A program made the translations under genes and the position numbers. 64,000 bases of DNA, from positions 186,001-250,000 of the forward strand of contig NZ_ML775961.1 of assembly GCF_009769385.1 (NCBI RefSeq), in the 5' to 3' direction. Numbering within the stretch: position 1 is the first letter of the stretch; every line of letters starts with the position of its first letter. The notes beneath the pieces were generated by a model. That model worked only from the letters and a program-made list of their open reading frames with translations, was not told where the DNA came from and ran no database searches. The stretch is from Saccharothrix deserti. Its GTDB lineage: Bacteria > Actinomycetota > Actinomycetes > Mycobacteriales > Pseudonocardiaceae. Below, in pieces: positions 1 to 64,000 of the stretch.

Positions 1-2160
1 GAGCAGGCTGTGCGCCCCGCGGCGCTGCGCGTCGGCCAAGTCCGCGCGGTCCAGGCCGGCCGCCGAGTGCTGCGTCCAGGCGTGGACGACCGTGTGGAAC
101 GGATGCCCGACCTCGGCGAGCAGCCGCTGGTAGTCCGCCGGCGCGTCGGGGCGGATCCGGAACAGGTCCGGGTCCTCCGCCGCGTAGGACTCCCCGACAC
201 CGACGACCGTGACCCGGTGACCGGCGTGGCGCAGTGCCGCGGCGACCTCGTCGTCCGGCTCGGCGAACAGCAGCACGCCGCCCGCACCCGCGTCGGGGAC
301 GGGAAGCGGTGCGGTCTCGTGCCACACGGGTGTCCAGAACCACCTGGCCACGTCCTGATCCTTGACGGGCGCGTCCCGACCGGCTTCCGGCCTGCGCACG
401 GGCGTCAGGGGGAACACCTGCGGCTCGAACGGACAGGCGGGCAGCGGCACGCGGCGGCCCGCGTGCACGGCGGTCCAGTCCACGTCCGCGCCGTGCACCC
501 AGGCCGTGGCGAGCAGGTCCTCGGCGGACCGACCAGCCGGGACCTCGACGACCAGGGCGTCCGCGTCGGACGGCCGCGACCACGGCAGGTCGACCGGCGT
601 CCCGCCGGCGACCACGACCACCCGGCGGCCCGGTTCGGCCACGCCCGTGTACGTCGCGTGCTCACCCGCTGCCGACCGGACGACCGCGCGGCGGTGCGCG
701 AACGCCTCCCGGCCGGTCGCCAGGGTGTGGGCCACGTCGGACAGCGGCAGCTCCGGGTGGTCGCGGAGGTGGTCGAGCAACTCGGCGAGCGCGGTGTCGG
801 CGGCCGACTCGGTGCGCCCCGACACGACCAGCACCTCGGCCGACCTGGCAGGTGGGGCCGGCGGTGGCGGCGGTGCCTGCTCCACCACGGCGTGCGCATT
901 GGTGCCGCCGATGCCGAACGAGCTGACCCCGGCGCGGCGGGGCGTCGCGCCGGACGGCCACGGCACGGTCTCGGTGTTGACGTAGAACGGCCCCTGGCTG
1001 AAGTCGATCATCGGGTTGGCCTCGGTGAAGTGCAGCGTCGGCGGGATCAGCCCGTGCCGCACGGCCAGCACCGCCTTGATGAAGCCGGCCAGGCCGGATG
1101 CCGAGTCCAAGTGGCCGATGTTGGTCTTCACCGATCCGAGCGCGCAGCCGGGGAGACCCGGCGCGCGTCCGCCGAAGACCCGGTGCAGCGCGGTGACCTC
1201 GATCGGGTCGCCGACCTGTGTCGCGGTGCCGTGCGCCTCGACCAGACCGATGGTGTCGGCGTGGACCTCGGCCGCGGCCAGGGCCTCGGCGACGACGGCG
1301 GCCTGGCCGGAGACACTCGGCGCCGGGTAGCCGACCCGGTCCGCGCCGTCGTTGTTCACCGCCGTGCCGCGGATCAACGCGTAGGAGGTGTCGCCGTCCG
1401 CGCGGGCGTCGGAGAACCTCCGCAGCACGACCACGCCCACTCCGCCGCCGCTGACCGCGCCTTCGCCGCGCGCGTCGAAGGCGCGGCAACGGCCGTCGGG
1501 GGACAGGATGCCACCGGGTTGGTGGACGTAGCCCCGGTGCTGGATGGAGTCCACCGATACGCCGCCGACCACCGCGAGGTCGCAGTCGCCGACCAGCAGT
1601 GCCTGCACGGCCACGTGGAGCGCGACCATCGACGACGAGCACGCGGAGTGCACGCACAGGCTCGGCCCGCGCAACCCCAACTTGTACGCGACCCGCGTGG
1701 CCAGGTGGTCGTCCTCGTTGCCGAACATGATCCGCGGGTCGCTGTGCGCTGTCGCGGGGTCCACGAACGCGGGATGGGTGCTCTTGGACGCGCCCACGTA
1801 GACGCCGACCCGTTCCGGCACCGCGCCCGGCGCGTACCCCGCGTCGTTCAGCGCCGCGTAGGAGTGCTGGAGGAACAGCCGCTGCTGCGGGTCCATCAGC
1901 TCCGCCTCACGCGGGCTGTAGCCGAAGAACGCCGCGTCGAAGTGGTCGTGGTCGGGAACCAGGCCGCGTCGCCGCACGTAGCCGGGTTGAGCCGTCCGGT
2001 TCTCGGGCACCCCCGCCGCGCGCAACTGCTCGTCGGTCAGGTCGGCGACGGACTCGACGCCGCCGACGAGGTTCGCCCAGTACTCCGCCGCCGATCGCGC
2101 GCCCGGGAAGCGACAGGACAGTCCGACGACCGCGATCGTCTGCGCGGGATGGTCGCTCAC
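1..2160 (-). CDS. Type I PKS lacking an AT domain: KS then start of KR (3' end outside window)
   Basis: Polyketide extension enzyme; 720 codons are visible and the gene continues beyond base 1. The ketosynthase spans about residues 8-425, with the active-site Cys near residue 174 in SACSSSMVAL and both catalytic His residues in EAHGTATQVGD and NIGHLDSASG, so it should condense. Only about 130 residues separate the KS end (GTNAHAVVEQA) from the linker motif WVHGADVDW near 553. A cis acyltransferase core needs about 300, and no GHSxG motif is seen. This KS-linker layout is that of trans-AT PKSs. From about residue 604 (WFWTPVW) the sequence resembles the structural half of a ketoreductase. The GTG start at 2160 overlaps the stop of the C-PCP gene (GTGA), so translation is probably coupled and the KS receives a peptidyl chain from that PCP. 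Confidence 0.88.
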   Translation of the reverse strand, partial: MSDHPAQTIAVVGLSCRFPGARSAAEYWANLVGGVESVADLTDEQLRAAGVPENRTAQPGYVRRRGLVPDHDHFDAAFFGYSPREAELMDPQQRLFLQHSYAALNDAGYAPGAVPERVGVYVGASKSTHPAFVDPATAHSDPRIMFGNEDDHLATRVAYKLGLRGPSLCVHSACSSSMVALHVAVQALLVGDCDLAVVGGVSVDSIQHRGYVHQPGGILSPDGRCRAFDARGEGAVSGGGVGVVVLRRFSDARADGDTSYALIRGTAVNNDGADRVGYPAPSVSGQAAVVAEALAAAEVHADTIGLVEAHGTATQVGDPIEVTALHRVFGGRAPGLPGCALGSVKTNIGHLDSASGLAGFIKAVLAVRHGLIPPTLHFTEANPMIDFSQGPFYVNTETVPWPSGATPRRAGVSSFGIGGTNAHAVVEQAPPPPPAPPARSAEVLVVSGRTESAADTALAELLDHLRDHPELPLSDVAHTLATGREAFAHRRAVVRSAAGEHATYTGVAEPGRRVVVVAGGTPVDLPWSRPSDADALVVEVPAGRSAEDLLATAWVHGADVDWTAVHAGRRVPLPACPFEPQVFPLTPVRRPEAGRDAPVKDQDVARWFWTPVWHETAPLPVPDAGAGGVLLFAEPDDEVAAALRHAGHRVTVVGVGESYAAEDPDLFRIRPDAPADYQRLLAEVGHPFHTVVHAWTQHSAAGLDRADLADAQRRGAHSLL

Positions 2161-3842
2161 CGCTCCTCCCGCCGTCGGATCACCGCGGCCCGCAGGTTCC
2201 CGCGTTCCACCGCGGCCGGGGCTTCGGGGGTGTCGCCCGCGAGGTGAGCGGCGAGGCCCCCGGGAGTCGGGTAGGCGTACAGGTCGACCAGTGACGGGTT
2301 CAGCCCGAGCGCGGCGCGCATCCGGGACCGCACCTCGACCAGCTTCAGCGAGTTGCCGCCCAGGTCGAAGAAGCTGTCCGCGACCCCGATCCCGGTCGCG
2401 CCGAGCACCTCGGTCCAGATCGCGGCGATCGCGGCGGCGAGCTCTCGCGCCGAACCGCTCGCGGGAGGCCCCGGTGGAGGTGGGACCGGTGCCCGCTCGG
2501 GCGGCCGGATCCGGGGCGTGAGGCCGAGCACCTCGTGCGGCCGGGTCGTCAACTGCTCGAGGACGTCCTCGCAGTCGTCGGCGAAGCCGGTCACCGTGTC
2601 GTGCCGGTAGAGGTCGGTGTCGTACTCGAACAGCAGGCACGCGCCGGTCGGCGACTCGTCGAAGATGACCGTCAGGTCGAACTCGGACGTGCCCAGGTCG
2701 ACGCCCCGCATGCTGATGCCGCCGACGGGGTCGTTGTTCTGGTGGGTGAACACCACCTGGAAGAACGGCGTCGCGCCGGGGCCGCGGTGCGGGCCCAGGT
2801 GCTCGACCACCCGGTCGAACGGGGCGTCCTGGTGGGCGTACGCGTCCAGGCACGTCGACCGCACCCGGCGCAGTACCTCGACCCCGGTCGGCTCACCACC
2901 GAGGTCCACCCGCAGCACGACGGTGTTGACGAAGAACCCGATCAGGTCCGCGGTGCCGGGCAGGTCCCGCCCTGCGGCGGCGGTGCCCACCACGACATCG
3001 GCCGTGCCCGCGTGCCGGGAGAGGGTGACCGCGAACGCCGCGAACACCACCATGAACAGCGTGACCCGCTGTTCCGCGGCGACGTCGCGCAACCGCGCCA
3101 GCAACGCGGGGTCGAGGTCCAGCCGGGTCGAGCGGCCGTGGTGGCGCGGTTGCCGTGGCCGTTCGTGGTCCGGTGGGATCGTGGTGGCGGGCGGTGCGTC
3201 CCGCAGGGACTCCGCCCAGAACTCCAAGTCGTCGTCGATGGTCAAATCCTGTTGCCACGCCGCGAAATCCGCGTACTGGACGACCGGGTGGGGCAGCGGG
3301 CTGGGCTCGCCACCGGCGAAAGCGGCGTAGAGCGTGGTCAACTCGCGGGCGAACACGCCCATCGACCAGCCGTCCGCGGCGATGTGGTGGATGGTCACCG
3401 CCACCGTGTCGGCGCTGCCAGGCACCCGCAGCACCCTGGCACGCAGCAGGGGAGCCGAGCCGAGGTCGAACGGCGCGGAGCACTCGCGCACGGCCGCCGC
3501 GGCCACCTCGCTCTCCGCGGCGAGCACAGTCACCGGCACGGTAACCCGGGCGGGCCCCGCGATCCGCAGCACCAGCTCGCCCGCCTCGACGGCGAACCGG
3601 CCCCGGAGCACCTCGTGCCTGCGCACGACCTCGGTGAGGCACGCGGCGAGGACGTGCTCGTCCACGGCTCCCGGCCACGCCAACGTGACGGCGACGTGGT
3701 GCACCGGGCGGTCCCCGGCCAACTGCACCATGAACCACGTGCGGCGCTGGCCTGCCGACGGTCGCACCAGGTCCGCCGTCGGCTCCGGCGGCGTTCGTTC
3801 CTCCTCCGGGAGGCCGGAACGCCGGGAAGCGGGTGTTGTCAT
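2157..3842 (-). CDS. NRPS protein with condensation and PCP domains, no adenylation domain (C-PCP)
   Basis: A 561-residue synthetase. A condensation domain occupies about residues 25-440, with the catalytic motif HHIAADGWS near residue 153. A peptidyl carrier domain at about 465-535 has the phosphopantetheine Ser near 497 in FFDLGGNSLKL. No adenylation domain lies between them, so the carrier must be loaded in trans or the C domain acts on an already bound chain. The ATG at 3842 overlaps the stop of the upstream C-A-PCP-E-C gene (ATGA), and its own stop overlaps the PKS start. The three are therefore one coupled operon, and this protein is the bridge from NRPS to PKS. The upstream protein ends in a C domain, so two C domains lie in tandem across the protein boundary. 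Confidence 0.9.
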   Translation of the reverse strand: MTTPASRRSGLPEEERTPPEPTADLVRPSAGQRRTWFMVQLAGDRPVHHVAVTLAWPGAVDEHVLAACLTEVVRRHEVLRGRFAVEAGELVLRIAGPARVTVPVTVLAAESEVAAAAVRECSAPFDLGSAPLLRARVLRVPGSADTVAVTIHHIAADGWSMGVFARELTTLYAAFAGGEPSPLPHPVVQYADFAAWQQDLTIDDDLEFWAESLRDAPPATTIPPDHERPRQPRHHGRSTRLDLDPALLARLRDVAAEQRVTLFMVVFAAFAVTLSRHAGTADVVVGTAAAGRDLPGTADLIGFFVNTVVLRVDLGGEPTGVEVLRRVRSTCLDAYAHQDAPFDRVVEHLGPHRGPGATPFFQVVFTHQNNDPVGGISMRGVDLGTSEFDLTVIFDESPTGACLLFEYDTDLYRHDTVTGFADDCEDVLEQLTTRPHEVLGLTPRIRPPERAPVPPPPGPPASGSARELAAAIAAIWTEVLGATGIGVADSFFDLGGNSLKLVEVRSRMRAALGLNPSLVDLYAYPTPGGLAAHLAGDTPEAPAAVERGNLRAAVIRRREER

Positions 3843-6800
3843 CTCGTGCTCCTCCGTTCCGGGAAGGCGATGTCCTCGAGCGACGCCCGGTACGCCGCGA
3901 CGAGGTCGCGCACGACCGCCGCGTCGAACCGGGTCGTGTCGTGCGTCTCGACGAGGGACAGACCGCCGTCCTCGGGGATCACCATGAGCATCAGCGGCCA
4001 GACCCGCTCCTGCCGGGAGTGGACGTGGGTGAACGGCGCGGCTGGGCCGCCGGCCGTGGTCGGGAAGTTCTCGTAGGCGAAGACCGTGGAGTCCGACAGA
4101 CCACCCGCGGCCGAGGAGCCGGGGTCCAGCGCGTCGCCGTTCTGCGCCTCGACCAGCACCCGCTGTGCTTCACGTGCCCAAGCCCACGGGTCCCGCGGTT
4201 CCGGCGCGGTCAGGCGGACCGGCACGATCACGGCGAACGCGCCCACCATCGCCTCGATGCCCGGCACATCCGCCGTTCGGCCGGTCACCGACGCGCCGAA
4301 CGCGACCTCGGACGTGCCGGTGCGGTCGGCCAGCAGCCGGGCCCACGCGCCGTGCAGCAGCGCCGCGACGGTCACCCCCTCCCGGCGGCTCGACTCGCCC
4401 AGTCGACGCGCCGTCGCCTCGTCGAGCACCTCCCGGTGCCAGCCACGAGGACCGGGGAGCAAGGCCCCCGACCTCCCCGGCGACGGCTCCCGACGCGTCC
4501 TGCGGGCGAGCTCCTCCCACGCGGCGAGGTCGTCGCCGATGTCGGATGGCCGTTTGCCGTCGTGGTGCTCGGCGACCTCACCGAGCACCAGCCCGTCGCT
4601 CCAGCCGTCGAGCAGCAGGTGGTGGTAGCTCCACACCAGCAACCTCAGGTCGGCCAGCACGAGCAGTCGCAACCGCATCAGCGGTGCCGCCGCGAGGTCG
4701 TCGGCGAGCTGCTCGTGCTCGTCGAACGCGGCCTCCAACAGCGCGCTCCGGTCGCCGTCGGACAGGTCCGCCCACCGCAGGTCCGGCAGGTGTCGCACGT
4801 GCCACGGCGCCCGCGCGGCACGGTGCACGACCTGGACGCCACGGCGGAACCCGCTGCGGAGCACCACGTGCCGGGCCAGGACGGCATCCCACGCCGCACG
4901 CAGGCGTTCGGCGTCGACCGCGGGGGACAGCGCGTAAGCGCTGTGCATCACGTGCGCCGTCCGGTCCGCCACCGCCGCCGTCAGCCGCAGGGCCGCTTCC
5001 TGGCCGGGAGTCGGCGGCAGGACCGCGTCGACCTCGCGCGCGGCGGGCAGCGTCCCGAGCAGCGCCGGGTCCATGGTGACGAGCGGAAAGTCCGACGGGG
5101 TCACGGCGTCGTCGTCCCGGCTCGCGACGAGCACGGACTCGACCTCGCGCAGCAGGGTCGCGGCGAGGCCGGCGATCGTCTCGGGTCGGTGCACCTCACG
5201 GCTGTAAACCCAGCTGATCCGGAGCTGTCCCCTCACTTCGGCGGCGGTCACCTCGATCAGGTGCGGCCGGTCGCCCGACGTCGGCCTCCACCCGTCGGGC
5301 CGCCGTGCCGGGCGCACGAGTTCCTCGTGCTCGTCGAACCCGTCCCACCGGCCCAGGTAGTTGAACGCCACCTCGGCGGGGGAGGCCGGCGCGTCACGCA
5401 GTAGGAGGTGACCGAACCCGTTCCGAGGCACGCCGCGCACGACGTCCTTGACCGCGCGCACGTGCGCCGCCACGCCGGTGTCCCGGCTGGGCAGCAGCAC
5501 GGGGTACGTGGTGGTGAACCACCCGACCGTGCGTGACAGGTCGACGTCGGGGAACACCTCCTCCCGGCCGTGACCCTCCAGTTCGACCAGGACGTCACCG
5601 CCGGACCACGAGGTCAGCGTGGCGGCCAGCGCCGTCAGCAGCACCTCGACCGGTCCGATCCGGAGTCCGCCGCGCAGGTCCACTGCCAGGTGGGTGTCCA
5701 GTGTGGTCGCAGCGGCCTCGCTGTTCGCACCGCCGGGGTGGTCGCGCGGCACCCGGGCCGCGGGCGCGTCCACCACGGATTTCCAGTACGCCGACTCGGC
5801 CGTTGTTCCGGGAGCCTGGGCGAGCCGGTCCACGCGGCGTGCCCAGTCCAGGAATGACGTGGACTTGGGCGGGAAGACCACAGGCTCGCCGACGTGTCGC
5901 GCGGCGCACGCCGAGGCCAGGTCCCGCACCAGGATCCGCAGCGACACCGCGTCGCAGACCAGGTGGTGCACGACGAGGAACAGCCGGGAGTCCCGGCCGT
6001 CGCCCTCGACCGTGAGCAGCGCGCGCACGAGCCGACCGATCTCGAGGTCGATCCCCGCTGCGGTGTCGGCCATCAGCCGTCTCCGGGTGGCGTCACGGTC
6101 CGGGTCGCCGGACAGGTCCACCACCACCAGCGGCGGGTCCGCGACGGTGGCGGGGAACTCCTGCCGGACGCCGTCCGCGCCGTCGACGAACCGTGTGCGC
6201 AGCGCGTCGTGGTGCCGAAGCAGGGCATCCAGGGCGTCCCGCACCACGTCGGGGGACACGGCGACGTCCAACTCGACCGGGATCACGAACGCGCGCCGGT
6301 CCACGCCGTCGTGCGCGAAGAACCAGCGCTGGATCGGGGTGAGCGGCGCGGATCCGGTGACCTCGCCCTGATCGGCCGCCGACACCGGTCGGGCGACTCG
6401 CGCCACGCCCGCCGGCGTCCGGTGTTCGAACAGCTGCCGCGGTGTGATCCGCAGACCTGCCGCGGCAGCTGCGGCGACCAGGCGGATCGCGGTGATCGAG
6501 TCCCCACCGGACCGGAAAAAGTCGTCACGGGCGCCGACCCGGTCGACGCCCAGCACATCGGCCCACACCGCGCACAGCAGTTCCTCTGCCGGGGTGGCGG
6601 GTTCCACCACGACGGTCGCGGCCGACACCGGTGGCAACCGCCGCTTGTCGACCTTCCCGTTGTGGTTGAGCGGGAGTTCGGCGATCACCGCCACGACCTC
6701 GGCCACCATGTACGCGGGCAGCCGTGCGTGCTGGAACGCCACCAAGTCGTCCGGATCGGGTGACCGGTCACCCGCCGGGGTGACGTAGCCGACGAGGTGA

Positions 6801-9511
6801 CGGCCGCCCCGCGCGTGCTCGCGGTCGACCACGACCGCGTCGCGCACCAGCGGGTGCTCGGCCAGCACCACGGCGGTTTCGGCGGGCTCGACCCGGAACC
6901 CGCGGATCTTGACCTGGTCGTCGAGCCTGCCCAGGAACTCCAGCGCCCCGTCGGGCAGCACCCGTGCCCGGTCACCGGTGCGGTAGAGCCGTTCGCCAGG
7001 GGTGGCGGAGAACGGGTTCGGGATGAAGCGGTCCGCGGTGAGATCCGGTCGCCCCAGGTAGCCGCGGCCGACGCCCGGCCCGCCGATGTGCACCTCGCCG
7101 GCCACACCGGTCGGGGCCGGGTTGAGGTACCGGTCGAGCACGTGCACCTCCGCGTTGGCCAGCGGTGTGCCGATCGGCAGGTTGGCCCGCTGCGCCGCCC
7201 GATCCGGCACCGGCATCGGGCCCTGCACGGTCGAGGTCACCGTCGTCTCGGTGAGCCCGTACACGTGGGCCAGCGGAATCCCGGTGCGCTGCCAGGAGAT
7301 CAGCCGGTCGGGCAGCACGCGTTCCCCGCCGATGACGACCAGCCGCAGGCACGGCGGTGGCACGGTGCCGGTCCGGTCGAGCTCGGCGCTCCACTCGTGC
7401 CAGTAGGCGGTCGGCAGCTCGACCACCGTGACATCCCGCGCGCCGAGCACGTCGGTGAACTCCGCACCGGGCGGCGGCGGTCCGTCCGGCAGCAGCACCA
7501 CGGCGCCGCCGCTGAGCCAGGTGGGCCAGATCTCCTCGGCCGCCACGTCGAAGCTGATCGAGGCGAACTGGAGGAAGCGGTCGCGCGGGCCCAGGGCGAA
7601 CCGGTCGGCGACCGCCCGGCAGAACCCCGCCAGCGCGCCGTGCTGCACCATCGCGCCCTTCGGGCGGCCGGTGGAGCCGGAGGTGTAGAGCACGTACGCC
7701 AGGCTGTCCGGAAGCCACGGCCGGTCCGGGGGATCGGCGCGTCGCGCGTGGCCGATGTCGAGGACCGGCGCGTCCAGCAGCGGCAGCACCTCCGGGCGCC
7801 GGGTCACCACCGCCGAGACCGCGGTGTCGGCGAGCACGTACGCCAACCGCTCCACCGGGTAAACGGGGTCCAGCGGCACGTACGCCGCGCCTGACTTGAG
7901 CACCGCCAGTATGGCGACCATCAGCTCGATCCCGCGGTCCAGGCACACCGCCACCAGCACGTCGGGGCCTGCGCCGTGCTCGCGCAGCCGCCACGCCAGG
8001 TCGTTGGCCCGCTGGTCGAGCTCGGCGTAGGTGACCCGGGTCGTCCCGTCGAAGACCGCGAGCGCGTCCGGGGTCAGTGCCGCCTGCCGTTCGAACGAGT
8101 CGGGCACCGACTCGGCGGGCCGCGGGAACGGGCGCGGCTCGGGCCGCTCGCCGAGGGGAATGAGGTGAACCCGCCGATGCGGCTGCGCGACCACGGCGCG
8201 CAGGGTCCGGTGGTAGTCGGCCAGCAGCGCGGCGACAGCCCGATCGTCGAACAGGTCGGTGGAGTACTCGACGATGAAGTGCGGTCGCTCGACGGCGTCG
8301 TCCAGCGTCACCGCCAGCTCGAAGCCCGCCACCCCGAGGTCCACCCCGACCGGGCGGAACGGGTGATCACCCGCCGGGGCGAGCAGGTTCCCGCTCTGGT
8401 GGGTGAAAAATGCCTGGAAGAACGGATTGGCGGTGCTGTCGCGGTCGGGCCGCAGGTGGTCCACGACCTGGTCGAACGGCACCTGCTGGTGGCCGAACGC
8501 CGCAGTGCAGGTCGTGCGCACCCTGGTCAGCAGCTCGGTGAAGTCGGGCAGGCCGCCCAGGTTCGTGCGGAGAACGACGGTGTTGACGAGGAACCCGACC
8601 ACTCCCGCCACTGCCGGGTGGTCGCGCCCCGAGGTGGCGGTGCCGATCGGGATGTCGTCCTCGCCGCTGTGCCGCGCCAGCACCACCGCGAACGCGGCAA
8701 GCGCGACCATGAAAAGGGTGGCGTTCTCCTGGGCGGCCAGGGCGCGCAGCCGCGACACCAGTTCCGGTTCGAGGTCCAGCCTCGTGATCCGCCCGCCGCC
8801 CGACCGCTTGGCCGGGCCGCCGGGGAACAGGGGAGCGGTCGGCCCGGTGGCGAGCTCCCGCTCCCAGTGGGCCAGGTCTGCGGCGAACCCGCCGGTGGCG
8901 AGGCGTTCTCGTTCCCAGACGGCGTAGTCGAGGTACTGCCTGTCCGGCTCGGGCAGGTCGGCGTCCCCCCGGTACAGCGCGGCGAGCTCGCGCGTGAAGA
9001 GGCCCACCGACCAGCCGTCGGAGGCGATGTGGTGCATGGTGACCACGACGACGTCCGCACGGCCGTTCTGCCGGAACACCTCCGCGCGCAGCAGCGGGCC
9101 CGTGGCGAGGTCGAACTGCGCGCTCGCCGATGCCCGCCACACGGCCGCCGGGTCCTGACCGGGCGGGAGCACGCAGACCGGCACCCGGATCTCCGGTGGG
9201 TCCAGCACGCGCTGCACGAGGTCGTCGTCCACCCACTCGAACACGGTGCGCAGCGCCTCGTGCCGGCGCACGACCTCACCAAGGCAGCGGGCCAGGAGGT
9301 CCACGTCGAGCGGGAGCGTCCACTCCAGACCGAGTGGGATGTGGTAGGCGGGGCTCGTCGGATCCGCCTGGTGCGCCAGCCAGATGCGGCGTTGTCCGGC
9401 GGAGGCGGGGCCCTCCCGCAGTCGTCGACGTCGGATGGGTGTGTGGTCGTCCGGACGGTTCGCCTTGGCGGCCAACAGCTTCCGCAGAAGCTCCCTCTTA
9501 TCGTCCGACAT
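3839..9511 (-). CDS. Nonribosomal peptide synthetase, C-A-PCP-E-C
   Basis: An 1890-residue synthetase. Domains in order: C1 about 30-450 (HHIASDGWS near 164); A about 470-960 (YTSGSTGRPKG near 607, VYGLTETT, NHNGKVDKR); PCP with Ser near 1004 in FFRSGGDSITAIR; an epimerisation domain about 1080-1490 (VVHHLVCDAVS near 1183, EGHGREEVF near 1317, FNYLGRWD); and a C-terminal C2 about 1510-1890 (YHHLLLDGWSDG near 1632). The E domain predicts a D-configured residue. The specificity pocket read by eye against GrsA is roughly D-V-E-E-V-G-V-V-T-K; I do not assign a substrate. The ATG at 9511 is preferred over an in-frame TTG at 9517; both overlap the end of the upstream gene. C2 has no partner A or PCP in this protein, and the next protein begins with another C domain. 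Confidence 0.92.
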   Translation of the reverse strand: MSDDKRELLRKLLAAKANRPDDHTPIRRRRLREGPASAGQRRIWLAHQADPTSPAYHIPLGLEWTLPLDVDLLARCLGEVVRRHEALRTVFEWVDDDLVQRVLDPPEIRVPVCVLPPGQDPAAVWRASASAQFDLATGPLLRAEVFRQNGRADVVVVTMHHIASDGWSVGLFTRELAALYRGDADLPEPDRQYLDYAVWERERLATGGFAADLAHWERELATGPTAPLFPGGPAKRSGGGRITRLDLEPELVSRLRALAAQENATLFMVALAAFAVVLARHSGEDDIPIGTATSGRDHPAVAGVVGFLVNTVVLRTNLGGLPDFTELLTRVRTTCTAAFGHQQVPFDQVVDHLRPDRDSTANPFFQAFFTHQSGNLLAPAGDHPFRPVGVDLGVAGFELAVTLDDAVERPHFIVEYSTDLFDDRAVAALLADYHRTLRAVVAQPHRRVHLIPLGERPEPRPFPRPAESVPDSFERQAALTPDALAVFDGTTRVTYAELDQRANDLAWRLREHGAGPDVLVAVCLDRGIELMVAILAVLKSGAAYVPLDPVYPVERLAYVLADTAVSAVVTRRPEVLPLLDAPVLDIGHARRADPPDRPWLPDSLAYVLYTSGSTGRPKGAMVQHGALAGFCRAVADRFALGPRDRFLQFASISFDVAAEEIWPTWLSGGAVVLLPDGPPPPGAEFTDVLGARDVTVVELPTAYWHEWSAELDRTGTVPPPCLRLVVIGGERVLPDRLISWQRTGIPLAHVYGLTETTVTSTVQGPMPVPDRAAQRANLPIGTPLANAEVHVLDRYLNPAPTGVAGEVHIGGPGVGRGYLGRPDLTADRFIPNPFSATPGERLYRTGDRARVLPDGALEFLGRLDDQVKIRGFRVEPAETAVVLAEHPLVRDAVVVDREHARGGRHLVGYVTPAGDRSPDPDDLVAFQHARLPAYMVAEVVAVIAELPLNHNGKVDKRRLPPVSAATVVVEPATPAEELLCAVWADVLGVDRVGARDDFFRSGGDSITAIRLVAAAAAAGLRITPRQLFEHRTPAGVARVARPVSAADQGEVTGSAPLTPIQRWFFAHDGVDRRAFVIPVELDVAVSPDVVRDALDALLRHHDALRTRFVDGADGVRQEFPATVADPPLVVVDLSGDPDRDATRRRLMADTAAGIDLEIGRLVRALLTVEGDGRDSRLFLVVHHLVCDAVSLRILVRDLASACAARHVGEPVVFPPKSTSFLDWARRVDRLAQAPGTTAESAYWKSVVDAPAARVPRDHPGGANSEAAATTLDTHLAVDLRGGLRIGPVEVLLTALAATLTSWSGGDVLVELEGHGREEVFPDVDLSRTVGWFTTTYPVLLPSRDTGVAAHVRAVKDVVRGVPRNGFGHLLLRDAPASPAEVAFNYLGRWDGFDEHEELVRPARRPDGWRPTSGDRPHLIEVTAAEVRGQLRISWVYSREVHRPETIAGLAATLLREVESVLVASRDDDAVTPSDFPLVTMDPALLGTLPAAREVDAVLPPTPGQEAALRLTAAVADRTAHVMHSAYALSPAVDAERLRAAWDAVLARHVVLRSGFRRGVQVVHRAARAPWHVRHLPDLRWADLSDGDRSALLEAAFDEHEQLADDLAAAPLMRLRLLVLADLRLLVWSYHHLLLDGWSDGLVLGEVAEHHDGKRPSDIGDDLAAWEELARRTRREPSPGRSGALLPGPRGWHREVLDEATARRLGESSRREGVTVAALLHGAWARLLADRTGTSEVAFGASVTGRTADVPGIEAMVGAFAVIVPVRLTAPEPRDPWAWAREAQRVLVEAQNGDALDPGSSAAGGLSDSTVFAYENFPTTAGGPAAPFTHVHSRQERVWPLMLMVIPEDGGLSLVETHDTTRFDAAVVRDLVAAYRASLEDIAFPERRSTR

Positions 9512-10238
9512 GCTCAACCAGCAGCGCGGTCACCGCGTCGGCGCCGATCAGATCGTCCGCCGAGCAGTCGAGCGGAACGACACGCGCCTGCGGCACCCTG
9601 GGCCAAGTGCCCCCGAAGGGAGTCTCGTTCGACGTCACGATGATGGTTTCCCCTTGCCAGGCAGGAAAATCAGAGTTGTGCGCGGCGATGAGGTGGACGA
9701 GCCAGTCCACCGACACGGTCACCACCTCCGCCACCATCGGCGCCACCACGTCCGCGTGCCGCGGGTCGCCCAGCAGCTTGGCGGATGCCAGTTCCGTCAG
9801 CTCTGCGGTGATGTCGGCGACGACCTCGTCGGGACACGAGCGCAGCCGGTCGGCGGTGAACTCGACCCGACCGGGCCGGTCCCCGGCGCGGTAGCGTTCG
9901 ATCGTGGCGCGGTAGGCATCGGCCACGTGCTCGACCGTGCACGGTGCTCCGTCCAGGGCAAGGAAAACCGGTGGCCTGCCGTCACGTTCGGCGAACAGCC
10001 GGACGACTTCGAGACCGATCGGCGCCGCCATGCACAGCGCCATGACGACCTGGACGGGTCGGGTGTCGGTGAAGCCGGACACCAGCTCCGCGGCGTAGGA
10101 GGCAGCGTCGGTGCGCCTCGGCGGCGGGTCCTTCAGCAGTGCCATGACATCCACTCCCCGGCCGAACGGGAGCTCGTCGATCCGCTGCTGGTTCTCGACT
10201 CCGGGGTATTGCACGGTGACTGCGACGGGCGTGCTCAA
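9498..10238 (-). CDS. Putative alpha/beta-hydrolase-fold protein (type II thioesterase-like length)
   Basis: About 246 residues from a TTG at 10238, which sits a few bases after a GGGGGGTGAAG ribosome site; a longer reading to 10343 lacks one. Length and position at the head of the NRPS operon suit a type II thioesterase. The sequence is weak support: where the nucleophile elbow GHSMGA would lie there is ALCMAAPIGLEVV, a Cys in place of Ser, and I cannot find a convincing catalytic His near the C-terminus (SADDLIGADAV). It could be a hydrolase with a Cys nucleophile, an inactive scaffold or something unrelated. It is the first gene of the leftward arm and its stop overlaps the NRPS start, so it is almost certainly part of the pathway. 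Confidence 0.5.
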   Translation of the reverse strand: MSTPVAVTVQYPGVENQQRIDELPFGRGVDVMALLKDPPPRRTDAASYAAELVSGFTDTRPVQVVMALCMAAPIGLEVVRLFAERDGRPPVFLALDGAPCTVEHVADAYRATIERYRAGDRPGRVEFTADRLRSCPDEVVADITAELTELASAKLLGDPRHADVVAPMVAEVVTVSVDWLVHLIAAHNSDFPAWQGETIIVTSNETPFGGTWPRVPQARVVPLDCSADDLIGADAVTALLVEHVGR

Positions 10239-10432
10239 AAGATCTTCACCCCCCAGGACTGCGGCGCGGCGTCGGCACTGGCGTGCGCCGGTGCCGGCGT
10301 GCCGGGCACAACCGAGCGTAGGGACCGCGACGCCCCGGATCATCCTGGAGGCAGCGAGGTTGTCAGTCTCCGGCCATCGCGCTATTGTCCCACTTGTCAG
10401 TTACCGCCTGACAAGATCGTGGAGGGCGCGAC
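10239..10432. promoter_or_regulatory. Divergent promoter region with an 8-7-8 inverted repeat
   Basis: This 194-base gap separates the two divergent arms of the NRPS cluster, so both promoters should lie here. Bases 10393-10415 form a perfect inverted repeat, CTTGTCAG, seven bases, then CTGACAAG, ending 17 bases before the GTG of the zinc-finger gene. The half-site TTGTCAG recurs at 10360-10366, and a related TTGTCC lies at about 10385. This looks like an operator, possibly for autoregulation by the adjacent HTH protein; a hairpin in the leader is the alternative. Confidence 0.5.
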
Positions 10433-10786
10433 GTGTCCGAAAGGGCTTTCCCTCCGGGATGTTCGTTCTGCGGCAAGGCCGCCAAGGCGGTACGCAAGAT
10501 CATCGCTGGTCCCGGCATCTACATCTGTGACGAATGCGTGACCAAGTGCGCCGAGATCCTCGCCGCCGACCAGGGCGCCGGCGACGCGAACGTCCCGGAG
10601 TGGTCGGTCATGTCCGACGAAGAGCTGTTGGGCCACCTGCCCCGCATCGCGGCGACCGCCGCCCAGATCGAGGTCGGCCTGCGGGAACGCGTAGCCGAAC
10701 TGCGCGAGCGCGGCGTGACCTGGGCGCGGATCGGTGACGCGTTGGGAATGACTCGGCAGTCGGCTTGGGAGCGGTTCTCCGGGTGA
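10433..10786 (+). CDS. Small ClpX-type C4 zinc-finger protein with C-terminal HTH-like segment
   Basis: A 117-residue protein. Residues about 10-40 carry the zinc-binding pattern of the ClpX N-terminal domain (CSFCGK then CDECVTKC), but no AAA+ ATPase follows. The C-terminal part ([20 protein letters not shown]) resembles a helix-turn-helix as found in small actinobacterial regulators. The GTG start is preceded by GGAGGG at a suitable distance. It begins 17 bases after a perfect inverted repeat and lies 24 bases before the exporter gene, so a role as local regulator is likely. It is not a Clp protease subunit. Function is inferred from motifs and position only. Confidence 0.75.
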
Positions 10787-10810
10787 CGACGTGGTGAAGG
10801 AGATGTGGTC

Positions 10811-12055
10811 GTGACGACTGCCGAGGTGACCTCGGTCTGGCGTAACCGGAACTTCCGACTGGTCTGGTCCGGACAGACGTTGTCCGAGTTCGGCAATGGC
10901 GTGTCCCAGCTCGCCTACCCGTTGCTCATGCTCGCGATCACCGGTTCGCCCACGGCCGCCGGCGCGCTCGCGGCCGTGCGCGCGTTGCCCTACCTGCTGT
11001 TCGGGTTGATCGCGGGCGCGCTGGTGGACCGGTGGAACCGCAAGCGGACGATGATCGTCTGCGACCTGCTGCGGGCGGTCAACATGGCGACGATCCCGGC
11101 GGCCCTGGTGGTCGGTGTGCTCACGCCCGCGCACGTGTTCGTGGCCGGCTTCGCAGGTGGCGTGCTGTACGTGTTCTTCAGCGCCGCCGAAGGCGCGTGC
11201 CTGCCGAACATCGTGCGCAAGGAGCAGTTGACGGCCGCGGTGTCCGCTCAGGAGACCGCTCAGTCAGCCTGCGGCGTGATCGCCGGTCCGGTCGGCGGTG
11301 CGCTGCTCCAGCTCTCCCGCGGCCTGCCGTTCCTGGTCGACGCGCTGTCCTTCCTCGCCTCGGCTCTGTGCCTGTCGTTCGTGCGCGGCGACTTCCGCAG
11401 CGAGGAGACCGAACCCGCGCAGCGGGGCTCGCTGCGCGCCGAGGTCTCCGAGGGCGTGCGCTGGCTGTGGAACCACACCGCGCTCAGGCTGATCGCGATC
11501 ACCGCGGCGGGGCTTCAGGTCGCGATCTCCGGCGTCGCGCTGGTGGCGATCGTCGTGGCGCGGGACTCGGGCGCGTCCTCCGCGGCGATCGGGGTGCTGT
11601 TCTCCGCGTTGGGTGTCGGCGGTGTCATCGGCGCTCTGTTGGCCCCGCGGCTCAAGAAGCGGCTCGGGCTCGGTGGTCTGCTGCTGTCGGTGCTCTGGTT
11701 GCAGGCCGCGCTGTGGGTGCTGATGGCGTTCTCGACCTCCCTGGTGATGATCGCGGTCGTGTTGGGGCTGTTCACGGTCTCCATGCCGTGCTTCGGCATC
11801 GCGGCGCTCAGCTTCCAGCTCGAGGTCACACCCGATGCGCTGCGCGGCCGGGTCGGCACCGCGTTCAGCCTGCTGATCTGGACGGCGACGCCGGTCGGCG
11901 CGGCCGCGGCGGGCGTGCTGCTGGACGTCGCCCTCCCGCGCACCGCGTCCTTGATCTTCGCGGCGTGGGTCGTGGCGCTCTCGGCGGTGGCGACCTGGAG
12001 CGGTGGCCTGCGCGGGCTCGACAAGTCCGATGTGGACGAAGAGGCCGTCGGATGA
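10811..12055 (+). CDS. MFS efflux transporter
   Basis: A 414-residue major facilitator with about twelve hydrophobic segments. An MFS loop signature follows the second helix (GALVDRWNRKRTMI), and the general sequence resembles DHA3-type drug exporters. GTG 10811 is chosen because AAGGAG at 10797-10802 lies eight bases upstream; the alternative GTG 10805 would be only two bases away. It follows the zinc-finger gene by 24 bases, so the two are probably co-transcribed. In an NRPS cluster the likely role is export of, and self-resistance to, the product; this is inference. Confidence 0.85.
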   Translation: MTTAEVTSVWRNRNFRLVWSGQTLSEFGNGVSQLAYPLLMLAITGSPTAAGALAAVRALPYLLFGLIAGALVDRWNRKRTMIVCDLLRAVNMATIPAALVVGVLTPAHVFVAGFAGGVLYVFFSAAEGACLPNIVRKEQLTAAVSAQETAQSACGVIAGPVGGALLQLSRGLPFLVDALSFLASALCLSFVRGDFRSEETEPAQRGSLRAEVSEGVRWLWNHTALRLIAITAAGLQVAISGVALVAIVVARDSGASSAAIGVLFSALGVGGVIGALLAPRLKKRLGLGGLLLSVLWLQAALWVLMAFSTSLVMIAVVLGLFTVSMPCFGIAALSFQLEVTPDALRGRVGTAFSLLIWTATPVGAAAAGVLLDVALPRTASLIFAAWVVALSAVATWSGGLRGLDKSDVDEEAVG

Positions 12056-12179
12056 CCCGACCCTGAACACTGTGTGTTGTGCGCCGTCGCGGCCCGTCGG
12101 TATACAGGTGACCGGTCGGCTGCGGCGGTGCCGCGGCCCGGGCTGTGACTTCGGTGTACAAGCACAGTTTGGGGGCTTC

Positions 12180-15100
12180 GTGTTCGTGCTGTCACCACAG
12201 CAAGAGCTCGTCTGGCTGCATCACCGGTTGGCGCCGGGCAGCTCCGCGTACAACTTCCTGGCGGTCACCGACTTCGTGGGCCCGTTGGACGTGGAGGCGC
12301 TCCGACGGGCCATCTCCCTGGTCGTCCGGCACCACCCCGCCATGCGCCTGGCGGTGGTGGACCCGGAGTCGGACCAGCCGCTCCAGCGACTGGTCGACCT
12401 ACCCGACGTGCCCATCGCCTCGGTCGATCTGGCAGGGGCCGCCGATGCGGAGGCGGAGTTCGGTCGCCTGGTGGCGACGTTCACCGACGAATCGTTCGAC
12501 CTCACCCGCGCACCGTTGGCGAAGTGGTGTGTGGTGCGGTTCTCCGCCGACCACCACCGACTGCTGCACGCCGAGGATCACCTGATCCACGACGGGCGCT
12601 CGTTCGCGGTGTTCCTCGCCGACATGTTCACCGCCTACCGGGAGCTGAGCGAGGGACGGGAGCCCGTGCTCGCTCCTGCTGTGACCTATGTGGAATACCT
12701 CGACCACTGCAAGTCACCGGCGTTCCGGGCCGGGGTGGAGGACCGGCTGGAGTGGTGGCGCACGAGCCTGGCGGGCGCGGACCTGGGCACGTTCGGCTTC
12801 CGCGGCCTCGGCCGGAGGGTGGGCACCCGGCGCGGGTTCGGCGGTGGTCAGGTGCGCCGCGAACTGCCCGCCGACCTGTGCGCGGATATCGACGCGTTGG
12901 CCCGCTCGGTCAGCAGCACGCCGTTCTCGCTGCTGTTCGGACTGTTCAGCGAACTCGTGCGCCGCCACGACGGGGCCGCTGAGGTCACCGTGGGCACCGC
13001 GGCGGCCAACCGGCCGAGCCGATTCGAGCGCACGGTGGGGATGCTGGTCAACAGCCTGCCGGTGCGACAGCGCTTCGAGCCCGGCTGGACGGCGCGACAG
13101 CTGGCCTCCGCGACCACGGACCGCCTGTTCGACGCGCTGGACCACGGTGACGCGCCGATGCAGGACATCGTGCGGGTTTGCGGACGCAGCTCCGGAACGC
13201 TGGACAACCCCTTGTTCCGCACGATGTTCAGCATGCACGACGCGCTGCTGCCCGACATCGAGCTGCCGGGGTTGGAGGTCTCCTTCGTCGAAGGGATCAA
13301 CCTCTCCACGTCGCGCACGGCCGACATCGACGTCGTCATCCTGCCGGGCACCAGGGCGCTGGGCGCGGAAGGCGGGACGATCACCTGTGTCTGGGACTAC
13401 TCCACGGAATTCTTCGACAAGGCGACCGTGAGCTTCCTGGCCGACCGGTTCCAGCGGCTGCTGGAAGCAGCGGTCGCCTCGCCGGACTCCCCGGTGGCGC
13501 AACTCGGTCTGATCGGCCCGCACGACCCGTCCGCGGTGCTCACCGGCGCCGACCGGCAGGTGCCGAGCCGGGCCGAGGTGCTCGACCACGTTCGCGCCCA
13601 CCGCGGTCCGGCGCTGGTCAACGGAACGCAGGAGCTGTCGTACCCGGAACTCGTCGGGCGCGCGGACACCCTGGCCGCCCGCCTCGCCCGCGCGGGCGTC
13701 GAGGAGGGCGAGATCGTCGCGGCGGTGCTGCCGCGCGGTGTCGCCGCGGTCGAGCTCCTGCTCGCCTGCCTCGTGGGCGGGTACGTGTTCGCACCGCTGC
13801 CGGTCGGGTGGACCGACAGTGCGGTGGCCGATGCCGTCGGGCGGCTCGACGCTGCGGTCGTGTTCACCGAACCCGGACGGCTGCGTGCCCTGCGCGCGGC
13901 CGGCGTGCCCGCGACGGTACTCGGCGACACGTCGCCGCGGCGGTCTACGACGGCGATCCGCCGTCACCCGGACGCCGCGTACCTCGTGCACACCTCGGGC
14001 TCCACCGGGCGGCCCAAGCGGGTGGTGGTGCCGTTCGCGGCGCTGGGCAACGCGATGGCCGGTGTGGCGGACTACCTGGGCATCGGGCCCGATGACCGGG
14101 TGTTGCAGTTCGCCCAGCCCGCGTTCGACGTGTTCTTCGAAGAGGTGGTGCCGAGCCTGGTCACCGGTGCCTGCCTGGTGCAACCCGGCACGGTGGTGCC
14201 CAGCGGGGAGGACCTCGCCGCGCTGATCGCCTACCGCGCGGTCACCGTGGTCAACCTGCCCACGAGCTACCTGTTCGCAGTGCTGGAGGAGCTGGGCGAG
14301 TGCCTGGCCGGGAGGTCACACCCGCTGCGCGTCGTCGTGGTCGGCGGTGAGCGGTTGCCGGCTGCCGGCGCGCGGGACATCGCCCGCACCCTGCCCGGTG
14401 CGGTCCTGGTGAACGCCTACGGCGTCACCGAGTCGACCATCACCTCGACCATGACGCGGTTCACCGGAGATGTCGCGGAGCACGAGGTCCCGCTGGGCGG
14501 CCCATTACCCAATGTGGTGCTGGTGGTCCTCGGTGAGGACGGAACGCCGCTGCCGGTGGGCATGGCGGGCGAGATCGCCATCGGCGGCCCGGGGTCGATC
14601 GCTTCCTATCTGGACGAACCGGACCGCGACTCGTACGCGGACGGGCTACCCGGCCACGCAGGTCGGTTCTACCGCACCGGGGACATCGGCGTGATAGGCC
14701 TCGACGGCAACCTCCGCTTCATCGGCCGCACTGACCGCCAGCTCAAGTTGCGCGGCTACCGGGTCGAGCCCGAGGAGATCGAGACCGCCGCCCGGCCGTT
14801 GGCCGACCACCGGGAGGTCGCGGTGGTCCCACACGTCGTGGACGGTGTGGTGGAAGGGCTGGTGGGCTACGTGGAAACGGCCGATCAGTCCGTCGCGGAC
14901 CGGCTGAACTCCGGCCTGCGCACCGTGCTGCCCAGGTACCTGGTCGTCGAGCGGTGGGTCGCCGCGCCCGCGCTGCCCCGCCTGCCCAACGGCAAGGTCG
15001 ACCTGGCCGAGCTGCGGACCTGGCCGCTGCCCGAACCGCGTCCGGCTCCGGCGGGGAGCGACGAGACCGGCCTGCTGGGCGTCGTGCTGGGCGGGTTCAG

Positions 15101-15320
15101 GTCCGTGCTGAAGCGGGATGTGGACGCCGACGCCGACTTCTTCGCGAGCGGCGGGCACTCGCTGCTGGTGGCGTCGCTGATCGCCTGGCTGCGTCGCGAG
15201 ACCGGGGTGCGGCTGCTCATGGGCGACGTCTTCGAGGCGCCTACCGCCCGTGCCGTCACAGAACGTCTGCGCGACGACCCAGATCTCATCCTGTCCACTG
15301 CCGGGGAGCGAGTGTCATGA
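12180..15320 (+). CDS. Nonribosomal peptide synthetase, C-A-PCP
   Basis: A 1046-residue single-module synthetase. The condensation domain at about 1-440 has the catalytic motif EDHLIHDGRS near residue 133: the first His of HHxxxDG is Asp, but the catalytic second His is kept. The adenylation domain at about 450-945 has HTSGSTGRPKR near 605, AYGVTEST and LPNGKVD. Its pocket reads roughly D-V-E-N-V-G-A-I-T-K by eye, close to that of the leftward synthetase; I do not assign a substrate. The PCP Ser is near 993 in FFASGGHSLLVA. GTG 12180 or GTG 12186 both follow GGGGG at 12171-12175; upstream in-frame sequence overlaps the MFS gene and has no NRPS character. Its stop overlaps the next PCP start (ATGA). 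Confidence 0.9.
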   Translation: MFVLSPQQELVWLHHRLAPGSSAYNFLAVTDFVGPLDVEALRRAISLVVRHHPAMRLAVVDPESDQPLQRLVDLPDVPIASVDLAGAADAEAEFGRLVATFTDESFDLTRAPLAKWCVVRFSADHHRLLHAEDHLIHDGRSFAVFLADMFTAYRELSEGREPVLAPAVTYVEYLDHCKSPAFRAGVEDRLEWWRTSLAGADLGTFGFRGLGRRVGTRRGFGGGQVRRELPADLCADIDALARSVSSTPFSLLFGLFSELVRRHDGAAEVTVGTAAANRPSRFERTVGMLVNSLPVRQRFEPGWTARQLASATTDRLFDALDHGDAPMQDIVRVCGRSSGTLDNPLFRTMFSMHDALLPDIELPGLEVSFVEGINLSTSRTADIDVVILPGTRALGAEGGTITCVWDYSTEFFDKATVSFLADRFQRLLEAAVASPDSPVAQLGLIGPHDPSAVLTGADRQVPSRAEVLDHVRAHRGPALVNGTQELSYPELVGRADTLAARLARAGVEEGEIVAAVLPRGVAAVELLLACLVGGYVFAPLPVGWTDSAVADAVGRLDAAVVFTEPGRLRALRAAGVPATVLGDTSPRRSTTAIRRHPDAAYLVHTSGSTGRPKRVVVPFAALGNAMAGVADYLGIGPDDRVLQFAQPAFDVFFEEVVPSLVTGACLVQPGTVVPSGEDLAALIAYRAVTVVNLPTSYLFAVLEELGECLAGRSHPLRVVVVGGERLPAAGARDIARTLPGAVLVNAYGVTESTITSTMTRFTGDVAEHEVPLGGPLPNVVLVVLGEDGTPLPVGMAGEIAIGGPGSIASYLDEPDRDSYADGLPGHAGRFYRTGDIGVIGLDGNLRFIGRTDRQLKLRGYRVEPEEIETAARPLADHREVAVVPHVVDGVVEGLVGYVETADQSVADRLNSGLRTVLPRYLVVERWVAAPALPRLPNGKVDLAELRTWPLPEPRPAPAGSDETGLLGVVLGGFRSVLKRDVDADADFFASGGHSLLVASLIAWLRRETGVRLLMGDVFEAPTARAVTERLRDDPDLILSTAGERVS

Positions 15321-15574
15321 ACACCGAGCCAGCCGAGTCCGAGCACTGGTCCACCATCCGAGAGGTCTGGGTCGCGCATCTGGGAGCCGCCACCGCCCGG
15401 TCGGACGTCGACTTCTTCGAGGCTGGCGGCAATTCGCTGCTCGCCGCGTCGATGATGGGCAGGCTGAGCGAGCAGTTCGACCGCCCGCTGCCCATGCGAC
15501 TGCTGGCCCGCAACCCGACGCTGGCCGGCCTTTCCGAGGCCGTCGAGGCCGCGCTGACCGAAGGCGATTCGTGA
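15317..15574 (+). CDS. Free-standing peptidyl carrier protein
   Basis: An 85-residue discrete carrier protein. FFEAGGNSLLAASMM contains the Ser that receives 4'-phosphopantetheine. The start overlaps the stop of the C-A-PCP synthetase (ATGA) and the stop overlaps the start of the dehydrogenase-like gene (GTGA). Discrete carriers between a dehydrogenase and a free A domain recall the pyrrole-forming trio of A, PCP and flavin dehydrogenase (PltF/PltL/PltE), in which an amino acid is oxidised while carrier-bound. The neighbouring A domain is therefore its likely loader, although a second free PCP lies downstream. Confidence 0.9.
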   Translation: MNTEPAESEHWSTIREVWVAHLGAATARSDVDFFEAGGNSLLAASMMGRLSEQFDRPLPMRLLARNPTLAGLSEAVEAALTEGDS

Positions 15575-16743
15575 GCGTCAGCCCGGTCGACCGCTATACC
15601 GTCGAGCACGCCCCGGTCCTGGAGTCCTTCCGGGCGTTCGTGCGTCGGGAGCTCGTGCCGTTGGCCCGCCAGAGCGGTGTGGTGGTGGGCGAGCCGGTCG
15701 GCTTCGACCTCCGCGAGTTCGTCCGCAGGCGCTCGGCCGAGGTCGGGTTCTACGCGGGCGACTACCCGGTGGAGGTGGGCGGGCAGTCCATGCCCTTCGC
15801 GGCGAAGGTGCTGCTGCACGAGTACGCCGAGAGCTGCGGGTGCCCGCTCGCCCCGTACGCGCTGTGCGGTCCGGCCGGACCGAGCGCGCTGCTCCTGCGC
15901 GCCACCGCGGAGCAGCGGGAGCGCTTCCTGCGCCCGCTGGTCGCGGGTGAGCTGACCCGGTGCCTGGCGCTGACCGAACCCGGCGGTGGGTCCGACCTCG
16001 CCGACCTGGAGACCGCGGCCGTGCCCGACGGCGGAGGCTGGCGGGTGCGTGGCCGCAAGTGCTTCGTCACGAACGCCCACGAGGCGGACCTGGTGCTCGT
16101 GATCGCCGCGCTGCCCGCCGACGACGGCACGAAGATCGCCGTGGTGTTCGCCGTGCCCGCCGGCACGCCTGGCCTGGTGGTGGAGAGCACCCGGCGCGGC
16201 CTCGGTGACGACCTGCTGTGCGAGGTGCTGCTCGACGACGTGCCGGTGGGGGAGGAGCACCTCCTCGGCGGGCGTGCGGCGATCGGCGCGCACCCCGGCT
16301 GGATCACCCGGTCGCTGGCCAGGGGGCGGCTGGTGATCGCGGCGAACTCCAACGGCGTGGCCGCGCGCGCCCTGGCGCTGGGTGTGGAGTTCGCCCGCGT
16401 CAAAGAGTCGTTCGGCGCACCGATCGGCAGCCGCCAGCACGTGCAGGAGCACGTGGTGGCGAGCCGGGTCGAGCTGGAGAGCGCCCGACTGCTGACCTTC
16501 GCCGCCGCCCAGGAGGTCGACGACGGCCACGACGCCGTCGTGCAGTCCTCACTGGCCAAGCTGGCGGCCGGCGAGGGCGCGTTCCGCACGGTCGACCGGA
16601 TGTTCCAGGTCCACGGAGCCGCAGCGTGGCTGCGAGGTCACCCGATGGAGTACCTGTACCGCCACGTCCGGGCGAATCGCCTGGTGGAGGGCACGTCGGA
16701 AGCCCAGAAGCTGATCCTCGCCGCCGCCGAAGGGATGGAGTGA
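15571..16743 (+). CDS. Acyl-CoA dehydrogenase-family flavoenzyme, probably acting on a carrier-bound aminoacyl group
   Basis: A 390-residue FAD enzyme of normal family length. The ACAD signature CLALTEPGGGSDLADL and the catalytic-base region LVEGTSEAQ (Glu near residue 373, as in the YEGT motif of acyl-CoA dehydrogenases) are present. The GTG start shares bases with the PCP stop. Placement between a discrete PCP and a discrete A domain suggests alpha,beta-desaturation or further oxidation of an aminoacyl-S-PCP rather than fatty acid breakdown. By analogy with PltE this is a known chemistry; here the A domain does not look proline-specific, so the substrate would differ. Confidence 0.85.
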   Translation: MSVSPVDRYTVEHAPVLESFRAFVRRELVPLARQSGVVVGEPVGFDLREFVRRRSAEVGFYAGDYPVEVGGQSMPFAAKVLLHEYAESCGCPLAPYALCGPAGPSALLLRATAEQRERFLRPLVAGELTRCLALTEPGGGSDLADLETAAVPDGGGWRVRGRKCFVTNAHEADLVLVIAALPADDGTKIAVVFAVPAGTPGLVVESTRRGLGDDLLCEVLLDDVPVGEEHLLGGRAAIGAHPGWITRSLARGRLVIAANSNGVAARALALGVEFARVKESFGAPIGSRQHVQEHVVASRVELESARLLTFAAAQEVDDGHDAVVQSSLAKLAAGEGAFRTVDRMFQVHGAAAWLRGHPMEYLYRHVRANRLVEGTSEAQKLILAAAEGME

Positions 16744-16744
16744 C

Positions 16745-18307
16745 ATGCGGTCCGCGGTGCACCCGCACGGAGTGCGGACGGACAGCCCGATCACCAGCAC
16801 GGTGCCGAGGCTGATCGCCCAGGTCGCCTTGGCCCGGCCCGACGCCGTCGCGCTGAGCTTCCCGGAGGAGGTCGTCACCTACCGCGAGCTGTGCCTGCGC
16901 GCGGGTCGGCTGGCCGAGCGCCTCGCAGAGCTGGGCGTGAGCCGCGGCGACGTCGTGGGCGTGCTCGACCACCAGTCCGCCCGCCAGGTCGTGACGCTCC
17001 TGGCCGTGCTCCAGGCGGGCGCGGCGTACCTGCCCCTGGACCCGGCCACGCCGCCCGCGCGCCAGCGCGTGATCGTCGACCAGGCCGGGGCGGTACTGGT
17101 GCTCACCGCCGGGGACCTGGCGGCCGACCCGGGCTGGGTCGACCTCGACGAGCTGACCGCGCGAGCGCTGCGGGCACCGGGGTGCGCGGAGGCCACCTGG
17201 CGGTACCCGGAGGGCAACGGCGAGGACCTCGCCTACGTCATGTACACGTCCGGCTCGACCGGGCGGCCCAAGGGGGTCATGGCGCCCCACCGCGCGATCA
17301 TCCACCTGGTGGTCGACACGGACTACCTGCGCCTCGGGTCGGACGATGTGGTCGCGTTCGCGTCCAACATCGCCTTCGACGCGGTCACCTTCGAGATCTG
17401 GGGTCCGCTGCTCAACGGGGCGGTCGTGCAGGGCCTGGACCGCGACTCGCTGCTTTCCACCTACTCCTTGGGCAACAGCCTGGCCGAACACCGCGTCACC
17501 GCCATGTTCATGACGACGGCGCTGTTCCACCTGCACGCCCGCCTCGCTCCCGCGGGCTTCGCGACGCTGCGCCGGCTGATGGTGGGCGGTGAGGTGATGA
17601 ACCCGGAGGCGGCGCTGGCGGTGCTCGCCGCGGGGCCGCCCCGGTGGCTGGTCAACATCTACGGCCCGACCGAGGCGACCACGTTCAGCACGGCTCACCG
17701 GATCCGCTCCCTTCCCCGGGACGCGACGAGCGTCCCGATCGGCCGGCCCATCGCCAACGCGTCGACGTGGGTGTTGGACGAGGACCTGCGGCCGGTGCCA
17801 CCGAGGGTGACGGGTGAACTGTTCATCGGCGGACCGGGTCTCGCGCACGGCTACCGCGGCCAGCCCGACCTGACCGCGGCGAAGTTCGTGCCCGACCCGA
17901 ACGGCACGGACACCCGGCTCTACCGCACCGGCGACTACGTGCGCTGGACTGACGACCACCTGCTCGACTTCGTGGGCAGGCGGGACGAGCAGATCAAGGT
18001 CCGGGGCTTCCGGATCGAGACACCCGAAGTCGAGGCCGCCCTCGCCGCGCTGCCCGCCGTGCGCGAGGCCGTCGTCGCGGTGCACGGCCGGGGCGAGGCG
18101 CGCAGCCTGGTCGCGTTCGTCGTGCCCAGCAGCCCGGGTGCCGCCGCGGGCGCCGCCCGTGACCTCGCGGTGGTCCTGCCACCGCAGATGATCCCGGCCC
18201 CGATCGTGGAAGTGCCGCGGTTCCCGTTGACCGCCAACGGCAAGGTCGACCGGGCCGCCCTGTTGTCCGCAGTGGACGAGATCCGCCCCGACGCAGTCGC
18301 GCGCTGA
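16745..18307 (+). CDS. Free-standing adenylation enzyme, pocket resembling Ile/Val activators
   Basis: A 520-residue amino acid-AMP ligase with YTSGSTGRPKGVM, NIYGPTEAT, YRTGDYVRW and LTANGKVDR, the full set of adenylation-domain core motifs. The substrate loop FDAVTFEIWGPLLNG is typical of branched-chain activators. The ten pocket residues read by eye are roughly D-A-F-F-M-G-I-T-F-K, which from memory differs at one position from a described isoleucine code. I predict Ile, allo-Ile or Val. It should load one of the two free PCPs. The ATG is one base after the dehydrogenase stop, so the genes are coupled. Confidence 0.88.
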   Translation: MRSAVHPHGVRTDSPITSTVPRLIAQVALARPDAVALSFPEEVVTYRELCLRAGRLAERLAELGVSRGDVVGVLDHQSARQVVTLLAVLQAGAAYLPLDPATPPARQRVIVDQAGAVLVLTAGDLAADPGWVDLDELTARALRAPGCAEATWRYPEGNGEDLAYVMYTSGSTGRPKGVMAPHRAIIHLVVDTDYLRLGSDDVVAFASNIAFDAVTFEIWGPLLNGAVVQGLDRDSLLSTYSLGNSLAEHRVTAMFMTTALFHLHARLAPAGFATLRRLMVGGEVMNPEAALAVLAAGPPRWLVNIYGPTEATTFSTAHRIRSLPRDATSVPIGRPIANASTWVLDEDLRPVPPRVTGELFIGGPGLAHGYRGQPDLTAAKFVPDPNGTDTRLYRTGDYVRWTDDHLLDFVGRRDEQIKVRGFRIETPEVEAALAALPAVREAVVAVHGRGEARSLVAFVVPSSPGAAAGAARDLAVVLPPQMIPAPIVEVPRFPLTANGKVDRAALLSAVDEIRPDAVAR

Positions 18308-18321
18308 GAACGGAGCCGGCC

Positions 18322-19545
18322 ATGCGCATGTCCCCGCTGGACTCGGACGTCCCCGACGCCATCGACCTCGACGAGCCCGCCCGATACGCGGGCGTCGGGC
18401 AGCACGCCGCGTGGCGGTGGCTGCGAGACCATGCGCCGCTGTGGCTCCAGAGCACGCGTTCGGGCCACGAGTTCTGGTCCGTCACGCGGTATGACGACGT
18501 GGTCCGGGTGCTCAAGGAGATCGACGTGTTCAGCTCCGAGTGGGGCACGATCCTGGCCGTGGCGGGTGGTGACCTCGGTGGTGGTACGGCGATCAACATG
18601 GTGGACCCGCCACTGCACGCCGACCTGCGCGGTCCCACCGCTCGCGTGATGTCGATGTCGGTGATGCGGGCCAGGGCGGCACGGATCCGGGACGACGTCC
18701 GGTCGATGCTGGAGCCGGTGCCGGACGGCGAGCCGGTCGACCTGGCCGACGTGCTGCTGGAACTGCCGATGGTGGCGCTGGGCGGCATCCTGGGCGTGCC
18801 GCGGTCCCGGTGGCGCGACGTCGGCCTCGCGGCCATGCGCGGCGTCGCGCCGGACGACCCCGCCTACACCCTCGGTGACGCGCGGCGGACGCTCACCGAC
18901 GCGCACTCGGAGATATTCGACCTGTTCGGTGAGCTGGTCGCGCGCCGCCGCGCCGAGCCGACCGGCGACCTGGTGTCCGCGTTGTGCGGGCTGACCTTCG
19001 ATGGCCGCCCGCTCGACGACCAGGAGGTCGTCCTGAACTGCTACAGCTTCCTGATGGGTGCCGCGACCACGACCCCGCACGTGGCAGCCCACTTCATCGC
19101 GGTGATGGCCGAGGAGCCCGCACTGTGGCACACCCTGCGCGCCCGGCCGGACCTGCGGGCCGCCGCGGTCGAGGAGGCCGCCCGGTGGACCAGCCCGACC
19201 AACCACCTGCTGCGCCGGGTCACCCGACCCGTCGAGCTGCGCGGTCGCGTGTTCGAGCCGGGCGAGCTGGTCTGCGCGTGGGTGGCCTCGGCGAACCGGG
19301 ACGAGCGCGTGTTCACCGACCCCTACCGGTTTCGCCTCGACCGTGCGCCCAACCCCCACATCGCGTTCAGCGTCGGGCCGCACTACTGCATCGGCGCGCC
19401 CGCCGCGCGTGCGGCGTTGGGCGCGCTGGTGAACGAGCTGGCCGAGCGCGTCGTGTCGTTCGAGCCGGTGGGCGACGCGGTCCACGTGCGCTCCAACTTC
19501 ATCAACGGTGTCTCCCGGCTGCCGATGCGGCTTGTGACACGGTGA
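18322..19545 (+). CDS. Cytochrome P450
   Basis: A 407-residue bacterial class I P450. The heme-binding motif is AFSVGPHYCIGAP with the Cys ligand near residue 356. The I-helix segment LMGAATTTPH is a variant of the usual (A/G)GxxT, and an EEAAR-type ExxR lies near residue 290. GGAG lies six bases before the ATG. Within this operon of free A, PCP and C proteins, the plausible job is beta-hydroxylation of the carrier-bound amino acid, as for P450s paired with A-PCP units in other NRPS pathways. No ferredoxin or reductase is encoded nearby. The substrate is inferred from context. Confidence 0.9.
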   Translation: MRMSPLDSDVPDAIDLDEPARYAGVGQHAAWRWLRDHAPLWLQSTRSGHEFWSVTRYDDVVRVLKEIDVFSSEWGTILAVAGGDLGGGTAINMVDPPLHADLRGPTARVMSMSVMRARAARIRDDVRSMLEPVPDGEPVDLADVLLELPMVALGGILGVPRSRWRDVGLAAMRGVAPDDPAYTLGDARRTLTDAHSEIFDLFGELVARRRAEPTGDLVSALCGLTFDGRPLDDQEVVLNCYSFLMGAATTTPHVAAHFIAVMAEEPALWHTLRARPDLRAAAVEEAARWTSPTNHLLRRVTRPVELRGRVFEPGELVCAWVASANRDERVFTDPYRFRLDRAPNPHIAFSVGPHYCIGAPAARAALGALVNELAERVVSFEPVGDAVHVRSNFINGVSRLPMRLVTR

Positions 19546-20810
19546 GCGAGCCGAGCCTGTCCAGGCGGTACCGCGACCGCTTCACCGCCCTGACCGGCGG
19601 GGAACGCGCCTCGGCCGAAGGTCTGCTGCCGGCCACGAGTGCGCAACGCCGGTTCGTGCTCGGCGCGGAGAGCACCGGGCGGCGGATACTCGTGCCCTAC
19701 GCGTTCACCCTGCCCGCGGGCGCGCTGACCGTGGCCGGGCTTGCCGACCGGCTGGCCGCGCTGGTGTCCCGCCACGCGGCCCTGCGGTGCCGGGTCGACT
19801 ACGACGACACGGGCCTGGTCGTGCAACGAGAGCTGACCGACCCGACACCGCCCACGACCGTGGTCGCGGTCGCGGGTGCCCGGGAGGAGGCGGAGGCCGT
19901 CCGCCGGGTGCTCGCCGAGGCGCGCACGGCACCGGACGCCACGCCGATGCGGGTGGCGCTGTTGCGGGGCGCCGAGCAGGACCGGCTGGTGCTGGTGTTC
20001 GAGCACTCGGTGATGGACGAGATGTCGTTGCGGCTGGTCGCCGCGGACCTGTTCGCAGCGGAGCCCGCACCCCGGCCGCCCACCGACACGTGGCGGGAGT
20101 ACCGCGACGCGGTGTGGCAGTGGCTGGACTCGGAGGTCGAAGCGGCCACCGAGGACGCGGTCGGGTACTGGGTGGACCGACTCGCGCCGGTCGCCGGCGT
20201 CACCTCATCCGGCCCTGCCACACCGGATCCGGTCACCGCGGCTGTGGTGGACCCGGCTCCGGTGGAGCTACCCGGTCCGCGGGTCCGCGCCACCCTGTTC
20301 CCGCGCCTGCTCGCGGCGGCGCACCAGACGCTGCAAGCCGTCGAAGGCGGTGCCAGCTCGGTCATCTACCCCTGGGGCATGCGACCACCCGAACTCGTCG
20401 GGGTTGTCGGTTGCTTCATGAACACCGTGTTCAGCGGGGAAATGGGCGCGGCGTGGCGGTGGCAGGACTTCAGCCGGGCGTGCTGGCTTGACTTCGAGCA
20501 CGCTCACGTCCCGTTCGACGACGTGGTACTGGCGGTGAACCGCCGGACCCGCACCGGGTGGTCGGGCGAGGCCCGCTGCCTGCTGGGCCTCGAAGACCTC
20601 ACCACGCGGCCGGCGTTCGGCCCGACCGACCTGGTCGTCGACGAGTGGCTGCCGACCTGGCTCGTGCCGAAGTCGCCGGTCAACGCGACGGCCCGGTTCG
20701 ACGGGGCGGAACTGGTCCTGCGGGTGGTGGCGGACCCTGTCGCGTTCCCCTCGGCCGGGCTTTTCGCCGAGGTGTGGCGTGAGCGTGTGTCCCGACAACT
20801 GGCGCGCTGA
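19542..20810 (+). CDS. Free-standing condensation-domain protein
   Basis: About 422 residues, the size of one C domain. The active-site region reads FEHSVMDEMS near residue 154: the catalytic His of HHxxxDG is kept, the first His is Glu and the final Gly is Glu. A C-terminal lobe follows with GCFMNTVFSGEM and VPFDDVV in the expected places. The GTG start shares bases with the P450 stop. It likely moves the modified aminoacyl group from a free PCP to the main assembly line or onto a non-peptidyl acceptor. The altered motif makes activity probable but not certain. Confidence 0.78.
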   Translation: MSEPSLSRRYRDRFTALTGGERASAEGLLPATSAQRRFVLGAESTGRRILVPYAFTLPAGALTVAGLADRLAALVSRHAALRCRVDYDDTGLVVQRELTDPTPPTTVVAVAGAREEAEAVRRVLAEARTAPDATPMRVALLRGAEQDRLVLVFEHSVMDEMSLRLVAADLFAAEPAPRPPTDTWREYRDAVWQWLDSEVEAATEDAVGYWVDRLAPVAGVTSSGPATPDPVTAAVVDPAPVELPGPRVRATLFPRLLAAAHQTLQAVEGGASSVIYPWGMRPPELVGVVGCFMNTVFSGEMGAAWRWQDFSRACWLDFEHAHVPFDDVVLAVNRRTRTGWSGEARCLLGLEDLTTRPAFGPTDLVVDEWLPTWLVPKSPVNATARFDGAELVLRVVADPVAFPSAGLFAEVWRERVSRQLAR

Positions 20811-20826
20811 GCGGCGAGGAGGAGAC

Positions 20827-21060
20827 ATGTCCGCTGAGACGGAGGAGATCGTGTTGCGGGAGTGGACCCGCCAGCTCGGGGTCGACGAGGCCCGCGCCGA
20901 GGACGATTTCTTCGGCATGGGCGGCAACTCGTTGCAGGCCGCGGAGTTGATGGCGGCGCTGAGCCGCGAGTTCGGCACTCGGCTGCGGCTGGCCGTGCTG
21001 CTGCGCAACCCGGTGCTGGGCGATCTCGTCAAAGCCGTCGTCGACACCGTCCGGCGGTGA
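20827..21060 (+). CDS. Second free-standing peptidyl carrier protein
   Basis: A 77-residue carrier with the pantetheine Ser in DDFFGMGGNSLQAAELM. The ATG at 20827 follows a strong GAGGAGGAG site. A longer in-frame reading from 20779 would add N-terminal sequence of no domain character that overlaps the C-protein gene. The stop overlaps the GTG of the LanB-like gene, so the two are coupled. Two discrete PCPs in one operon suggest two carrier-bound intermediates or a hand-over between loading and tailoring. Confidence 0.9.
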   Translation: MSAETEEIVLREWTRQLGVDEARAEDDFFGMGGNSLQAAELMAALSREFGTRLRLAVLLRNPVLGDLVKAVVDTVRR

Positions 21061-23219
21061 CGGGCGTGCTGGTCGACCTGACCGACGAATGGCGGCTGGG
21101 CGACGTGGCCCTGGTCCGCTCGGCCGGCCTCGACGCTCGTGCGGCGCTGAGCTTCTCCAGTGGCACGGCGGCGGAGTTCCTCCCGGTCGAGGAGCTCGAC
21201 CGGGCCGCCGAGCGGTTGGCGGCCGACCCGTGGCTGCGCCACGCGCTGGCGTGGCAGAACCCCGCGGTGCTGGCGAACTGGGCTGCCGGTTACCGGGCCG
21301 GCGCGGCCACCGGGCGCAAGCGCGACCGGCGCATGATGGCGCTCGCCCGCTACGTGCAGCGGTACGCCACGAAGAACGACACCATCGACTTCTTCGGCCC
21401 CACCGGATGGGCCCGGCTCGACCAGACCTCGCCCGGCGTGGTGGTGAGCCAGGGGCGGGGTGAGATCGTGCGCCGGCACGCGCACTTCGAGGTCTGGGCG
21501 ATCGAAGCGCTGGCCCGTCGGTGGGAAACCGGGCTGCGGCCGCACCTGTGCCCGCTGCGGGACCCGTCCAGCCGGCTGGACGGCACGACCCTGCTCCGCC
21601 CCAGCGGTCTGACCACCGAGCTCACCCCGGAGCAGGCGGCGGTCTTGGGCCGGTGCGACGGCCGCACACCGGCTGTGCGCATCGCCGCCGTGCACGGCGA
21701 AGGAGCCCTGCGGGTCCTGGAAGACCTGCACGCCGCCGGCGTCGTCCGGTGGGGCTTCCACCTCCACTTCGACGAGGCGGTGGACGACCAGCTCGCCGAC
21801 CAGCTCGCGGCGCTGGCCCATCTGCCCGCCGCCCGAGACCACCTGGCGTTGCTGGACGAGCTGCGGGCCGGCCGGCGGGCCGTCGACGAGGCCGCGGACG
21901 CCGCGACGGCCTTGGCCCGCCTGCGTGATCGCTACCGGACCATCGCCGGCACCTCGGCCGTGTTGTCCAAGAAGGACAGTGCCGAGCAGCGCACGCTGCT
22001 GTGGAGCGACGCGCTCGCGGACTGGGACGTGGTGCTCGGCGCGGACGCCCTGGCCGGCCTGGCCGAGCCGCTGGGGCTGCTGCTCGACGCGTGCCGGTGG
22101 CTCACCTGGCGGATCGGTGAGCGGGTGCGCGGGCTGGTGGCGGAGTCGCTGGCGGAGACCCCGGACGGCGAGCTGTCGTTCGACATCGTGTTCGACGACC
22201 TGCGGACGGAGCTGACCGTCCAGCGGTCACCAGTGGTCGCCGAGGTCGTGCGCGAGCTCCAGGCCGTGGTCGCGGGGCTCGTCGACCCGGACCCGGCAGG
22301 CGGCCCGGTCCACCTGTCGGGGGAGCGGCTCGGCCCACGCTGGCGGAAGGCGTTCGCCGCGCCGCGCGCCGGGTGGGGCCTGGCCCGGGTGCACAGCGCG
22401 GACGTCATGCTGACCGCCGACCGGGGCTGGGTGCTCGGCGAACTGCACGTCGCGGTGAACCCGCTGGACGGCCGGTGGGCGACGCTCAACCAGCGCGACT
22501 TCGTCGACGTGGCCGCCCTGGTGGACCGAACGACGCCGGGGCCGCGCTTCCTGCCTGCGTTCCCCCGGAGCTGGGCCAGGATCAGCCCCCGCACACAGCC
22601 GGTGCGCGGCGTGCGCCTGCCCGACAAGGATCGGTACTGGACCTCGTGGCGCGACGACGTGCTGCCCGTCGACATGCCGCGTATCCGCGCGCTCGACCTG
22701 CGGGTGCGCCGGGAGGGTGAGGAGGTCGTCGTCATGGGAGAAGGTGTCCACGCCCCGATCCTCGAACTGCTCGGTGAGTTCCTGTCCATCGTCGCGGTCG
22801 ATGCGTTCCGGCCGTTCGGAGAGGCGCCGCACACCCCGAGGGTGAGCCTGGACCGCCTCGTCGTGCACCGGGAGACTTGGCGGTTCCGAGCTGGTGATCT
22901 GGTCACGCCGGACGTCCGCGCGCTGGCTGCGGCGTTGCGCGACCGAGGTGTACCGCTGCACTTCTTCCACCGGCTGCCCACCGAGCCCAAGCCGGTGTTC
23001 GGCGACCTCTCCGCCGAGCCGCTGATGCGTGACCTGCTCCGACTGCTGCGCGGGGCTGATCCGGACGCGGTTCTCGTCGTCCAAGAGATGTTGCCCGGGT
23101 TCGATGACCTCTGGCTGACCGGGGCGGATGGCACGATCCACACCGGCGAGTTCCGACTGGTTGCCCTGGACGGTCGGGTAGGAGCGGGGACATCGGTCGG
23201 AAAACAGGAATCCCGGTGA
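21057..23219 (+). CDS. Lantibiotic dehydratase-like protein (LanB N-terminal glutamylation domain only)
   Basis: A 720-residue protein resembling the N-terminal domain of LanB dehydratases, which use glutamyl-tRNA to glutamylate Ser/Thr before elimination. The segment RYATKNDTIDFFGPTGWARL near residues 100-120 matches a pattern I associate with actinobacterial proteins annotated as lantibiotic dehydratases. Full LanB proteins are about 1000 residues; the length here fits the split or peptide-aminoacyl-tRNA-ligase type without the elimination domain. No elimination partner and no precursor peptide is visible. It is the last gene of the rightward NRPS operon and its GTG start overlaps the second free PCP, so it may dehydrate or aminoacylate a carrier-bound or free intermediate. 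The activity is not provable from sequence. Confidence 0.68.
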   Translation: MTGVLVDLTDEWRLGDVALVRSAGLDARAALSFSSGTAAEFLPVEELDRAAERLAADPWLRHALAWQNPAVLANWAAGYRAGAATGRKRDRRMMALARYVQRYATKNDTIDFFGPTGWARLDQTSPGVVVSQGRGEIVRRHAHFEVWAIEALARRWETGLRPHLCPLRDPSSRLDGTTLLRPSGLTTELTPEQAAVLGRCDGRTPAVRIAAVHGEGALRVLEDLHAAGVVRWGFHLHFDEAVDDQLADQLAALAHLPAARDHLALLDELRAGRRAVDEAADAATALARLRDRYRTIAGTSAVLSKKDSAEQRTLLWSDALADWDVVLGADALAGLAEPLGLLLDACRWLTWRIGERVRGLVAESLAETPDGELSFDIVFDDLRTELTVQRSPVVAEVVRELQAVVAGLVDPDPAGGPVHLSGERLGPRWRKAFAAPRAGWGLARVHSADVMLTADRGWVLGELHVAVNPLDGRWATLNQRDFVDVAALVDRTTPGPRFLPAFPRSWARISPRTQPVRGVRLPDKDRYWTSWRDDVLPVDMPRIRALDLRVRREGEEVVVMGEGVHAPILELLGEFLSIVAVDAFRPFGEAPHTPRVSLDRLVVHRETWRFRAGDLVTPDVRALAAALRDRGVPLHFFHRLPTEPKPVFGDLSAEPLMRDLLRLLRGADPDAVLVVQEMLPGFDDLWLTGADGTIHTGEFRLVALDGRVGAGTSVGKQESR

Positions 23220-23220
23220 T

Positions 23221-23480
23221 GACGTCGAAGAACATCGTGCCCTCGATGTCGATGACCACCGGCTCGTCGCGGTCGTCGTCGACCAGGACGTGGTCGGGGC
23301 CCAGCTCGCCGTGGATCAGGCCGAACCGCGATCGTGGCACCACGGCGGCGTGCCGCGCCCGCAGCAGGTCGGCCAATCGGTCCCGCACGACTGCGATGCG
23401 GTCGACCCGGGCGGCGGACTGGGCGGGGTAGGCGAGCGCCGGGTCGGCCACGTGGGCGTGCATGTCCTGCCATGATCGCC
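23221..23480 (-). pseudogene. Fragment of an aminoglycoside phosphotransferase-family (APH) kinase gene
   Basis: On the minus strand this stretch encodes a convincing central piece of an APH/choline-kinase-type phosphotransferase, including FGLIHGELGPDHVLVDDD and PVVIDIEGTMFFDV. These cover the catalytic His-x-Glu/Asp loop and the metal-binding Asp. Similarity stops at 23221, two bases beyond the stop of the convergent LanB-like gene, and the N-lobe (about 150 residues) is missing because the next gene ends at 23576. Both ends are lost, so it is a remnant. It marks the border of the NRPS cluster and suggests that cluster gain or deletion cut this gene. Confidence 0.72.
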
Positions 23481-23575
23481 CACACCGCTCACCGGAGATA
23501 TCCGATTGTTGGGCCGTGCGGAACTCACCCACGAGGCCTTCGACACCAACGGCACGGCGATCCCGGGCCCGTTGG

Positions 23576-24370
23576 TCACGGCAGGATCGAGTCGACGTAA
23601 CCCCCGTCCACCCGCACCGCCGCCCCGGTCGTCGCCGACGCCTGCGGTGACGCCAGGTACACCACCAGGTTGCCGATCTCCTCCGGCTCGATCAGCCGCC
23701 CCAGCAGGGACTGCGGCCGGTGCACGCGCATGAACTCCCGCTGCGCCTCCTCCCACGGCAGCGAACGGTCCACCAGTTGGTAGACGAAGTCCTCCACCCC
23801 ACCGGTGTGCGTCGGCCCCGCGATCACGCAGTTCACCGTCACACCGCTGCCCGTCGCTTCCTTCGCGAACCCGCGCGACACGGCCAGCAGCGCCGTCTTC
23901 GACATCCCGTAGTGGATCATCTCCGCCGGGATCACCACGGCCGAGTCGCTGGCGATGTACTGCACGCGCCCCCACCCGCGCTCCCGCATCCCCGGCAGGT
24001 AGGTGCGCGTCAGTCGAACGGCCGACAGCACGTTCACCTCGAAGTACCGCCGCCACTCGTCGTCGCTGATCTCCAACGCCGGCCGCGCCCCGAAGATGCC
24101 GACGTTGTTCACCAGCACGTCCACCTCGGGCAGCACCGAGACCAGCGCGGCGGCGCCGGAATCCGTCGACACGTCCGCCGGCACGCCGACCACGTTCGCC
24201 CCCGGCACCTGCTCACGCAGCCGCGCCACCGCCTCGTGGACCGCCTCGGCCTTGCGCCCGTTCACCGCGGTCCGCGCACCGGCCCGCGCCAACGCCACCG
24301 CGATCGCCTCGCCGATACCCTGCGTCGAACCGGTGACCAGCGCCGTCTTCCCGCTCAGATCCAGGTGCAT
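23576..24370 (-). CDS. Short-chain dehydrogenase/reductase (SDR)
   Basis: A 264-residue classical SDR. The NAD(P) motif TGSTQGIG is near residue 14, followed by NNVGIFG, the catalytic Ser in YIASDSA, and the Tyr-Lys pair in YGMSK. A C-terminal PEEIGNLVVYLAS segment and GGYVDSILP complete the family pattern. ATG 24370 gives the standard length; the frame stays open far upstream without SDR character. The substrate cannot be told; it resembles the many 3-oxoacyl-reductase-like SDRs of actinomycetes. It stands alone with 160 bases before the DUF6204 gene. Confidence 0.88.
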   Translation of the reverse strand: MHLDLSGKTALVTGSTQGIGEAIAVALARAGARTAVNGRKAEAVHEAVARLREQVPGANVVGVPADVSTDSGAAALVSVLPEVDVLVNNVGIFGARPALEISDDEWRRYFEVNVLSAVRLTRTYLPGMRERGWGRVQYIASDSAVVIPAEMIHYGMSKTALLAVSRGFAKEATGSGVTVNCVIAGPTHTGGVEDFVYQLVDRSLPWEEAQREFMRVHRPQSLLGRLIEPEEIGNLVVYLASPQASATTGAAVRVDGGYVDSILP

Positions 24371-24531
24371 GCCAACGATGATCGCGCAAAGGGCATAACG
24401 CCGCCGTTCACGAGTACAGCGCCCCCAGGAACTCCCCAACGTCCGTCCGCCGTGGCCAAGGTCGCCAGGACGTAAAGCACGCGGCACGGCCGACACGAGC
24501 CCCGATCGCCGCCCCGCCTGCGGTCGGAGGG

Positions 24532-24867
24532 CTAACCGGCCCGCTTCGGACGTCGCACCTTGATCAGGTCCATATCGGTCGCCGACGCACGCATGTCGCG
24601 GAAGTCCACGCCGAACTCCTCGACCGCTCGGGCGGCCAGGGCGAGGGCCCGGTCGCACACCGCCCGATCGGTCGCCGCGACCTCGGCGCGCAACACCACG
24701 CGGAAGCTGAAGAAGTCCAGCGACCGGTCGTAGGACAGCGCGCCGTCCTCGGAGAAGCCGTTGTCGAGCACACCGTGCCGGTCGACGGCGGCCAGCAGTC
24801 GGGCGCGGCCGACGTCGTCGAGGTCGGTGAACCGGCCCCGCACCATGACCCGGTAGGTGTGCTCCAT
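24532..24867 (-). CDS. DUF6204-like small protein
   Basis: A 111-residue protein of unknown function. The start (MEHTYRVMVRGRFTDL), a middle SYDRSLDFFSFRVVL and the overall length fit the actinobacterial DUF6204 family as I remember it. No catalytic motif, signal peptide or membrane segment is visible. It is a single gene between the SDR and the divergent VOC gene; the 181 bases to 25049 should carry both promoters. The family assignment is from recognition, not a search. Confidence 0.65.
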   Translation of the reverse strand: MEHTYRVMVRGRFTDLDDVGRARLLAAVDRHGVLDNGFSEDGALSYDRSLDFFSFRVVLRAEVAATDRAVCDRALALAARAVEEFGVDFRDMRASATDMDLIKVRRPKRAG

Positions 24868-25048
24868 GTGCCGTCTCCTGATCGCCGCGATGTCGGCCTG
24901 TCATCGTGGAGGAACCGCCGAGAGGACCGCAATCGGATATGCCCCGACCGCGGACCGCCCACAGGCGACACGCTGGTCGTTCCCGCCCTGCGGCATCCCG
25001 CGCCTGCTGCCAGGATGAGCCCGCCGACACGACCCCGAGGAGGACCCG

Positions 25049-25462
25049 GTGACCTCGCGACTGAACCCGTACATCAGCTTCGCTGGAAACGCCCGCGAGG
25101 CGATGGAGTTCTACGAATCCGTTTTCGGCGGCACCCTGTCGCTCAACACGTTCGGCGAGTACGGCGCCACGGACGCGCCGGAGGCCGAGAAGATCATGCA
25201 CGGCATGCTGGAGACGCCGAGCGGCTTCACGCTGATGGGCGCCGACACCCCGCCCGGCATGTCCGTCAACGCGGGCGACAACATCACCATCTGCCTCAGC
25301 GGTGACGATGCCGACGAGCTGCACGGCTACTGGGAGAAGCTGTCCGACGGCGGCAACGTCCTCACGCCGCTGGAGAAGCAGATGTGGGGCGACGAGTACG
25401 GCGCCTGCCAGGACAAGTTCGGCATCTCCTGGATGGTCAACATCAGCGCTGCCTCCTCCTGA
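25049..25462 (+). CDS. VOC-superfamily protein (PhnB/3-demethylubiquinone-methyltransferase-like)
   Basis: A 137-residue vicinal-oxygen-chelate protein with a paired beta-alpha-beta fold. It opens with NPYISFAGNAREAMEFYESVFGG in pattern (about residues 6-28) and ends GACQDKFGISWMVNI, both hallmarks of the PhnB-like subgroup. GTG 25049 follows a GAGGAGG site. These proteins are often glyoxalase- or antibiotic-binding-like, but most have no known substrate. It is monocistronic. Confidence 0.85.
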   Translation: MTSRLNPYISFAGNAREAMEFYESVFGGTLSLNTFGEYGATDAPEAEKIMHGMLETPSGFTLMGADTPPGMSVNAGDNITICLSGDDADELHGYWEKLSDGGNVLTPLEKQMWGDEYGACQDKFGISWMVNISAASS

Positions 25463-25489
25463 CCCCGACGACCCCGACGACCCCGCGCA
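25463..25489 (+). repeat. Short tandem 9-base repeat
   Basis: Directly after the VOC stop, GACCCC-type 9-base units (period ACCCCGACG) occur about three times in a row. The unit is simple and G+C-rich, so it may be slippage debris rather than a functional site. Confidence 0.5.
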
Positions 25490-25594
25490 CTCGTACGATC
25501 GGCCCGTGCCCGGTGGGCGCGGCGTGCTCCGCGCACCGGCATCCTGCTTCAGCCCCTATCGGCTGTCACCAACGTCATGACCCGCAACACCTAG

Positions 25595-25751
25595 CAGGCG
25601 TGGGGCCGGTTCTGGGGCTGGGCCCCGAAGGAAGACGGTCGCCTTCGCCTCCTTGGCCGGCTACGCCGCCTGCCTGCACGCCCGCGCCACGGCGGGCCGG
25701 CGGGGACGGCGCTCGGCGTGGATCAACGTCATCAACATGGTCCGACGGTGA
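25595..25751 (+). pseudogene. Decayed fragment of a cytochrome c biogenesis gene (ccsB/resC-like), with frameshift
   Basis: One frame from 25595 encodes QAWGRFWGWAPKE, the tryptophan-rich heme-handling signature of CcsB/ResC/CcmC proteins (normally WGxxWxWDxKE). After a one-base shift at about 25634, the next frame continues TVAFASLAGYAACLHARA and then RSAWINVINMV, which matches the following conserved part (usually ETVAF..YAAYLHARAT..GRRAAWINV). Asp in the WxWDxKE core is Ala, the frame is broken and both flanks are gone. This is therefore a pseudogene scrap of about 50 codons lying between two unrelated genes. Confidence 0.75.
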
Positions 25752-25851
25752 CGCTGGGTGGGGCCGGACGGGGGTTGCCCCGCGTGGCCTGGATCACCTA
25801 CCGTCCAGTAAAGGTGAAGAGGTTTCGCGTATCTCGGGTCGGGGAGTGCGA

Positions 25852-27864
25852 ATGCGGGTCTCTCGGCGGTCATTAACGGCATCCGCGCTGATCAGCGCGC
25901 TGGTCGTGGTCGGTCTACCGGTGGCGGACGCGGCGCCGCAGCCGTACCTGGTCGGGCGGGGCATCTCCGACGTCACGGGCCCCGCCGCCGAGAACGGGAT
26001 GATGGGCTACTCGGCGTTCGACCAGAAGACCACCGGCGTGCACCAGCGCCAGCGCTCCCGCGCGTTCGTGGTGGTCGACCAGGCCAGCGGCAAGCGCGTC
26101 GTGTACGTCAACGCGGACCTGGCGATGATCTTCCGGGCGGTGCAGGAAGCGGTGCTGGCGAAGCTCCAGACCCGCTACGGCTCGCTCTACACCAGGGAGA
26201 ACGTGCTGCTCTCCGCCACCCACGCGCACGCCGGACCCGGCGGCTACTCGCACAACCTCGCCTACAACCTGTCGATCCTCGGCATGCAGCCGCAGACCTT
26301 GAACGCGATCACGGACGGCATCACGGAATCGGTCGTGCGGGCGCACGAAGACCTCAAACCGGGCGAGCTGTCCCTGGGACGCGGCGAGTTGACCGACGCC
26401 AGCGTGAACCGCTCGCGGGTCGCGTTCGAGCAGAACCCGGCGGCGGACAAGGCGTACTTCCCGCGGGCCATCGACCCCGCGATGACCGTGCTGCGGTTCC
26501 GGCAGAACGGCGCGGACGTCGGCGCGATCAGCTGGTTCGCCACCCACAACACGTCGCTGACGAACAAGAACACCCTGATCAGCCCGGACAACAAGGGTTA
26601 CGCGGCCTACCAGTGGGAGCACGACGACCGGGGCGTGCGGTACCTGGAGGACCGGCCCGGTTTCGTCGCCGCGTTCCCCAACACGAACGCGGGCGACATG
26701 TCGCCCAACCTCAACCTGCGCCCCGGTTCCGGGCCCACCGAGGACGAGGTCGAGAACACCCGCATCATCGGCGAGCGGCAGAACCGCAAGGCGCAGCAGG
26801 TGTTCGCCGGTCCGCAGACGCCGGTCACCGGGGGAGTGGACTACCGGATGCGGTTCGTGGACATGTCGGCGGTCGCGGTCGACGGCCGGTACACCACCGA
26901 CGGACGGCCGGGCACGACGTGTCCGGGCGTGGTCGGCGCGTCCACCATGGCGGGCAGCGTGGAGGACGGTCCGGCGATCCCCGGTTTCCGCGAGGGCATG
27001 ACGAGCCCGTGGAAGCAGCTGTTCGAGCCGCTGGACGTCGAGGTGCCGCAGTGGCTGCGGGACTGCCAGTACCCGAAGGCGTCGCTGGTGCCGACCGGTC
27101 TGGTGCGGGCCACGCCGAACGTGCTGCCGTTGCAGATCGTGAAGATCGGACCGCTGCACCTGGTCGCCGTGCCGGGTGAGGTGACGATCGTGGCCGGTCT
27201 GCGCATCCGGAAGGCGGTGGCCGCCGAGGCCGGCGTGCCAGTCGAGAACGTGCTGGTCCAGGGCTACGCCAACGACTACAGCCAGTACGTGACCACCCCG
27301 GAGGAGTACGACCTCCAGCAGTACGAGGGCGGCTCGACCCTGTTCGGCCGCAACACCCTGCCCGCCTACCAGCAGGAGTTCGCCAAGCTCGCCGCGTCCC
27401 TGCGCGCGGGCACGCCGCTCGCGCCGGGCGCGACGCCGGCCAAGCCGCCGTTCACCGAGATCAACCTCCAGACCGGGGTGGTGTTCGACGACAAGCCGTC
27501 GGGACGCGAGTTCGGCGACGTCCTCACCGAACCGGCCACGACCTACGCGCGCGGCCAGACCGCCACGGCGGTGTTCGTGACCGGGCACCCGAAGAACAAC
27601 CTGCACCGCAACGGCACGTTCCTCGAGGTCCAGCGCCTGGTCGGCGGCCGGTGGACTCGGCACGCCGACGACGGCGACTGGTCAACCCGGTACCGCTGGC
27701 AGCGCGAGGGCGTGGCGAACTCGAACGCCACGATCACGTGGACGATCCCCGCGGACACCCTGGCGGGCACGTACCGCATCGTGCACCACGGCGACTGGAA
27801 GAACGGCTGGACCGGCGCGATCACCCCGTTCACCGGCACGACCAGGACGTTCACCGTCGGTTAG
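25852..27864 (+). CDS. Secreted neutral ceramidase
   Basis: A 670-residue secreted amidase that cleaves the N-acyl bond of ceramide. A signal peptide is clear: RVSRRS, a hydrophobic run, then a cleavage site after VADA near residue 27. The zinc-binding SATHAHAGPGGYSHN lies near residue 125, and NTNAGDMSPN near residue 280 carries the family nucleophile Ser (GDxSPN). A C-terminal Ig-like domain ends at HHGDWKNGW. ATG 25852 has GGGGAG five bases upstream; GTG 25846 is possible. The stop overlaps the stop of the convergent DUF6098 gene. A role in lipid scavenging is inferred from the family. Confidence 0.9.
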   Translation: MRVSRRSLTASALISALVVVGLPVADAAPQPYLVGRGISDVTGPAAENGMMGYSAFDQKTTGVHQRQRSRAFVVVDQASGKRVVYVNADLAMIFRAVQEAVLAKLQTRYGSLYTRENVLLSATHAHAGPGGYSHNLAYNLSILGMQPQTLNAITDGITESVVRAHEDLKPGELSLGRGELTDASVNRSRVAFEQNPAADKAYFPRAIDPAMTVLRFRQNGADVGAISWFATHNTSLTNKNTLISPDNKGYAAYQWEHDDRGVRYLEDRPGFVAAFPNTNAGDMSPNLNLRPGSGPTEDEVENTRIIGERQNRKAQQVFAGPQTPVTGGVDYRMRFVDMSAVAVDGRYTTDGRPGTTCPGVVGASTMAGSVEDGPAIPGFREGMTSPWKQLFEPLDVEVPQWLRDCQYPKASLVPTGLVRATPNVLPLQIVKIGPLHLVAVPGEVTIVAGLRIRKAVAAEAGVPVENVLVQGYANDYSQYVTTPEEYDLQQYEGGSTLFGRNTLPAYQQEFAKLAASLRAGTPLAPGATPAKPPFTEINLQTGVVFDDKPSGREFGDVLTEPATTYARGQTATAVFVTGHPKNNLHRNGTFLEVQRLVGGRWTRHADDGDWSTRYRWQREGVANSNATITWTIPADTLAGTYRIVHHGDWKNGWTGAITPFTGTTRTFTVG

Positions 27865-28298
27865 CTCTCGCGGTCGAGGGGACCCCAGTCGGTGTCGGCG
27901 TGCTCCTCGACCAAGTGTTCGCACTCAGTCATCACCTCGTCGGAAATCCACCCGACCGGGTGACGGCACTGGACGAGGGGCTCGTTGTCCGGCCCGCGCC
28001 CGACCTCCTCCCCCTCCAGCACCCACGGTCGAACGCCCGGCCCACGGCGTTCCCGCAGGTGGCGGTAGTCGTGCAGGCGTCGGGCCACCCACAACCGCAG
28101 CGGCCGGTCGCCCCACCACGGCTCGGCCGCCAGAGGGTTGGCGGACAGACCGGGCAGCTGCCCACCGGTCAACCCGTCCCGGCTGCTCCGCCCGCCGTCC
28201 GCCTCAGGACCACGTGACCAGCGCACGAACAACTCGTGCGCGGGCGACCGGTCCTCGATCAGCGCGACGAGGTCGTCGAGGTCGGCGAAGGTGCGCAT
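27861..28298 (-). CDS. DUF6098-like protein
   Basis: A 145-residue cytoplasmic protein of unknown function. The strings [35 protein letters not shown] and RGPDNEPLV fit the actinobacterial DUF6098 family as I recall it; no enzyme motif is evident. ATG 28298 is 49 bases from the divergent FAD-Rieske gene (ATG 28348), so the two promoters must overlap. The 3' end overlaps the ceramidase stop by three bases, tail to tail. Confidence 0.75.
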
Positions 28299-28347
28299 GG
28301 GCCTGGGTTGCCCCGGAGGCCGTGGTTCGAACGCGAACAGCCTGGGT

Positions 28348-29868
28348 ATGAGCTTTAGCATGACGGAAGCGACCACGACGGCCCGACACTCGCTGTGGTC
28401 GGAGGCGATACCGCACGGCCGGTTCCCCGTGCTCACCGGCCAGACGACCGTGGACGTCGCGGTCGTCGGTGCGGGCATCACCGGGGTCACCACGGCGTTG
28501 CTGCTCAAGCGCGAGGGTCTGCGGGTGGCGCTCGTGGAGGCCGACCGGGTGGGCAGCGGGGTGAGCGGCAACAACACCGCCAAGGTCACCGCGCTGCAGT
28601 CCACTGTGTACTCCCGGATCGAGCGCAAGCACAGTGCCGAGGCGGCGGCCGACTACGCCACCGGCAACGCGGCCGCCGTCGAGCGGGTGGCGGCGCTGGT
28701 GTCCGAAGAGGGCATCGAGTGCGACCTGCGGCGGATGCCCGCTTACACGTTCGCGTTCACCGAGGACGAACTGCCCGCCGTCGAGAAAGAGGGCACCGCC
28801 GCGATCACGGCGGGCCTGCCGGTGTCACGCGATCGCGGTGAGCTGATGGGCGTGTCGTTCCCGGTGGCGGGCGCGGTGCGGTTGGACGACCAGTTGGCGA
28901 TCCACCCGGTGAACTACGTGCGCGGCCTCGCGGAGGTCGTGGACGGCGACGGGAGCCGGATCTACGAGGGCAGCCGGGTGCTGGGCGTCGACGACGGCGC
29001 GCCGTGCCGCGTCCACACCGACCGCGGCACGGTCGTCGCCGGACGCGTCGTGATCGCCACGCACTACCCGATCCTGGACCGGGGCCTGTACTTCGCGCGG
29101 TTGGAGCCGACGCGCTCCTACTGCGTGGCCGCGAGGCTGCGGTCCGGCACGCCGCCGACCGGTCTCGCGATCAGCACGGGCAGCAGGTCGTGGTCGCTGT
29201 CGAGGTCCGGTGACCTGCTGATCGTCGCCGGGCGCGGCCACCCGACCGGATCGTCCGCAGGCGACCCGTACGCCGAGCTGGCCGCGTTCGCCCGCGAGCA
29301 CTGGGACGTCGCTGAGGTGACCCACCGCTGGTCCGCCCAGGACCCGACGTCCTACGACAACCTGCCGATGATCGGCCCCTACACACCCGGCTCGACCACG
29401 TTGTACGGCGCGACCGGGTTCATGAAGTGGGGCCTGAGCAACGGCACCATGGCCGCGGACCTGCTGACCGACCTGGTCGTGGGCCGGGACAACCGGCTGG
29501 CGGAGCGGTTCAGCCCCCACCGGCTCACCCTGGGCGCCACCCCGAAGTTGGCCAAGCTGAACGTGAAAGTGGCCGTGGACCTGGTCGGCGACCGGCTGAA
29601 GCCGGCCGAGGTCGAGTCGGTCGCGGACGTCCCGCCCGGCGAGGCGCGGGTGGTGCGCGACGGCGTGGGCAAGGCCGGTGTGTACCGCGACGACGCGGGC
29701 GGCGTTCACGGCGTGTCGTTGCGCTGCACCCACCTCGGCTGCCTGGTCCGATTCAACTCCGCCGAGCACAGCTGGGACTGCCCGTGCCACGGGTCGCGGT
29801 TCGACGTGGACGGCGCCGTGCTCGAAGGCCCGGCGACCAAGCCCCTGCCAAGGCGTGATCCGGCCTGA
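28348..29868 (+). CDS. FAD-dependent oxidoreductase with C-terminal Rieske [2Fe-2S] domain
   Basis: About 506 residues. An N-terminal DAO-type FAD domain has [21 protein letters not shown] near residue 37. A C-terminal Rieske domain has CTHLGC and CPCHGSRF at about 462-485, giving the two Cys-x-His pairs that hold the iron-sulfur cluster. The fusion is a known type: amine or amino-acid oxidases in which the cluster takes electrons from FAD. The start may be ATG 28348 or ATG 28360; neither has a strong ribosome site. It leads a run of overlapping redox genes (YbdK-like ligase, then a diiron protein), which suggests stress or thiol metabolism rather than catabolism. Confidence 0.88.
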
Positions 29869-30956
29869 TGACGGTGGGCGTCGAGGAGGAATTCCTCCTC
29901 GTGGACCCGTCGACCCGTCGCCCGGTGCCCCGCGCGGCGGACGTTCTGGCACGCGTGGGCGCGCTGCCGCCGGGCGCGGAAGTCCACCGTGAGCTGAGCG
30001 GCACGCAGGTGGAGTTCGCCAGCGGTGTGTGCGATGACCTGGACGAATTGCGCGACCAGCTGACAGCCGGTCGGCGCACGTTGGCCGGCGCCGCTCACGC
30101 CGAGGGCGTGCGGCTGCTCCCGTCCGGGTCGCCGCCGCTCGCCGACCCGGAACCGCGGTTGAGCGCGGGGGAGAGGTTCGAGCGGATCGAGTCGGTGTAC
30201 CGCGGCCAGGTGAGCGGGTACCAGTGCTGCGGTTGCCACGTGCACGTCGGCGTGCCCGACCGGGAGACGGCCGTGCACGTGGTCGACCACCTGCGGCCGT
30301 GGCTGCCGACGCTGCTCGCGCTGGGCGGGAACTCGCCGTTCGACCGGGGCCGCGACACCGGCTACGCGAGCTGGCGGATCATGGACCAGTCGGGGTTCCC
30401 CGGCTCGGGCGTGCCGCCGCTCTTCCGAACGGCTGCCGAGCACGACGCGCGGGTGGCCCGGCTGGTGGACTGCGGGGTGCTGGTGGACGCCGCCATGACG
30501 TTCTGGCTGGCCCGGCCGTCACCGCGGTACCCGACCGTCGAGGTGCGCGTCGCCGACACCGCGGCGACGGTGGACGACGCCGTGCTCCAAGCCGGTCTGA
30601 CCAGGGCTCTCGTGGACACGGCGCGATCCGCCGGAACCGCGCCGGAACCGGACGACCAGGTGTTGGCGGCGGCGGTGTGGTCGGCGGCCCGGTACGGGCT
30701 GTCCGGACCGGGCGTGGACCCGGTCGTCGCACGTCAGGTGCCTGCGCTCGAGCTGGTGGAGGCGTTGCTGGAGCACGTGTCCGACGCGTTGGGTGACGAC
30801 CGCGATCACATCCGGTCGCTGGTACGCGATGTGCTGGTCGACGGCACGGGCGCGCAACGACAGCGCCGGGCCGGATCACCGGAGGCCGCGGTCGACCTGC
30901 TTACGTGCGCCTCGACCGGCGTGCGCCTCGACGGAACGGGTAACCCCACGTCATGA
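29868..30956 (+). CDS. YbdK-family carboxylate-amine ligase (glutamate-cysteine ligase-like)
   Basis: A 362-residue member of the GCS2 family, which forms gamma-glutamyl or similar amide bonds using ATP. TVGVEEEFLLVD at the start, ELSGTQVEFAS near 43-53, and CGCHVHVGVPD near 125 are family signatures of the glutamine-synthetase-like fold. Its ATG shares a base with the upstream stop (TGATG) and its own stop overlaps the next start (ATGA). Actinomycetes use mycothiol rather than glutathione, so the true substrate of YbdK proteins is uncertain; the redox neighbours suggest a thiol or protective amide. Confidence 0.88.
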   Translation: MTVGVEEEFLLVDPSTRRPVPRAADVLARVGALPPGAEVHRELSGTQVEFASGVCDDLDELRDQLTAGRRTLAGAAHAEGVRLLPSGSPPLADPEPRLSAGERFERIESVYRGQVSGYQCCGCHVHVGVPDRETAVHVVDHLRPWLPTLLALGGNSPFDRGRDTGYASWRIMDQSGFPGSGVPPLFRTAAEHDARVARLVDCGVLVDAAMTFWLARPSPRYPTVEVRVADTAATVDDAVLQAGLTRALVDTARSAGTAPEPDDQVLAAAVWSAARYGLSGPGVDPVVARQVPALELVEALLEHVSDALGDDRDHIRSLVRDVLVDGTGAQRQRRAGSPEAAVDLLTCASTGVRLDGTGNPTS

Positions 30957-31948
30957 CCACTGTGGACCCGACCGTCGACCAGGCCGTGCTGCCGACCCCG
31001 CGCGGTCCCCTGTCCGCCGTCGTGATCGACGCCCTGCGCGCCGACCCGCCGGCCGACCTGCCGTCGCGGGTGTCGGCGGACCCGTACGGCGAGGACCTGC
31101 AACTGGCCCTGCACGTGTGCTACGAGCTGCACTACCAGGGCTTCGCGGGCGTGTCGGACGACTGGGAGTGGAACCCGGAACTCCTGCGGTTCCGCACCGC
31201 ACTGGAACGGGTGTTCCTCGGTGCTCTGCGCGCCGACGTGCCCGGCGGCGCGGACATCGCCGGCGTGCTGGACGAACTGCTGGTCGAGCCGGTCGACGGC
31301 GTCGGCGTGAGCCACTACCTCAAGGACGAGGGGGAGTGGTGGCAGATGCGCGAGTACCTGGCGTTGCGGTCGATCTACCACCTCAAGGAGGCCGACCCGC
31401 ACGCGTGGGTGATCCCGCGCCTGCGCGGCCCGGCGAAGGCGGCGCTGGTGGCCGTGGAGTTCGACGAGTTCGGCGGCGGGCGTGCCGACCGGATGCACTC
31501 GCGGCTGTTCGCGGACCTACTCGTCGGCGCCGGTCTGCACGACGGATACCTGCACTACCTGGAACACGCGCCCGCCGAGACGCTGGCCACGGTGAACCTG
31601 ATGTCGCTGTGCGGGCTGCACCGGTCGTTGCGCGGGGCACTGGTGGGGCACTTCGCCGCCGCCGAGATCACCACCGCGCCCAGTGCCGCGCGGATGGCGA
31701 AGGCGTTGGAGCGACTGGACGCGCACCCCGACTGCGTGGAGTTCTTCACCGAGCACATCGAGGCGGACGCGGTGCACGAGCAGGTGATGCGCCGGGACGT
31801 GATCGGCGACCTGCTGGCCCGTGAGCCGGAGCTGACCGAGTCCGTCGTGTTCGGCGTGCAGGCCACGGAGTTGTTGGAACAACGCCTGGGCGACCACCTG
31901 TTGAACGCGTGGAAAGAGGGGCGGACGGCGCTGCGCCTGCCCCTCTGA
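30953..31948 (+). CDS. Iron-containing redox enzyme family protein (heme-oxygenase-like diiron fold)
   Basis: A 331-residue helical protein. HVCYELHYQGFAGVSDDWEW (residues about 43-62) and FFTEHIEADAVHEQV near 265-280 supply Glu, Asp and His residues arranged like the metal ligands of heme-oxygenase-like diiron oxidases (the UndA/SznF superfamily). Members cleave C-C bonds, oxidise N or desaturate lipids; the substrate here is unknown. It overlaps the YbdK-like gene and faces the convergent CDGSH gene 26 bases away. Confidence 0.82.
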   Translation: MTTVDPTVDQAVLPTPRGPLSAVVIDALRADPPADLPSRVSADPYGEDLQLALHVCYELHYQGFAGVSDDWEWNPELLRFRTALERVFLGALRADVPGGADIAGVLDELLVEPVDGVGVSHYLKDEGEWWQMREYLALRSIYHLKEADPHAWVIPRLRGPAKAALVAVEFDEFGGGRADRMHSRLFADLLVGAGLHDGYLHYLEHAPAETLATVNLMSLCGLHRSLRGALVGHFAAAEITTAPSAARMAKALERLDAHPDCVEFFTEHIEADAVHEQVMRRDVIGDLLAREPELTESVVFGVQATELLEQRLGDHLLNAWKEGRTALRLPL

Positions 31949-31974
31949 CCTCTGACCAAGAACGGCAAGAACGG

Positions 31975-32166
31975 TCAGCGGCGTTTGCGGTGGCTCGTGT
32001 CGCACAGCGGGTAACGCTTGCTGCGGCGGCACGCGCACACCGCGACGACGAACCGGTCCGAGCACACCACCGTCCCGTCGTCCAGCCGCAACTCGACCGG
32101 CCCCTCCACCAGGACGGGGCCGCCGGGCACGACGGTCACCACTCGCGCGTCACGCGGCGTCGGCAC
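31975..32166 (-). CDS. CDGSH-type iron-sulfur protein
   Basis: A 63-residue protein whose C-terminus has CACRRSKRYPLCDTSH, the three-Cys, one-His ligand set of CDGSH/mitoNEET [2Fe-2S] proteins, with Thr in place of the usual Gly. The N-terminal half forms the typical short strand region (PGGPVLVEGPVEL). It overlaps the end of the HemK2-like methyltransferase gene by 17 bases on the same strand, so they are co-translated. The cluster probably serves electron transfer with the convergent diiron and FAD-Rieske enzymes. Confidence 0.88.
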   Translation of the reverse strand: MPTPRDARVVTVVPGGPVLVEGPVELRLDDGTVVCSDRFVVAVCACRRSKRYPLCDTSHRKRR

Positions 32167-32797
32167 GGATCACCACCAGCTCCTCGTGTTCCTGGCCGTC
32201 CTCGATGAGCCCGCGCCGGGCCAACCACCCGGCCCGCTCACGCATGACCGGCCCGAACGGCACCGTGCGGCGGGCCACCACCGAAGCCTTCAACCCACCG
32301 CCGCGCAACTGCCGCAGGGTGAGGTCCGAATCGCACAGCGACGAGTGCACGACGAGCCCGATGCCCTTCGCCGCCAACAACAACGGCATCACCGCGCATA
32401 ACCGGTCGAGCACGGAACGCCCTTCCGGCCCCGCGTCCCACGCCCGCGCACGTCCTCGTTCCGGCACCGACGCGCTGGGCACGTAAGGCGGGTTGGCCGT
32501 GACGACGTCGAACTCGCCGTCGCCGACGAGATCACCGAAGTCGCCGTTGCGCACGCGTACCCGGAGGCCGCGCATTCGAGCGTTGAGCCAGGTGGTGAGG
32601 AGAGCACGTCGACACAGGTCGACCGCCGTGACCTCACCCGCACCGCCGAGGCCAGCGGCGACCGCCAACGCACCGGTTCCGGTGCACACGTCCAGCACCC
32701 GCCCGCCACGCGGCATCCCCGCGTCCGTCAACGCCTCGGCCAGCAGCCACGTGTCCTCCTGGGGCCGGTACACGCCCGGCGGTCTCCACAACCACAT
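32150..32797 (-). CDS. HemK2/MTQ2-like SAM-dependent methyltransferase
   Basis: A 215-residue class I methyltransferase. SAM motif I is VLDVCTGTGALAVAAG near residue 38, and the NPPY motif (ANPPYVPSA, near 105) marks enzymes that methylate amide or amino nitrogen of proteins or nucleic acids. The start is WRPPGVYRPQEDTWLLAEA-like, as in HemK2/MTQ2 proteins that modify release-factor-type Gln. ATG 32797 gives the right length. The true release-factor PrmC would be longer. It is followed by the overlapping CDGSH gene. Confidence 0.83.
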   Translation of the reverse strand: MWLWRPPGVYRPQEDTWLLAEALTDAGMPRGGRVLDVCTGTGALAVAAGLGGAGEVTAVDLCRRALLTTWLNARMRGLRVRVRNGDFGDLVGDGEFDVVTANPPYVPSASVPERGRARAWDAGPEGRSVLDRLCAVMPLLLAAKGIGLVVHSSLCDSDLTLRQLRGGGLKASVVARRTVPFGPVMRERAGWLARRGLIEDGQEHEELVVIRADAA

Positions 32798-32903
32798 AGG
32801 ACAGTGGTTCCCAGCGTTTTGTACCGCAAACGAACGGACTTCCGAGGAATGGAAGGCAAAGAACGGGGAATCCTCCTGTACCTGACAGGGAGGTCGGATA
32901 GGC

Positions 32904-33659
32904 GTGGTCCAGGCGACACGTGCGGTGGCCCGGGAACAGGTGCTGGTGGCGATGCTCGGCATCCCCCGCCTGCTGGCCCACCCTGCGTGGCGCGGCGCCG
33001 ATCCCGGTGAAGGCCGCGGCCTCGGTGTCCTGCTGGTGCCGGGTTTCGGCTTCGGCGACCGGAGCCTGCACCTGACCGGCAAGTGGCTCCGCAAACGCGG
33101 TTACGTCCCGATCGGAGCACGCATCGGCCTGAACGTGGGCTGCACGACCGCACTGGTCGAACGCCTGGAACGCCGTCTGGAGGCGCACGCCGAGGCGACC
33201 GGCGACCGGGTCGTCCTGTTCGGGCAGAGCCGCGGCGGCGGGCTGGCCAGGATCCTGGCGGTGCGCAGGCCGGAGTTGGTGCGTGGCCTGGTGATGCTCG
33301 CGAGCCCGGTGCTGGACCAGTTGGGCGCGCACCCCAGCGTGCTCCGCGTGGCGCGGAAGCTGGCCCGACTGTCCGCGGCGGGCGTTCCGGGCCTGTTGGA
33401 CGAGGACTGCTTCACGGGCGCGTGCTACGACACGAACTCCGCCGGGTTGGCCACGCCGCTGAAGGTGCTGGCCATCGCGGTGTTCTCCCGCAACGACGCC
33501 ATCGCGCCGTGGGAGCTGTGCGCCGATCCGTGCGCGGACTGCGTCGAGGTGAGCAGCTCGCACACGGGCATGGCGCTGGACCCGGAGGTGTACCGGCTCC
33601 TCGCGCCGCGCTTGGCCGCTTGGGCGCGGAGCAAGGAACCGGTGTCCGTGGCCGGCTGA
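32904..33659 (+). CDS. Alpha/beta-hydrolase (lipase/esterase-like)
   Basis: A 251-residue hydrolase. The nucleophile elbow is FGQSRGGGLAR near residue 111 (GxSxG). An oxyanion-type strand VLLVPGFGFGD lies near 42, a likely catalytic Asp follows in VFSRNDAIAPW, and the His is in SSSHTGMALD. GTG 32904 has GGGAGG about ten bases upstream. There is no clear signal peptide. The sequence resembles triacylglycerol-lipase-like proteins of actinomycetes; substrate unknown. It is convergent with the cysteine operon. Confidence 0.83.
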   Translation: MVQATRAVAREQVLVAMLGIPRLLAHPAWRGADPGEGRGLGVLLVPGFGFGDRSLHLTGKWLRKRGYVPIGARIGLNVGCTTALVERLERRLEAHAEATGDRVVLFGQSRGGGLARILAVRRPELVRGLVMLASPVLDQLGAHPSVLRVARKLARLSAAGVPGLLDEDCFTGACYDTNSAGLATPLKVLAIAVFSRNDAIAPWELCADPCADCVEVSSSHTGMALDPEVYRLLAPRLAAWARSKEPVSVAG

Positions 33660-33662
33660 CCC

Positions 33663-33735
33663 ACCGCGAGAACCACCCACCGCGAGCTACCCCACCGCAG
33701 GCTGAGCTACCGCAGGCTGAGCTACCGCGACGGCG
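33663..33735. repeat. Degenerate tandem repeats between convergent genes
   Basis: The stretch is built of related units ending CCACCGCGAG or CTACCGCAGG. The clearest is a 15-base unit, GGCTGAGCTACCGCA, present twice in tandem at about 33703-33732. It runs into the last codons of the cysteine-desulfurase-like gene. Its origin may be slippage, and a weak terminator role is possible. Confidence 0.5.
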
Positions 33736-35071
33736 GCACGTGGAGGCGGGAGCCGGTGGCCTCCGTGCTCGGCCACCACGCGCCATTCTCCGCGACGTAG
33801 TACAGGCGCGGCCCGATCTCGCTGATCGTGCGGATCGCGTCCACCAGGCGGTCGACGTGGTCCACCCCGATGCCCAGCCCCAGGCTGGCGCGGACGGCCG
33901 GGCGTTCGCGGGACAGGTGACGTGCCAGCGGTTGGGCGCAGAAATCGCCGTGCCGGACACCGATGCCGTACTCCACCGACAGCGCCGTCGCCAGGAGCGC
34001 CGAATCGACACCGTCCACGGTGAACGCGACCATCGCCACCCGTTCGCTGGTCGCGCCGAACAACGACACCTCGACCACTTCCGGGATCTCCGCCAACCCC
34101 GTCCGCAACCTGTTCAGCAGCACCGATTCGTACGGCATCACCGAGTTCCACGCCGACCGGAGCGTCTGGCAGGCCGCCGCCAACGCGACCGCGCCCACCA
34201 CGTTCGCCCCGCCCGCCTCGTGCCGCACCGACCCGGACGCCCACGTCACGCTGCCGTCGCCGACGTCCACCGTGGCGCCGCACCCGGCCAGGTGCGGACG
34301 TGCCCGCGCCAGCCAGTCCGGCCGACCCGCCAGCACGCCGATCCCGAACGGCGCGTACATCTTGTGCCCGCTGAACGCCACGTAGTCGACGTCCAGCCCG
34401 GCGATGTCGATCGGCTGGTGCGCGGCCAACTGCGCCGCGTCCACCGCGATCCGCGCGCCGTGCCGACGGCACAACGCGACCACGTCCTCCAACGGCATCA
34501 GCTCGCCGGTCACGTTCAGCACCGCGCTCACCGCCACCAGCACCGAGCCGCCGAGCGTCCGCAGCGCCTCGTCCAACGACGTCAGCATGTCCTCCACGGA
34601 GGACGGGATCGGCAGCCGGTGCACGTTCTGCCACGGCAGCAGCAGAGCGTGGTGCTCGCTCGAGAACACCACCACCGTCGTCCCGTCGGGCACGGCCATC
34701 GCCAGCAGCTTCACCGCGTCGGTCGTGTTGCGGGTGAACACCAGGTAGTCGTCGTCCCGGCAGCCCACGAACCCGCGCACCACCCGTCTCGCCTCTTCGA
34801 AGCGGGCGGTGGACATCGCGGACAGCGTGCCGGAGCCCTCGTGGGCGCTGGCGTACCAGGGCAGGAACGCCTGCGCGGCCTCGGCGACGGCGACCATGCA
34901 CGGCGCGGTGGCGGCGTGGTCGAAGTTCGCGAACGACGCCGTCGCGCCGGAACCCAACGGCACCTGGAGGTCCGCACCCAGTACGGCGGGCAGCACGGAT
35001 CGCGCGCCCTCGGTGGGCCGGTGCTGTGCGAACGGCCGGACCGTCCGGTCCGCGTCCAGGAACAGGGTCAC
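33722..35071 (-). CDS. Class V aminotransferase, cysteine desulfurase-like
   Basis: A 449-residue PLP enzyme. The PLP Lys is in YVAFSGHKMYAPFG (near 240-250) and the cofactor-holding Asp-x-x-x-His-like region is RIAVDAAQLAAHQP. A C-terminal RHGDFCAQPLARHL keeps the Cys that cysteine desulfurases (SufS type) use to take sulfur as persulfide. The N-terminus FANFDHAATAP matches the usual substrate-site start. The GTG at 35071 overlaps the cysteine synthase stop (GTGA). It completes an operon that makes cysteine from serine and can then mobilise its sulfur; no Fe-S assembly scaffold is nearby, so the sulfur acceptor is unknown. Confidence 0.85.
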   Translation of the reverse strand: MTLFLDADRTVRPFAQHRPTEGARSVLPAVLGADLQVPLGSGATASFANFDHAATAPCMVAVAEAAQAFLPWYASAHEGSGTLSAMSTARFEEARRVVRGFVGCRDDDYLVFTRNTTDAVKLLAMAVPDGTTVVVFSSEHHALLLPWQNVHRLPIPSSVEDMLTSLDEALRTLGGSVLVAVSAVLNVTGELMPLEDVVALCRRHGARIAVDAAQLAAHQPIDIAGLDVDYVAFSGHKMYAPFGIGVLAGRPDWLARARPHLAGCGATVDVGDGSVTWASGSVRHEAGGANVVGAVALAAACQTLRSAWNSVMPYESVLLNRLRTGLAEIPEVVEVSLFGATSERVAMVAFTVDGVDSALLATALSVEYGIGVRHGDFCAQPLARHLSRERPAVRASLGLGIGVDHVDRLVDAIRTISEIGPRLYYVAENGAWWPSTEATGSRLHVPPSR

Positions 35072-36063
35072 CGCGCTTCCCCGGCGAGCGAGCCTTCGAC
35101 CAGCGAGCTTTCAACGGCCGCGCCTTCGACCGCCACGTCGTCGGGCAGCGCGTCGAGGTAGTCGTGCACCCCGTCGTAGGCGAACGTGAGCACCCGCGAC
35201 CCGGCGGGCAGGGTTCGTGCCACCCGGCACGCCGCCACCAGGTTCGCCGCGGACGAGATGCCGACCGCCAGCCCTTCGGTCCGCATGACCCGTTGCATCA
35301 TCTGCCGCGCCTCGTCGAACGACACCTGCACCTCGTCCGAGACCAGGCTCATGTCCAGCACCGCCGGCACCAACCCGACCGCGAGCCCCTGGATCGAGTG
35401 CGTCACGAACCGGTTCTCCCGCAACGAACAGCCCTCCGGCTGCACGGCCACGACCCGCATCGACGGGTTGTGCTCCGACAGCACCCGACCGACCCCGGTG
35501 ATGTGCCCGCCCGTGCCGACGCCCGCGACCAGCGCGTCCGGCAGCCGTGACCCGAGCGCGGCCATGATCTCCACCGCCGTGGTCCGCTCGTGGATCGCCG
35601 GGTTCGCCGGGTTGGCCTGCTGGTTGAGCATCACCCAGTCCGGGTTGTCGAACAGCAGCCCCAACGCCATGTCGGCGTGCGAGTTGTTGCCCAGCGTGTG
35701 GTCGGACAGCCGCACCTCGGCGCCGTAGCTGCGCAGCAGCCGCTGCTTGGCCGGGCTGTAGTTGTCCGGGATCACCAGGACCAGCCGGTAGCCGAGGATC
35801 GCCGACGCCATGGCCAGCCCGATCCCGGTGTTGCCGCCGGTGGACTCGATGATGGTCTGGCCGCTGCCGCGGACCAGCTCGCCGTCCTTCTCCGCCTCCA
35901 GGATCATGTTCAACGCGATCCGCACCTTGTGGCTGCCGCCGGGGTTCAGCAGCTCCAGCTTCAGCAGCAGCTCGCGGTCCAGGTCCGGCTCCAACCGGGA
36001 CAGCCGCACGATCGGCGTGTCGCCGATCGCGTCCAGCACCGAATCGGCGATGCCCTTGCCCAT
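35068..36063 (-). CDS. PLP-dependent cysteine synthase family protein
   Basis: A 331-residue O-acetylserine sulfhydrylase-like enzyme. The PLP Lys lies in NPGGSHKVRIAL near residue 45, the substrate loop is ESTGGNTGIGL, the phosphate-binding GVGTGGHITG is near 185, and GISSAANLVAA follows. ATG 36063 has AGGAG five bases upstream; GTG 36069, overlapping the upstream stop, is less well placed. The C-terminal tail (about residues 315-331) is a short Glu/Ala/Ser repeat not typical of CysK. It would use the O-acetylserine made by the operon's acetyltransferase; the sulfur donor could be sulfide or a carrier thiocarboxylate. Confidence 0.9.
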   Translation of the reverse strand: MGKGIADSVLDAIGDTPIVRLSRLEPDLDRELLLKLELLNPGGSHKVRIALNMILEAEKDGELVRGSGQTIIESTGGNTGIGLAMASAILGYRLVLVIPDNYSPAKQRLLRSYGAEVRLSDHTLGNNSHADMALGLLFDNPDWVMLNQQANPANPAIHERTTAVEIMAALGSRLPDALVAGVGTGGHITGVGRVLSEHNPSMRVVAVQPEGCSLRENRFVTHSIQGLAVGLVPAVLDMSLVSDEVQVSFDEARQMMQRVMRTEGLAVGISSAANLVAACRVARTLPAGSRVLTFAYDGVHDYLDALPDDVAVEGAAVESSLVEGSLAGEAR

Positions 36064-36065
36064 GC

Positions 36066-37499
36066 TCACTCCTGCGTGACGTGCGGGGGGATGGTTTTCT
36101 CGCGCGGCGCGCCGAAGGTCGCGATCGCGGTGTAGCGGCCGAGGTCGGCGTCGAAGTCGAACAGCCGGGCGCCGAGCACCTCGTCCTGCGAGGTGTCCAC
36201 GACCAGGTGCCGCACCGGGTACACGGGGGTGCCCTCGAACACCGCGAACCGGTGGTCCTCGTCGCTGAAGTACGCGCCCGCGTCGGGGTGCGAGTGGTAG
36301 ATGACGCGGACCGGGTCGTCGCCGTCGAACGAGTCCTCCAGCTCGCGCAGGTCGTCCACGCCGAACGCGTACCCGGTCCGGCTCTCCCGGTCGTAGACCT
36401 CGGGCCGGTCCTCGATCACGTTGACGCAGTCCTTCACGCCACCGGCCCGGATGAACCCGCACGCCTCGGACGGGTACCGGGCCAGCACGTGCCGGTAGAC
36501 CTCGGCGAGCGCCGCGTCGGTCGGCCGCCCGTCGCCGTCCAGCGTGGCGGGCGGCGGCAGCACCTTGCGCTGGTTCCACTGCGTGACACCGAAGGCGCCC
36601 AGGATGACCAGCGTCAGCAGCAGGTCGACCCAGCCGAACGACGCGCCCTCGATCACCACCGCGAGGAACTGGGCGATGATCGGGAACAGCACGAACGCGA
36701 ACGACACGATGACCGTGTCCATCCGCTGGATCAGCCAGAAGTACACCGCGAACCCGATGGCGGACGCGACCACGCCGAGGTAGATCGTCGCGCCGACGCT
36801 GCGGGTGGTGAACGCGTCCGCGCCCGGCCGTTCGACCAGCAGACCCAGACCGGTCAGCAGCACGCCGCCGACGGCCATGGGCAGGGTGTTCAACGTGAGC
36901 GTCGGCATCCTGCCGCCGTGCTTCTTGATCATGATGTAGGCCAGCGCGTGGATCACCGCCGCGCCGAGCAGCGCCGCGACGCCCACGACGTTCGTCACCG
37001 CCACGCCCTGCGAGTGCACGATCAGCGTGCCCAGGGCGGCGAACGCGACCAGCACGGCCGCGGCCTGCGTGGTGGTGATGCGGGTGCGCAGGATCGGCAC
37101 GCTGAACACGATCATGAGGATCGACACCGACGACACGCAGATCGACGCCAGGCCCGACGACACGTACAGCTCGCCGTAGTTGAACAGGAAGAACGGCACG
37201 GTGAAGTAGCAGCCGACCATGAAGACGAAGAACCAGCCCATGCCGCTCGGGTAGCGCAGCGGGTTGCGCAGCGCGCGGCAGGCCACGATGAACACCGGTG
37301 CGGCGACGATGAAGCGCAGGCCGGACGCGGTGAGCGGCGGCATGTCGGCGACGGCGAGCTTGATCGCGATCCAGGTCGAGCCCCAGATCAGCACGACGGC
37401 GGTGAAGCTCACCGCGATCAGCGCCGTCTGCTTGCGGGGTTGACCGGGCGTCGAGGTCGCGGCGGCAGGCCGCGGCGCCTCGATCTCAGGTGCGGACAT
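36066..37499 (-). CDS. EamA/DMT-family transporter fused to a C-terminal JAMM (MPN) metalloprotease domain
   Basis: A 477-residue two-part protein read in a single open frame. Residues about 25-310 form a ten-helix drug/metabolite transporter (EamA repeats; IWGSTWIAIKLAV at the start). Residues about 325-470 are a JAMM zinc peptidase: Glu in YPSEACGFI near 346 and HSHPDAGAYFSDED near 400, the full E / HxH(x)7SxxD ligand set. EamA itself exports cysteine-pathway metabolites, and JAMM proteins next to cysteine synthase release cysteine from a sulfur carrier (Mec/CysO/CysM in mycobacteria). The fusion, ahead of cysteine synthase, would join export and peptidase steps. The transporter part alone would be a normal-length DMT protein. 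Confidence 0.85.
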   Translation of the reverse strand: MSAPEIEAPRPAAATSTPGQPRKQTALIAVSFTAVVLIWGSTWIAIKLAVADMPPLTASGLRFIVAAPVFIVACRALRNPLRYPSGMGWFFVFMVGCYFTVPFFLFNYGELYVSSGLASICVSSVSILMIVFSVPILRTRITTTQAAAVLVAFAALGTLIVHSQGVAVTNVVGVAALLGAAVIHALAYIMIKKHGGRMPTLTLNTLPMAVGGVLLTGLGLLVERPGADAFTTRSVGATIYLGVVASAIGFAVYFWLIQRMDTVIVSFAFVLFPIIAQFLAVVIEGASFGWVDLLLTLVILGAFGVTQWNQRKVLPPPATLDGDGRPTDAALAEVYRHVLARYPSEACGFIRAGGVKDCVNVIEDRPEVYDRESRTGYAFGVDDLRELEDSFDGDDPVRVIYHSHPDAGAYFSDEDHRFAVFEGTPVYPVRHLVVDTSQDEVLGARLFDFDADLGRYTAIATFGAPREKTIPPHVTQE

Positions 37500-37550
37500 C
37501 GACCGGGATCTCCAGACTGGGAAAGGGTTGTGCTGTTGGAGCGGCGGCGG

Positions 37551-38564
37551 TCAGCCGGCGACGGTGCGCGGCAGCGTGGCCACCCGTGACTTGCGGGCGA
37601 GGGGGATGCCGACGGTCACCTCGGACCCGCCGTGCCGGACCCGGATGTGCGCCACCGAGCGCAGCCCACGCGCCCGCGGCGAGATCTGGAACGTGAGGCA
37701 CTTGGCGTTGCCCTGGAGCACCGACCAGTCGCCGGACGCGAGCGGCAGTTGGGTCGGGCCGAGCAGTTGCACTTCGAGGCCGGGGCGGTCGAGGTCGTTG
37801 CCGTGCAACCGGAACCGGTACTCGCCGAGCCCTTCCACGCCGTATACGGTGATCGGCCGCGGTCCGGCGACCATCTGGTACTGGTGCAGCACGGCCACCT
37901 GCGCGCCCGCCGGCACGTCGGCCCGGACCAGCGCGTGGCTGCCGATCATGACGTCGTCGCCCACCGTGATCGGCCCGAGCACGCGGGCGAAACCGCCGAC
38001 CTGCACCCGGTCGCCGAGCGTGGGGTGCCGCCTGCCCGCGGCGTTGTCGGCGATGCCCAGCGCGCCCAGCACCACACCCTGGAGGATGTAGCAGTCGGCG
38101 CCGATGGTGGCGTCCTCGCCGATGACCGTGCCCATGCCGTGGTCGATGATGAACCGCGGGCCGATGGTCGCGCCGGGGTGGATCTCCACGCCCGTGCGCA
38201 CCTTCGCCGTCTCGGAGATCTTGCGCGCCAGCACGCGTTGCCGCCACGGGTCGTCGCCCGGCGCGGTCAGCACCTCGTGCGCGACGCGGTAGGCGAGCAC
38301 GGCCTGGAAGCACGTGTAGGCCTCCAGCACGTACTGCCAGGAGCCCAGGCTCGCCGGGTCCCTTCGTGCGAGCGCGAACAAGTCGCCGACGGCGAGGTCG
38401 GCGGCACCGCGGACCAGGGAGGCGGAGTCGAGGCCGAGAGCGGTCAAATCGGACGCGTACGGGTCGAGCACATTCTCGGTTGCCCGAACTATTTCCGGGT
38501 AAGCGGTGTCCAGTTCCCGCTCTGCGGGACCGGGACAGGCGGACTCCTCTCGAACGACGGACAT
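37551..38564 (-). CDS. cysE: Serine O-acetyltransferase (CysE-like) with C-terminal extension
   Basis: A 337-residue acetyltransferase that makes O-acetylserine. The left-handed beta-helix (hexapeptide repeats) runs from about IHPGATIGPRFIIDHGMG (near 130) to about residue 230, with the catalytic His residues in that stretch. CysE proteins usually end near 250-275 residues; here about 100 extra residues follow (from GVEGLGEYRFRLHG), with a beta-rich look and no motif I know. ATG 38564 follows AGGGGGAA. It is first in the operon, 51 bases before the transporter-JAMM gene. Confidence 0.87.
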   Translation of the reverse strand: MSVVREESACPGPAERELDTAYPEIVRATENVLDPYASDLTALGLDSASLVRGAADLAVGDLFALARRDPASLGSWQYVLEAYTCFQAVLAYRVAHEVLTAPGDDPWRQRVLARKISETAKVRTGVEIHPGATIGPRFIIDHGMGTVIGEDATIGADCYILQGVVLGALGIADNAAGRRHPTLGDRVQVGGFARVLGPITVGDDVMIGSHALVRADVPAGAQVAVLHQYQMVAGPRPITVYGVEGLGEYRFRLHGNDLDRPGLEVQLLGPTQLPLASGDWSVLQGNAKCLTFQISPRARGLRSVAHIRVRHGGSEVTVGIPLARKSRVATLPRTVAG

Positions 38565-38652
38565 CGGTTCCCCCTAGTCAACAGATGAAGTCGCGGTCGG
38601 GGACATTACATCGGTGTCCGCACTTCTGCGACCGCAATTTTGCGGCTCCGTC

Positions 38653-38685
38653 GGCCGATCGGACGGCTTGCTGAGCCGATCGGCC
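38653..38685. promoter_or_regulatory. Inverted repeat in the divergent region upstream of cysE
   Basis: GGCCGATCGG at 38653-38662 and CCGATCGGCC at 38676-38685 form a perfect 10-base inverted repeat with a 13-base spacer. It lies about 90 bases upstream of the cysE start, in the 390-base gap before the methyltransferase gene. An operator controlling the cysteine operon or both genes is plausible; there is no T-tract, so a terminator is less likely. The rest of the gap is A+T-richer than its surroundings, with TTGACG at 38799-38804 and CTATAT at 38825-38830 as a weak promoter candidate for the rightward gene. Confidence 0.45.
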
Positions 38686-38957
38686 GCACTTGGTTACGCC
38701 GGTGTCAGGCACGTTCACTGCATTGGACCAGTGGGGGAGATCGAGATTGACTGAGATTAATAAATCCGAAACACATCGTAGTGCGATACTTCACCCGGTT
38801 GACGCAACCACCTGCATAATCTGCCTATATGTGCAGGTCACAGGCACCGCCTGGGCTGGGCGGCGGGCTTGCGCCGTCCGCTAGCATCCCTCGTCGCACC
38901 CTTCGCCGCCTGATCGACCGGCGGTCGGAATGGTCGTGCGCGTACTGGGGAGGCACG

Positions 38958-39800
38958 TTGTCCGGGGGTTTGTCGCCTGGGGGTTTGTCGCAGGACGCCC
39001 AGGATTTCCGCACCTTCGAGTTGTCGCGCTGGCAACGCGTGGTGGACAGATATCACAGGTCCTGGGGCGAGTTGACCGGGTCGGCCGGTTCGGGACTGCT
39101 CGACGCGGTCGGCGTCGACCCCGGAACGCGGTTGCTCGACATCGCGACCGGGCCGGGATATGTCGCGGCTGCGGCTTCCCGAAGAGGTGCGCGGGCGATC
39201 GGGCTCGACTTCTCCGCGCAGATGGTGGACAAAGCGCGCGAGTTGTTCCCGGATGTGAACTTCCGGGTCGGTGACGCGCTCGACCTGCCGTTCGCCGACG
39301 CGGTGTTCGACCGGGTCGTGATGAACTTCGGGCTGCTGCACCTCAGCGATCCCGAGCGCGCGATCCGGGAGGCGTGCCGGGTGCTCGCGCCCGGTGGCGC
39401 GTTCGGCTTCACGGTGTGGGCGTCGCCGGCGGAGGCGGTCGGGTTCTCGCTGCTGTCCGACGCGATCATGGAGTTCGGCGAGCCCGTGACGCTGCCCGAG
39501 GGGCCGGACTTCTACCACTACAGCGAGCCGGACAACTGCCGTGCGTCGCTGTCCGACGCGGGGTTCGCCGACACCGGGGCCGAGGTGCTGCACCTCGACT
39601 GGCACCTGGAGAGCGTGGACGAGCTGTTCCCGGCCTACCGGCAGGCGACCGTGCGCACGGGCGCCCTGCTCGACGGCCAGAGCGACGGCGACCGTGCGAA
39701 GATCGAACAGAGGGTGCGGGAGACGGCGGCGCGGTTCGAGGACGGCGCCGGCGGGCTGGTGATCCCGATGCCCGCGATCGCCGTCTGGGGCCGGAGGTGA
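38958..39800 (+). CDS. Class I SAM-dependent methyltransferase
   Basis: About 280 residues from a TTG at 38958 that follows GGGGAGG at 38947-38953; the frame is open back to 38829 but that part has no domain character. SAM motif I is LLDIATGPGYVAAAA, followed by GLDFSAQMV, the acidic end of strand 2 region, and VLAPGGAFGFTVW, as in UbiE/COQ5-like methyltransferases. A 15-base duplication just after the start encodes GLSPGGLS. It stands alone; the substrate is unknown. Confidence 0.8.
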   Translation: MSGGLSPGGLSQDAQDFRTFELSRWQRVVDRYHRSWGELTGSAGSGLLDAVGVDPGTRLLDIATGPGYVAAAASRRGARAIGLDFSAQMVDKARELFPDVNFRVGDALDLPFADAVFDRVVMNFGLLHLSDPERAIREACRVLAPGGAFGFTVWASPAEAVGFSLLSDAIMEFGEPVTLPEGPDFYHYSEPDNCRASLSDAGFADTGAEVLHLDWHLESVDELFPAYRQATVRTGALLDGQSDGDRAKIEQRVRETAARFEDGAGGLVIPMPAIAVWGRR

Positions 39801-39828
39801 GCACGCCGTCGAACCGTCGTCGCGCCTG

Positions 39829-40026
39829 GTGGCGTTCGGGAACCAGCTGGTCCAGGTGCACATCGCGCTGCGCGAGCGGCTGGACGAGCTGAGGAACGAC
39901 CCGTCCGGTGGCGTGCGGGGTTCTGACCTGCGGTCGCACTGCCTGTCGTTCTGCGCCGCGGTGGTGGAGCACCACACGGCCGATGCCGAGCTGCTGTCGC
40001 GGGCCACCACCGTGCCCGAGCTTTAA
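39829..40026 (+). pseudogene. Truncated hemerythrin-like gene remnant
   Basis: A 65-codon frame that looks like the N-terminal half of actinobacterial hemerythrin-HHE proteins: NQLVQVHIALRERLDELR, then LRSHCLSFCAAVVEHHTADA. Similarity-like sequence also extends a few codons upstream (to about 39799) without a good start codon. The reading ends at ATTVPEL with TAA, before the last two metal-binding helices, and the HHT-x-E-D motif is altered. The stop of the methyltransferase overlaps its beginning. It is probably a decayed gene. Confidence 0.55.
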
Positions 40027-40032
40027 GTGCTC

Positions 40033-40077
40033 GACGGTTCTGTTGCCATTAACTTCAGTGTTAAGTGAAGAACCGTC
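40033..40077 (+). other. Stem-loop in A+T-rich gap before the nuclease gene
   Basis: GACGGTTC at 40033-40040 pairs perfectly with GAACCGTC at 40070-40077, and the loop contains a second small pair, TTAAC with GTTAA. The local base composition drops well below that of the coding sequence. No T-run follows on the plus strand, so it may be a transcription end for the remnant or part of the promoter region of the secreted nuclease. Confidence 0.4.
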
Positions 40078-40190
40078 TCGTCTAGTTACGAATATTCGTT
40101 GATCATTCACTCTGACGTGTGATCTTTCGTGCGATCCTGCCTGCGTGCGGCCACCCTGCGACGCCGCGCTCCGGGAGGAGACACACCATC

Positions 40191-41363
40191 GTGCGACTAC
40201 GACCCCTGCTGAATCCCCTTGCCGTTGTCGTTTCCGTCGTCGCCCTCGCGGCGGCCCTGCTGATCCCCACCGCTGCCTCCGGCGCCACGCCGATCACCGT
40301 CGCCCAGGCCATCGGGCAGCAGAGCGGCGCGTCCGCCACCGTCCGCGGTTACGTGGTCGGGCAGCCCACCGCCACCAACACCGTGGTGCGGTCGAACTTC
40401 CCGTCCGACTACGCGTTGGCGCTGGCCGACTCACCCAGTCAGACGAGCACCAGCCAGATGCTGTACGTGCAGATCACGTCGGCGTTCCGGGCCCAGTGGG
40501 GTCTGCGGACCAACCCCGGGCTGCTCGGTGCGCGCATCGACGTGACCGGTCCTCTGGGCGCGTACTTCTCGCACCCCGGCCTCACCTCGCCGACCGCGTT
40601 CGCGAACGCCGGCACGTCGCCCACGACGACCACCACGACGAACGTCACGACCACCACGACTCCCGGTGGCGGCTACGACGACACGTACTACCGCAGCGCG
40701 ATCGGCAAGACCGGCGCGTCGTTGAAGACCGCGTTGAACGGGATCATCCGGACCAACACCAAGCTCTCGTACGACCAGGTGTGGGAGGCGTTGAAGGTCA
40801 CCGACCAGGACCCGAACAACAGCGCCAACGTGATCACGCTCTACGAGGGCCGCTCACAGAGCAAGACGGGCAACGGCGGCGATCCGAACGACTGGAACCG
40901 CGAGCACGTCTGGGCCAAGTCGCACGGCGACTTCGGCACCGCGACCGGTCCGGGCACCGACATCCACCACCTGCGGCCGAACGACGTGTCGGTGAACGCG
41001 GAGCGCGGGAACAAGGACTTCGACATGGGCGGTTCGCCGGTCGGCGAGGCTCCCGGCAACTACACCGACGCCGACTCGTGGGAGCCGCGCAACGCCGTGA
41101 AGGGTGACGTGGCGCGGATGCTCTTCTACATGGCGGTGCGGTACGAGGGTGGCGACGGCTACCCGAACCTGGAGATGAACAACAACGTCAACAACGGCAC
41201 CGCGCCGTACCACGGCAGGCTGTCGGTGTTGCTGCAGTGGAACGCGCAGGACCCGCCGGACGCGTTCGAGAAGCGCCGGAACCAGGTCATCTACGACAAC
41301 TACCAGCGCAACCGGAACCCGTTCGTCGACCACCCCGAGTGGGCGACGTCGATCTGGGGCTAG
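40191..41363 (+). CDS. Secreted endonuclease I-family nuclease with N-terminal DUF6359-like OB domain
   Basis: A 390-residue extracellular DNase/RNase. A signal peptide (LNPLAVVVSVVALAAALLI) ends near SGA at residue 31. An N-terminal OB-like domain follows (TVAQAIGQQSGASATVRGYV), then a Thr-rich linker (about 145-165), then the endonuclease I domain with the catalytic DWNREHVWAKSHGDF and metal-site TDIHHLRPNDVSVNAERGN. GTG 40191 has GGGAGGAG ten bases upstream; an in-frame start at 40119 would place charged residues ahead of the signal. Phosphate or nucleotide scavenging is the usual role. Confidence 0.9.
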   Translation: MRLRPLLNPLAVVVSVVALAAALLIPTAASGATPITVAQAIGQQSGASATVRGYVVGQPTATNTVVRSNFPSDYALALADSPSQTSTSQMLYVQITSAFRAQWGLRTNPGLLGARIDVTGPLGAYFSHPGLTSPTAFANAGTSPTTTTTTNVTTTTTPGGGYDDTYYRSAIGKTGASLKTALNGIIRTNTKLSYDQVWEALKVTDQDPNNSANVITLYEGRSQSKTGNGGDPNDWNREHVWAKSHGDFGTATGPGTDIHHLRPNDVSVNAERGNKDFDMGGSPVGEAPGNYTDADSWEPRNAVKGDVARMLFYMAVRYEGGDGYPNLEMNNNVNNGTAPYHGRLSVLLQWNAQDPPDAFEKRRNQVIYDNYQRNRNPFVDHPEWATSIWG

Positions 41364-41378
41364 ACCGCTCGCCGTGCT

Positions 41379-41424
41379 GAACGCCTGTCCTCGCCTCCCC
41401 GGCCGAGGGCAGGCGTTCTTCTTT
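41379..41424 (+). terminator. Intrinsic terminator after the nuclease gene
   Basis: GAACGCCTG at 41379-41387 pairs with CAGGCGTTC at 41410-41418, followed directly by TTCTTT. It starts 16 bases after the nuclease stop, a good position for its transcript end. Confidence 0.8.
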
Positions 41425-41484
41425 GCCCTGGAACTCGGTCTCTGGGCTCGCACCCGATCCGGTGTTGACTGCGAACGGCTGTTC

Positions 41485-41498
41485 TGTTCGAATGAACA
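41485..41498. promoter_or_regulatory. Small palindrome upstream of the LLM oxidoreductase gene
   Basis: TGTTCGAATGAACA is a 5-4-5 palindrome, 59 bases before the ATG, next to further TGTTC copies. A TTGACT at 41465-41470 with 17 bases to TCGAAT overlaps it as a weak promoter. An operator is possible; a chance match cannot be excluded. Confidence 0.3.
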
Positions 41499-41556
41499 CA
41501 GAGCCTGTTCACGGTGTCTGTTCGGCAGTGTTGGTCCAAGAGATCGGGGCAGAGTC

Positions 41557-42432
41557 ATGAGGGCGGGGATCACCATCCTTCCGGAGTACCGCTGGGCCGA
41601 GGCGAAGCCGAGGTGGCAGGCGGCGGAGGCGTACGGGTTCGCCCACGCGTGGACGTTCGACCACCTGGGCTGGGGTCCTCTGGTCGACGGTCCGTGGTTC
41701 GGCGCGGTGTCGACGCTGAGCGCGGCGGCTCTGGTGACGTCACGCGTCGAGTTGGGCTTCATGGTGGCGTCCCCGAACCTCCGCCACCCGGTGCCGTTCG
41801 CGAAGGACGTGATGGCCCTCGACGACCTGTCGGACGGCAGGTTCACGGTCGGTGTCGGCGCGGGCGGGGTGGGCGGCTATGACGTGGAGGTGTTCGGCGG
41901 CACCACCAAACCGGCCAGCCAGTCGCGCCGCTACCAGGAGTTCGTGGAACTGCTGGACGCCCTGCTGACCAAGGAGCGCGTCGACTACTCCGGCGAGTAC
42001 TACACGGCCGTCGGCGCGCGCAACTTCCCGGGCTGCGTGCAGCGCCCGAGGACACCGTTCGTCATGGCCGCGAACGGCCCGAAAGCCATGGCGCTGACCG
42101 CGAGGCTGGGCGAGGGCTGGATCACCACGGGCTCGGCCCACGACACCCTCGACGCGTGGTGGAAGTCCGTGGCCGAGCTGTCGACCCGCTTCGACGAAGC
42201 CCTGGCCGCAGCATCCCGCCGCCCCGCCACGGTCCGCCGCTTCCTGCAAACCGACGCCGCACCGGTCTTCTCCCTGCAGAGCATCGAGTGCTACCGGGAC
42301 TTCCTGGGGCGAGCGGACGAACTCGGCTTCACCGACGTGCTCGCCCCGTGGCCGAGGGACGAGGGACCCTTCGCCGGTGACGAGGCCATTCTGGACACAG
42401 TGGCCACGGACGTCCTGCCGACCTTGTCCTGA
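41557..42432 (+). CDS. LLM-class (luciferase-like, F420-type) oxidoreductase
   Basis: A 291-residue TIM-barrel oxidoreductase of the luciferase-like family. RAGITILPEYRWAEAKPRWQ opens the barrel, AWTFDHLGWG carries the usual cofactor-side His, VGVGAGGVGGYDVEVFG is the classic mid-barrel loop, and MAANGPKAMALTARLGEGWI the late signature. Actinobacterial members with this pattern typically use coenzyme F420. ATG 41557 is chosen; the upstream reading runs through the terminator hairpin. It is monocistronic and closed by a strong terminator. Confidence 0.85.
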   Translation: MRAGITILPEYRWAEAKPRWQAAEAYGFAHAWTFDHLGWGPLVDGPWFGAVSTLSAAALVTSRVELGFMVASPNLRHPVPFAKDVMALDDLSDGRFTVGVGAGGVGGYDVEVFGGTTKPASQSRRYQEFVELLDALLTKERVDYSGEYYTAVGARNFPGCVQRPRTPFVMAANGPKAMALTARLGEGWITTGSAHDTLDAWWKSVAELSTRFDEALAAASRRPATVRRFLQTDAAPVFSLQSIECYRDFLGRADELGFTDVLAPWPRDEGPFAGDEAILDTVATDVLPTLS

Positions 42433-42450
42433 CCACCCGCCCACCCGCTA

Positions 42451-42497
42451 CCACAACGCACCTCACCACAGGCAGTGGTGAGGTGCGTTGTGGTTTT
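42451..42497 (+). terminator. Strong intrinsic terminator after the LLM oxidoreductase gene
   Basis: A perfect 19-base stem, CCACAACGCACCTCACCAC at 42451-42469 with its complement at 42475-42493 and a five-base loop, is followed by TTTT. It begins 18 bases after the stop. Confidence 0.92.
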
Positions 42498-42767
42498 CGT
42501 GACCGCCATCTTGCGGCTTCGTCACGCTTTGCGTCTGACCTTCTTCTTGACCGGCCGGATTGGACGGTGGTTGTCGCTCGACCTCGTGAACCCGATCGGT
42601 GGTCGGATCACCAACAACCACACCGATCAGGCATGTCTTAGCCAAGCGGATGAACCCGCACCGGCGGGCCGCAACCTGGCCGAGTGGTGTTCCGGTTCAG
42701 GCGCTGCTTCTTGCTCTGGGTGACTGTTAGCTTGCGGACAGCAATAACACCTGAGTGAGGAGGCGAC
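42498..42767. other. Intergenic gap without a recognised gene
   Basis: Between the terminator and the small secreted protein I see no convincing coding sequence. Short frames on both strands (for example 42475-42723 plus and 42463-42645 minus) begin inside the terminator stem or lack protein character. The last 50 bases are A+T-richer and should hold the promoter of the next gene. Confidence 0.5.
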
Positions 42768-43073
42768 GTGAAACGCGTGTTCGGGGTGATGCTCAGCGCG
42801 CTCGCTGCGGTTGTCCTGCTGGTCCCGTTCACCCCCGCGGCGCACGCGGCCACTGGCCGGGTGGTCGTGTTTTCGGTCGAGGTCGTTCCACTTGAGACCT
42901 ACGACAACCCCCGGGGTTGCAAGTCGCTCCCGCCGGGCGCGCACGTGCTGGCGAACCTTACCGACGGCGACGTCACGATCTACAGCGACCCGATGTGCTT
43001 CTCGCCCCTGGTGGCGGTGGAGGAGGGCTACGGCACGCACGTGCCCGCGCTCGGCGCCACCTTCCGAGCCTGA
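42768..43073 (+). CDS. Small secreted protein of unknown function
   Basis: A 101-residue precursor. A signal peptide is clear (KR, then VFGVMLSALAAVVLLV, cleavage after AHA near residue 27). The mature part of about 74 residues has two Cys (GCKSLPPGAHV and DPMCFSPLV) that could form a disulfide, like many small actinomycete exoproteins with a beta-sandwich of crystallin or inhibitor type. GTG 42768 follows GAGGAGG. It lies 45 bases before the nucleotide-sugar dehydrogenase gene and may share its transcript. I do not recognise the family. Confidence 0.75.
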   Translation: MKRVFGVMLSALAAVVLLVPFTPAAHAATGRVVVFSVEVVPLETYDNPRGCKSLPPGAHVLANLTDGDVTIYSDPMCFSPLVAVEEGYGTHVPALGATFRA

Positions 43074-43118
43074 CCGCCGTTGCCGGCAACCCAAACCGAT
43101 GTCGTGGAAAGGGCGCAC

Positions 43119-44366
43119 GTGTCCTTCGATCTGGTCGTGGTCGGAGTCGGCTACGTAGGGCTGCCGCTGGCGGCGGCGGCTACCGCCTCGGGTATGGCGG
43201 TGGCCGGGTACGACACGAGCCCGGAGGTGGTGCGCACGCTCACCGAGGGCCGTTCGCACGTGCCGGACGTGCCGTCCACCGAGCTGCGCGCCATGCGTGC
43301 CAGGGGTTTCACCCCCACGACCGACCCGGCCGTCATCGCAGGCGCCGAGACCGTGGTGATCTGCGTGCCCACCGGTCTGGGGCCTGACGGACGACCGGAC
43401 CTGGGCGCGGTCCTGGCGGCTGCGGAGACCGTGTCCGACCACCTCCGACCGGGGACGTTGGTGGTACTGGAGTCCACCAGTTTCCCCGGCACCACCGACG
43501 AGGTGCTGCGGCCCGTCCTGGAGCGGAACGGCCTGGTGGCCGGCGAGGACTTCCCGCTGGGCTACTCACCCGAACGCATCGATCCCGGCAACCGGCGCTA
43601 CGGCATCCGCAACACGCCCAAAGTGGTCAGCGGGCATACGCCGTTGTGCGCCAAGCACTGCGCCACCTTCTACAGCCGGTTCGTCGAGTCGGTCGTGGTG
43701 GCGCGCGGCACCCGTGAGGCCGAGATGGCCAAGCTGCTGGAGAACACCTACCGGTACGTGAACATCGCTCTGGTCAACGAGATCGCGGTGTTCTGCGACC
43801 AGCTCGGGGTGGACGTCTGGGACGTGCTGCACTGCGCGGCCACCAAACCGTTCGGCTTCCAGCCGTTCACCCCCGGACCCGGCGTCGGCGGGCACTGCAT
43901 CCCCGTCGACCCCCGTTACCTGCTCGAGAAGGCTCGCCGTGAAGGCGCCCAGCTCGGCGTGGTGGAGGCCGCGCGGCGGGTCGACGCGTCGATGCCGTCC
44001 TATGTGGTCGAACGCGCGGTGCGGATGCTGAGCCGCGACGGGGTGTCCGTCGACGGCGCGCGGATCCTGCTGCTGGGCGTGTCCTACAAGGCCGATGTGC
44101 CGGACACGCGGGAGTCCGCCGCGTTTCGGATCGCCGACGAGCTGAGCGCGCTCGGCGCCACGGTGACCTACCACGATCCGGTGGCGGGTGAGGTGCCCGC
44201 GCTCGGACCGGCCGCCGCCGACCTCGACTCCGCGCTGCGCACGAGCGACGCCACCGTGCTGCTCGTCGCGCACAGCGGCTACGACCTCGGCCACCTGGCC
44301 AGGAACGCACGGCTGCTGCTCGACGTCACGGGCAGCGTGCCGGGAGAGGAGGTCATGCGCCTGTGA
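43119..44366 (+). CDS. Nucleotide sugar dehydrogenase (UDP-sugar 6-dehydrogenase family, WecC-like)
   Basis: A 415-residue enzyme that oxidises a nucleotide-bound sugar twice at C6 to the uronic acid with NAD. The N-terminal NAD site is VVGVGYVGLPLAAAA, the middle helix has EMAKLLENTYRYVNIALVNE, and the catalytic Cys is in GPGVGGHCIPVDPRYL near residue 265. The VGGHCIPVDP form is typical of the UDP-HexNAc (WecC/WbpA) branch rather than UDP-glucose dehydrogenase. GTG 43119 has GGAAAGGG upstream; a TTG at 43080 has none. No glycosyltransferase is nearby. Confidence 0.88.
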   Translation: MSFDLVVVGVGYVGLPLAAAATASGMAVAGYDTSPEVVRTLTEGRSHVPDVPSTELRAMRARGFTPTTDPAVIAGAETVVICVPTGLGPDGRPDLGAVLAAAETVSDHLRPGTLVVLESTSFPGTTDEVLRPVLERNGLVAGEDFPLGYSPERIDPGNRRYGIRNTPKVVSGHTPLCAKHCATFYSRFVESVVVARGTREAEMAKLLENTYRYVNIALVNEIAVFCDQLGVDVWDVLHCAATKPFGFQPFTPGPGVGGHCIPVDPRYLLEKARREGAQLGVVEAARRVDASMPSYVVERAVRMLSRDGVSVDGARILLLGVSYKADVPDTRESAAFRIADELSALGATVTYHDPVAGEVPALGPAAADLDSALRTSDATVLLVAHSGYDLGHLARNARLLLDVTGSVPGEEVMRL

Positions 44367-44368
44367 GA

Positions 44369-44401
44369 TTCCCCTGACCGGGGAACCGGTCTCCGGACCG
44401 G
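44369..44401 (+). terminator. Two adjacent small hairpins after the sugar dehydrogenase gene
   Basis: TTCCCC at 44369-44374 pairs with GGGGAA at 44380-44385, and CCGGTC at 44386-44391 pairs with GACCGG at 44396-44401. There is no T-run directly after them (a T5 run comes 30 bases later), so termination may be weak. Confidence 0.4.
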
Positions 44402-44455
44402 AACAGCACGCCAGGTTTCGCTGAACCAGCTTTTTCACAATGAGGAGTGTCCCGA

Positions 44456-44998
44456 ATGGTCATGTCCACGTCGGTCAAGAGCGATCGGCTCAAGAAGCGC
44501 TTCGAGAAGTGGGACGTCGACGGCAACGGCCTGATCGAGAAGTCCGACTACGAGGCCGAGGCGCACCGCATCATCAAGGCGTTCGACGAGGATCCGTCGT
44601 CGCCGCAGGCACGAGCGCTGATCGACGCCTACATCTCCATGTTCGAGTTCCTGGCGACCAAGGCCGGTGTGGGTGCGAACGGCTCGATGACCGAGGACCA
44701 GTTCCTGAGCGTGGTCGAGGCGCAGGTGTTCGCGGAAGGCGACGCCGGCTTCAACCGCGTGATCCGGCCGACGGTCGCCGCCATGGTCGGCCTGTGCGAC
44801 ATCGACGGCGACGGCGAGGTGAGCCCGTCGGAGTTCCGCAAGTGGCTTGAGGCCATCGGGGTGGACGCCTCGTCCGCCGTCGAGGCGTTCCGCACCATCG
44901 ACACCAGCGGCAACGGGACGTTGACCGTGGACGAACTGGTGGCCGCGGTGCGCGCCTACCACTTCGGCACCCTGGACGTGCCGCTCCTCGGTCACTGA
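44456..44998 (+). CDS. Calerythrin-like EF-hand calcium-binding protein
   Basis: A 180-residue protein with four EF-hand positions, close in length to calerythrin of Saccharopolyspora. Good loops are DVDGNGLIEKSD (near 20), DIDGDGEVSPSE (near 118) and DTSGNGTLTVDE (near 152); the second site is degenerate (ANGSMTEDQ region). ATG 44456 lies eight bases after GAGGAG at 44442-44447. There is no signal peptide, so it acts as a cytoplasmic calcium buffer or sensor. It is monocistronic with a terminator after it. Confidence 0.92.
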   Translation: MVMSTSVKSDRLKKRFEKWDVDGNGLIEKSDYEAEAHRIIKAFDEDPSSPQARALIDAYISMFEFLATKAGVGANGSMTEDQFLSVVEAQVFAEGDAGFNRVIRPTVAAMVGLCDIDGDGEVSPSEFRKWLEAIGVDASSAVEAFRTIDTSGNGTLTVDELVAAVRAYHFGTLDVPLLGH

Positions 44999-45010
44999 CC
45001 GGACACAGAC

Positions 45011-45044
45011 AACGGCGCCCCGGGACGATCCCCGGGGCGCCGTT
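45011..45044. terminator. Bidirectional terminator hairpin between convergent genes
   Basis: AACGGCGCCCCGGG at 45011-45024 pairs with CCCGGGGCGCCGTT at 45031-45044. The 14-base G+C stem lies between the EF-hand stop and the stop of the leftward DUF6917 gene, so it can serve both strands. A T-tract is lacking, as is common in actinomycetes. Confidence 0.75.
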
Positions 45045-45064
45045 GGCGTATTCGGTTCGGGTGC

Positions 45065-45478
45065 TCAGAGGGCCGGGACGACCGCCGGGCTGAACACGAC
45101 CCCCACGTCGGGGCGCAGGCCGAGTTCGGGGCCGGTGCGCGGGGTGGCCGTGCTGATCAGGATGTTGTAGTGGTTCGGGTAGTGGCAGGCGTCGAAGCCC
45201 AGCACGGTGCCGATCAGCTCGCCGTCGCACCACACCTCGTCGCCCCGGTCGATCACGCCCGCGTTGTCGATCTCCACGAACCCGAGGAACGCGACCCGGT
45301 CGATGCGCGCGCCCGCTGCGGTCTCGTCGTGGTCCGTGGTCACCAGCTCGTGCACCTCACCCCGGCGCACGCATCGGCTGGCGAACGGTTCCAGGCTCAT
45401 CCCGCGGTCGTCGCGGCGGTGCACCAGGACCTTCACCACCCGGCTGCCGACCGCCCGCTTCTCGCCGTCCTCCACCAT
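45065..45478 (-). CDS. DUF6917-like protein, last gene of the leftward operon
   Basis: A 137-residue protein. The strings VVKVLVHRRDDRGMSLEPFA, RRGEVHELVTTD, RVAFLGFVEIDNAGVI and GFDACHYPNHYNIL recall the DUF6917 family, which I remember as uncharacterised. Several His, Asp and Cys residues (HYPNHYN, DACH) could be a metal or catalytic site, but that is speculation. ATG 45478 shares a base with the stop of the Gfo/Idh gene (TGATG), so it is coupled to the sugar dehydrogenases and probably a real pathway component. Confidence 0.65.
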   Translation of the reverse strand: MVEDGEKRAVGSRVVKVLVHRRDDRGMSLEPFASRCVRRGEVHELVTTDHDETAAGARIDRVAFLGFVEIDNAGVIDRGDEVWCDGELIGTVLGFDACHYPNHYNILISTATPRTGPELGLRPDVGVVFSPAVVPAL

Positions 45479-46380
45479 CACGCACCCTCTCTTCGGTAAG
45501 CCTCGTCCACCAGGTCCAACGCGGCCAGGCCGCCGTCCCGCCACTTCGACCGCAACGCCACGGCGTGCGCGAAGGCGTCCAGCACGCCCGCGTACTCGTG
45601 CCACAGCGAGCCCTTGAACTCGTCGTAGCCGGCGAGCATGTCCGCCCGCAGCACGGTCCCGTCGGTCAGCCGCACCGTCACGTCCTTGGTCTCGCCGGGG
45701 TACGACCAGTCCAGCTCGACGACCGCCGGCGCGGTGCCGCGCACGCGCAGCACGGCCTGCCGGTCGATGCCCGCCGCACGCGTGATCCGCACCGATTCCA
45801 ACGTCAGCTCGCCCAGGAACAGCCGGACCAGGTCCAGCGCGTTCGGCCCGTTGTCCGCCAGGCACCCGCCGCCGGACCGCGCCGGGTCGAGGTACCAGCG
45901 GTCACGGCCGACGTGGTCCTCGATCCGCTCCAGGTAGCGCACGGTCAGCTCGGCGATCGGCGCGGCGCCGGTCAGCTTCTCGTGCAGCGCCAGCACGTTC
46001 GCGTTGTACCGGCGGTGGAACGCGGTGAACAGCGCGACATTCCACGCCCGCGCCGCCTCGGCCACCTCCAGCCCGGCCCGCAGGGTGATGGCCAGGGGCT
46101 TCTCCACGCACACCGGCAGCCCGCGCGCGATGACGTCCAACGCGACGCGTGCGTGAACGTTGTTCGGCGCGGTCACCACCACCGCGTCCAGCCCGCCCGC
46201 GTCGAGCATCGCCCGGTGCGACCGGTACGCGGGCACGTGGTGCCCGGCCAACGCCTGCTCGTCCAGATCGCACACCGCGGCCAGTTCGAAACGCGGCGAG
46301 GAGGCGATCGCGGCCAGGTAGAACCGCGAGATCACGCCCAGCCCGACCAGCCCCAGCCGGATCAGCCTCGGCCCGCTCAT
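45478..46380 (-). CDS. Gfo/Idh/MocA-family oxidoreductase (second copy)
   Basis: A 300-residue NAD(P) sugar or cyclitol dehydrogenase. The Rossmann motif is GLVGLGVISRFYLAAI, the conserved EKPLA (VCVEKPLAITL) is near residue 93, and GGGCLADNGPNALDLVRLF near 170 corresponds to the family's substrate-side helix. The usual catalytic D/GxxxH His is replaced here by Asn-Ala-Leu-Asp, so the chemistry may differ from inositol dehydrogenase. Its start overlaps the Ldh gene end (46377-46380). Confidence 0.85.
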   Translation of the reverse strand: MSGPRLIRLGLVGLGVISRFYLAAIASSPRFELAAVCDLDEQALAGHHVPAYRSHRAMLDAGGLDAVVVTAPNNVHARVALDVIARGLPVCVEKPLAITLRAGLEVAEAARAWNVALFTAFHRRYNANVLALHEKLTGAAPIAELTVRYLERIEDHVGRDRWYLDPARSGGGCLADNGPNALDLVRLFLGELTLESVRITRAAGIDRQAVLRVRGTAPAVVELDWSYPGETKDVTVRLTDGTVLRADMLAGYDEFKGSLWHEYAGVLDAFAHAVALRSKWRDGGLAALDLVDEAYRREGA

Positions 46381-47429
46381 CCGGCCGCCCGCAGCTCAGG
46401 CGCGACCGCGCGCAACTCCTCGTACAACGCCACCGGCACCGGCACGCCGTGCGCCCGCCGCCACCGCGCCCGCTCGCCCTCGTGCCACCCCGGGTACGAC
46501 ACCGGTTTGCGCGGGTCGACCGACGGCGAGCCCAGCACCGCGCCGAACAACGCCGACGCGTCCTGCGCGAACCCGGGCCGCAGGGCCGACGGCGCGAACG
46601 CCAACGCCATCACCCCGATGTCGTCGTCCCGCGACTCCGTCGACGTCGGCCCCATCGCCGCACCCGGCACCAGCGCCGCCAGCACCTCCACCAGCAGACC
46701 GAGCCCGAAACCCTTGTACGCGCCCGTTTCCGGCGCGCCACCCAGCCACAGCAGGTGCCCGTCACCCCGGTCGAACGCCGCCGGATCGGTGACCGGCGTC
46801 CCGTCGTCGGCGGCCAGCCACCCCGGCGGGATCTCCTCACCGGCCCGCGCCGCCGCCCGCACCCGACCCGTAGGCACCACCGTCGTGCTCATGTCCAGCA
46901 CGAACGGCGGCCGGTCGCCCGCCGGGCAGGCCAACGCCAACGGGTTCGTGCCCAGCATCGGCTCCCGACCACCCGGCGGCCGGGCGATGCGCTGCCCGCC
47001 GCAGTTCGACGCGATCAGCCCGACCATCCCGTGCGCCGCCGCCCGCGCCGCGTGGTACCCGGCGCACCCGATGTGCGTCGCGCCCCGCAGCGTCACCAGC
47101 CCGATCCCGTACCGCGCGGCCCGTGCGGCGGCCAGGTCCATCGCCTGGGACGCCGACCACAGTCCGAGCGCCTTGCGCGCGTCGGCCAGCACGGACGCGC
47201 CGAGGTCGGCGATCACCGCCATGTCGGCGGCCGGGCGCGTGCGGCCGGAGTCGAACAGCGGCAGGTACAGCCTGGTCAGGTTCACCAGACCGTGCGTGCT
47301 CATCCCGGTCAGGTCGCCGTGGCACAACGCCTCCGCGGCGACCGCCGCCCGGTCGGGAGGCATACCGCGCTCCCGGAAAACACCGGTGACGGTGGCAAGC
47401 AGGGTCGGATAGGGCACCAGGACGGTCAT
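46377..47429 (-). CDS. Ldh-family (malate/L-lactate dehydrogenase-type) NAD(P) oxidoreductase
   Basis: A 350-residue member of the LDH2/MDH2 family. STHGLVNLTRLYLPL near 45-60 holds the family's His, GATHIGCAGYHAARAAAHG near 115-135 a catalytic His region, and PMLGTNPLALACP near 155 the substrate loop. The family reduces 2-oxoacids or cyclic imines (for example Delta1-piperideine-2-carboxylate) with a non-Rossmann fold. Both ends overlap neighbours by four bases (ATGA), so it is firmly in the operon. The substrate is unknown. Confidence 0.87.
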   Translation of the reverse strand: MTVLVPYPTLLATVTGVFRERGMPPDRAAVAAEALCHGDLTGMSTHGLVNLTRLYLPLFDSGRTRPAADMAVIADLGASVLADARKALGLWSASQAMDLAAARAARYGIGLVTLRGATHIGCAGYHAARAAAHGMVGLIASNCGGQRIARPPGGREPMLGTNPLALACPAGDRPPFVLDMSTTVVPTGRVRAAARAGEEIPPGWLAADDGTPVTDPAAFDRGDGHLLWLGGAPETGAYKGFGLGLLVEVLAALVPGAAMGPTSTESRDDDIGVMALAFAPSALRPGFAQDASALFGAVLGSPSVDPRKPVSYPGWHEGERARWRRAHGVPVPVALYEELRAVAPELRAAG

Positions 47430-48661
47430 GATCCTCCGTTCCGCGCGAACCGCACGACGATGTCCCGCACCACGGCGGTGAACCGGTCGAGGTCGGCGAC
47501 GTCGGCGTGCTCGCCGCGCGCGTGGGCGTTGTTGGCCTCCAGCGATCCGGGGCCGAGCACGGCGGTGTGCGCGCCCGGCACGTCGGCCAGCCAGATCGCG
47601 TCACAGGTGAACGCGGGCTCGTGCGCGGGCCAGCGCGGCACCACGCCGTCCAGCAGCGGCACGTCCTGCGGTGGCAGCGCGGGCAGGCCGCGTTTGCGCC
47701 ACACCAGCCGGGTGATGGCTGCGGCGTCGACCGCGGTGCGGTGGAACGGCGGCACGCCGCGGAACCGGGCGGTGAACTCGGCCAGCCCTTCGCGCAGCGC
47801 GGCGTCCAGCGCCACGGCGAGCACCCGCGCGGACGCCGTGCTGCCGTAGGAGAGGTTCAGCAGCAGTTCACCGCGCCCGTACACGCGGTTGTGCATCCGG
47901 CCCGTGTGCAGCCCGGCCACGCACACCTGACCGTCGGACGTCCGACCGGCCAGCGCGCCCGCCAGGTGTTGGGCCAGGAACCCCAGCAGGACCGACGCGT
48001 TGTGCCCGGCGTGGGGCTGGTCGTCGATGGCGTCCTCGCCGTCGACCCGCACGCACGCCGTCATCGCGGCGGTCGACCGTGGCAGGTAGCGCAGGCCGGT
48101 GGGCTCGCAGAACACGTTCAGGAGGCCGTGGTACCCGGCCTCGACCAGCGGGCGGGTGCCGAACACGCCCATCGCGCCGCCCTCCTCGCCGGACACCGCC
48201 TGGATCATCACGCTGACGTCCCGCCCCACCGCCGGATCGGTCATCGCGGCGCGGACACCGGCCAGCAGCGCCACCGCAGGGCCCTTGGCGTCGATCGCGC
48301 CCCGGCCGTGGAACCGGACGCCGTCGAACCCGGCCGGCTCGAACGGCGCGACCGTGTCCAGGTGCACGTTGAACATCACCACCGGCTCGGTCCTGCCGAC
48401 CCGCAGCACCAGGCTCGGCTGCCGTTCCAGGAAATCCGGGTCCTCGGCGATCGCCTCGCGCACCACGGCGGGCACGTCGTGCCGCAGCACGTCCGCCTCC
48501 CGCGCCGGTCCCAGGTGCACGGTGCGCATCCCGAAACTCTCGGCGGCCTCCGCGTACGCGTGCACGGCGTCCCACAGGTGCACCGCGGCGGTCGTCTCCA
48601 ACGGGCCGGCGGTCGGCAGTTCGAGCAGCCGCAGCAGCAGATCGCGGTCCTCGCCGATCAC
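47426..48661 (-). CDS. M20-family metallo-amidohydrolase/peptidase (ArgE/DapE-like)
   Basis: A 411-residue dizinc hydrolase. VVMFNVHLDTVAPFE (first metal His and Asp), GRGAIDAKGPAVAL (bridging Asp), and AVSGEEGGAMGVFG (catalytic Glu-Glu) are in order, with a lid domain between. M20 enzymes such as ArgE and DapE remove acyl groups from amino-acid nitrogen; in this operon removal of an N-acetyl or other acyl protecting group from an amino sugar/cyclitol intermediate is an attractive idea. The GTG start at 48661 lies 13 bases after the isomerase stop. Confidence 0.87.
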   Translation of the reverse strand: MIGEDRDLLLRLLELPTAGPLETTAAVHLWDAVHAYAEAAESFGMRTVHLGPAREADVLRHDVPAVVREAIAEDPDFLERQPSLVLRVGRTEPVVMFNVHLDTVAPFEPAGFDGVRFHGRGAIDAKGPAVALLAGVRAAMTDPAVGRDVSVMIQAVSGEEGGAMGVFGTRPLVEAGYHGLLNVFCEPTGLRYLPRSTAAMTACVRVDGEDAIDDQPHAGHNASVLLGFLAQHLAGALAGRTSDGQVCVAGLHTGRMHNRVYGRGELLLNLSYGSTASARVLAVALDAALREGLAEFTARFRGVPPFHRTAVDAAAITRLVWRKRGLPALPPQDVPLLDGVVPRWPAHEPAFTCDAIWLADVPGAHTAVLGPGSLEANNAHARGEHADVADLDRFTAVVRDIVVRFARNGGS

Positions 48662-48674
48662 CGCACGCGCCCGA

Positions 48675-49523
48675 TCACCGCACCAGCCCGGCCATCGCCC
48701 GGCCGGCCGCGACGAACGCGGAAGCCGCGTCGGGCGCGAGCGCACCCGACGCGTGCGGGCGCAGCGACACGTGCGGCTCCAACGACCACGCGCCCCGGTA
48801 CCCGTTGGCGCGCAACAACTCCACGCACTCGGCCACCCGCGCCTCACCGGTGCCGGGCAGCACGAACCGGTCGCCCACGGCGTCCTTGACGTGCACGTGC
48901 TCGACGTGCGCGACCACCTCGCGCAGCAACGCGTACCCGTCGTAGCCGTGCGCGACACCGTTGCCGGTGTCGAACAGCAGCTTCAACGCCGGGTTGTCGA
49001 CCGCGTCGAGCAGGTCCAGGGCGCGCTCGGCGCTCGTGCCCGCCCAGCCGGAGCAGTTCTCGTGCAGCAGCACGACACCGGAGGCCTCGGCGAGTTCGGC
49101 GAGCATCGACACCCGCATGATCACCCGGTCGCGCCACCGCCGTTCGGACAGGCCCGCGTTCGGGTAGGACATGATCCGCACGTACCGGGTGCCCAGCGCG
49201 GCGCACCGGCGCAGCAGCACGTCCAGCTCGGCCAGGTCGTCCTCGAACCGGGTGCTGATCGGCCGGGCCCAACCGCCGATGCGCGACGCCAGGCACACCA
49301 CGCGGACGTCCCGCGCGGCCAGGTTCTTCGCCACCACCGCGAACTCGGCGTGGTCAAGGTCCGCGATCGCGCGGCCGTCCACGGTGCGCAGTTCGACGTG
49401 CGACCAGCCCAGCTCGTCGAGCACCGCCAGCTGCCCGGCCAGGTCCGACGCGGCCTCGTCGGTGATGCCCGCCAGCACCGGTCCCGGTCCGGTGACCGGG
49501 GTCGACACGGTCTCAGCGGACAT
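48675..49523 (-). CDS. Sugar phosphate isomerase/epimerase (xylose isomerase-like TIM barrel)
   Basis: A 282-residue AP-endonuclease-2-fold isomerase. Metal ligands fit LLHENCSGWAGTSAE (Glu), LLFDTGNGVAHG (Asp) and HVEHVHVKDAVGD (His and Asp), and WSLEPHVSL near the end supplies a last Glu. IolE, IolI and hydroxypyruvate isomerases share this layout, and such proteins usually pair with Gfo/Idh dehydrogenases in inositol or sugar pathways, as here. ATG 49523 overlaps the end of the first Gfo/Idh gene by 11 bases. Confidence 0.87.
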   Translation of the reverse strand: MSAETVSTPVTGPGPVLAGITDEAASDLAGQLAVLDELGWSHVELRTVDGRAIADLDHAEFAVVAKNLAARDVRVVCLASRIGGWARPISTRFEDDLAELDVLLRRCAALGTRYVRIMSYPNAGLSERRWRDRVIMRVSMLAELAEASGVVLLHENCSGWAGTSAERALDLLDAVDNPALKLLFDTGNGVAHGYDGYALLREVVAHVEHVHVKDAVGDRFVLPGTGEARVAECVELLRANGYRGAWSLEPHVSLRPHASGALAPDAASAFVAAGRAMAGLVR

Positions 49524-50550
49524 GCGCGGCCACCGGGCCGGGTGACGCCTCACCGCGTGCGGCGGGCACCACGGGCTCGGCGCAGATGTTCTTCGCCACG
49601 GACAGCAGCTGCACCACGTCCGTGGCGAACGCGAACCCGCGCGCGTGCTGGTCGCCCGCGGCGTGGAACAGCCGGTAGGCGCGGATGATCCACTCGGTGA
49701 GCGAGTCGTCCCGCAGCACCTCGTGCTCACGCCGCCCGTTGACGGTGACGGTCAGCTGCGAGTGGTCGTCGTCGTCGCTCACCGCGAAGTGGCCGACCGC
49801 GCTGCCCTTCTCGAACTCCACCGTGATCCGGCGTTCCCGCACCGGCGAGGTGAGGTCCGAGCTGATCTCGGTGCGCACCCCGCTGTTGTGCCGCAGCCCG
49901 ATCCGCGCGCCACCCATCCGGGGCACCACCACGTCACCCACGACCAGGTCGAACCCGGCCGCGTGGGTGACCCGCGCGCTGCCCGCGAGCCGCAACGCCA
50001 GGCCGACGCCGTGCGGCAGCTCCACGTCGAACGCGGTCTGGTGGCTCGGCCTGGTCAGCGATCGGCGGAAGCGCGGCTTGTTCTGCACGATCGAGATCGC
50101 CTTCGGCTCGCCGAGCGTGCCGCCGCGCACCAGCTCGGTGAGCCGCACGGTGAGCGCGCTGGTCAGCCACGGCTCCACCACCGCGATCCGCAGGCCGTAC
50201 TTGCGGCGCAGCCTGATCACCCTGGCCAGGTCGTCGGTGTCGGCGGCGAGCGGTTTCTCCGCGATCACGTTGCGGAAACCGCGTTCGGCGAGCTCGGCCA
50301 TCACCTCGGCCCGCACGGTCGGCGGCGTGCACACGTGCGCCACCGTGTCGGCCGGGTCGAGCAGGGTGGCGGCCTCGGCGAGGCTGCCCACCATCGCCAG
50401 GCCCGGTCGTTCCGCAGGCAGCCGCCGCGGGTCGCACGCCACGATCGGGCGGTCGTCGAACAGCTGCCGGACCGAGGTCCGCGCCCTGGCCAGTACCGGC
50501 AGGTGCAGGTCCGCGCCGGCCCGGCCCAGCCCCACGACGAGTGTTCGCAC
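49513..50550 (-). CDS. Gfo/Idh/MocA-family oxidoreductase (first copy)
   Basis: A 345-residue dehydrogenase: NAD site RTLVVGLGRAGADLHLP, EKPLAADTDDLARV near 115-130, then a C-terminal substrate domain (QTAFDVELPHGVGLALRLA near 190). The two Gfo proteins of this operon are clearly not duplicates. GTG 50550 is preferred; an ATG at 50592 is in frame but lacks a ribosome site. It heads the leftward operon, diverging from the aminotransferase operon across about 215 bases. Together with the isomerase and aminotransferases it suggests oxidation of a polyol or sugar hydroxyl before amination. Confidence 0.85.
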   Translation of the reverse strand: MRTLVVGLGRAGADLHLPVLARARTSVRQLFDDRPIVACDPRRLPAERPGLAMVGSLAEAATLLDPADTVAHVCTPPTVRAEVMAELAERGFRNVIAEKPLAADTDDLARVIRLRRKYGLRIAVVEPWLTSALTVRLTELVRGGTLGEPKAISIVQNKPRFRRSLTRPSHQTAFDVELPHGVGLALRLAGSARVTHAAGFDLVVGDVVVPRMGGARIGLRHNSGVRTEISSDLTSPVRERRITVEFEKGSAVGHFAVSDDDDHSQLTVTVNGRREHEVLRDDSLTEWIIRAYRLFHAAGDQHARGFAFATDVVQLLSVAKNICAEPVVPAARGEASPGPVAAHVR

Positions 50551-50644
50551 TATTGAGCCCCGTCTTGTCTCGTCCAGTCTCGAAGGCGCCATGAATTGGC
50601 GATCGCAATTGATGACCCCGACGTTGTCCTAATCACGTGGTGCT

Positions 50645-50669
50645 GTCAACTCCGTGCGGGTTAGTTGAC
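50645..50669. promoter_or_regulatory. Inverted repeat in the divergent promoter region of region D
   Basis: GTCAACT at 50645-50651 and AGTTGAC at 50663-50669 form a perfect 7-base inverted repeat with an 11-base spacer, centred between the leftward GTG 50550 and the rightward GTG 50766. A second palindromic patch, GCGATCGC within an A+T-rich stretch, lies at about 50600-50607. Both are candidate operators for joint control of the two operons; no regulator gene is adjacent. Confidence 0.45.
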
Positions 50670-50765
50670 CAGGAAGAGTGAACTCCCCGGTGGTCCACGG
50701 CTCGTCCGGTCACCTGCCATACGCTCGCACCCGGAAGCAGCGACGCGGAGGTGAGTGCGCTGGCA

Positions 50766-51914
50766 GTGCCTTTCTTCACGCAATCGGCGATATTTTCCGA
50801 TTTGTGGCCGATAACGCGACGGCACATTGTGGAAGTAGTCGAGAACGGCAAGTACTCGCACGGGCGCAAAGTCCTCGAATTGGAAAGCGCGCTGGCCGCG
50901 TACACCGGGGCCGCGCACGTGATCGGGGTGAACAACGGCACCGATGCGCTGGTGCTGCTGCTGCGGGCCTGCGGGCTGCAGCCCGGTGACGAGGTGGTGG
51001 TGCCGGCGTTCTCGTTCATCGCGTCGGCGTCGTCGGTGGTGCTCGCGGGCGGCAAGCCGGTGTTCGCCGACATCGAGCCGGACGGCTACGGCCTCGACCC
51101 CGGCGCAGTTGCCGCCGTCGCCGGGGCGCGGACCCGGTTCGTCATGCCGGTGCACCTGTTCCACCACCTCGCGGACATGACCGGCCTGGCCGAGGTCGCC
51201 CGCCGGCTGGACCTGACCGTGGTCGAGGACAGCGCCGAGGCGATCGGCATGCGCTACGACGGCGTGCACGCGGGCCTGCTCGGCGCCGGGGGAGTGCTGT
51301 CGTTCTTCCCGACCAAGACGCTCGGCGCGCTCGGTGACGCGGGTGCGGTCATCACCAACGACCCGGACATCGCGGAGACCGTGAGCGCGCTGCGCCACCA
51401 CGGGCGGTTCGGCCGCACGATCGACAACTTCCCCGGCATCGCCACCACCACCGGCGTGGTCGGGGTGAACAGCAAGATGGACGACGTCCAGGCCGCCGTG
51501 CTGCTGGCCAAGCTGGGTCGGCTGGAAGCGGACATCCACCGCCGCGCGGAGTTGGCCAAGCGGTATGCCGAGGGCCTGGCGGGCGTTCCCGGCGTGCTGA
51601 AACTGCCGTCGGTGCTGACCCGGCGGGGGAGTGTGCGCGGCGTCTTCTACGTGTACGTGGTCGAGGTGGACCGGCGTGACGAGCTGGCCGCGCACCTCGC
51701 CGAACGCGGTGTCGGCACCGAGACCTACTACCCGGTGCCGCTGCACCTCCAGCCGTGCTTCGAAGAGCTCGGGCACCGGCCCGGTGATTTCCCGAATGCG
51801 GAGGCGGCGTGCCGGCGCACGCTCGCGTTGCCGCTGTACCCGGATCTGCCGCTCGGCGACGTCGACCGCGTGTGCGACGTGATCCGCTCCTTCTACCTCG
51901 GACGGCGCACGTGA
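50766..51914 (+). CDS. DegT/DnrJ/EryC1/StrS-family PLP aminotransferase (first copy)
   Basis: About 382 residues; a sugar/cyclitol aminotransferase-type enzyme. VNNGTDALVLLLRA near 60, VVVPAFSFIASAS, VVEDSAEAIG and the PLP Lys in FFPTKTLGALGDAGAV near 182 are all typical, with VPLHLQPCFEELGH at the C-terminus. GTG 50766 is about ten bases after GGAGGTGAG; GTG 50751 would sit on the ribosome site itself. Its stop overlaps the second aminotransferase start (GTGA). It would aminate a keto sugar or keto-cyclitol made by one of the divergent dehydrogenases. Confidence 0.9.
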   Translation: MPFFTQSAIFSDLWPITRRHIVEVVENGKYSHGRKVLELESALAAYTGAAHVIGVNNGTDALVLLLRACGLQPGDEVVVPAFSFIASASSVVLAGGKPVFADIEPDGYGLDPGAVAAVAGARTRFVMPVHLFHHLADMTGLAEVARRLDLTVVEDSAEAIGMRYDGVHAGLLGAGGVLSFFPTKTLGALGDAGAVITNDPDIAETVSALRHHGRFGRTIDNFPGIATTTGVVGVNSKMDDVQAAVLLAKLGRLEADIHRRAELAKRYAEGLAGVPGVLKLPSVLTRRGSVRGVFYVYVVEVDRRDELAAHLAERGVGTETYYPVPLHLQPCFEELGHRPGDFPNAEAACRRTLALPLYPDLPLGDVDRVCDVIRSFYLGRRT

Positions 51915-53074
51915 TCATCCCGTTCTTCCCACCGGACCTGTTCGACCGCGACCTGCTGCTGGAGGTGGTCGAGCAGGTCGGCCTGACTCCGGATCAGCGG
52001 TTCATCCTCGGCGCGCGCACGGCGGAGTTCGAGGCCGTGCTCCGGGACTCGCTGGGTGTCGCGGACGCGGTGGCGTGCGGCAGCGGCACGTCCGCGTTGA
52101 CGTTGCTGCTGCACGCGATGGGCGTGGGGCCGGGCGACAAGGTGATCGTGCCCGCGTACGGGTGCGCGCCGCTGGCGTCCGCTCCGCTCCTGCTGGGCGC
52201 CACGCCGGTGTTCGCGGACGTCGACCCGTGGACGATGGTGGTCGACCCGGCCGAGGTGGACAAGCTCGTCACCGAGCGCACCAAGGTGATCATGCCCGCG
52301 CACATGTTCTCGGTGATGGCGGACATGCCCTCGTTGCGGCGGATCGCCACCGAGTCGGGCGTGCGGCTGCTGGAGGACTCCGCGGTCGGCCAGGGCGGTG
52401 TGCTCGCCGGACGACCGGCCGGGACCTGGGGTGACGCGGGCGTGTTCTCGTTCGTGCAGGTCAAGACGTTCGGCATGCCCGGCGAGGGCGGCATGGTCGT
52501 CACCGGCGACGCCGCGCTCGGCCGGGCGGTGCGGATGCTGCGCAACCACGGCCAGGACGGCGTGCAGCGGTTCGTGCACCACCGGATCGGCTACAACAGC
52601 CGGTTCGACGAGGTGATGGCCGCCTTCCAGCTGCGCCGGTTGGCCACCCTGCCGCAGCGGCTGGAACGGCGGGCGCGGATCGGCGAGTACTACACGGAGC
52701 GGTTCGCGGGCCTGGCCGGCCGGGGCGTGCTCGCGCCGCCGCCGGGCCGGGACGGGCGCTGCTTCTACGTCTACTCGCTGCTGGCCGACCGGCGGGACGC
52801 GTTGCGCGACCACCTGACCGCCCGCGGCATCGGCACGCACGTCTACTACCAGGCGCCGCTGCCGCGCCAGCCCGCGTTCGCCGGGCACGCGCAGCCGGGT
52901 CGCGAGTGGCCCGCCGCGGAGTCGGCCGCACGGCGGCAACTGGCCATCCCGATCCACCCCCACCTGACCGACGCGCAGGTGGAGCGCATCGCCGACGAGG
53001 TCTGCCGATTCGCGCAGACCTCCGGTTCTGAATCCGGCACCCAGACCGGTCACACAGCTGAGGAGGACCGATGA
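51911..53074 (+). CDS. DegT/DnrJ/EryC1/StrS-family PLP aminotransferase (second copy)
   Basis: A 387-residue paralogue, only distantly like the first. ACGSGTSALTLLLHAMG near 55, VIVPAYGCAPLAS, LLEDSAVGQGG and the Lys in SFVQVKTFGMPGEGGMVV near 185 mark an active PLP enzyme. GTG 51911 overlaps the first copy's stop. Two aminotransferases of this family side by side imply two amination steps, one amination plus a dehydrating (C-O cleaving) step, or a heterodimer; the sequence does not decide. Confidence 0.9.
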   Translation: MIIPFFPPDLFDRDLLLEVVEQVGLTPDQRFILGARTAEFEAVLRDSLGVADAVACGSGTSALTLLLHAMGVGPGDKVIVPAYGCAPLASAPLLLGATPVFADVDPWTMVVDPAEVDKLVTERTKVIMPAHMFSVMADMPSLRRIATESGVRLLEDSAVGQGGVLAGRPAGTWGDAGVFSFVQVKTFGMPGEGGMVVTGDAALGRAVRMLRNHGQDGVQRFVHHRIGYNSRFDEVMAAFQLRRLATLPQRLERRARIGEYYTERFAGLAGRGVLAPPPGRDGRCFYVYSLLADRRDALRDHLTARGIGTHVYYQAPLPRQPAFAGHAQPGREWPAAESAARRQLAIPIHPHLTDAQVERIADEVCRFAQTSGSESGTQTGHTAEEDR

Positions 53075-53994
53075 CGACCACCATCGCGCCCGGATCCACC
53101 GGCGCGTACGTGAAGCTCGCCAAGCTCGACATCATCGACTACTACCTCGGTGTCCTGGTGGTGTGGGCGCTGCTGGCGCCCGCGTTGCGGCTGGACGGCG
53201 GCGTGCTGGCCACGATGGGCCTGTTCCTGGTCGGCGAGGTGTTCGTGATCGTCGCGATGGTCGCGCTGGACGACCTCACCGGGTACCGGGACGGCAGCGA
53301 CATCGCGAACTACGCCCCGGACGCGCCGGCGCGCAAGCTCAACCGCAAACCCCTGGTCGCGGGCACCCTCACCGAGCCGCAGGTGCTGCGGTTCGCGCTG
53401 CTCACGGCCGTGATCGGCGCGGCGGTGTGGCTCGGCGCGCTGGCCATCGCACCGCACCGTCCGCTGTGGACGGTCGTGCTGGTGGCGGTCACCTACTTCT
53501 TCGCGCTGCAGTACTCGTGGGGCGTGAAGCTGAGCTACTGCGGCTTCCAGGAGTTCTTCCTGGCCGCGCTCGGCTGGGCGCTGGTGCTGGCGCCGTACGG
53601 CCTGGTCACCGGCGGGGTGGACGGCGTGGTGGTCGTGCAGGCGCTGATCTTCGGCCTGGGGCCGCTGCTGTTCGGTGTCTACTCCAACACCAACGACGTG
53701 GCGGGCGATCGGCGGGTCGGGCGGCCGACGGTGGCCGCACTGACCTCGCCGCGCGGCAACATGCTGTTCGTCAGCGCCGTCTCGGGGTGCGAGCTGCTGC
53801 TGATCCTGGCGCTGCCGCTGGTCGGCGGGCCGTGGTGGTTCCCGCTCGCCCTGCTGCCCACGATCCTGTTGCGGTTCAAGCAGTTGCGCGTCGGTTTCGG
53901 CGAGGGCGACATCCTGCGGGCGCGGCGGATCGGCATCGACGTCCACCGGGTGACCGTGGTGGCGCTGGTCGTGGTGAACCTGGTGGTGCGGTGA
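53071..53994 (+). CDS. UbiA-family membrane prenyltransferase
   Basis: A 307-residue integral membrane protein with about eight or nine helices. The two Asp-rich metal-diphosphate motifs are ALDDLTGYRDGSD with RKLNRKPLVAG (near 70-95), and YSNTNDVAGDRRVGRPT (near 207-223). UbiA enzymes move prenyl or other groups from a diphosphate to an acceptor; the acceptor here is unknown and is probably polar, given the sugar-type neighbours. ATG 53071 overlaps the aminotransferase stop and the UbiA stop overlaps the flavoenzyme start, so the operon is continuous. Confidence 0.88.
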   Translation: MTTTIAPGSTGAYVKLAKLDIIDYYLGVLVVWALLAPALRLDGGVLATMGLFLVGEVFVIVAMVALDDLTGYRDGSDIANYAPDAPARKLNRKPLVAGTLTEPQVLRFALLTAVIGAAVWLGALAIAPHRPLWTVVLVAVTYFFALQYSWGVKLSYCGFQEFFLAALGWALVLAPYGLVTGGVDGVVVVQALIFGLGPLLFGVYSNTNDVAGDRRVGRPTVAALTSPRGNMLFVSAVSGCELLLILALPLVGGPWWFPLALLPTILLRFKQLRVGFGEGDILRARRIGIDVHRVTVVALVVVNLVVR

Positions 53995-55340
53995 TGGGCG
54001 TGGACGTCGACGTGGCCGTGATCGGCGCGGGAGTCGCCGGTCTGGCCGCCGCGCACGAGCTGGCGCGGGCGGGCCGCGAGGTGCGGGTGTTCGAGGCGGC
54101 GGACCACGTCGGCGGCCGGATGACCACGCGGCGGGTGTCCGGGTTCGTGGTCGACACGGGCGCCGAGCAGATCTCCACCCGCGGCTACCCGCACACGTGG
54201 GAGTTGTTGCGGCGGTTGGGACTCGACGACGCCGTGCCGAAGATCGGGCGGCAACTGGGCGTGTGGCGCGGCGGCCGGGTCCGGCGGGGGCTGGCGCACC
54301 CGCTGGGCATGGTCACCGGCGCGGGGATGTCCGTCCGGGCACGGGTGGACTTCGTGCGCGCCACGCGCGGCCTGGCCAAGCGGAACGTGTCCGACACCGA
54401 ACGGCCCGAGGCGTCCAGGCTGGGCACGGCCACCGTCACGGAGTTCGCCGCGCCGTACCACCGTGACCTGCTGGAATACCTGTGCCAGCCGGTGGTGTCC
54501 GGGTTCTTCGGGTGGCGGCCGGAGCACTCCGCCGCCGCGCCGTTCCTGGGCCTGCTCGGCGCGATCGGCCCGTCCACGGCGTGGCGCACCTACGACGGCG
54601 GCATGGACGTGCCGGCCCGTGCGCTCGCCGCTCCGCTGGACGTCACCACGTCGTTCCCGGTGCGGGAGGTCCTGGCCGGACCGGGGTTCGCGCGGATCAC
54701 CGGTGACGGCACGGAGTTGCGCGCCCGGTCCGTGGTGCTCGCCGTGCCCGCCCCCGTCGCGCGGCAGGTCTACGTGAACGCGCCGCCGCACGAGCGGCCG
54801 TTCCTGGACGCGTGCACGTTCACGCCGATGGTGAAGGTGCACCTGATGCTGGACCACCGCCCCGAGTCGCGCGTGTACCTGCTGGCCGTGCCGCGATCGG
54901 AGAGCCCGTCGGTGTCGGTCGTGCTGTTCGACCACCTCAAACACCCCGACCGGGCGCCCGAGGGCCGCGGCCTGGTGACGTTGATCGCGAGTCCGGTGAT
55001 GGCGCCGGCGCTGCTGGACGCGCCGGACGACGAGGTGGTGCGCGTACTCGCCGACGAAGCCGAGCGGTTCGTGCCCGGCCTGCGTGCGGCCGTGACGGAG
55101 TCGGTCGTGCACCGGTTCCGGCACGGACTGCCCGAGGCCACGCCGCATGCCCTGGCGTTGCGCGGCGAGTTCGCGTCCGGGCTGGGCGGGGTCGTGGACT
55201 ACGCGGGCGACTGGGTGAGCTTGACCCCGTACAGCGAGGCCGCCGTGCGGTCCGGCCGTCACGCCGCCGCACGGGTGCGGGCCAAACCCCCGTCCAGCAC
55301 CGTCCCGTCGGACATCCGCAGCAGGAGGCAGCACACGTGA
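53994..55340 (+). CDS. FAD-dependent oxidoreductase (protoporphyrinogen-oxidase/CrtI-like)
   Basis: A 448-residue flavoenzyme. The dinucleotide site is VAVIGAGVAGLAAAHELARAG, followed by GGRMTTRRVSGFVVDTGAEQI (near 40-60), the classic start of amine oxidase/desaturase-type proteins; DWVSLTPYSEAAVRSG near the end is the FAD-closing motif. It could desaturate or saturate the prenyl chain placed by the preceding UbiA protein, as geranylgeranyl reductases do in other pathways, or oxidise an amine. ATG 53994 (TGATG overlap) is preferred to GTG 53991. Confidence 0.87.
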   Translation: MGVDVDVAVIGAGVAGLAAAHELARAGREVRVFEAADHVGGRMTTRRVSGFVVDTGAEQISTRGYPHTWELLRRLGLDDAVPKIGRQLGVWRGGRVRRGLAHPLGMVTGAGMSVRARVDFVRATRGLAKRNVSDTERPEASRLGTATVTEFAAPYHRDLLEYLCQPVVSGFFGWRPEHSAAAPFLGLLGAIGPSTAWRTYDGGMDVPARALAAPLDVTTSFPVREVLAGPGFARITGDGTELRARSVVLAVPAPVARQVYVNAPPHERPFLDACTFTPMVKVHLMLDHRPESRVYLLAVPRSESPSVSVVLFDHLKHPDRAPEGRGLVTLIASPVMAPALLDAPDDEVVRVLADEAERFVPGLRAAVTESVVHRFRHGLPEATPHALALRGEFASGLGGVVDYAGDWVSLTPYSEAAVRSGRHAAARVRAKPPSSTVPSDIRSRRQHT

Positions 55341-56890
55341 GGCCGCACGACATGGGCACGCTGTTCGACGAGGTCGCGGCGCGCGACCCGCACACCACCG
55401 TCCACCTGGACCGGCCGTTCGACATCGTGCCGCCCGGTTTCGGGTCGGGCGTCGACTACACGGTGCCGCAGCTGGCCGGGCTGGTCCGCGAGGCGTCGGG
55501 CTGGCTGTACGCGGCGGGCGCACGCCGGGGTGACCGGGTGGCGGTGGTCAAGCGCAACCACTACGACTACGACCTGCTCGCGTGCGCGGCGGTGCGGATC
55601 GGCGCGGTGCCCGCGCTGCTGTCCGGGCACCTGGCGGACGACGTGCTGGAGATCCTGCTCAAGCGGCTGGATCCGGCGGTGCTGGTCACCGACCGGGTGC
55701 CGCCGACCGGTCTGGCGCGGCGGGTGCTGGCGCTCGGCCCGCCGGTGCCGGGTGCGCTGACGTTGGACGACGTGCGCGGCTCGCGGGCGCCCGCGCCCCG
55801 GCGCAGGCAGGACGACGATCCGCTGGTCGTCAACCACACGTCGGGCACGACCGGTGTGCCGAAGCTCGTCGTGCACACGACCCGCACGATCGTGCACCGG
55901 CTGGCCCGGTTCGAGGCGGTGCGCTGGCCGGTGATCGGTGTGCGACGTGATGACGTGGTGGCCAACGCCAGCTCGTACGCGCACGGCCGCACGTTCTGCT
56001 GGACGGCCAGCGTGTTCTGCCTCGCGCCGCGCAGGATCGTGCTGCTCAGCGACCCGGCGTCGGCGTCGTCCGTGCTGGCGGAGCACCCGCCGACGACGTT
56101 GGAGGCGCTGCCGTCGGCGTACGTGCGGTGGCAGCCGTTGGCGGCGCGGCCGGACAACCCGTTCCGCGACGTCCGGCTGTTCGTCAGCACGTACGACGCC
56201 ATGCACCCGCCGGCGATGCGGGCGATGTTGCACGCGTCCCGCCGCAAGCGCCCGCTGTGGATGCAGGGCTGGGGGCAGACCGAGACGGGTCCGCTGACGT
56301 TCCGGTTCCTCACCCGGCGCGCGCTCGACCGTTCACCCGATGCCCGTGACCTGGGACGTCCCGTGCCAGGTCGGACGCGGCTGCGGGTGGTGGACCCGAC
56401 GACGTTCACGCCCGTGCCGCGTGGGCGGCCGGGGTTGGTGCTGGCGCGGACGGCGGCGCGGTGTGTCGGGTACGTGGGCGAGCAGGACCGGTGGGAGGCC
56501 AAGAACACCGGGCCGTGGTGGAACACCGGCGACCTGGGCGTGCTGACCCGCGGCGGCGCGGTGCGGCTGCTGGACCGCGAGGTGGACGCGGTGCCGGGGC
56601 TGAGCTGCCTGGAGGTGGAGGACCTGGTCGAGGACCGGCTGCCCGAGGTGGTGGAGTGCGTGGTGCTCGGCACGCCCGGCCGGCGGCCGATCCCGGTGCT
56701 GGTGATGTCCGGTCCGCTGGACCCGATGGTGTGGCGGCGGGCGGTGTCCGACCTCCCGCCGATGTCGGAGCCGCACGTGCTGGCGTGGGAGGACGTGCCG
56801 CGCACCGCCACCGGCAAGGTGCGGCGGCTGGACCTGCTCACCCGGCTCGTCGGCAGCGCCGAGACCTACGGCACCGGGCGGTGGACGTGA
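55337..56890 (+). CDS. AMP-dependent synthetase/ligase (first copy)
   Basis: A 517-residue acyl-activating enzyme. The P-loop-like core is VVNHTSGTTGVPKLVVHTTR near 170, with WGQTETGPLTF near 320, WNTGDLGVL near 400 and TATGKVRRLD near the C-terminus carrying the catalytic Lys. It is a full two-lobed ligase. AGGAGG at 55323-55328 precedes the GTG, which overlaps the upstream stop. The acyl substrate is unknown. No carrier protein is encoded in this operon, so the product is probably an acyl-CoA or an acyl-adenylate used directly. Confidence 0.88.
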   Translation: MRPHDMGTLFDEVAARDPHTTVHLDRPFDIVPPGFGSGVDYTVPQLAGLVREASGWLYAAGARRGDRVAVVKRNHYDYDLLACAAVRIGAVPALLSGHLADDVLEILLKRLDPAVLVTDRVPPTGLARRVLALGPPVPGALTLDDVRGSRAPAPRRRQDDDPLVVNHTSGTTGVPKLVVHTTRTIVHRLARFEAVRWPVIGVRRDDVVANASSYAHGRTFCWTASVFCLAPRRIVLLSDPASASSVLAEHPPTTLEALPSAYVRWQPLAARPDNPFRDVRLFVSTYDAMHPPAMRAMLHASRRKRPLWMQGWGQTETGPLTFRFLTRRALDRSPDARDLGRPVPGRTRLRVVDPTTFTPVPRGRPGLVLARTAARCVGYVGEQDRWEAKNTGPWWNTGDLGVLTRGGAVRLLDREVDAVPGLSCLEVEDLVEDRLPEVVECVVLGTPGRRPIPVLVMSGPLDPMVWRRAVSDLPPMSEPHVLAWEDVPRTATGKVRRLDLLTRLVGSAETYGTGRWT

Positions 56891-57654
56891 CCACGTACGT
56901 CTTCGACCGCGCGCACGTCGCCGAGCAGCACCGCTGCCTGGCCGCCGCGTACGACCCGGTGACGTTCGCCCGGCTGGCGCAGACCGGGATCCGGCCCGGC
57001 TGGCGGTGCCTCGACGTCGGCGCGGGCGGCGGCAGCGTGGCGCACTGGCTGGCCGGGCGTGGCGCGACGGTGGTGGCCACCGACGTGCAGCCGGAGCACG
57101 TGGCGCCCGCGCCCCGGCTGACCGTGCTGCGGCACGACGTGGTGTGCGACCCGTTGCCCGAGGCCGAGTTCGACCTGATCCACGTGCGGCTGGTGCTGCG
57201 GCACCTGCCGGAACGGGACGGGGTGCTGCTCAAGCTCGTCTCCGCGTTGAAGCCGGGCGGGTGGTTGCAGGTGGACGAGTTCGACAACTCGTACAGCCCG
57301 GTGCTGCTCGCGCCGGACCGGCGGGCCGGCGAGCTGTACGAGACGTTCCTGGCGGTCAAGGAGAGCGTGTTCGAGGCGTTCGGCGTGGACGGCGGGTGGG
57401 GGCGCAAGGCCGCCGGTGCGATGGCCGCGGCCGGGTTGGTCGACGTGGACCCGCGGGTGGTCGTGCACCCGTGGCGGGCCGGATCGCCGGGCGTGCGGCT
57501 GCTCGCGCACACCACGCACATGTTGCGGGACAAGCTGGTCGCGGCCGGGATGACCGACACGCAGCTGGCCGCCGTGCGCGGCGTGCTGGCCGACGAGCGT
57601 TTCCTGGCCACCTCGCCCGTCGTCTACTCGGTGCACGGTCGGCGGGCCGCATGA
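56887..57654 (+). CDS. Class I SAM-dependent methyltransferase
   Basis: A 255-residue methyltransferase. SAM motif I is CLDVGAGGGSVAHWLAGRG near 40, the acidic residue after strand 2 is VVATDVQ, and LKPGGWLQVDEFD near 120 follows the usual post-II motif. GTG 56887 overlaps the ligase stop. Coupled translation with the ligase and CoA-transferase genes suggests O-, N- or C-methylation of the acyl part or of the final product. Confidence 0.85.
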   Translation: MTTYVFDRAHVAEQHRCLAAAYDPVTFARLAQTGIRPGWRCLDVGAGGGSVAHWLAGRGATVVATDVQPEHVAPAPRLTVLRHDVVCDPLPEAEFDLIHVRLVLRHLPERDGVLLKLVSALKPGGWLQVDEFDNSYSPVLLAPDRRAGELYETFLAVKESVFEAFGVDGGWGRKAAGAMAAAGLVDVDPRVVVHPWRAGSPGVRLLAHTTHMLRDKLVAAGMTDTQLAAVRGVLADERFLATSPVVYSVHGRRAA

Positions 57655-59066
57655 CGTCGACGTTGACGGCGGTGCCGTGGTCCGGGCCGGTGGACCTGCC
57701 GCTGGGCGGTGAGCTGGACGTGCAGGCGGCGTGCGGGCTCATGGAGGTGCACGGGCGCCGGTTCGGTCGGCCCACCGCGCTCGGGCTGGACTACGCGTCG
57801 ATTGTGGCTGCGGAGCTGGACGCGATCGGTGCGTTGGCGCTGGACGTGGCGCGGTTGCGCGGTGTGCCGGTGCGGACGGTGTCCACTTCGGTCGCCCAGG
57901 CGGCGTTGTTGGCGGTGTCGCAGTACCTCGCGGCGGCCACGGCGGACGAGCCGGGGCCGGTGAGCGCGGGGGTGGGCGGGCCGCCGTTCGTGTCCGGCGA
58001 CGGGGTGGCGTTCGAGATCGAGGCGTTGGACGCGGAGGTGTGGCGGCGGTTCTGGGCGGCGTTGGAGGCCGATCCGGGTGCGGTGGCGCGGGCGTGGCGG
58101 CCGTTCCAGCAGCGGTTCGCCACCGCGACGTGCCCGTTGCCGGCGGAGCTGACCGGGTTGACCGCGCGGCTGCCGATCGTGCTGCTGGAACGGGTCGCCG
58201 TGGCGACCGGGACGACGCTGGTGCGGGTGGCGCACCGGGCGGTGGACGACCTGCCGCCGTACCTGGTCCGGCCGTTGGGTGCGGAGTCGGGCCCGGTGGG
58301 TGACGGGGCACCGCACCACGCCGGCGTGCTGCCGTTGTCGGGACTGGTGGTGCTGGAGTCGTGCCGGCGGGTGCAGGGGCCGTTGGCCGGGCACCTGTTG
58401 TGGCAGCTCGGGGCGTCCGTGGTGCGGGTCGAGCCGCCGGGTGGCGATCCGCTGCGGGGTGTGCCGCCGATGTCCGGTGACGTGTCGGCCCGGTTCCACG
58501 CGTTGAACCGGGGCAAGCGGGTGGTGGAGGCCGATCTCGGTACCGTGGCCGGGCGGCGGGAGCTGCTGGAGCTGGCGTCGGGTGCGGACGTGTTCCTGCA
58601 CAACTGGGGGCCGGGGAAGGCTGAGGCCTGGGCGTTGCGGGCGGTCGACCTGGCGCGGGTGCGGCAGGGGATCGTGTACGCGCACGCGTCCGGGTGGGGT
58701 GACGAGCTGTGGTCCGACTCGCTGGGGCCGCGGTCGCCGTTGGGGACGGATTTCGTGGTGCAGGCGCATGCCGGGGTGCCGCCGTCGCTGATGACGATCG
58801 TGGACGTGTTCGGCGGGGTGGTGTGCGCGCGGGGCGTGGTGGACGGCCTGGTGCGGCGGTTGCGGTCCGGGGTGGGGCAGTCGGTGGCGTCGTCGTTGCT
58901 GTCGGCGGCTTCGCGGTTGAACGCTCGGGCGACGCGGCGGTGCACGGCGCCGTTGAGCGTGCCGGTGTGCACGGATCTGGCGGCGTTGGGTCGGGATTCG
59001 CGGTTTTCGCGTGCCGTGGTGCGGGACGGGTGTGTGGTGCCGGTGTCGGCGTGGGAGTTCGGATGA
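57651..59066 (+). CDS. CaiB/BaiF family III CoA-transferase with rearranged halves
   Basis: A 471-residue protein. The normal CaiB N-terminal part (LVVLESCRRVQGPLAGHLLW, then GASVVRVEPPGGDPLRG, then FHALNRGKRVVEADLG) starts only near residue 225. Residues 1-220 instead resemble the middle and C-terminal CaiB part (QAACGLMEVHGRRFGRPTAL, GLDYASIVAAELDAIGALAL). Each half has an Asp in the position of the catalytic Asp (GLDYAS and IVDVFGG). The protein thus looks like a C-part/N-part fusion or two partial copies. It would move CoA between acyl groups, in line with the two adjacent ligases. ATG 57651 overlaps the methyltransferase stop. Confidence 0.78.
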   Translation: MTSTLTAVPWSGPVDLPLGGELDVQAACGLMEVHGRRFGRPTALGLDYASIVAAELDAIGALALDVARLRGVPVRTVSTSVAQAALLAVSQYLAAATADEPGPVSAGVGGPPFVSGDGVAFEIEALDAEVWRRFWAALEADPGAVARAWRPFQQRFATATCPLPAELTGLTARLPIVLLERVAVATGTTLVRVAHRAVDDLPPYLVRPLGAESGPVGDGAPHHAGVLPLSGLVVLESCRRVQGPLAGHLLWQLGASVVRVEPPGGDPLRGVPPMSGDVSARFHALNRGKRVVEADLGTVAGRRELLELASGADVFLHNWGPGKAEAWALRAVDLARVRQGIVYAHASGWGDELWSDSLGPRSPLGTDFVVQAHAGVPPSLMTIVDVFGGVVCARGVVDGLVRRLRSGVGQSVASSLLSAASRLNARATRRCTAPLSVPVCTDLAALGRDSRFSRAVVRDGCVVPVSAWEFG

Positions 59067-60541
59067 GTTGGACGTCGTCCACCGGGGTGGTGTTGCGGGA
59101 TCTGGTGCCTGCCGCGTTGCGCCGGTCCTGGGTTGCGGCGGGGTACTGCCCGGATCGGGATCTGTACTCGTTGTTCCGTGCCCGGGTGTCGGCGCATCCC
59201 CTTCGTACGGCGGTGATCGACGACTTCGGGTCGATGGATTACGCGTCGTTGGACCGCGCCGTGCGGCGGTTGGCGACGTTACTCCGTGGTTATGGTCCCT
59301 CCGACATCATCGGTATCGACCTGCCGAACGGACGAGAGGGGGTGGTGGCGGAACTGGCGGTGGCGGCGGTGGGTGCGGTGGCGGTGCACCTGCCTGATGG
59401 GCACCTGTCCGGTGGCGGTTCGCCGGTGGTGAGCACGGTGATCACCGACGTGTCGGCGGCGTTGGAGTCCGAGGGGGACGCTCCTTGGTCACCGGTCACG
59501 GTCGACCCGGAGGCACCCGCGCGCATCCTGGTGTCGTCGGGCTCGGAGGCGGCGCCGAAGCTGGTGGCCTATTCGCACAACGCGTTCGCCGGTGGTCGGG
59601 GCAACTACGTGCGGGCGGTGCACGGTGGTGTGGCGGTGCCGCGCGACCTGGTGCTGGTGCCGTTGGCGTCGGCGTTCGGTTCGTTCGGGGTGGCGATCAC
59701 GCTGTGCCGGTTCGGCGGGACGGTGATGCTGATGCGGCGGTTCGACGCGGCGGCGGCGTTGCGGATGGTCGGGGAACACCGGCCGACGCACGTGTTCGGC
59801 GTGCCGACGATGCTGCGCCGGATGGCTGCCTCGCTGTCCGCCGTGGCGTCCACTGTGGACACCTCGTCGGTGCGTGCGGTGGTGTCGAGCGGTGACGTGC
59901 TGACGCCGGAGACGTTGTCAGTGGTGCGTGCGGCGTTCGGCCGCCCGGTGATCAACATCTACGGCTCGTCGGACGGCGTGAACTGCCACACGTCCACGCC
60001 CGAGCACGGTGTCGGCCGACCGGACCCGGCCGTGACCGACATCCGGGTCGTGGACGGGGAGATCTGCGCGCTGGGCCCGATGACACCGCTGTGCTACGTC
60101 GACGCGCCGGAGCTGGACGAGCGCCACCGCCTGCCCGGCGGCTGGGTGCGAACCGGTGACGAGGGCTACTTCGACGCCGACGGCACACTGCACGTGGTGC
60201 GCCGCCTCAAGCGCGTGGTGATCCGGGGCGGCTACACCATCAGCCCCGCCGAGGTGGAGCTGGTGCTGGACGGCCACCCCGGCGTGGCGGAGGTGGTGTG
60301 CGTCCCCATCCCGGACCGGGACCTGGGGGAGCGGCTGTGCGCGTGCGTCGCCATGCGCCCAGGCCACCGGCCGCTGTCGTTGGTGCAGCTCACGGCGTTC
60401 CTGAAAGAACGCGGCGTGAGCCGCCGCAAGCTGCCCGAACGCCTGGTGGTCCTGCCGGAACTACCGCTGGGGCGCACCGGGAAGGTCTGCCTGCGCACGG
60501 TGACCCGGCTGGCCGCCGAGCAGCACGGGGCCGCGCTGTGA
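59063..60541 (+). CDS. AMP-dependent synthetase/ligase (second copy)
   Basis: A 492-residue acyl-activating enzyme. The phosphate-binding motif is reduced to VSSGSEAAPKLVAYSH (near 158), lacking the usual TSGTTG-x-PKG. INIYGSSDGVN replaces the YGxTE core, while the rest is normal: GWVRTGDEGYFD, VIRGGYTISPAEVE and LPLGRTGKVCL with the C-terminal Lys. It may be specialised but is likely active, as several degenerate-motif ligases are. It is not a copy of the first ligase. ATG 59063 overlaps the CoA-transferase stop. Confidence 0.83.
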   Translation: MSWTSSTGVVLRDLVPAALRRSWVAAGYCPDRDLYSLFRARVSAHPLRTAVIDDFGSMDYASLDRAVRRLATLLRGYGPSDIIGIDLPNGREGVVAELAVAAVGAVAVHLPDGHLSGGGSPVVSTVITDVSAALESEGDAPWSPVTVDPEAPARILVSSGSEAAPKLVAYSHNAFAGGRGNYVRAVHGGVAVPRDLVLVPLASAFGSFGVAITLCRFGGTVMLMRRFDAAAALRMVGEHRPTHVFGVPTMLRRMAASLSAVASTVDTSSVRAVVSSGDVLTPETLSVVRAAFGRPVINIYGSSDGVNCHTSTPEHGVGRPDPAVTDIRVVDGEICALGPMTPLCYVDAPELDERHRLPGGWVRTGDEGYFDADGTLHVVRRLKRVVIRGGYTISPAEVELVLDGHPGVAEVVCVPIPDRDLGERLCACVAMRPGHRPLSLVQLTAFLKERGVSRRKLPERLVVLPELPLGRTGKVCLRTVTRLAAEQHGAAL

Positions 60542-60583
60542 CCGTCCGGTGGGTTGTGGCTCGGAGACGATTGGGAGGTGGTT

Positions 60584-60994
60584 GTGATCAGGCTCGATCC
60601 GTTTACCGGGCCGGGGTTCGCCGCGTTGAACGCGTTGGCGAAGGCGGTGGGCGACGTTGACCTGCCGGCCGGGCTCGTCGAGCTGGTGCGGTTGCGGTGT
60701 TCGCAGATCAACGGGTGTGCCTATTGCATACGGCTGCACGGCGACGCGGCGGCGGCGTTGGGGGAGGAGCGCGACGTCTCCGCCTGGCGGACCGATCCTG
60801 CCTTCACGGGCGTGGAGCGGGCCGTGTTCGCGTTGGCGGAAGCGGTGACGTTGGTGCACGACGGGCACGTGCCGGACGCCGTCCTCGACGCCGCGATCCG
60901 GGCGCTGGGGGAGGTGCGGACCCAGCAGGTCGTGTGGGTGGCGATCGTGATCAACGCGTACAACCGCCTGGCGATCAGCGCGCGGCTCGTATGA
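60584..60994 (+). CDS. Carboxymuconolactone decarboxylase/AhpD-family protein
   Basis: A 136-residue all-helical protein. RCSQINGCAYCIRLHGDAA near 40-57 holds the CxxC plus His that AhpD-type peroxidases use; LGEVRTQQVVWVAIVINAYNRL matches the family's last helix. GTG 60584 has GGGAGG five bases before it, better than an upstream GTG at 60554. Unlike its neighbours it does not overlap the previous gene (42-base gap) but overlaps the next. The role may be thiol redox or a lyase step. Confidence 0.85.
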   Translation: MIRLDPFTGPGFAALNALAKAVGDVDLPAGLVELVRLRCSQINGCAYCIRLHGDAAAALGEERDVSAWRTDPAFTGVERAVFALAEAVTLVHDGHVPDAVLDAAIRALGEVRTQQVVWVAIVINAYNRLAISARLV

Positions 60995-62574
60995 CGGTGG
61001 TCTGCATCGTGGGCGCGGGACCACGGGGGACCTCCGTGCTGGAACGGATCTGCGCCAACGCCCGCGAACCCGTCCGGGTGCACGTGGTCGACCCGTTCCC
61101 GCCCGGCCCCGGCCGGGTGTGGCGGACCGACCAGCCCGAGCACCTGCTGATGAACACACCCGCCGGCCAGGTCAGCCTGTTCACCGACGCGACCGTGCCG
61201 TGCGCGGGCCCGCGTGTGCCGGGACCGTCGCTGGCGGAGTGGGCGGGCGTCGACCCGGACGGCTATCCGTCACGGGCGCAGTACGGCCGCTACCTCGGCT
61301 GGGTGTTCCGGCGGCTCACCGGACAGGTGGACGTCGTCGTGCACCGCGCCGAAGCCGTGGCACTGGACGACACGGGCGTCACGCAGTCCGTCACCCTCTC
61401 CACCGGCCACCGCATCACCGCCGACGCGGTCGTCCTGGCCCTGGGCCACGACCTGGTGACCCCGTCGTGGACCGCCGGACACCTGTCACCCGGCAACGCG
61501 GCCGACGCGGACCTGTCGGCACTGCGCCCCGGCGACCCGGTCCTGTTGCGCGGCATGGGCCTGACGTTCTTCGACTACCTGAGCATGTGCACGGTGGGCC
61601 GAGGCGGACGCTTCACCCGCGCCGACGGCGCCCTCCGCTACCTGCCGTCCGGCCGCGAACCGCAGCTCTTCGCCACCTCCCGGCGGGGCGTGCCGCACCA
61701 CGCGCGGGGCGTCAACCAGAAGGGCACGGCGGGCCGCCACGAGCCGGTCTTCCTCACCCACGACCGGATCGCCGCCCTCCCACGCGGCCGGTCGAGCTTC
61801 CGCCGCGACATCTGGCCCTTGGTGGACCAGGAAGTGCGCCACGTCTACCACCGCGCGCACCCGTCCGGCCCGCCGTGGAACTGGCGTCGGATCGCCCAAC
61901 CCGCCCGCGGCCTGCGGTTCCCGAGCCGGGCCACCTACCAGAACTGGCTCGTCGGCCACCTGATCCGGGACGTCGCCCACGCCAAGCGCGGCAACGTGCG
62001 CGGCCCCGTGAAGGCAGCGCTCGACGTCCTGCGCGACATCCGCAACGAGATCCGCCTGGCCGTCGACCACGGCGGCATCTCCGGTGAGTCCTACCGCGAC
62101 GACGTCGCCGGCTGGTACACGCCGCTGAACGCGTTCCTGTCCATCGGTCCACCGGTCGGCCGGATCGAGGAGATGATCGCTTTGCTGAGGTCGGGCGTGC
62201 TCCAGGCCGTAGGGCCCGACCTGCGACACGGTCCCACCGGGTTCACGGTCGGGGACGTCGAGGTGACGTCCGTGGTCGAGGCGCGGATGCCCGAGGTGGA
62301 CGTGCGCCAGGCGGCGAACCCGCTCCTGCGCCACCTCCTGCGCACCGCCCAGGCCCGTCCGTTCCGCCTCGGCGCCTACGAGACGGGCGGCTTGGACGTG
62401 ACCCGAACCCCGTCACGCGTCGTGGACGCGACCGGTCGACCCCACCCGCGTCGCTTCGCGTTCGGCGTGCCGACGGAATACGTCCACTGGGTCACGGCCG
62501 CCGGAGTCCGCCCGTGGTCGGCATCGGTGACGTTGGTGGAGGCCGATGCGATCGCACGGGCGGCACTGTCATGA
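60991..62574 (+). CDS. FAD/NAD(P)-binding protein (PF13454-like)
   Basis: A 527-residue flavoprotein. The N-terminal dinucleotide motif is VCIVGAGPRGTSVLERI, followed by HLLMNTPAGQVSLF near 50 and a second Rossmann-like core VVLALGHDLVTPSW near 150. The FAD-binding start and the GMGLTFFDYLSMCT segment fit the family often annotated as FAD-NAD(P)-binding protein or adenylate-cyclase-associated in actinomycetes; close relatives occur in biosynthetic clusters, but no reaction is established. It ends the rightward operon. Confidence 0.83.
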   Translation: MTVVCIVGAGPRGTSVLERICANAREPVRVHVVDPFPPGPGRVWRTDQPEHLLMNTPAGQVSLFTDATVPCAGPRVPGPSLAEWAGVDPDGYPSRAQYGRYLGWVFRRLTGQVDVVVHRAEAVALDDTGVTQSVTLSTGHRITADAVVLALGHDLVTPSWTAGHLSPGNAADADLSALRPGDPVLLRGMGLTFFDYLSMCTVGRGGRFTRADGALRYLPSGREPQLFATSRRGVPHHARGVNQKGTAGRHEPVFLTHDRIAALPRGRSSFRRDIWPLVDQEVRHVYHRAHPSGPPWNWRRIAQPARGLRFPSRATYQNWLVGHLIRDVAHAKRGNVRGPVKAALDVLRDIRNEIRLAVDHGGISGESYRDDVAGWYTPLNAFLSIGPPVGRIEEMIALLRSGVLQAVGPDLRHGPTGFTVGDVEVTSVVEARMPEVDVRQAANPLLRHLLRTAQARPFRLGAYETGGLDVTRTPSRVVDATGRPHPRRFAFGVPTEYVHWVTAAGVRPWSASVTLVEADAIARAALS

Positions 62575-62722
62575 ACCTGCTCTCGCCGGTGTGGCCGGGA
62601 CGCCGGTGGCGTCGCTCGTGATCGACGAGGCGAGGCGCACGCCGATCGGATGGCGGAGAACCGTGCGGCGGAGAGGCTGCGGGTGGCCGGAGCGCTGCTG
62701 AACATGAGGCAGAATCTGGCCG

Positions 62723-63946
62723 GTGAGCACCAACTGGGCAGGCAACTTCACCTTCTCCGCCGGGCTGACCGCGCACCCGACCTCGGTCGAGGAGGTCCAG
62801 GACGCGGTCAGGGCGGCCGAGTCGGCGCACGTGGTCGGCGCCGGCCACTCGTTCAGCACGATCGCCGACACCTCCGGCACGCTGATCAGCCTCGACCGGA
62901 TGCCCGAGGTGTTCGAGGTCCGGTCCGGGTCGGTGCGGGTGGGCGCCGGGATGCGGTTGGCGCGGCTCGCCGACTTGCTGCACGCCGCCGGCCTCGCACT
63001 GCCCGCCATGCCGTCGTTGCCGCACATCACGATCACCGGTGCGTGCGCGACCGCCACCCACGGCTCGGGCAACGACATCCCGTCGCTCGCGAGCCTGGTC
63101 CGCTCACTCGACCTCGTCACCGCCGACGGCGGCATCACCACGTTGAGCAGGGGAGACGCCGGGTTCGACGGGGCCGTGGTGGCGTTCGGGTCGCTCGGCG
63201 TGGTGGTGGCGGTGGAGCTGGACGTCGTCCCGACCTTCGAGGTCGAGCAGCGGGTCTACCAGGACATGCCGTTCGACGCCCTGGTCGCGAACGTCGACGC
63301 GGTCTTCGCCAGTGCCTACAGCGTCAGCGCCTTCACCACCTGGCAGGGCGTGGCCCACGTGTTCGCCAAGCACCGCACGACCGACACCAGGCACGACCTG
63401 GCCTGGACGGGAGCGACGGCGGCCACCGAGCCGCACCACCCGGTCCCCGGCCAGCCCACCCTGCACTGCACGACCCAGCTCGGCGTGCCCGGCCCGTGGC
63501 ACGAACGGCTGCCGCACTTCCGCGCCGACTTCACCCCCAGCGTCGGTCGCGAGCTGCAGTCCGAGTACTTCGTGGCCCGCGAGCACGCCGCCGAGGCGCT
63601 GAAGGCGTTGAACGCCCTGGCCGCCGAGCTCGCGCCCGTGCTGCTGACCTCCGAGGTCCGCACGGTCGCGGCCGACGCGCAGTGGCTGAGCCCGGTGCAC
63701 GGCCGGCCGAGCGTCGCCTTCCACTTCACCTGGCAGCCCGACGACACGGCCGTCCGCACCGTGCTCCGCAAGATCGAGGCCTCGCTCAGCCCGTGGCGTC
63801 CACGCCCGCACTGGGGCAAGGTGTTCGAAATGGCCGACCCCGGTGAGCGGTACGAGAACTGGGCGCGGTTCGCCGAACTGCAGGCGCGACTCGACCCCGC
63901 CGGCAAATTCCGCAACCCCTTGATTGACGGTTGGTTCACCGGATAA
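62723..63946 (+). CDS. FAD-linked alditol/D-arabinono-1,4-lactone oxidase-like enzyme
   Basis: A 407-residue oxidase of the vanillyl-alcohol-oxidase fold, close in length and start (NWAGNFTFSA) to actinomycete alditol oxidase AldO. VVGAGHSFSTIADT near 37 includes the His that usually binds FAD covalently; PSLPHITITGACATATHGSG near 92-111 is the second FAD loop. The C-terminal HWGKVFEM and DPAGKFRNP motifs match. It oxidises a terminal alcohol of a polyol with O2. GTG 62723 has no clear ribosome site, so translation may be leaderless. It lies 148 bases after the operon and may be independent. Confidence 0.85.
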   Translation: MSTNWAGNFTFSAGLTAHPTSVEEVQDAVRAAESAHVVGAGHSFSTIADTSGTLISLDRMPEVFEVRSGSVRVGAGMRLARLADLLHAAGLALPAMPSLPHITITGACATATHGSGNDIPSLASLVRSLDLVTADGGITTLSRGDAGFDGAVVAFGSLGVVVAVELDVVPTFEVEQRVYQDMPFDALVANVDAVFASAYSVSAFTTWQGVAHVFAKHRTTDTRHDLAWTGATAATEPHHPVPGQPTLHCTTQLGVPGPWHERLPHFRADFTPSVGRELQSEYFVAREHAAEALKALNALAAELAPVLLTSEVRTVAADAQWLSPVHGRPSVAFHFTWQPDDTAVRTVLRKIEASLSPWRPRPHWGKVFEMADPGERYENWARFAELQARLDPAGKFRNPLIDGWFTG

Positions 63947-63971
63947 GCGGGGTCCGCCCGAGCACGGCTTC

Positions 63972-64000
63972 CCGGTCCGTCACCCACCCTGACGGACCGG
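63972..64000 (+). terminator. Terminator-like hairpin at the window end
   Basis: CCGGTCCGTCA at 63972-63982 and TGACGGACCGG at 63990-64000 form a perfect 11-base stem with a seven-base loop, 26 bases after the oxidase stop. Any T-run lies outside the window. Confidence 0.75.

Follow-up and report, generated by a model that had tools for sequence, protein, structure and literature searches.

A putative PEARL-type amide ligase as the last gene of an NRPS operon with a predicted ureido-type condensation domain

Peptide aminoacyl-tRNA ligases (PEARLs) are amide ligases dependent on ATP and aminoacyl-tRNA. In the published descriptions, Tyr205, Arg208 and Arg429 of BhaBC-Trp are modelled at the tRNA 3′-CCA end, and the ATP-site residues reported for PEARLs are Asp558, Glu575-x-His577 and Glu813-x-Arg815; TbtB uses glutamyl-tRNA and no ATP (PMC11962472, PMC12945691). 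A PEARL acting in a non-ribosomal setting, SnaE, belongs to the threopeptin (sna) cluster of Stackebrandtia nassauensis, and was made public in a preprint of December 2023 and a paper of 2024 (PMC11212132). According to that work, SnaE extends the carboxylate that is freed when a Curea domain reverses the chain, and it adds Thr, both A domains described in the sna cluster loading Arg, while its use of tRNA was inferred by its authors from homology (PMC11212132). The Curea domain is recognised there by the signature EHHXXHDG, which in its full form was both sufficient and necessary in the authors’ examples (PMC11212132). In the open-licence literature, the SnaE paper and its preprint were the only work we found that deals with a PEARL from an NRPS cluster.

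We analysed a 64,000-nucleotide stretch of Saccharothrix deserti DNA, hereafter the window. Its plus strand carries a run of genes in the order C-A-T module, acyl-CoA dehydrogenase-like enzyme (ACAD), stand-alone A domain, P450, condensation-like domain, discrete T domain (peptidyl carrier protein, PCP) and, as the last gene, a LanB-like gene with an open frame of 720 aa (Table 1). The operon probably begins with the gene for an MFS transporter. The initial annotation, which saw here a protein of the LanB N-terminal type closing an NRPS operon, overlapping a free PCP gene and devoid of an elimination domain, was accurate in all these respects: Pfam family PF04738 (Lant_dehydr_N) matches the 720-aa protein with 53.7 bits (cut-off 28; E 1.4e-14), its start codon overlaps the stop codon of the PCP gene by 4 bases (GTGA, 21057-21060), and the elimination domain PF14028 was found by Pfam neither in the protein nor on its contig (C6), the PF14028 matches of this genome being located on contigs C71 and C11. 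The PCP gene itself, with its RBS read as AGGAGGAG, probably begins with the ATG at 20827 and encodes 77 aa. Downstream of the LanB-like gene, the minus strand carries two ORFs, one for an SDR and one for a DUF6204 protein, and the plus strand a ceramidase gene. To the left of the operon, on the opposite strand, lies another NRPS operon, followed by PKS genes.

Table 1. Features of the operon (positions within the window)
Feature	Position	Strand	Basis
MFS transporter	10805..12055	+	PF05977/PF07690
NRPS module C-A-T, C domain predicted to be of ureido type	12171..15320	+	Pfam, C-domain tree, A-domain codes; mechanical ORF from 12003
C-domain active-site motif EDHLIHDG	12573..12596	+	Curea consensus EHHXXHDG
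Acyl-CoA dehydrogenase-like enzyme (ACAD)	15580..16743	+	PF00441, PF02770, PF02771; domain begins near 15580, mechanical ORF at 15250; start codon not fixed
Stand-alone adenylation domain	16745..18307	+	code DAF?MGITF
Cytochrome P450	18322..19545	+	PF00067
Stand-alone divergent condensation-like domain, motif FEHSVMDE	19614..20810	+	PF00668, 34.6 bits (cut-off 30.6); start codon not fixed
Discrete PCP, GGNSL serine present	20827..21060	+	PF00550 (PP-binding), E 1.9e-15
Putative PEARL-type amide ligase	21057..23219	+	PF04738; residues R21, Y99, R102, R312, D449, E462, H464, K645, E698, R700

When used as a single query, the protein had no phmmer match up to E 1 among PDB sequences, and scans of NCBIfam and PHROGs found no family. 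A profile of 40 sequences matched the lantibiotic dehydratase domain protein 6ec7, which we take to be TbtB, at E 2.6e-14, with the similarity concentrated at profile positions 581-684; it also matched L006, the canonical LanB encoded in this genome, over 628 columns (E 4.5e-10), and a second LanB-like protein of that genome (E 1.5e-9).

Counterparts of the modelled 3′-CCA residues could be assigned to Y99 (Tyr205), R102 (Arg208) and R312 (Arg429), and those of the ATP site to D449 (Asp558), E462-x-H464 (Glu575-x-His577) and E698-x-R700 (Glu813-x-Arg815), the mapping being based on spacing, motif and position rather than on alignment to BhaBC or TglB, with R312 the least certain. Spacing places Arg197 at R91, a residue that the window protein has; the counterpart of Gln201, another 3′-CCA residue of BhaBC-Trp, is A95 and is not conserved. 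Across the 181 unique proteins of the survey described below (the window’s included), R102, R312, D449 and H464 are kept without exception, R102 lying inside the pattern by which 78 of the loci were found, while E698 and R700 are kept in 180, E462 in 178 and Y99 in 176; column 645 is occupied by K in 131 and by R in 50. R21 belongs to an N-terminal W...LR..G motif, which a regular expression locates in 151 of the 181 proteins. The window protein is without R90, R303, R321, R404 and W405, which are common in the family. In a loose alignment, the columns of D449, E462, H464, K645 and E698 show, in this order, a gap followed by A, P, L and V in the canonical LanB L006. In L007, the other LanB-like protein of this genome, the first three columns read G, R and Y, whereas K645 and E698 are retained; these two residues alone therefore do not mark a PEARL.

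Because the PEARL ATP-site residues are present and the contig encodes no elimination domain, the protein does not appear to be a dehydratase-type glutamylase and is, by its sequence, a PEARL. One of the two ideas offered by the initial annotation was glutamylation and dehydration of a carrier-bound Ser/Thr residue. A LanB domain confined to glutamylation, activating such a Ser/Thr or a beta-hydroxy residue for elimination, would share the PF04738 homology and the profile match to 6ec7, but the presence and conservation of the ATP-site residues (D449, E462-x-H464, K645, E698-x-R700), together with the lack of a PF14028 partner on the contig, led us to reject that proposal, which we find scarcely credible. 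Its other suggestion, namely that an amino acid might be added from tRNA to an NRPS product, fared better, in that the residues, the gene context and the published SnaE all point in that direction (PMC11212132). The gene product is most likely an amide ligase that would take an amino acid from tRNA and join it to the free end of a small peptide made by the NRPS.

To survey the family, we searched 397 genomes sampled from the order, 61 of which had a hit with an E value no higher than 1e-8, and the genome_contigs collection, where 426 of 481 candidate stretches encode a relative. The best 80 of these 426, corresponding to 78 distinct loci, were used; the closest relative among them, 41% identical, is L111 from Virgisporangium aurantiacum. 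Annotation relied on iterated profiles that had the window as their starting point and covered 60 stretches (57 from other genomes), three own-genome stretches, the window and the 78 loci; once identical proteins had been collapsed, it gave 181 PEARL-like proteins at 128 loci. Of these loci, 118 have an NRPS A or C domain and 121 any of A, C and T. Judged by this gene content, homologues consistently accompanied by a RiPP precursor, the case that the initial annotation had named as a refutation, were not seen. A hidden RiPP cluster in the window was also considered and rejected: no precursor or RiPP maturation gene was recognised near the gene, and no precursor among the listed ORFs, those at 23319-24056 and 24535-24867 downstream having been scanned, although a short one could escape such a scan.

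In the protein tree, the window PEARL groups with that of L111 (support 1.0) inside a 16-member clade (0.999). A T domain is situated within 450 bases upstream of 52 of the 181 PEARL-like proteins, and of 13 of the 16 members of this clade; discrete T domains were counted at no fewer than eight loci on stop-to-stop segments, a procedure that misses some, the window’s own included. The window’s genome has a second copy of the gene, fused to an NRPS as (C)-A-T-PEARL. Searching plasmid DNA with the operon returned five records with short matches only (0-1% of the query), and a plasmid protein search returned 14 records 30-45% identical, labelled lantibiotic dehydratase where annotated.

The C domain of the C-A-T module makes the operon more specific than the initial annotation had it. 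The exact Curea signature is absent from it, its first His being replaced by Asp in EDHLIHDG. A tree was built from 182 of 196 C domains after the eight columns of the motif had been taken out, the window’s domain being merged with an identical copy in L043. Here, the window’s domain pairs with that of L163, which reads EHHLIHDG (support 0.999), and the two then join four further EHHxxHDG domains (0.987), three of which (L101, L108 and L110) had been picked by that very motif; the EHHxxHDG domains of L137 and L162 fall elsewhere, and the common ancestor of all eight comprises 94 tips with a support of 0.342. Judging from its grouping with EHHXXHDG domains, the operon’s C domain is of the Curea type, and ureido formation is predicted. 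A whole-genome pattern search for the exact motif gave no match in genome G000, and in the 61 PEARL genomes its occurrences nearest to a PEARL are about 44 kb (G145) and 84 kb (G290) away. Only 5 of the 99 PEARL loci with a C domain contain a Curea-type motif (the window, in altered form, L137, L141, L162 and L163), its absence from a locus being weak evidence because the loci, the window excepted, span at most 20-22 kb. The window PEARL does not share a clade with those of the other four loci.

The A domain of the C-A-T module has the code DVE?VGAIT, in which Glu at position 239 presumably indicates a basic amino acid, and the code of the stand-alone A domain is one that we take to be of an aliphatic type. 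The question mark in both denotes position 278, which was read wrongly in both versions of the extraction, as judged by the codes for Ser, Thr, Gly and Asn. PDB searches with two A domains gave general A-domain matches only.

Among the related loci, L163 from Streptomyces sp. CB02923 resembles the window in having P450, Curea-A-T, ACAD, A-T and PEARL in one run, but differs from it in the fusion of A and T, in the full EHHLIHDG motif and in the lack of an extra C-like domain. Identities between the two are 38% for C-A-T, 44% for ACAD and 32% over 466 residues for the PEARL, and the A-domain code of L163 is DVE?VGAVT vs DVE?VGAIT in the window; the window’s P450 found no match in L163 at E 1e-8. 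Two other loci, L250 and L252, have C-A-T relatives 47 and 41% identical to that of the window, each with a full Curea signature and an ACAD gene, and the window’s ACAD is 58% identical to that of the former and 49% to that of the latter. Like the window, L250 also has a C-like domain with a T domain behind it; this C-like domain has the motif FDHAVVDE and is 35% identical to the window’s. L252 has the order Curea-A-T, ACAD, A-T, KS-AT-T, MFS, TE, which brings it near the sna cluster as described, where KS-AT-T and a thioesterase also occur (PMC11212132). No PEARL was found in the 32 kb inspected of each of these two loci.

The observed homology, conserved residues, gene context and C-domain grouping therefore lead us to regard the operon as a candidate ureido-peptide assembly line with a SnaE-type ligase. 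With a probability of roughly 0.7, the protein is a SnaE-like PEARL, an amide ligase that would extend a freed carboxylate with an amino acid from aminoacyl-tRNA; we infer the use of ATP and tRNA, the ureido product and the acceptor from SnaE and the RiPP PEARLs. According to this scheme, the stand-alone A domain would load one amino acid onto the discrete PCP, and the ureido-type C domain would link it, in a head-to-head fashion, to the probably basic amino acid on the T domain of its own module, leaving the carboxylate of the first residue free. The PEARL would then use ATP to phosphorylate this carboxylate, the acyl phosphate would be attacked by the amine of an aminoacyl-tRNA, and the tRNA would be hydrolysed off, so that the chain would grow in the direction opposite to that of the NRPS.

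Could the donor instead be an amino acid that the stand-alone A domain loads onto the discrete PCP and that passes from there to the ATP-activated acceptor, with A domain, PCP and PEARL making up a tRNA-independent amide ligase? The overlap of the PCP and PEARL genes and the 52 of 181 family members closely preceded by a T domain would fit such an arrangement, as would the fact that the tRNA use of SnaE itself was deduced from homology (PMC11212132). It is nevertheless very unlikely, given that R102 and R312, the counterparts of modelled 3′-CCA residues, are kept in 181 of 181 proteins, and that SnaE is described as adding Thr despite two Arg-loading A domains (PMC11212132).

The survey also turned up A domains whose code has Arg or Lys as residue 239 (R239 domains), present in 39 of the 108 PEARL loci with a full A domain. 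Counted by domain, they make up 41 of 237 in PEARL loci, with duplicates kept and the kinship of loci ignored, vs none of 95 A domains in 20 NRPS stretches from seven PEARL-free genomes of the window’s family (4 of 99 were dropped, their first code letter not being Asp); a first, smaller A-domain control had given 0 of 27. R239 domains carry the motif GHDPxLRD in one set and YDASIRD or similar in the other. When scored with TIGR03443, the alpha-aminoadipate model, vs a generic A-domain model, the A domain of L175 obtained 451 vs 366 bits and that of L117 220 vs 258, as compared with 101 vs 198 in L111, 100 vs 209 in L123, 90 vs 361 for the YDASIRD domain of L148, and 158 vs 400 and 82 vs 277 for the two A domains of the window; at the level of these scores, L175 and L117 show a clear likeness to aminoadipate domains, and L111, L123 and L148 a weak one. 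The GHDPxLRD pattern has 12 matches in 11 of the 397 genomes, five within about 10 kb of a PEARL, one 44 kb off and six not near any. R239 domains might attach an acid to the carrier through the side chain, leaving the alpha carboxylate for the PEARL, and their association with PEARL loci suggests a second source of free carboxylate besides ureido reversal.

As proposed for the R239 loci of its clade, the window’s enzyme might be a PEARL whose acceptor is not freed by ureido reversal but is the other carboxylate of a carrier-bound building block, dicarboxylic or acidic in some other way. Its clade contains L111, where an R239 domain is present and the 22 kb inspected show no Curea motif, and R239 domains occur at 8 of the 16 members’ loci; a T domain adjoins the PEARL in 13 of the 16, and the window’s C motif departs from the exact Curea signature. 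However, neither of the operon’s own A-domain codes is of the R239 type, its C domain groups with Curea domains, and L163 has a similar gene set with the full EHHLIHDG, all of which renders this alternative unlikely for the window.

For the family as a whole, we tentatively consider that PEARLs may be a general assembly-line add-on, used wherever an NRPS or PKS leaves an unactivated carboxylate and extending it with an amino acid from tRNA, with a carrier, in some cases a discrete one, often replacing the scaffold peptide of the RiPP pathways and with at least two sources of carboxylate, namely ureido reversal (in the window and for SnaE) and A domains that activate a side-chain carboxylate as the alpha-aminoadipate domains do (R239, GHDPxLRD); this generalisation is somewhat less likely to be right than wrong. 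If true, the prediction of NRPS products from PEARL loci would have to run both ways, and PEARLs might serve as a tool for adding amino acids to non-ribosomal free carboxylates.

Comparison with described systems places the window closest to sna. Going by the description of sna, both have a LanB-like ligase annotated as lantibiotic dehydratase, NRPS genes, a ureido-type C domain (predicted in the window) and a transporter, with no precursor identified, and both include an ACAD-like enzyme, SnaO in sna bearing the same annotation. Unlike sna as described, the window has its loading A and T domains as separate genes, a P450, an extra stand-alone C-like domain and the EDHLIHDG motif, and its operon has no KS-AT-T; the likeness to SnaE itself is drawn from its description. 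The ATP-site residues and, Gln201 apart, the 3′-CCA residues reported for the RiPP PEARLs (TglB, BhaBC-Trp and AmmB) have counterparts, by motif, in the window protein; these enzymes act on ribosomal scaffold peptides, and the window offers an NRPS and a carrier protein instead. The split LanB glutamylation domain 6ec7 is homologous to the window protein by profile. The union of tRNA-dependent chemistry with an assembly line, which the initial annotation had thought new, loses its novelty since SnaE was published earlier, in 2023/2024 (PMC11212132). The window gene is thus most likely a further example of a SnaE-like enzyme and not new chemistry; it connects an observation made on raw sequence with a class of enzymes described recently, and places beside sna a putative ureido-type cluster with a split loading module, consisting of a discrete A domain and PCP, and an altered Curea motif.

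The stand-alone condensation (C)-like domain encoded in the window between the P450 gene and the discrete PCP gene falls, in the C-domain tree, into one group with those from three further PEARL loci, L059, L118 and L128 (support 0.83), and at L059 and L118 the related C domain lies immediately upstream of the PEARL. The window domain might serve as an interface domain for the P450.

The same genome, G000, carries a second PEARL, which forms the C-terminal part of an NRPS protein with the order (C)-A-T-PEARL, and this protein is followed by more C-A-T modules.

Coordinates of the features discussed
Feature	Position	Strand	Remark
Second PEARL of G000	G000:C6:114960-117035	-	inside L003:14916-19970
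PLP-dependent enzyme	L148:8632-9675		PF00291
Stand-alone C-like domain	window 19614-20810	+	motif FEHSVMDE

Adenylation (A) domains adjoining PEARL genes recurrently have Arg or Lys at code position 239, as seen at 39 of 108 loci versus none of 95 control A domains. Such domains, with the motifs GHDPxLRD or YDASIRD, are found at L111, L117, L113, L044, L090, L060, L123, L049, L131, L175 and loci of the L148 type. At L148, the gene for a PLP-dependent enzyme, possibly the maker of an acidic building block, is flanked by an A domain and a discrete T-PEARL pair.

Two tandem PEARL genes characterize a recurrent cluster in genus g38, the L051 type, in which the named loci are mostly from Micromonospora. 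At L051 itself, the first PEARL is fused to a thioesterase, and its neighbours on the two sides are proteins with the domain orders A-T-KS and A-T-C-T. PEARL-like genes also occur in multiples at L087 (four) and L085 (two), where one NRPS domain or none was found, and these may perhaps be scaffold-peptide (pearlin) clusters. At comparison locus L250, genes for a pyrimidine phosphorylase-like protein, a class III aminotransferase and TauD adjoin a ureido-type C-A-T cluster, the product of which is perhaps a nucleoside ureido peptide.
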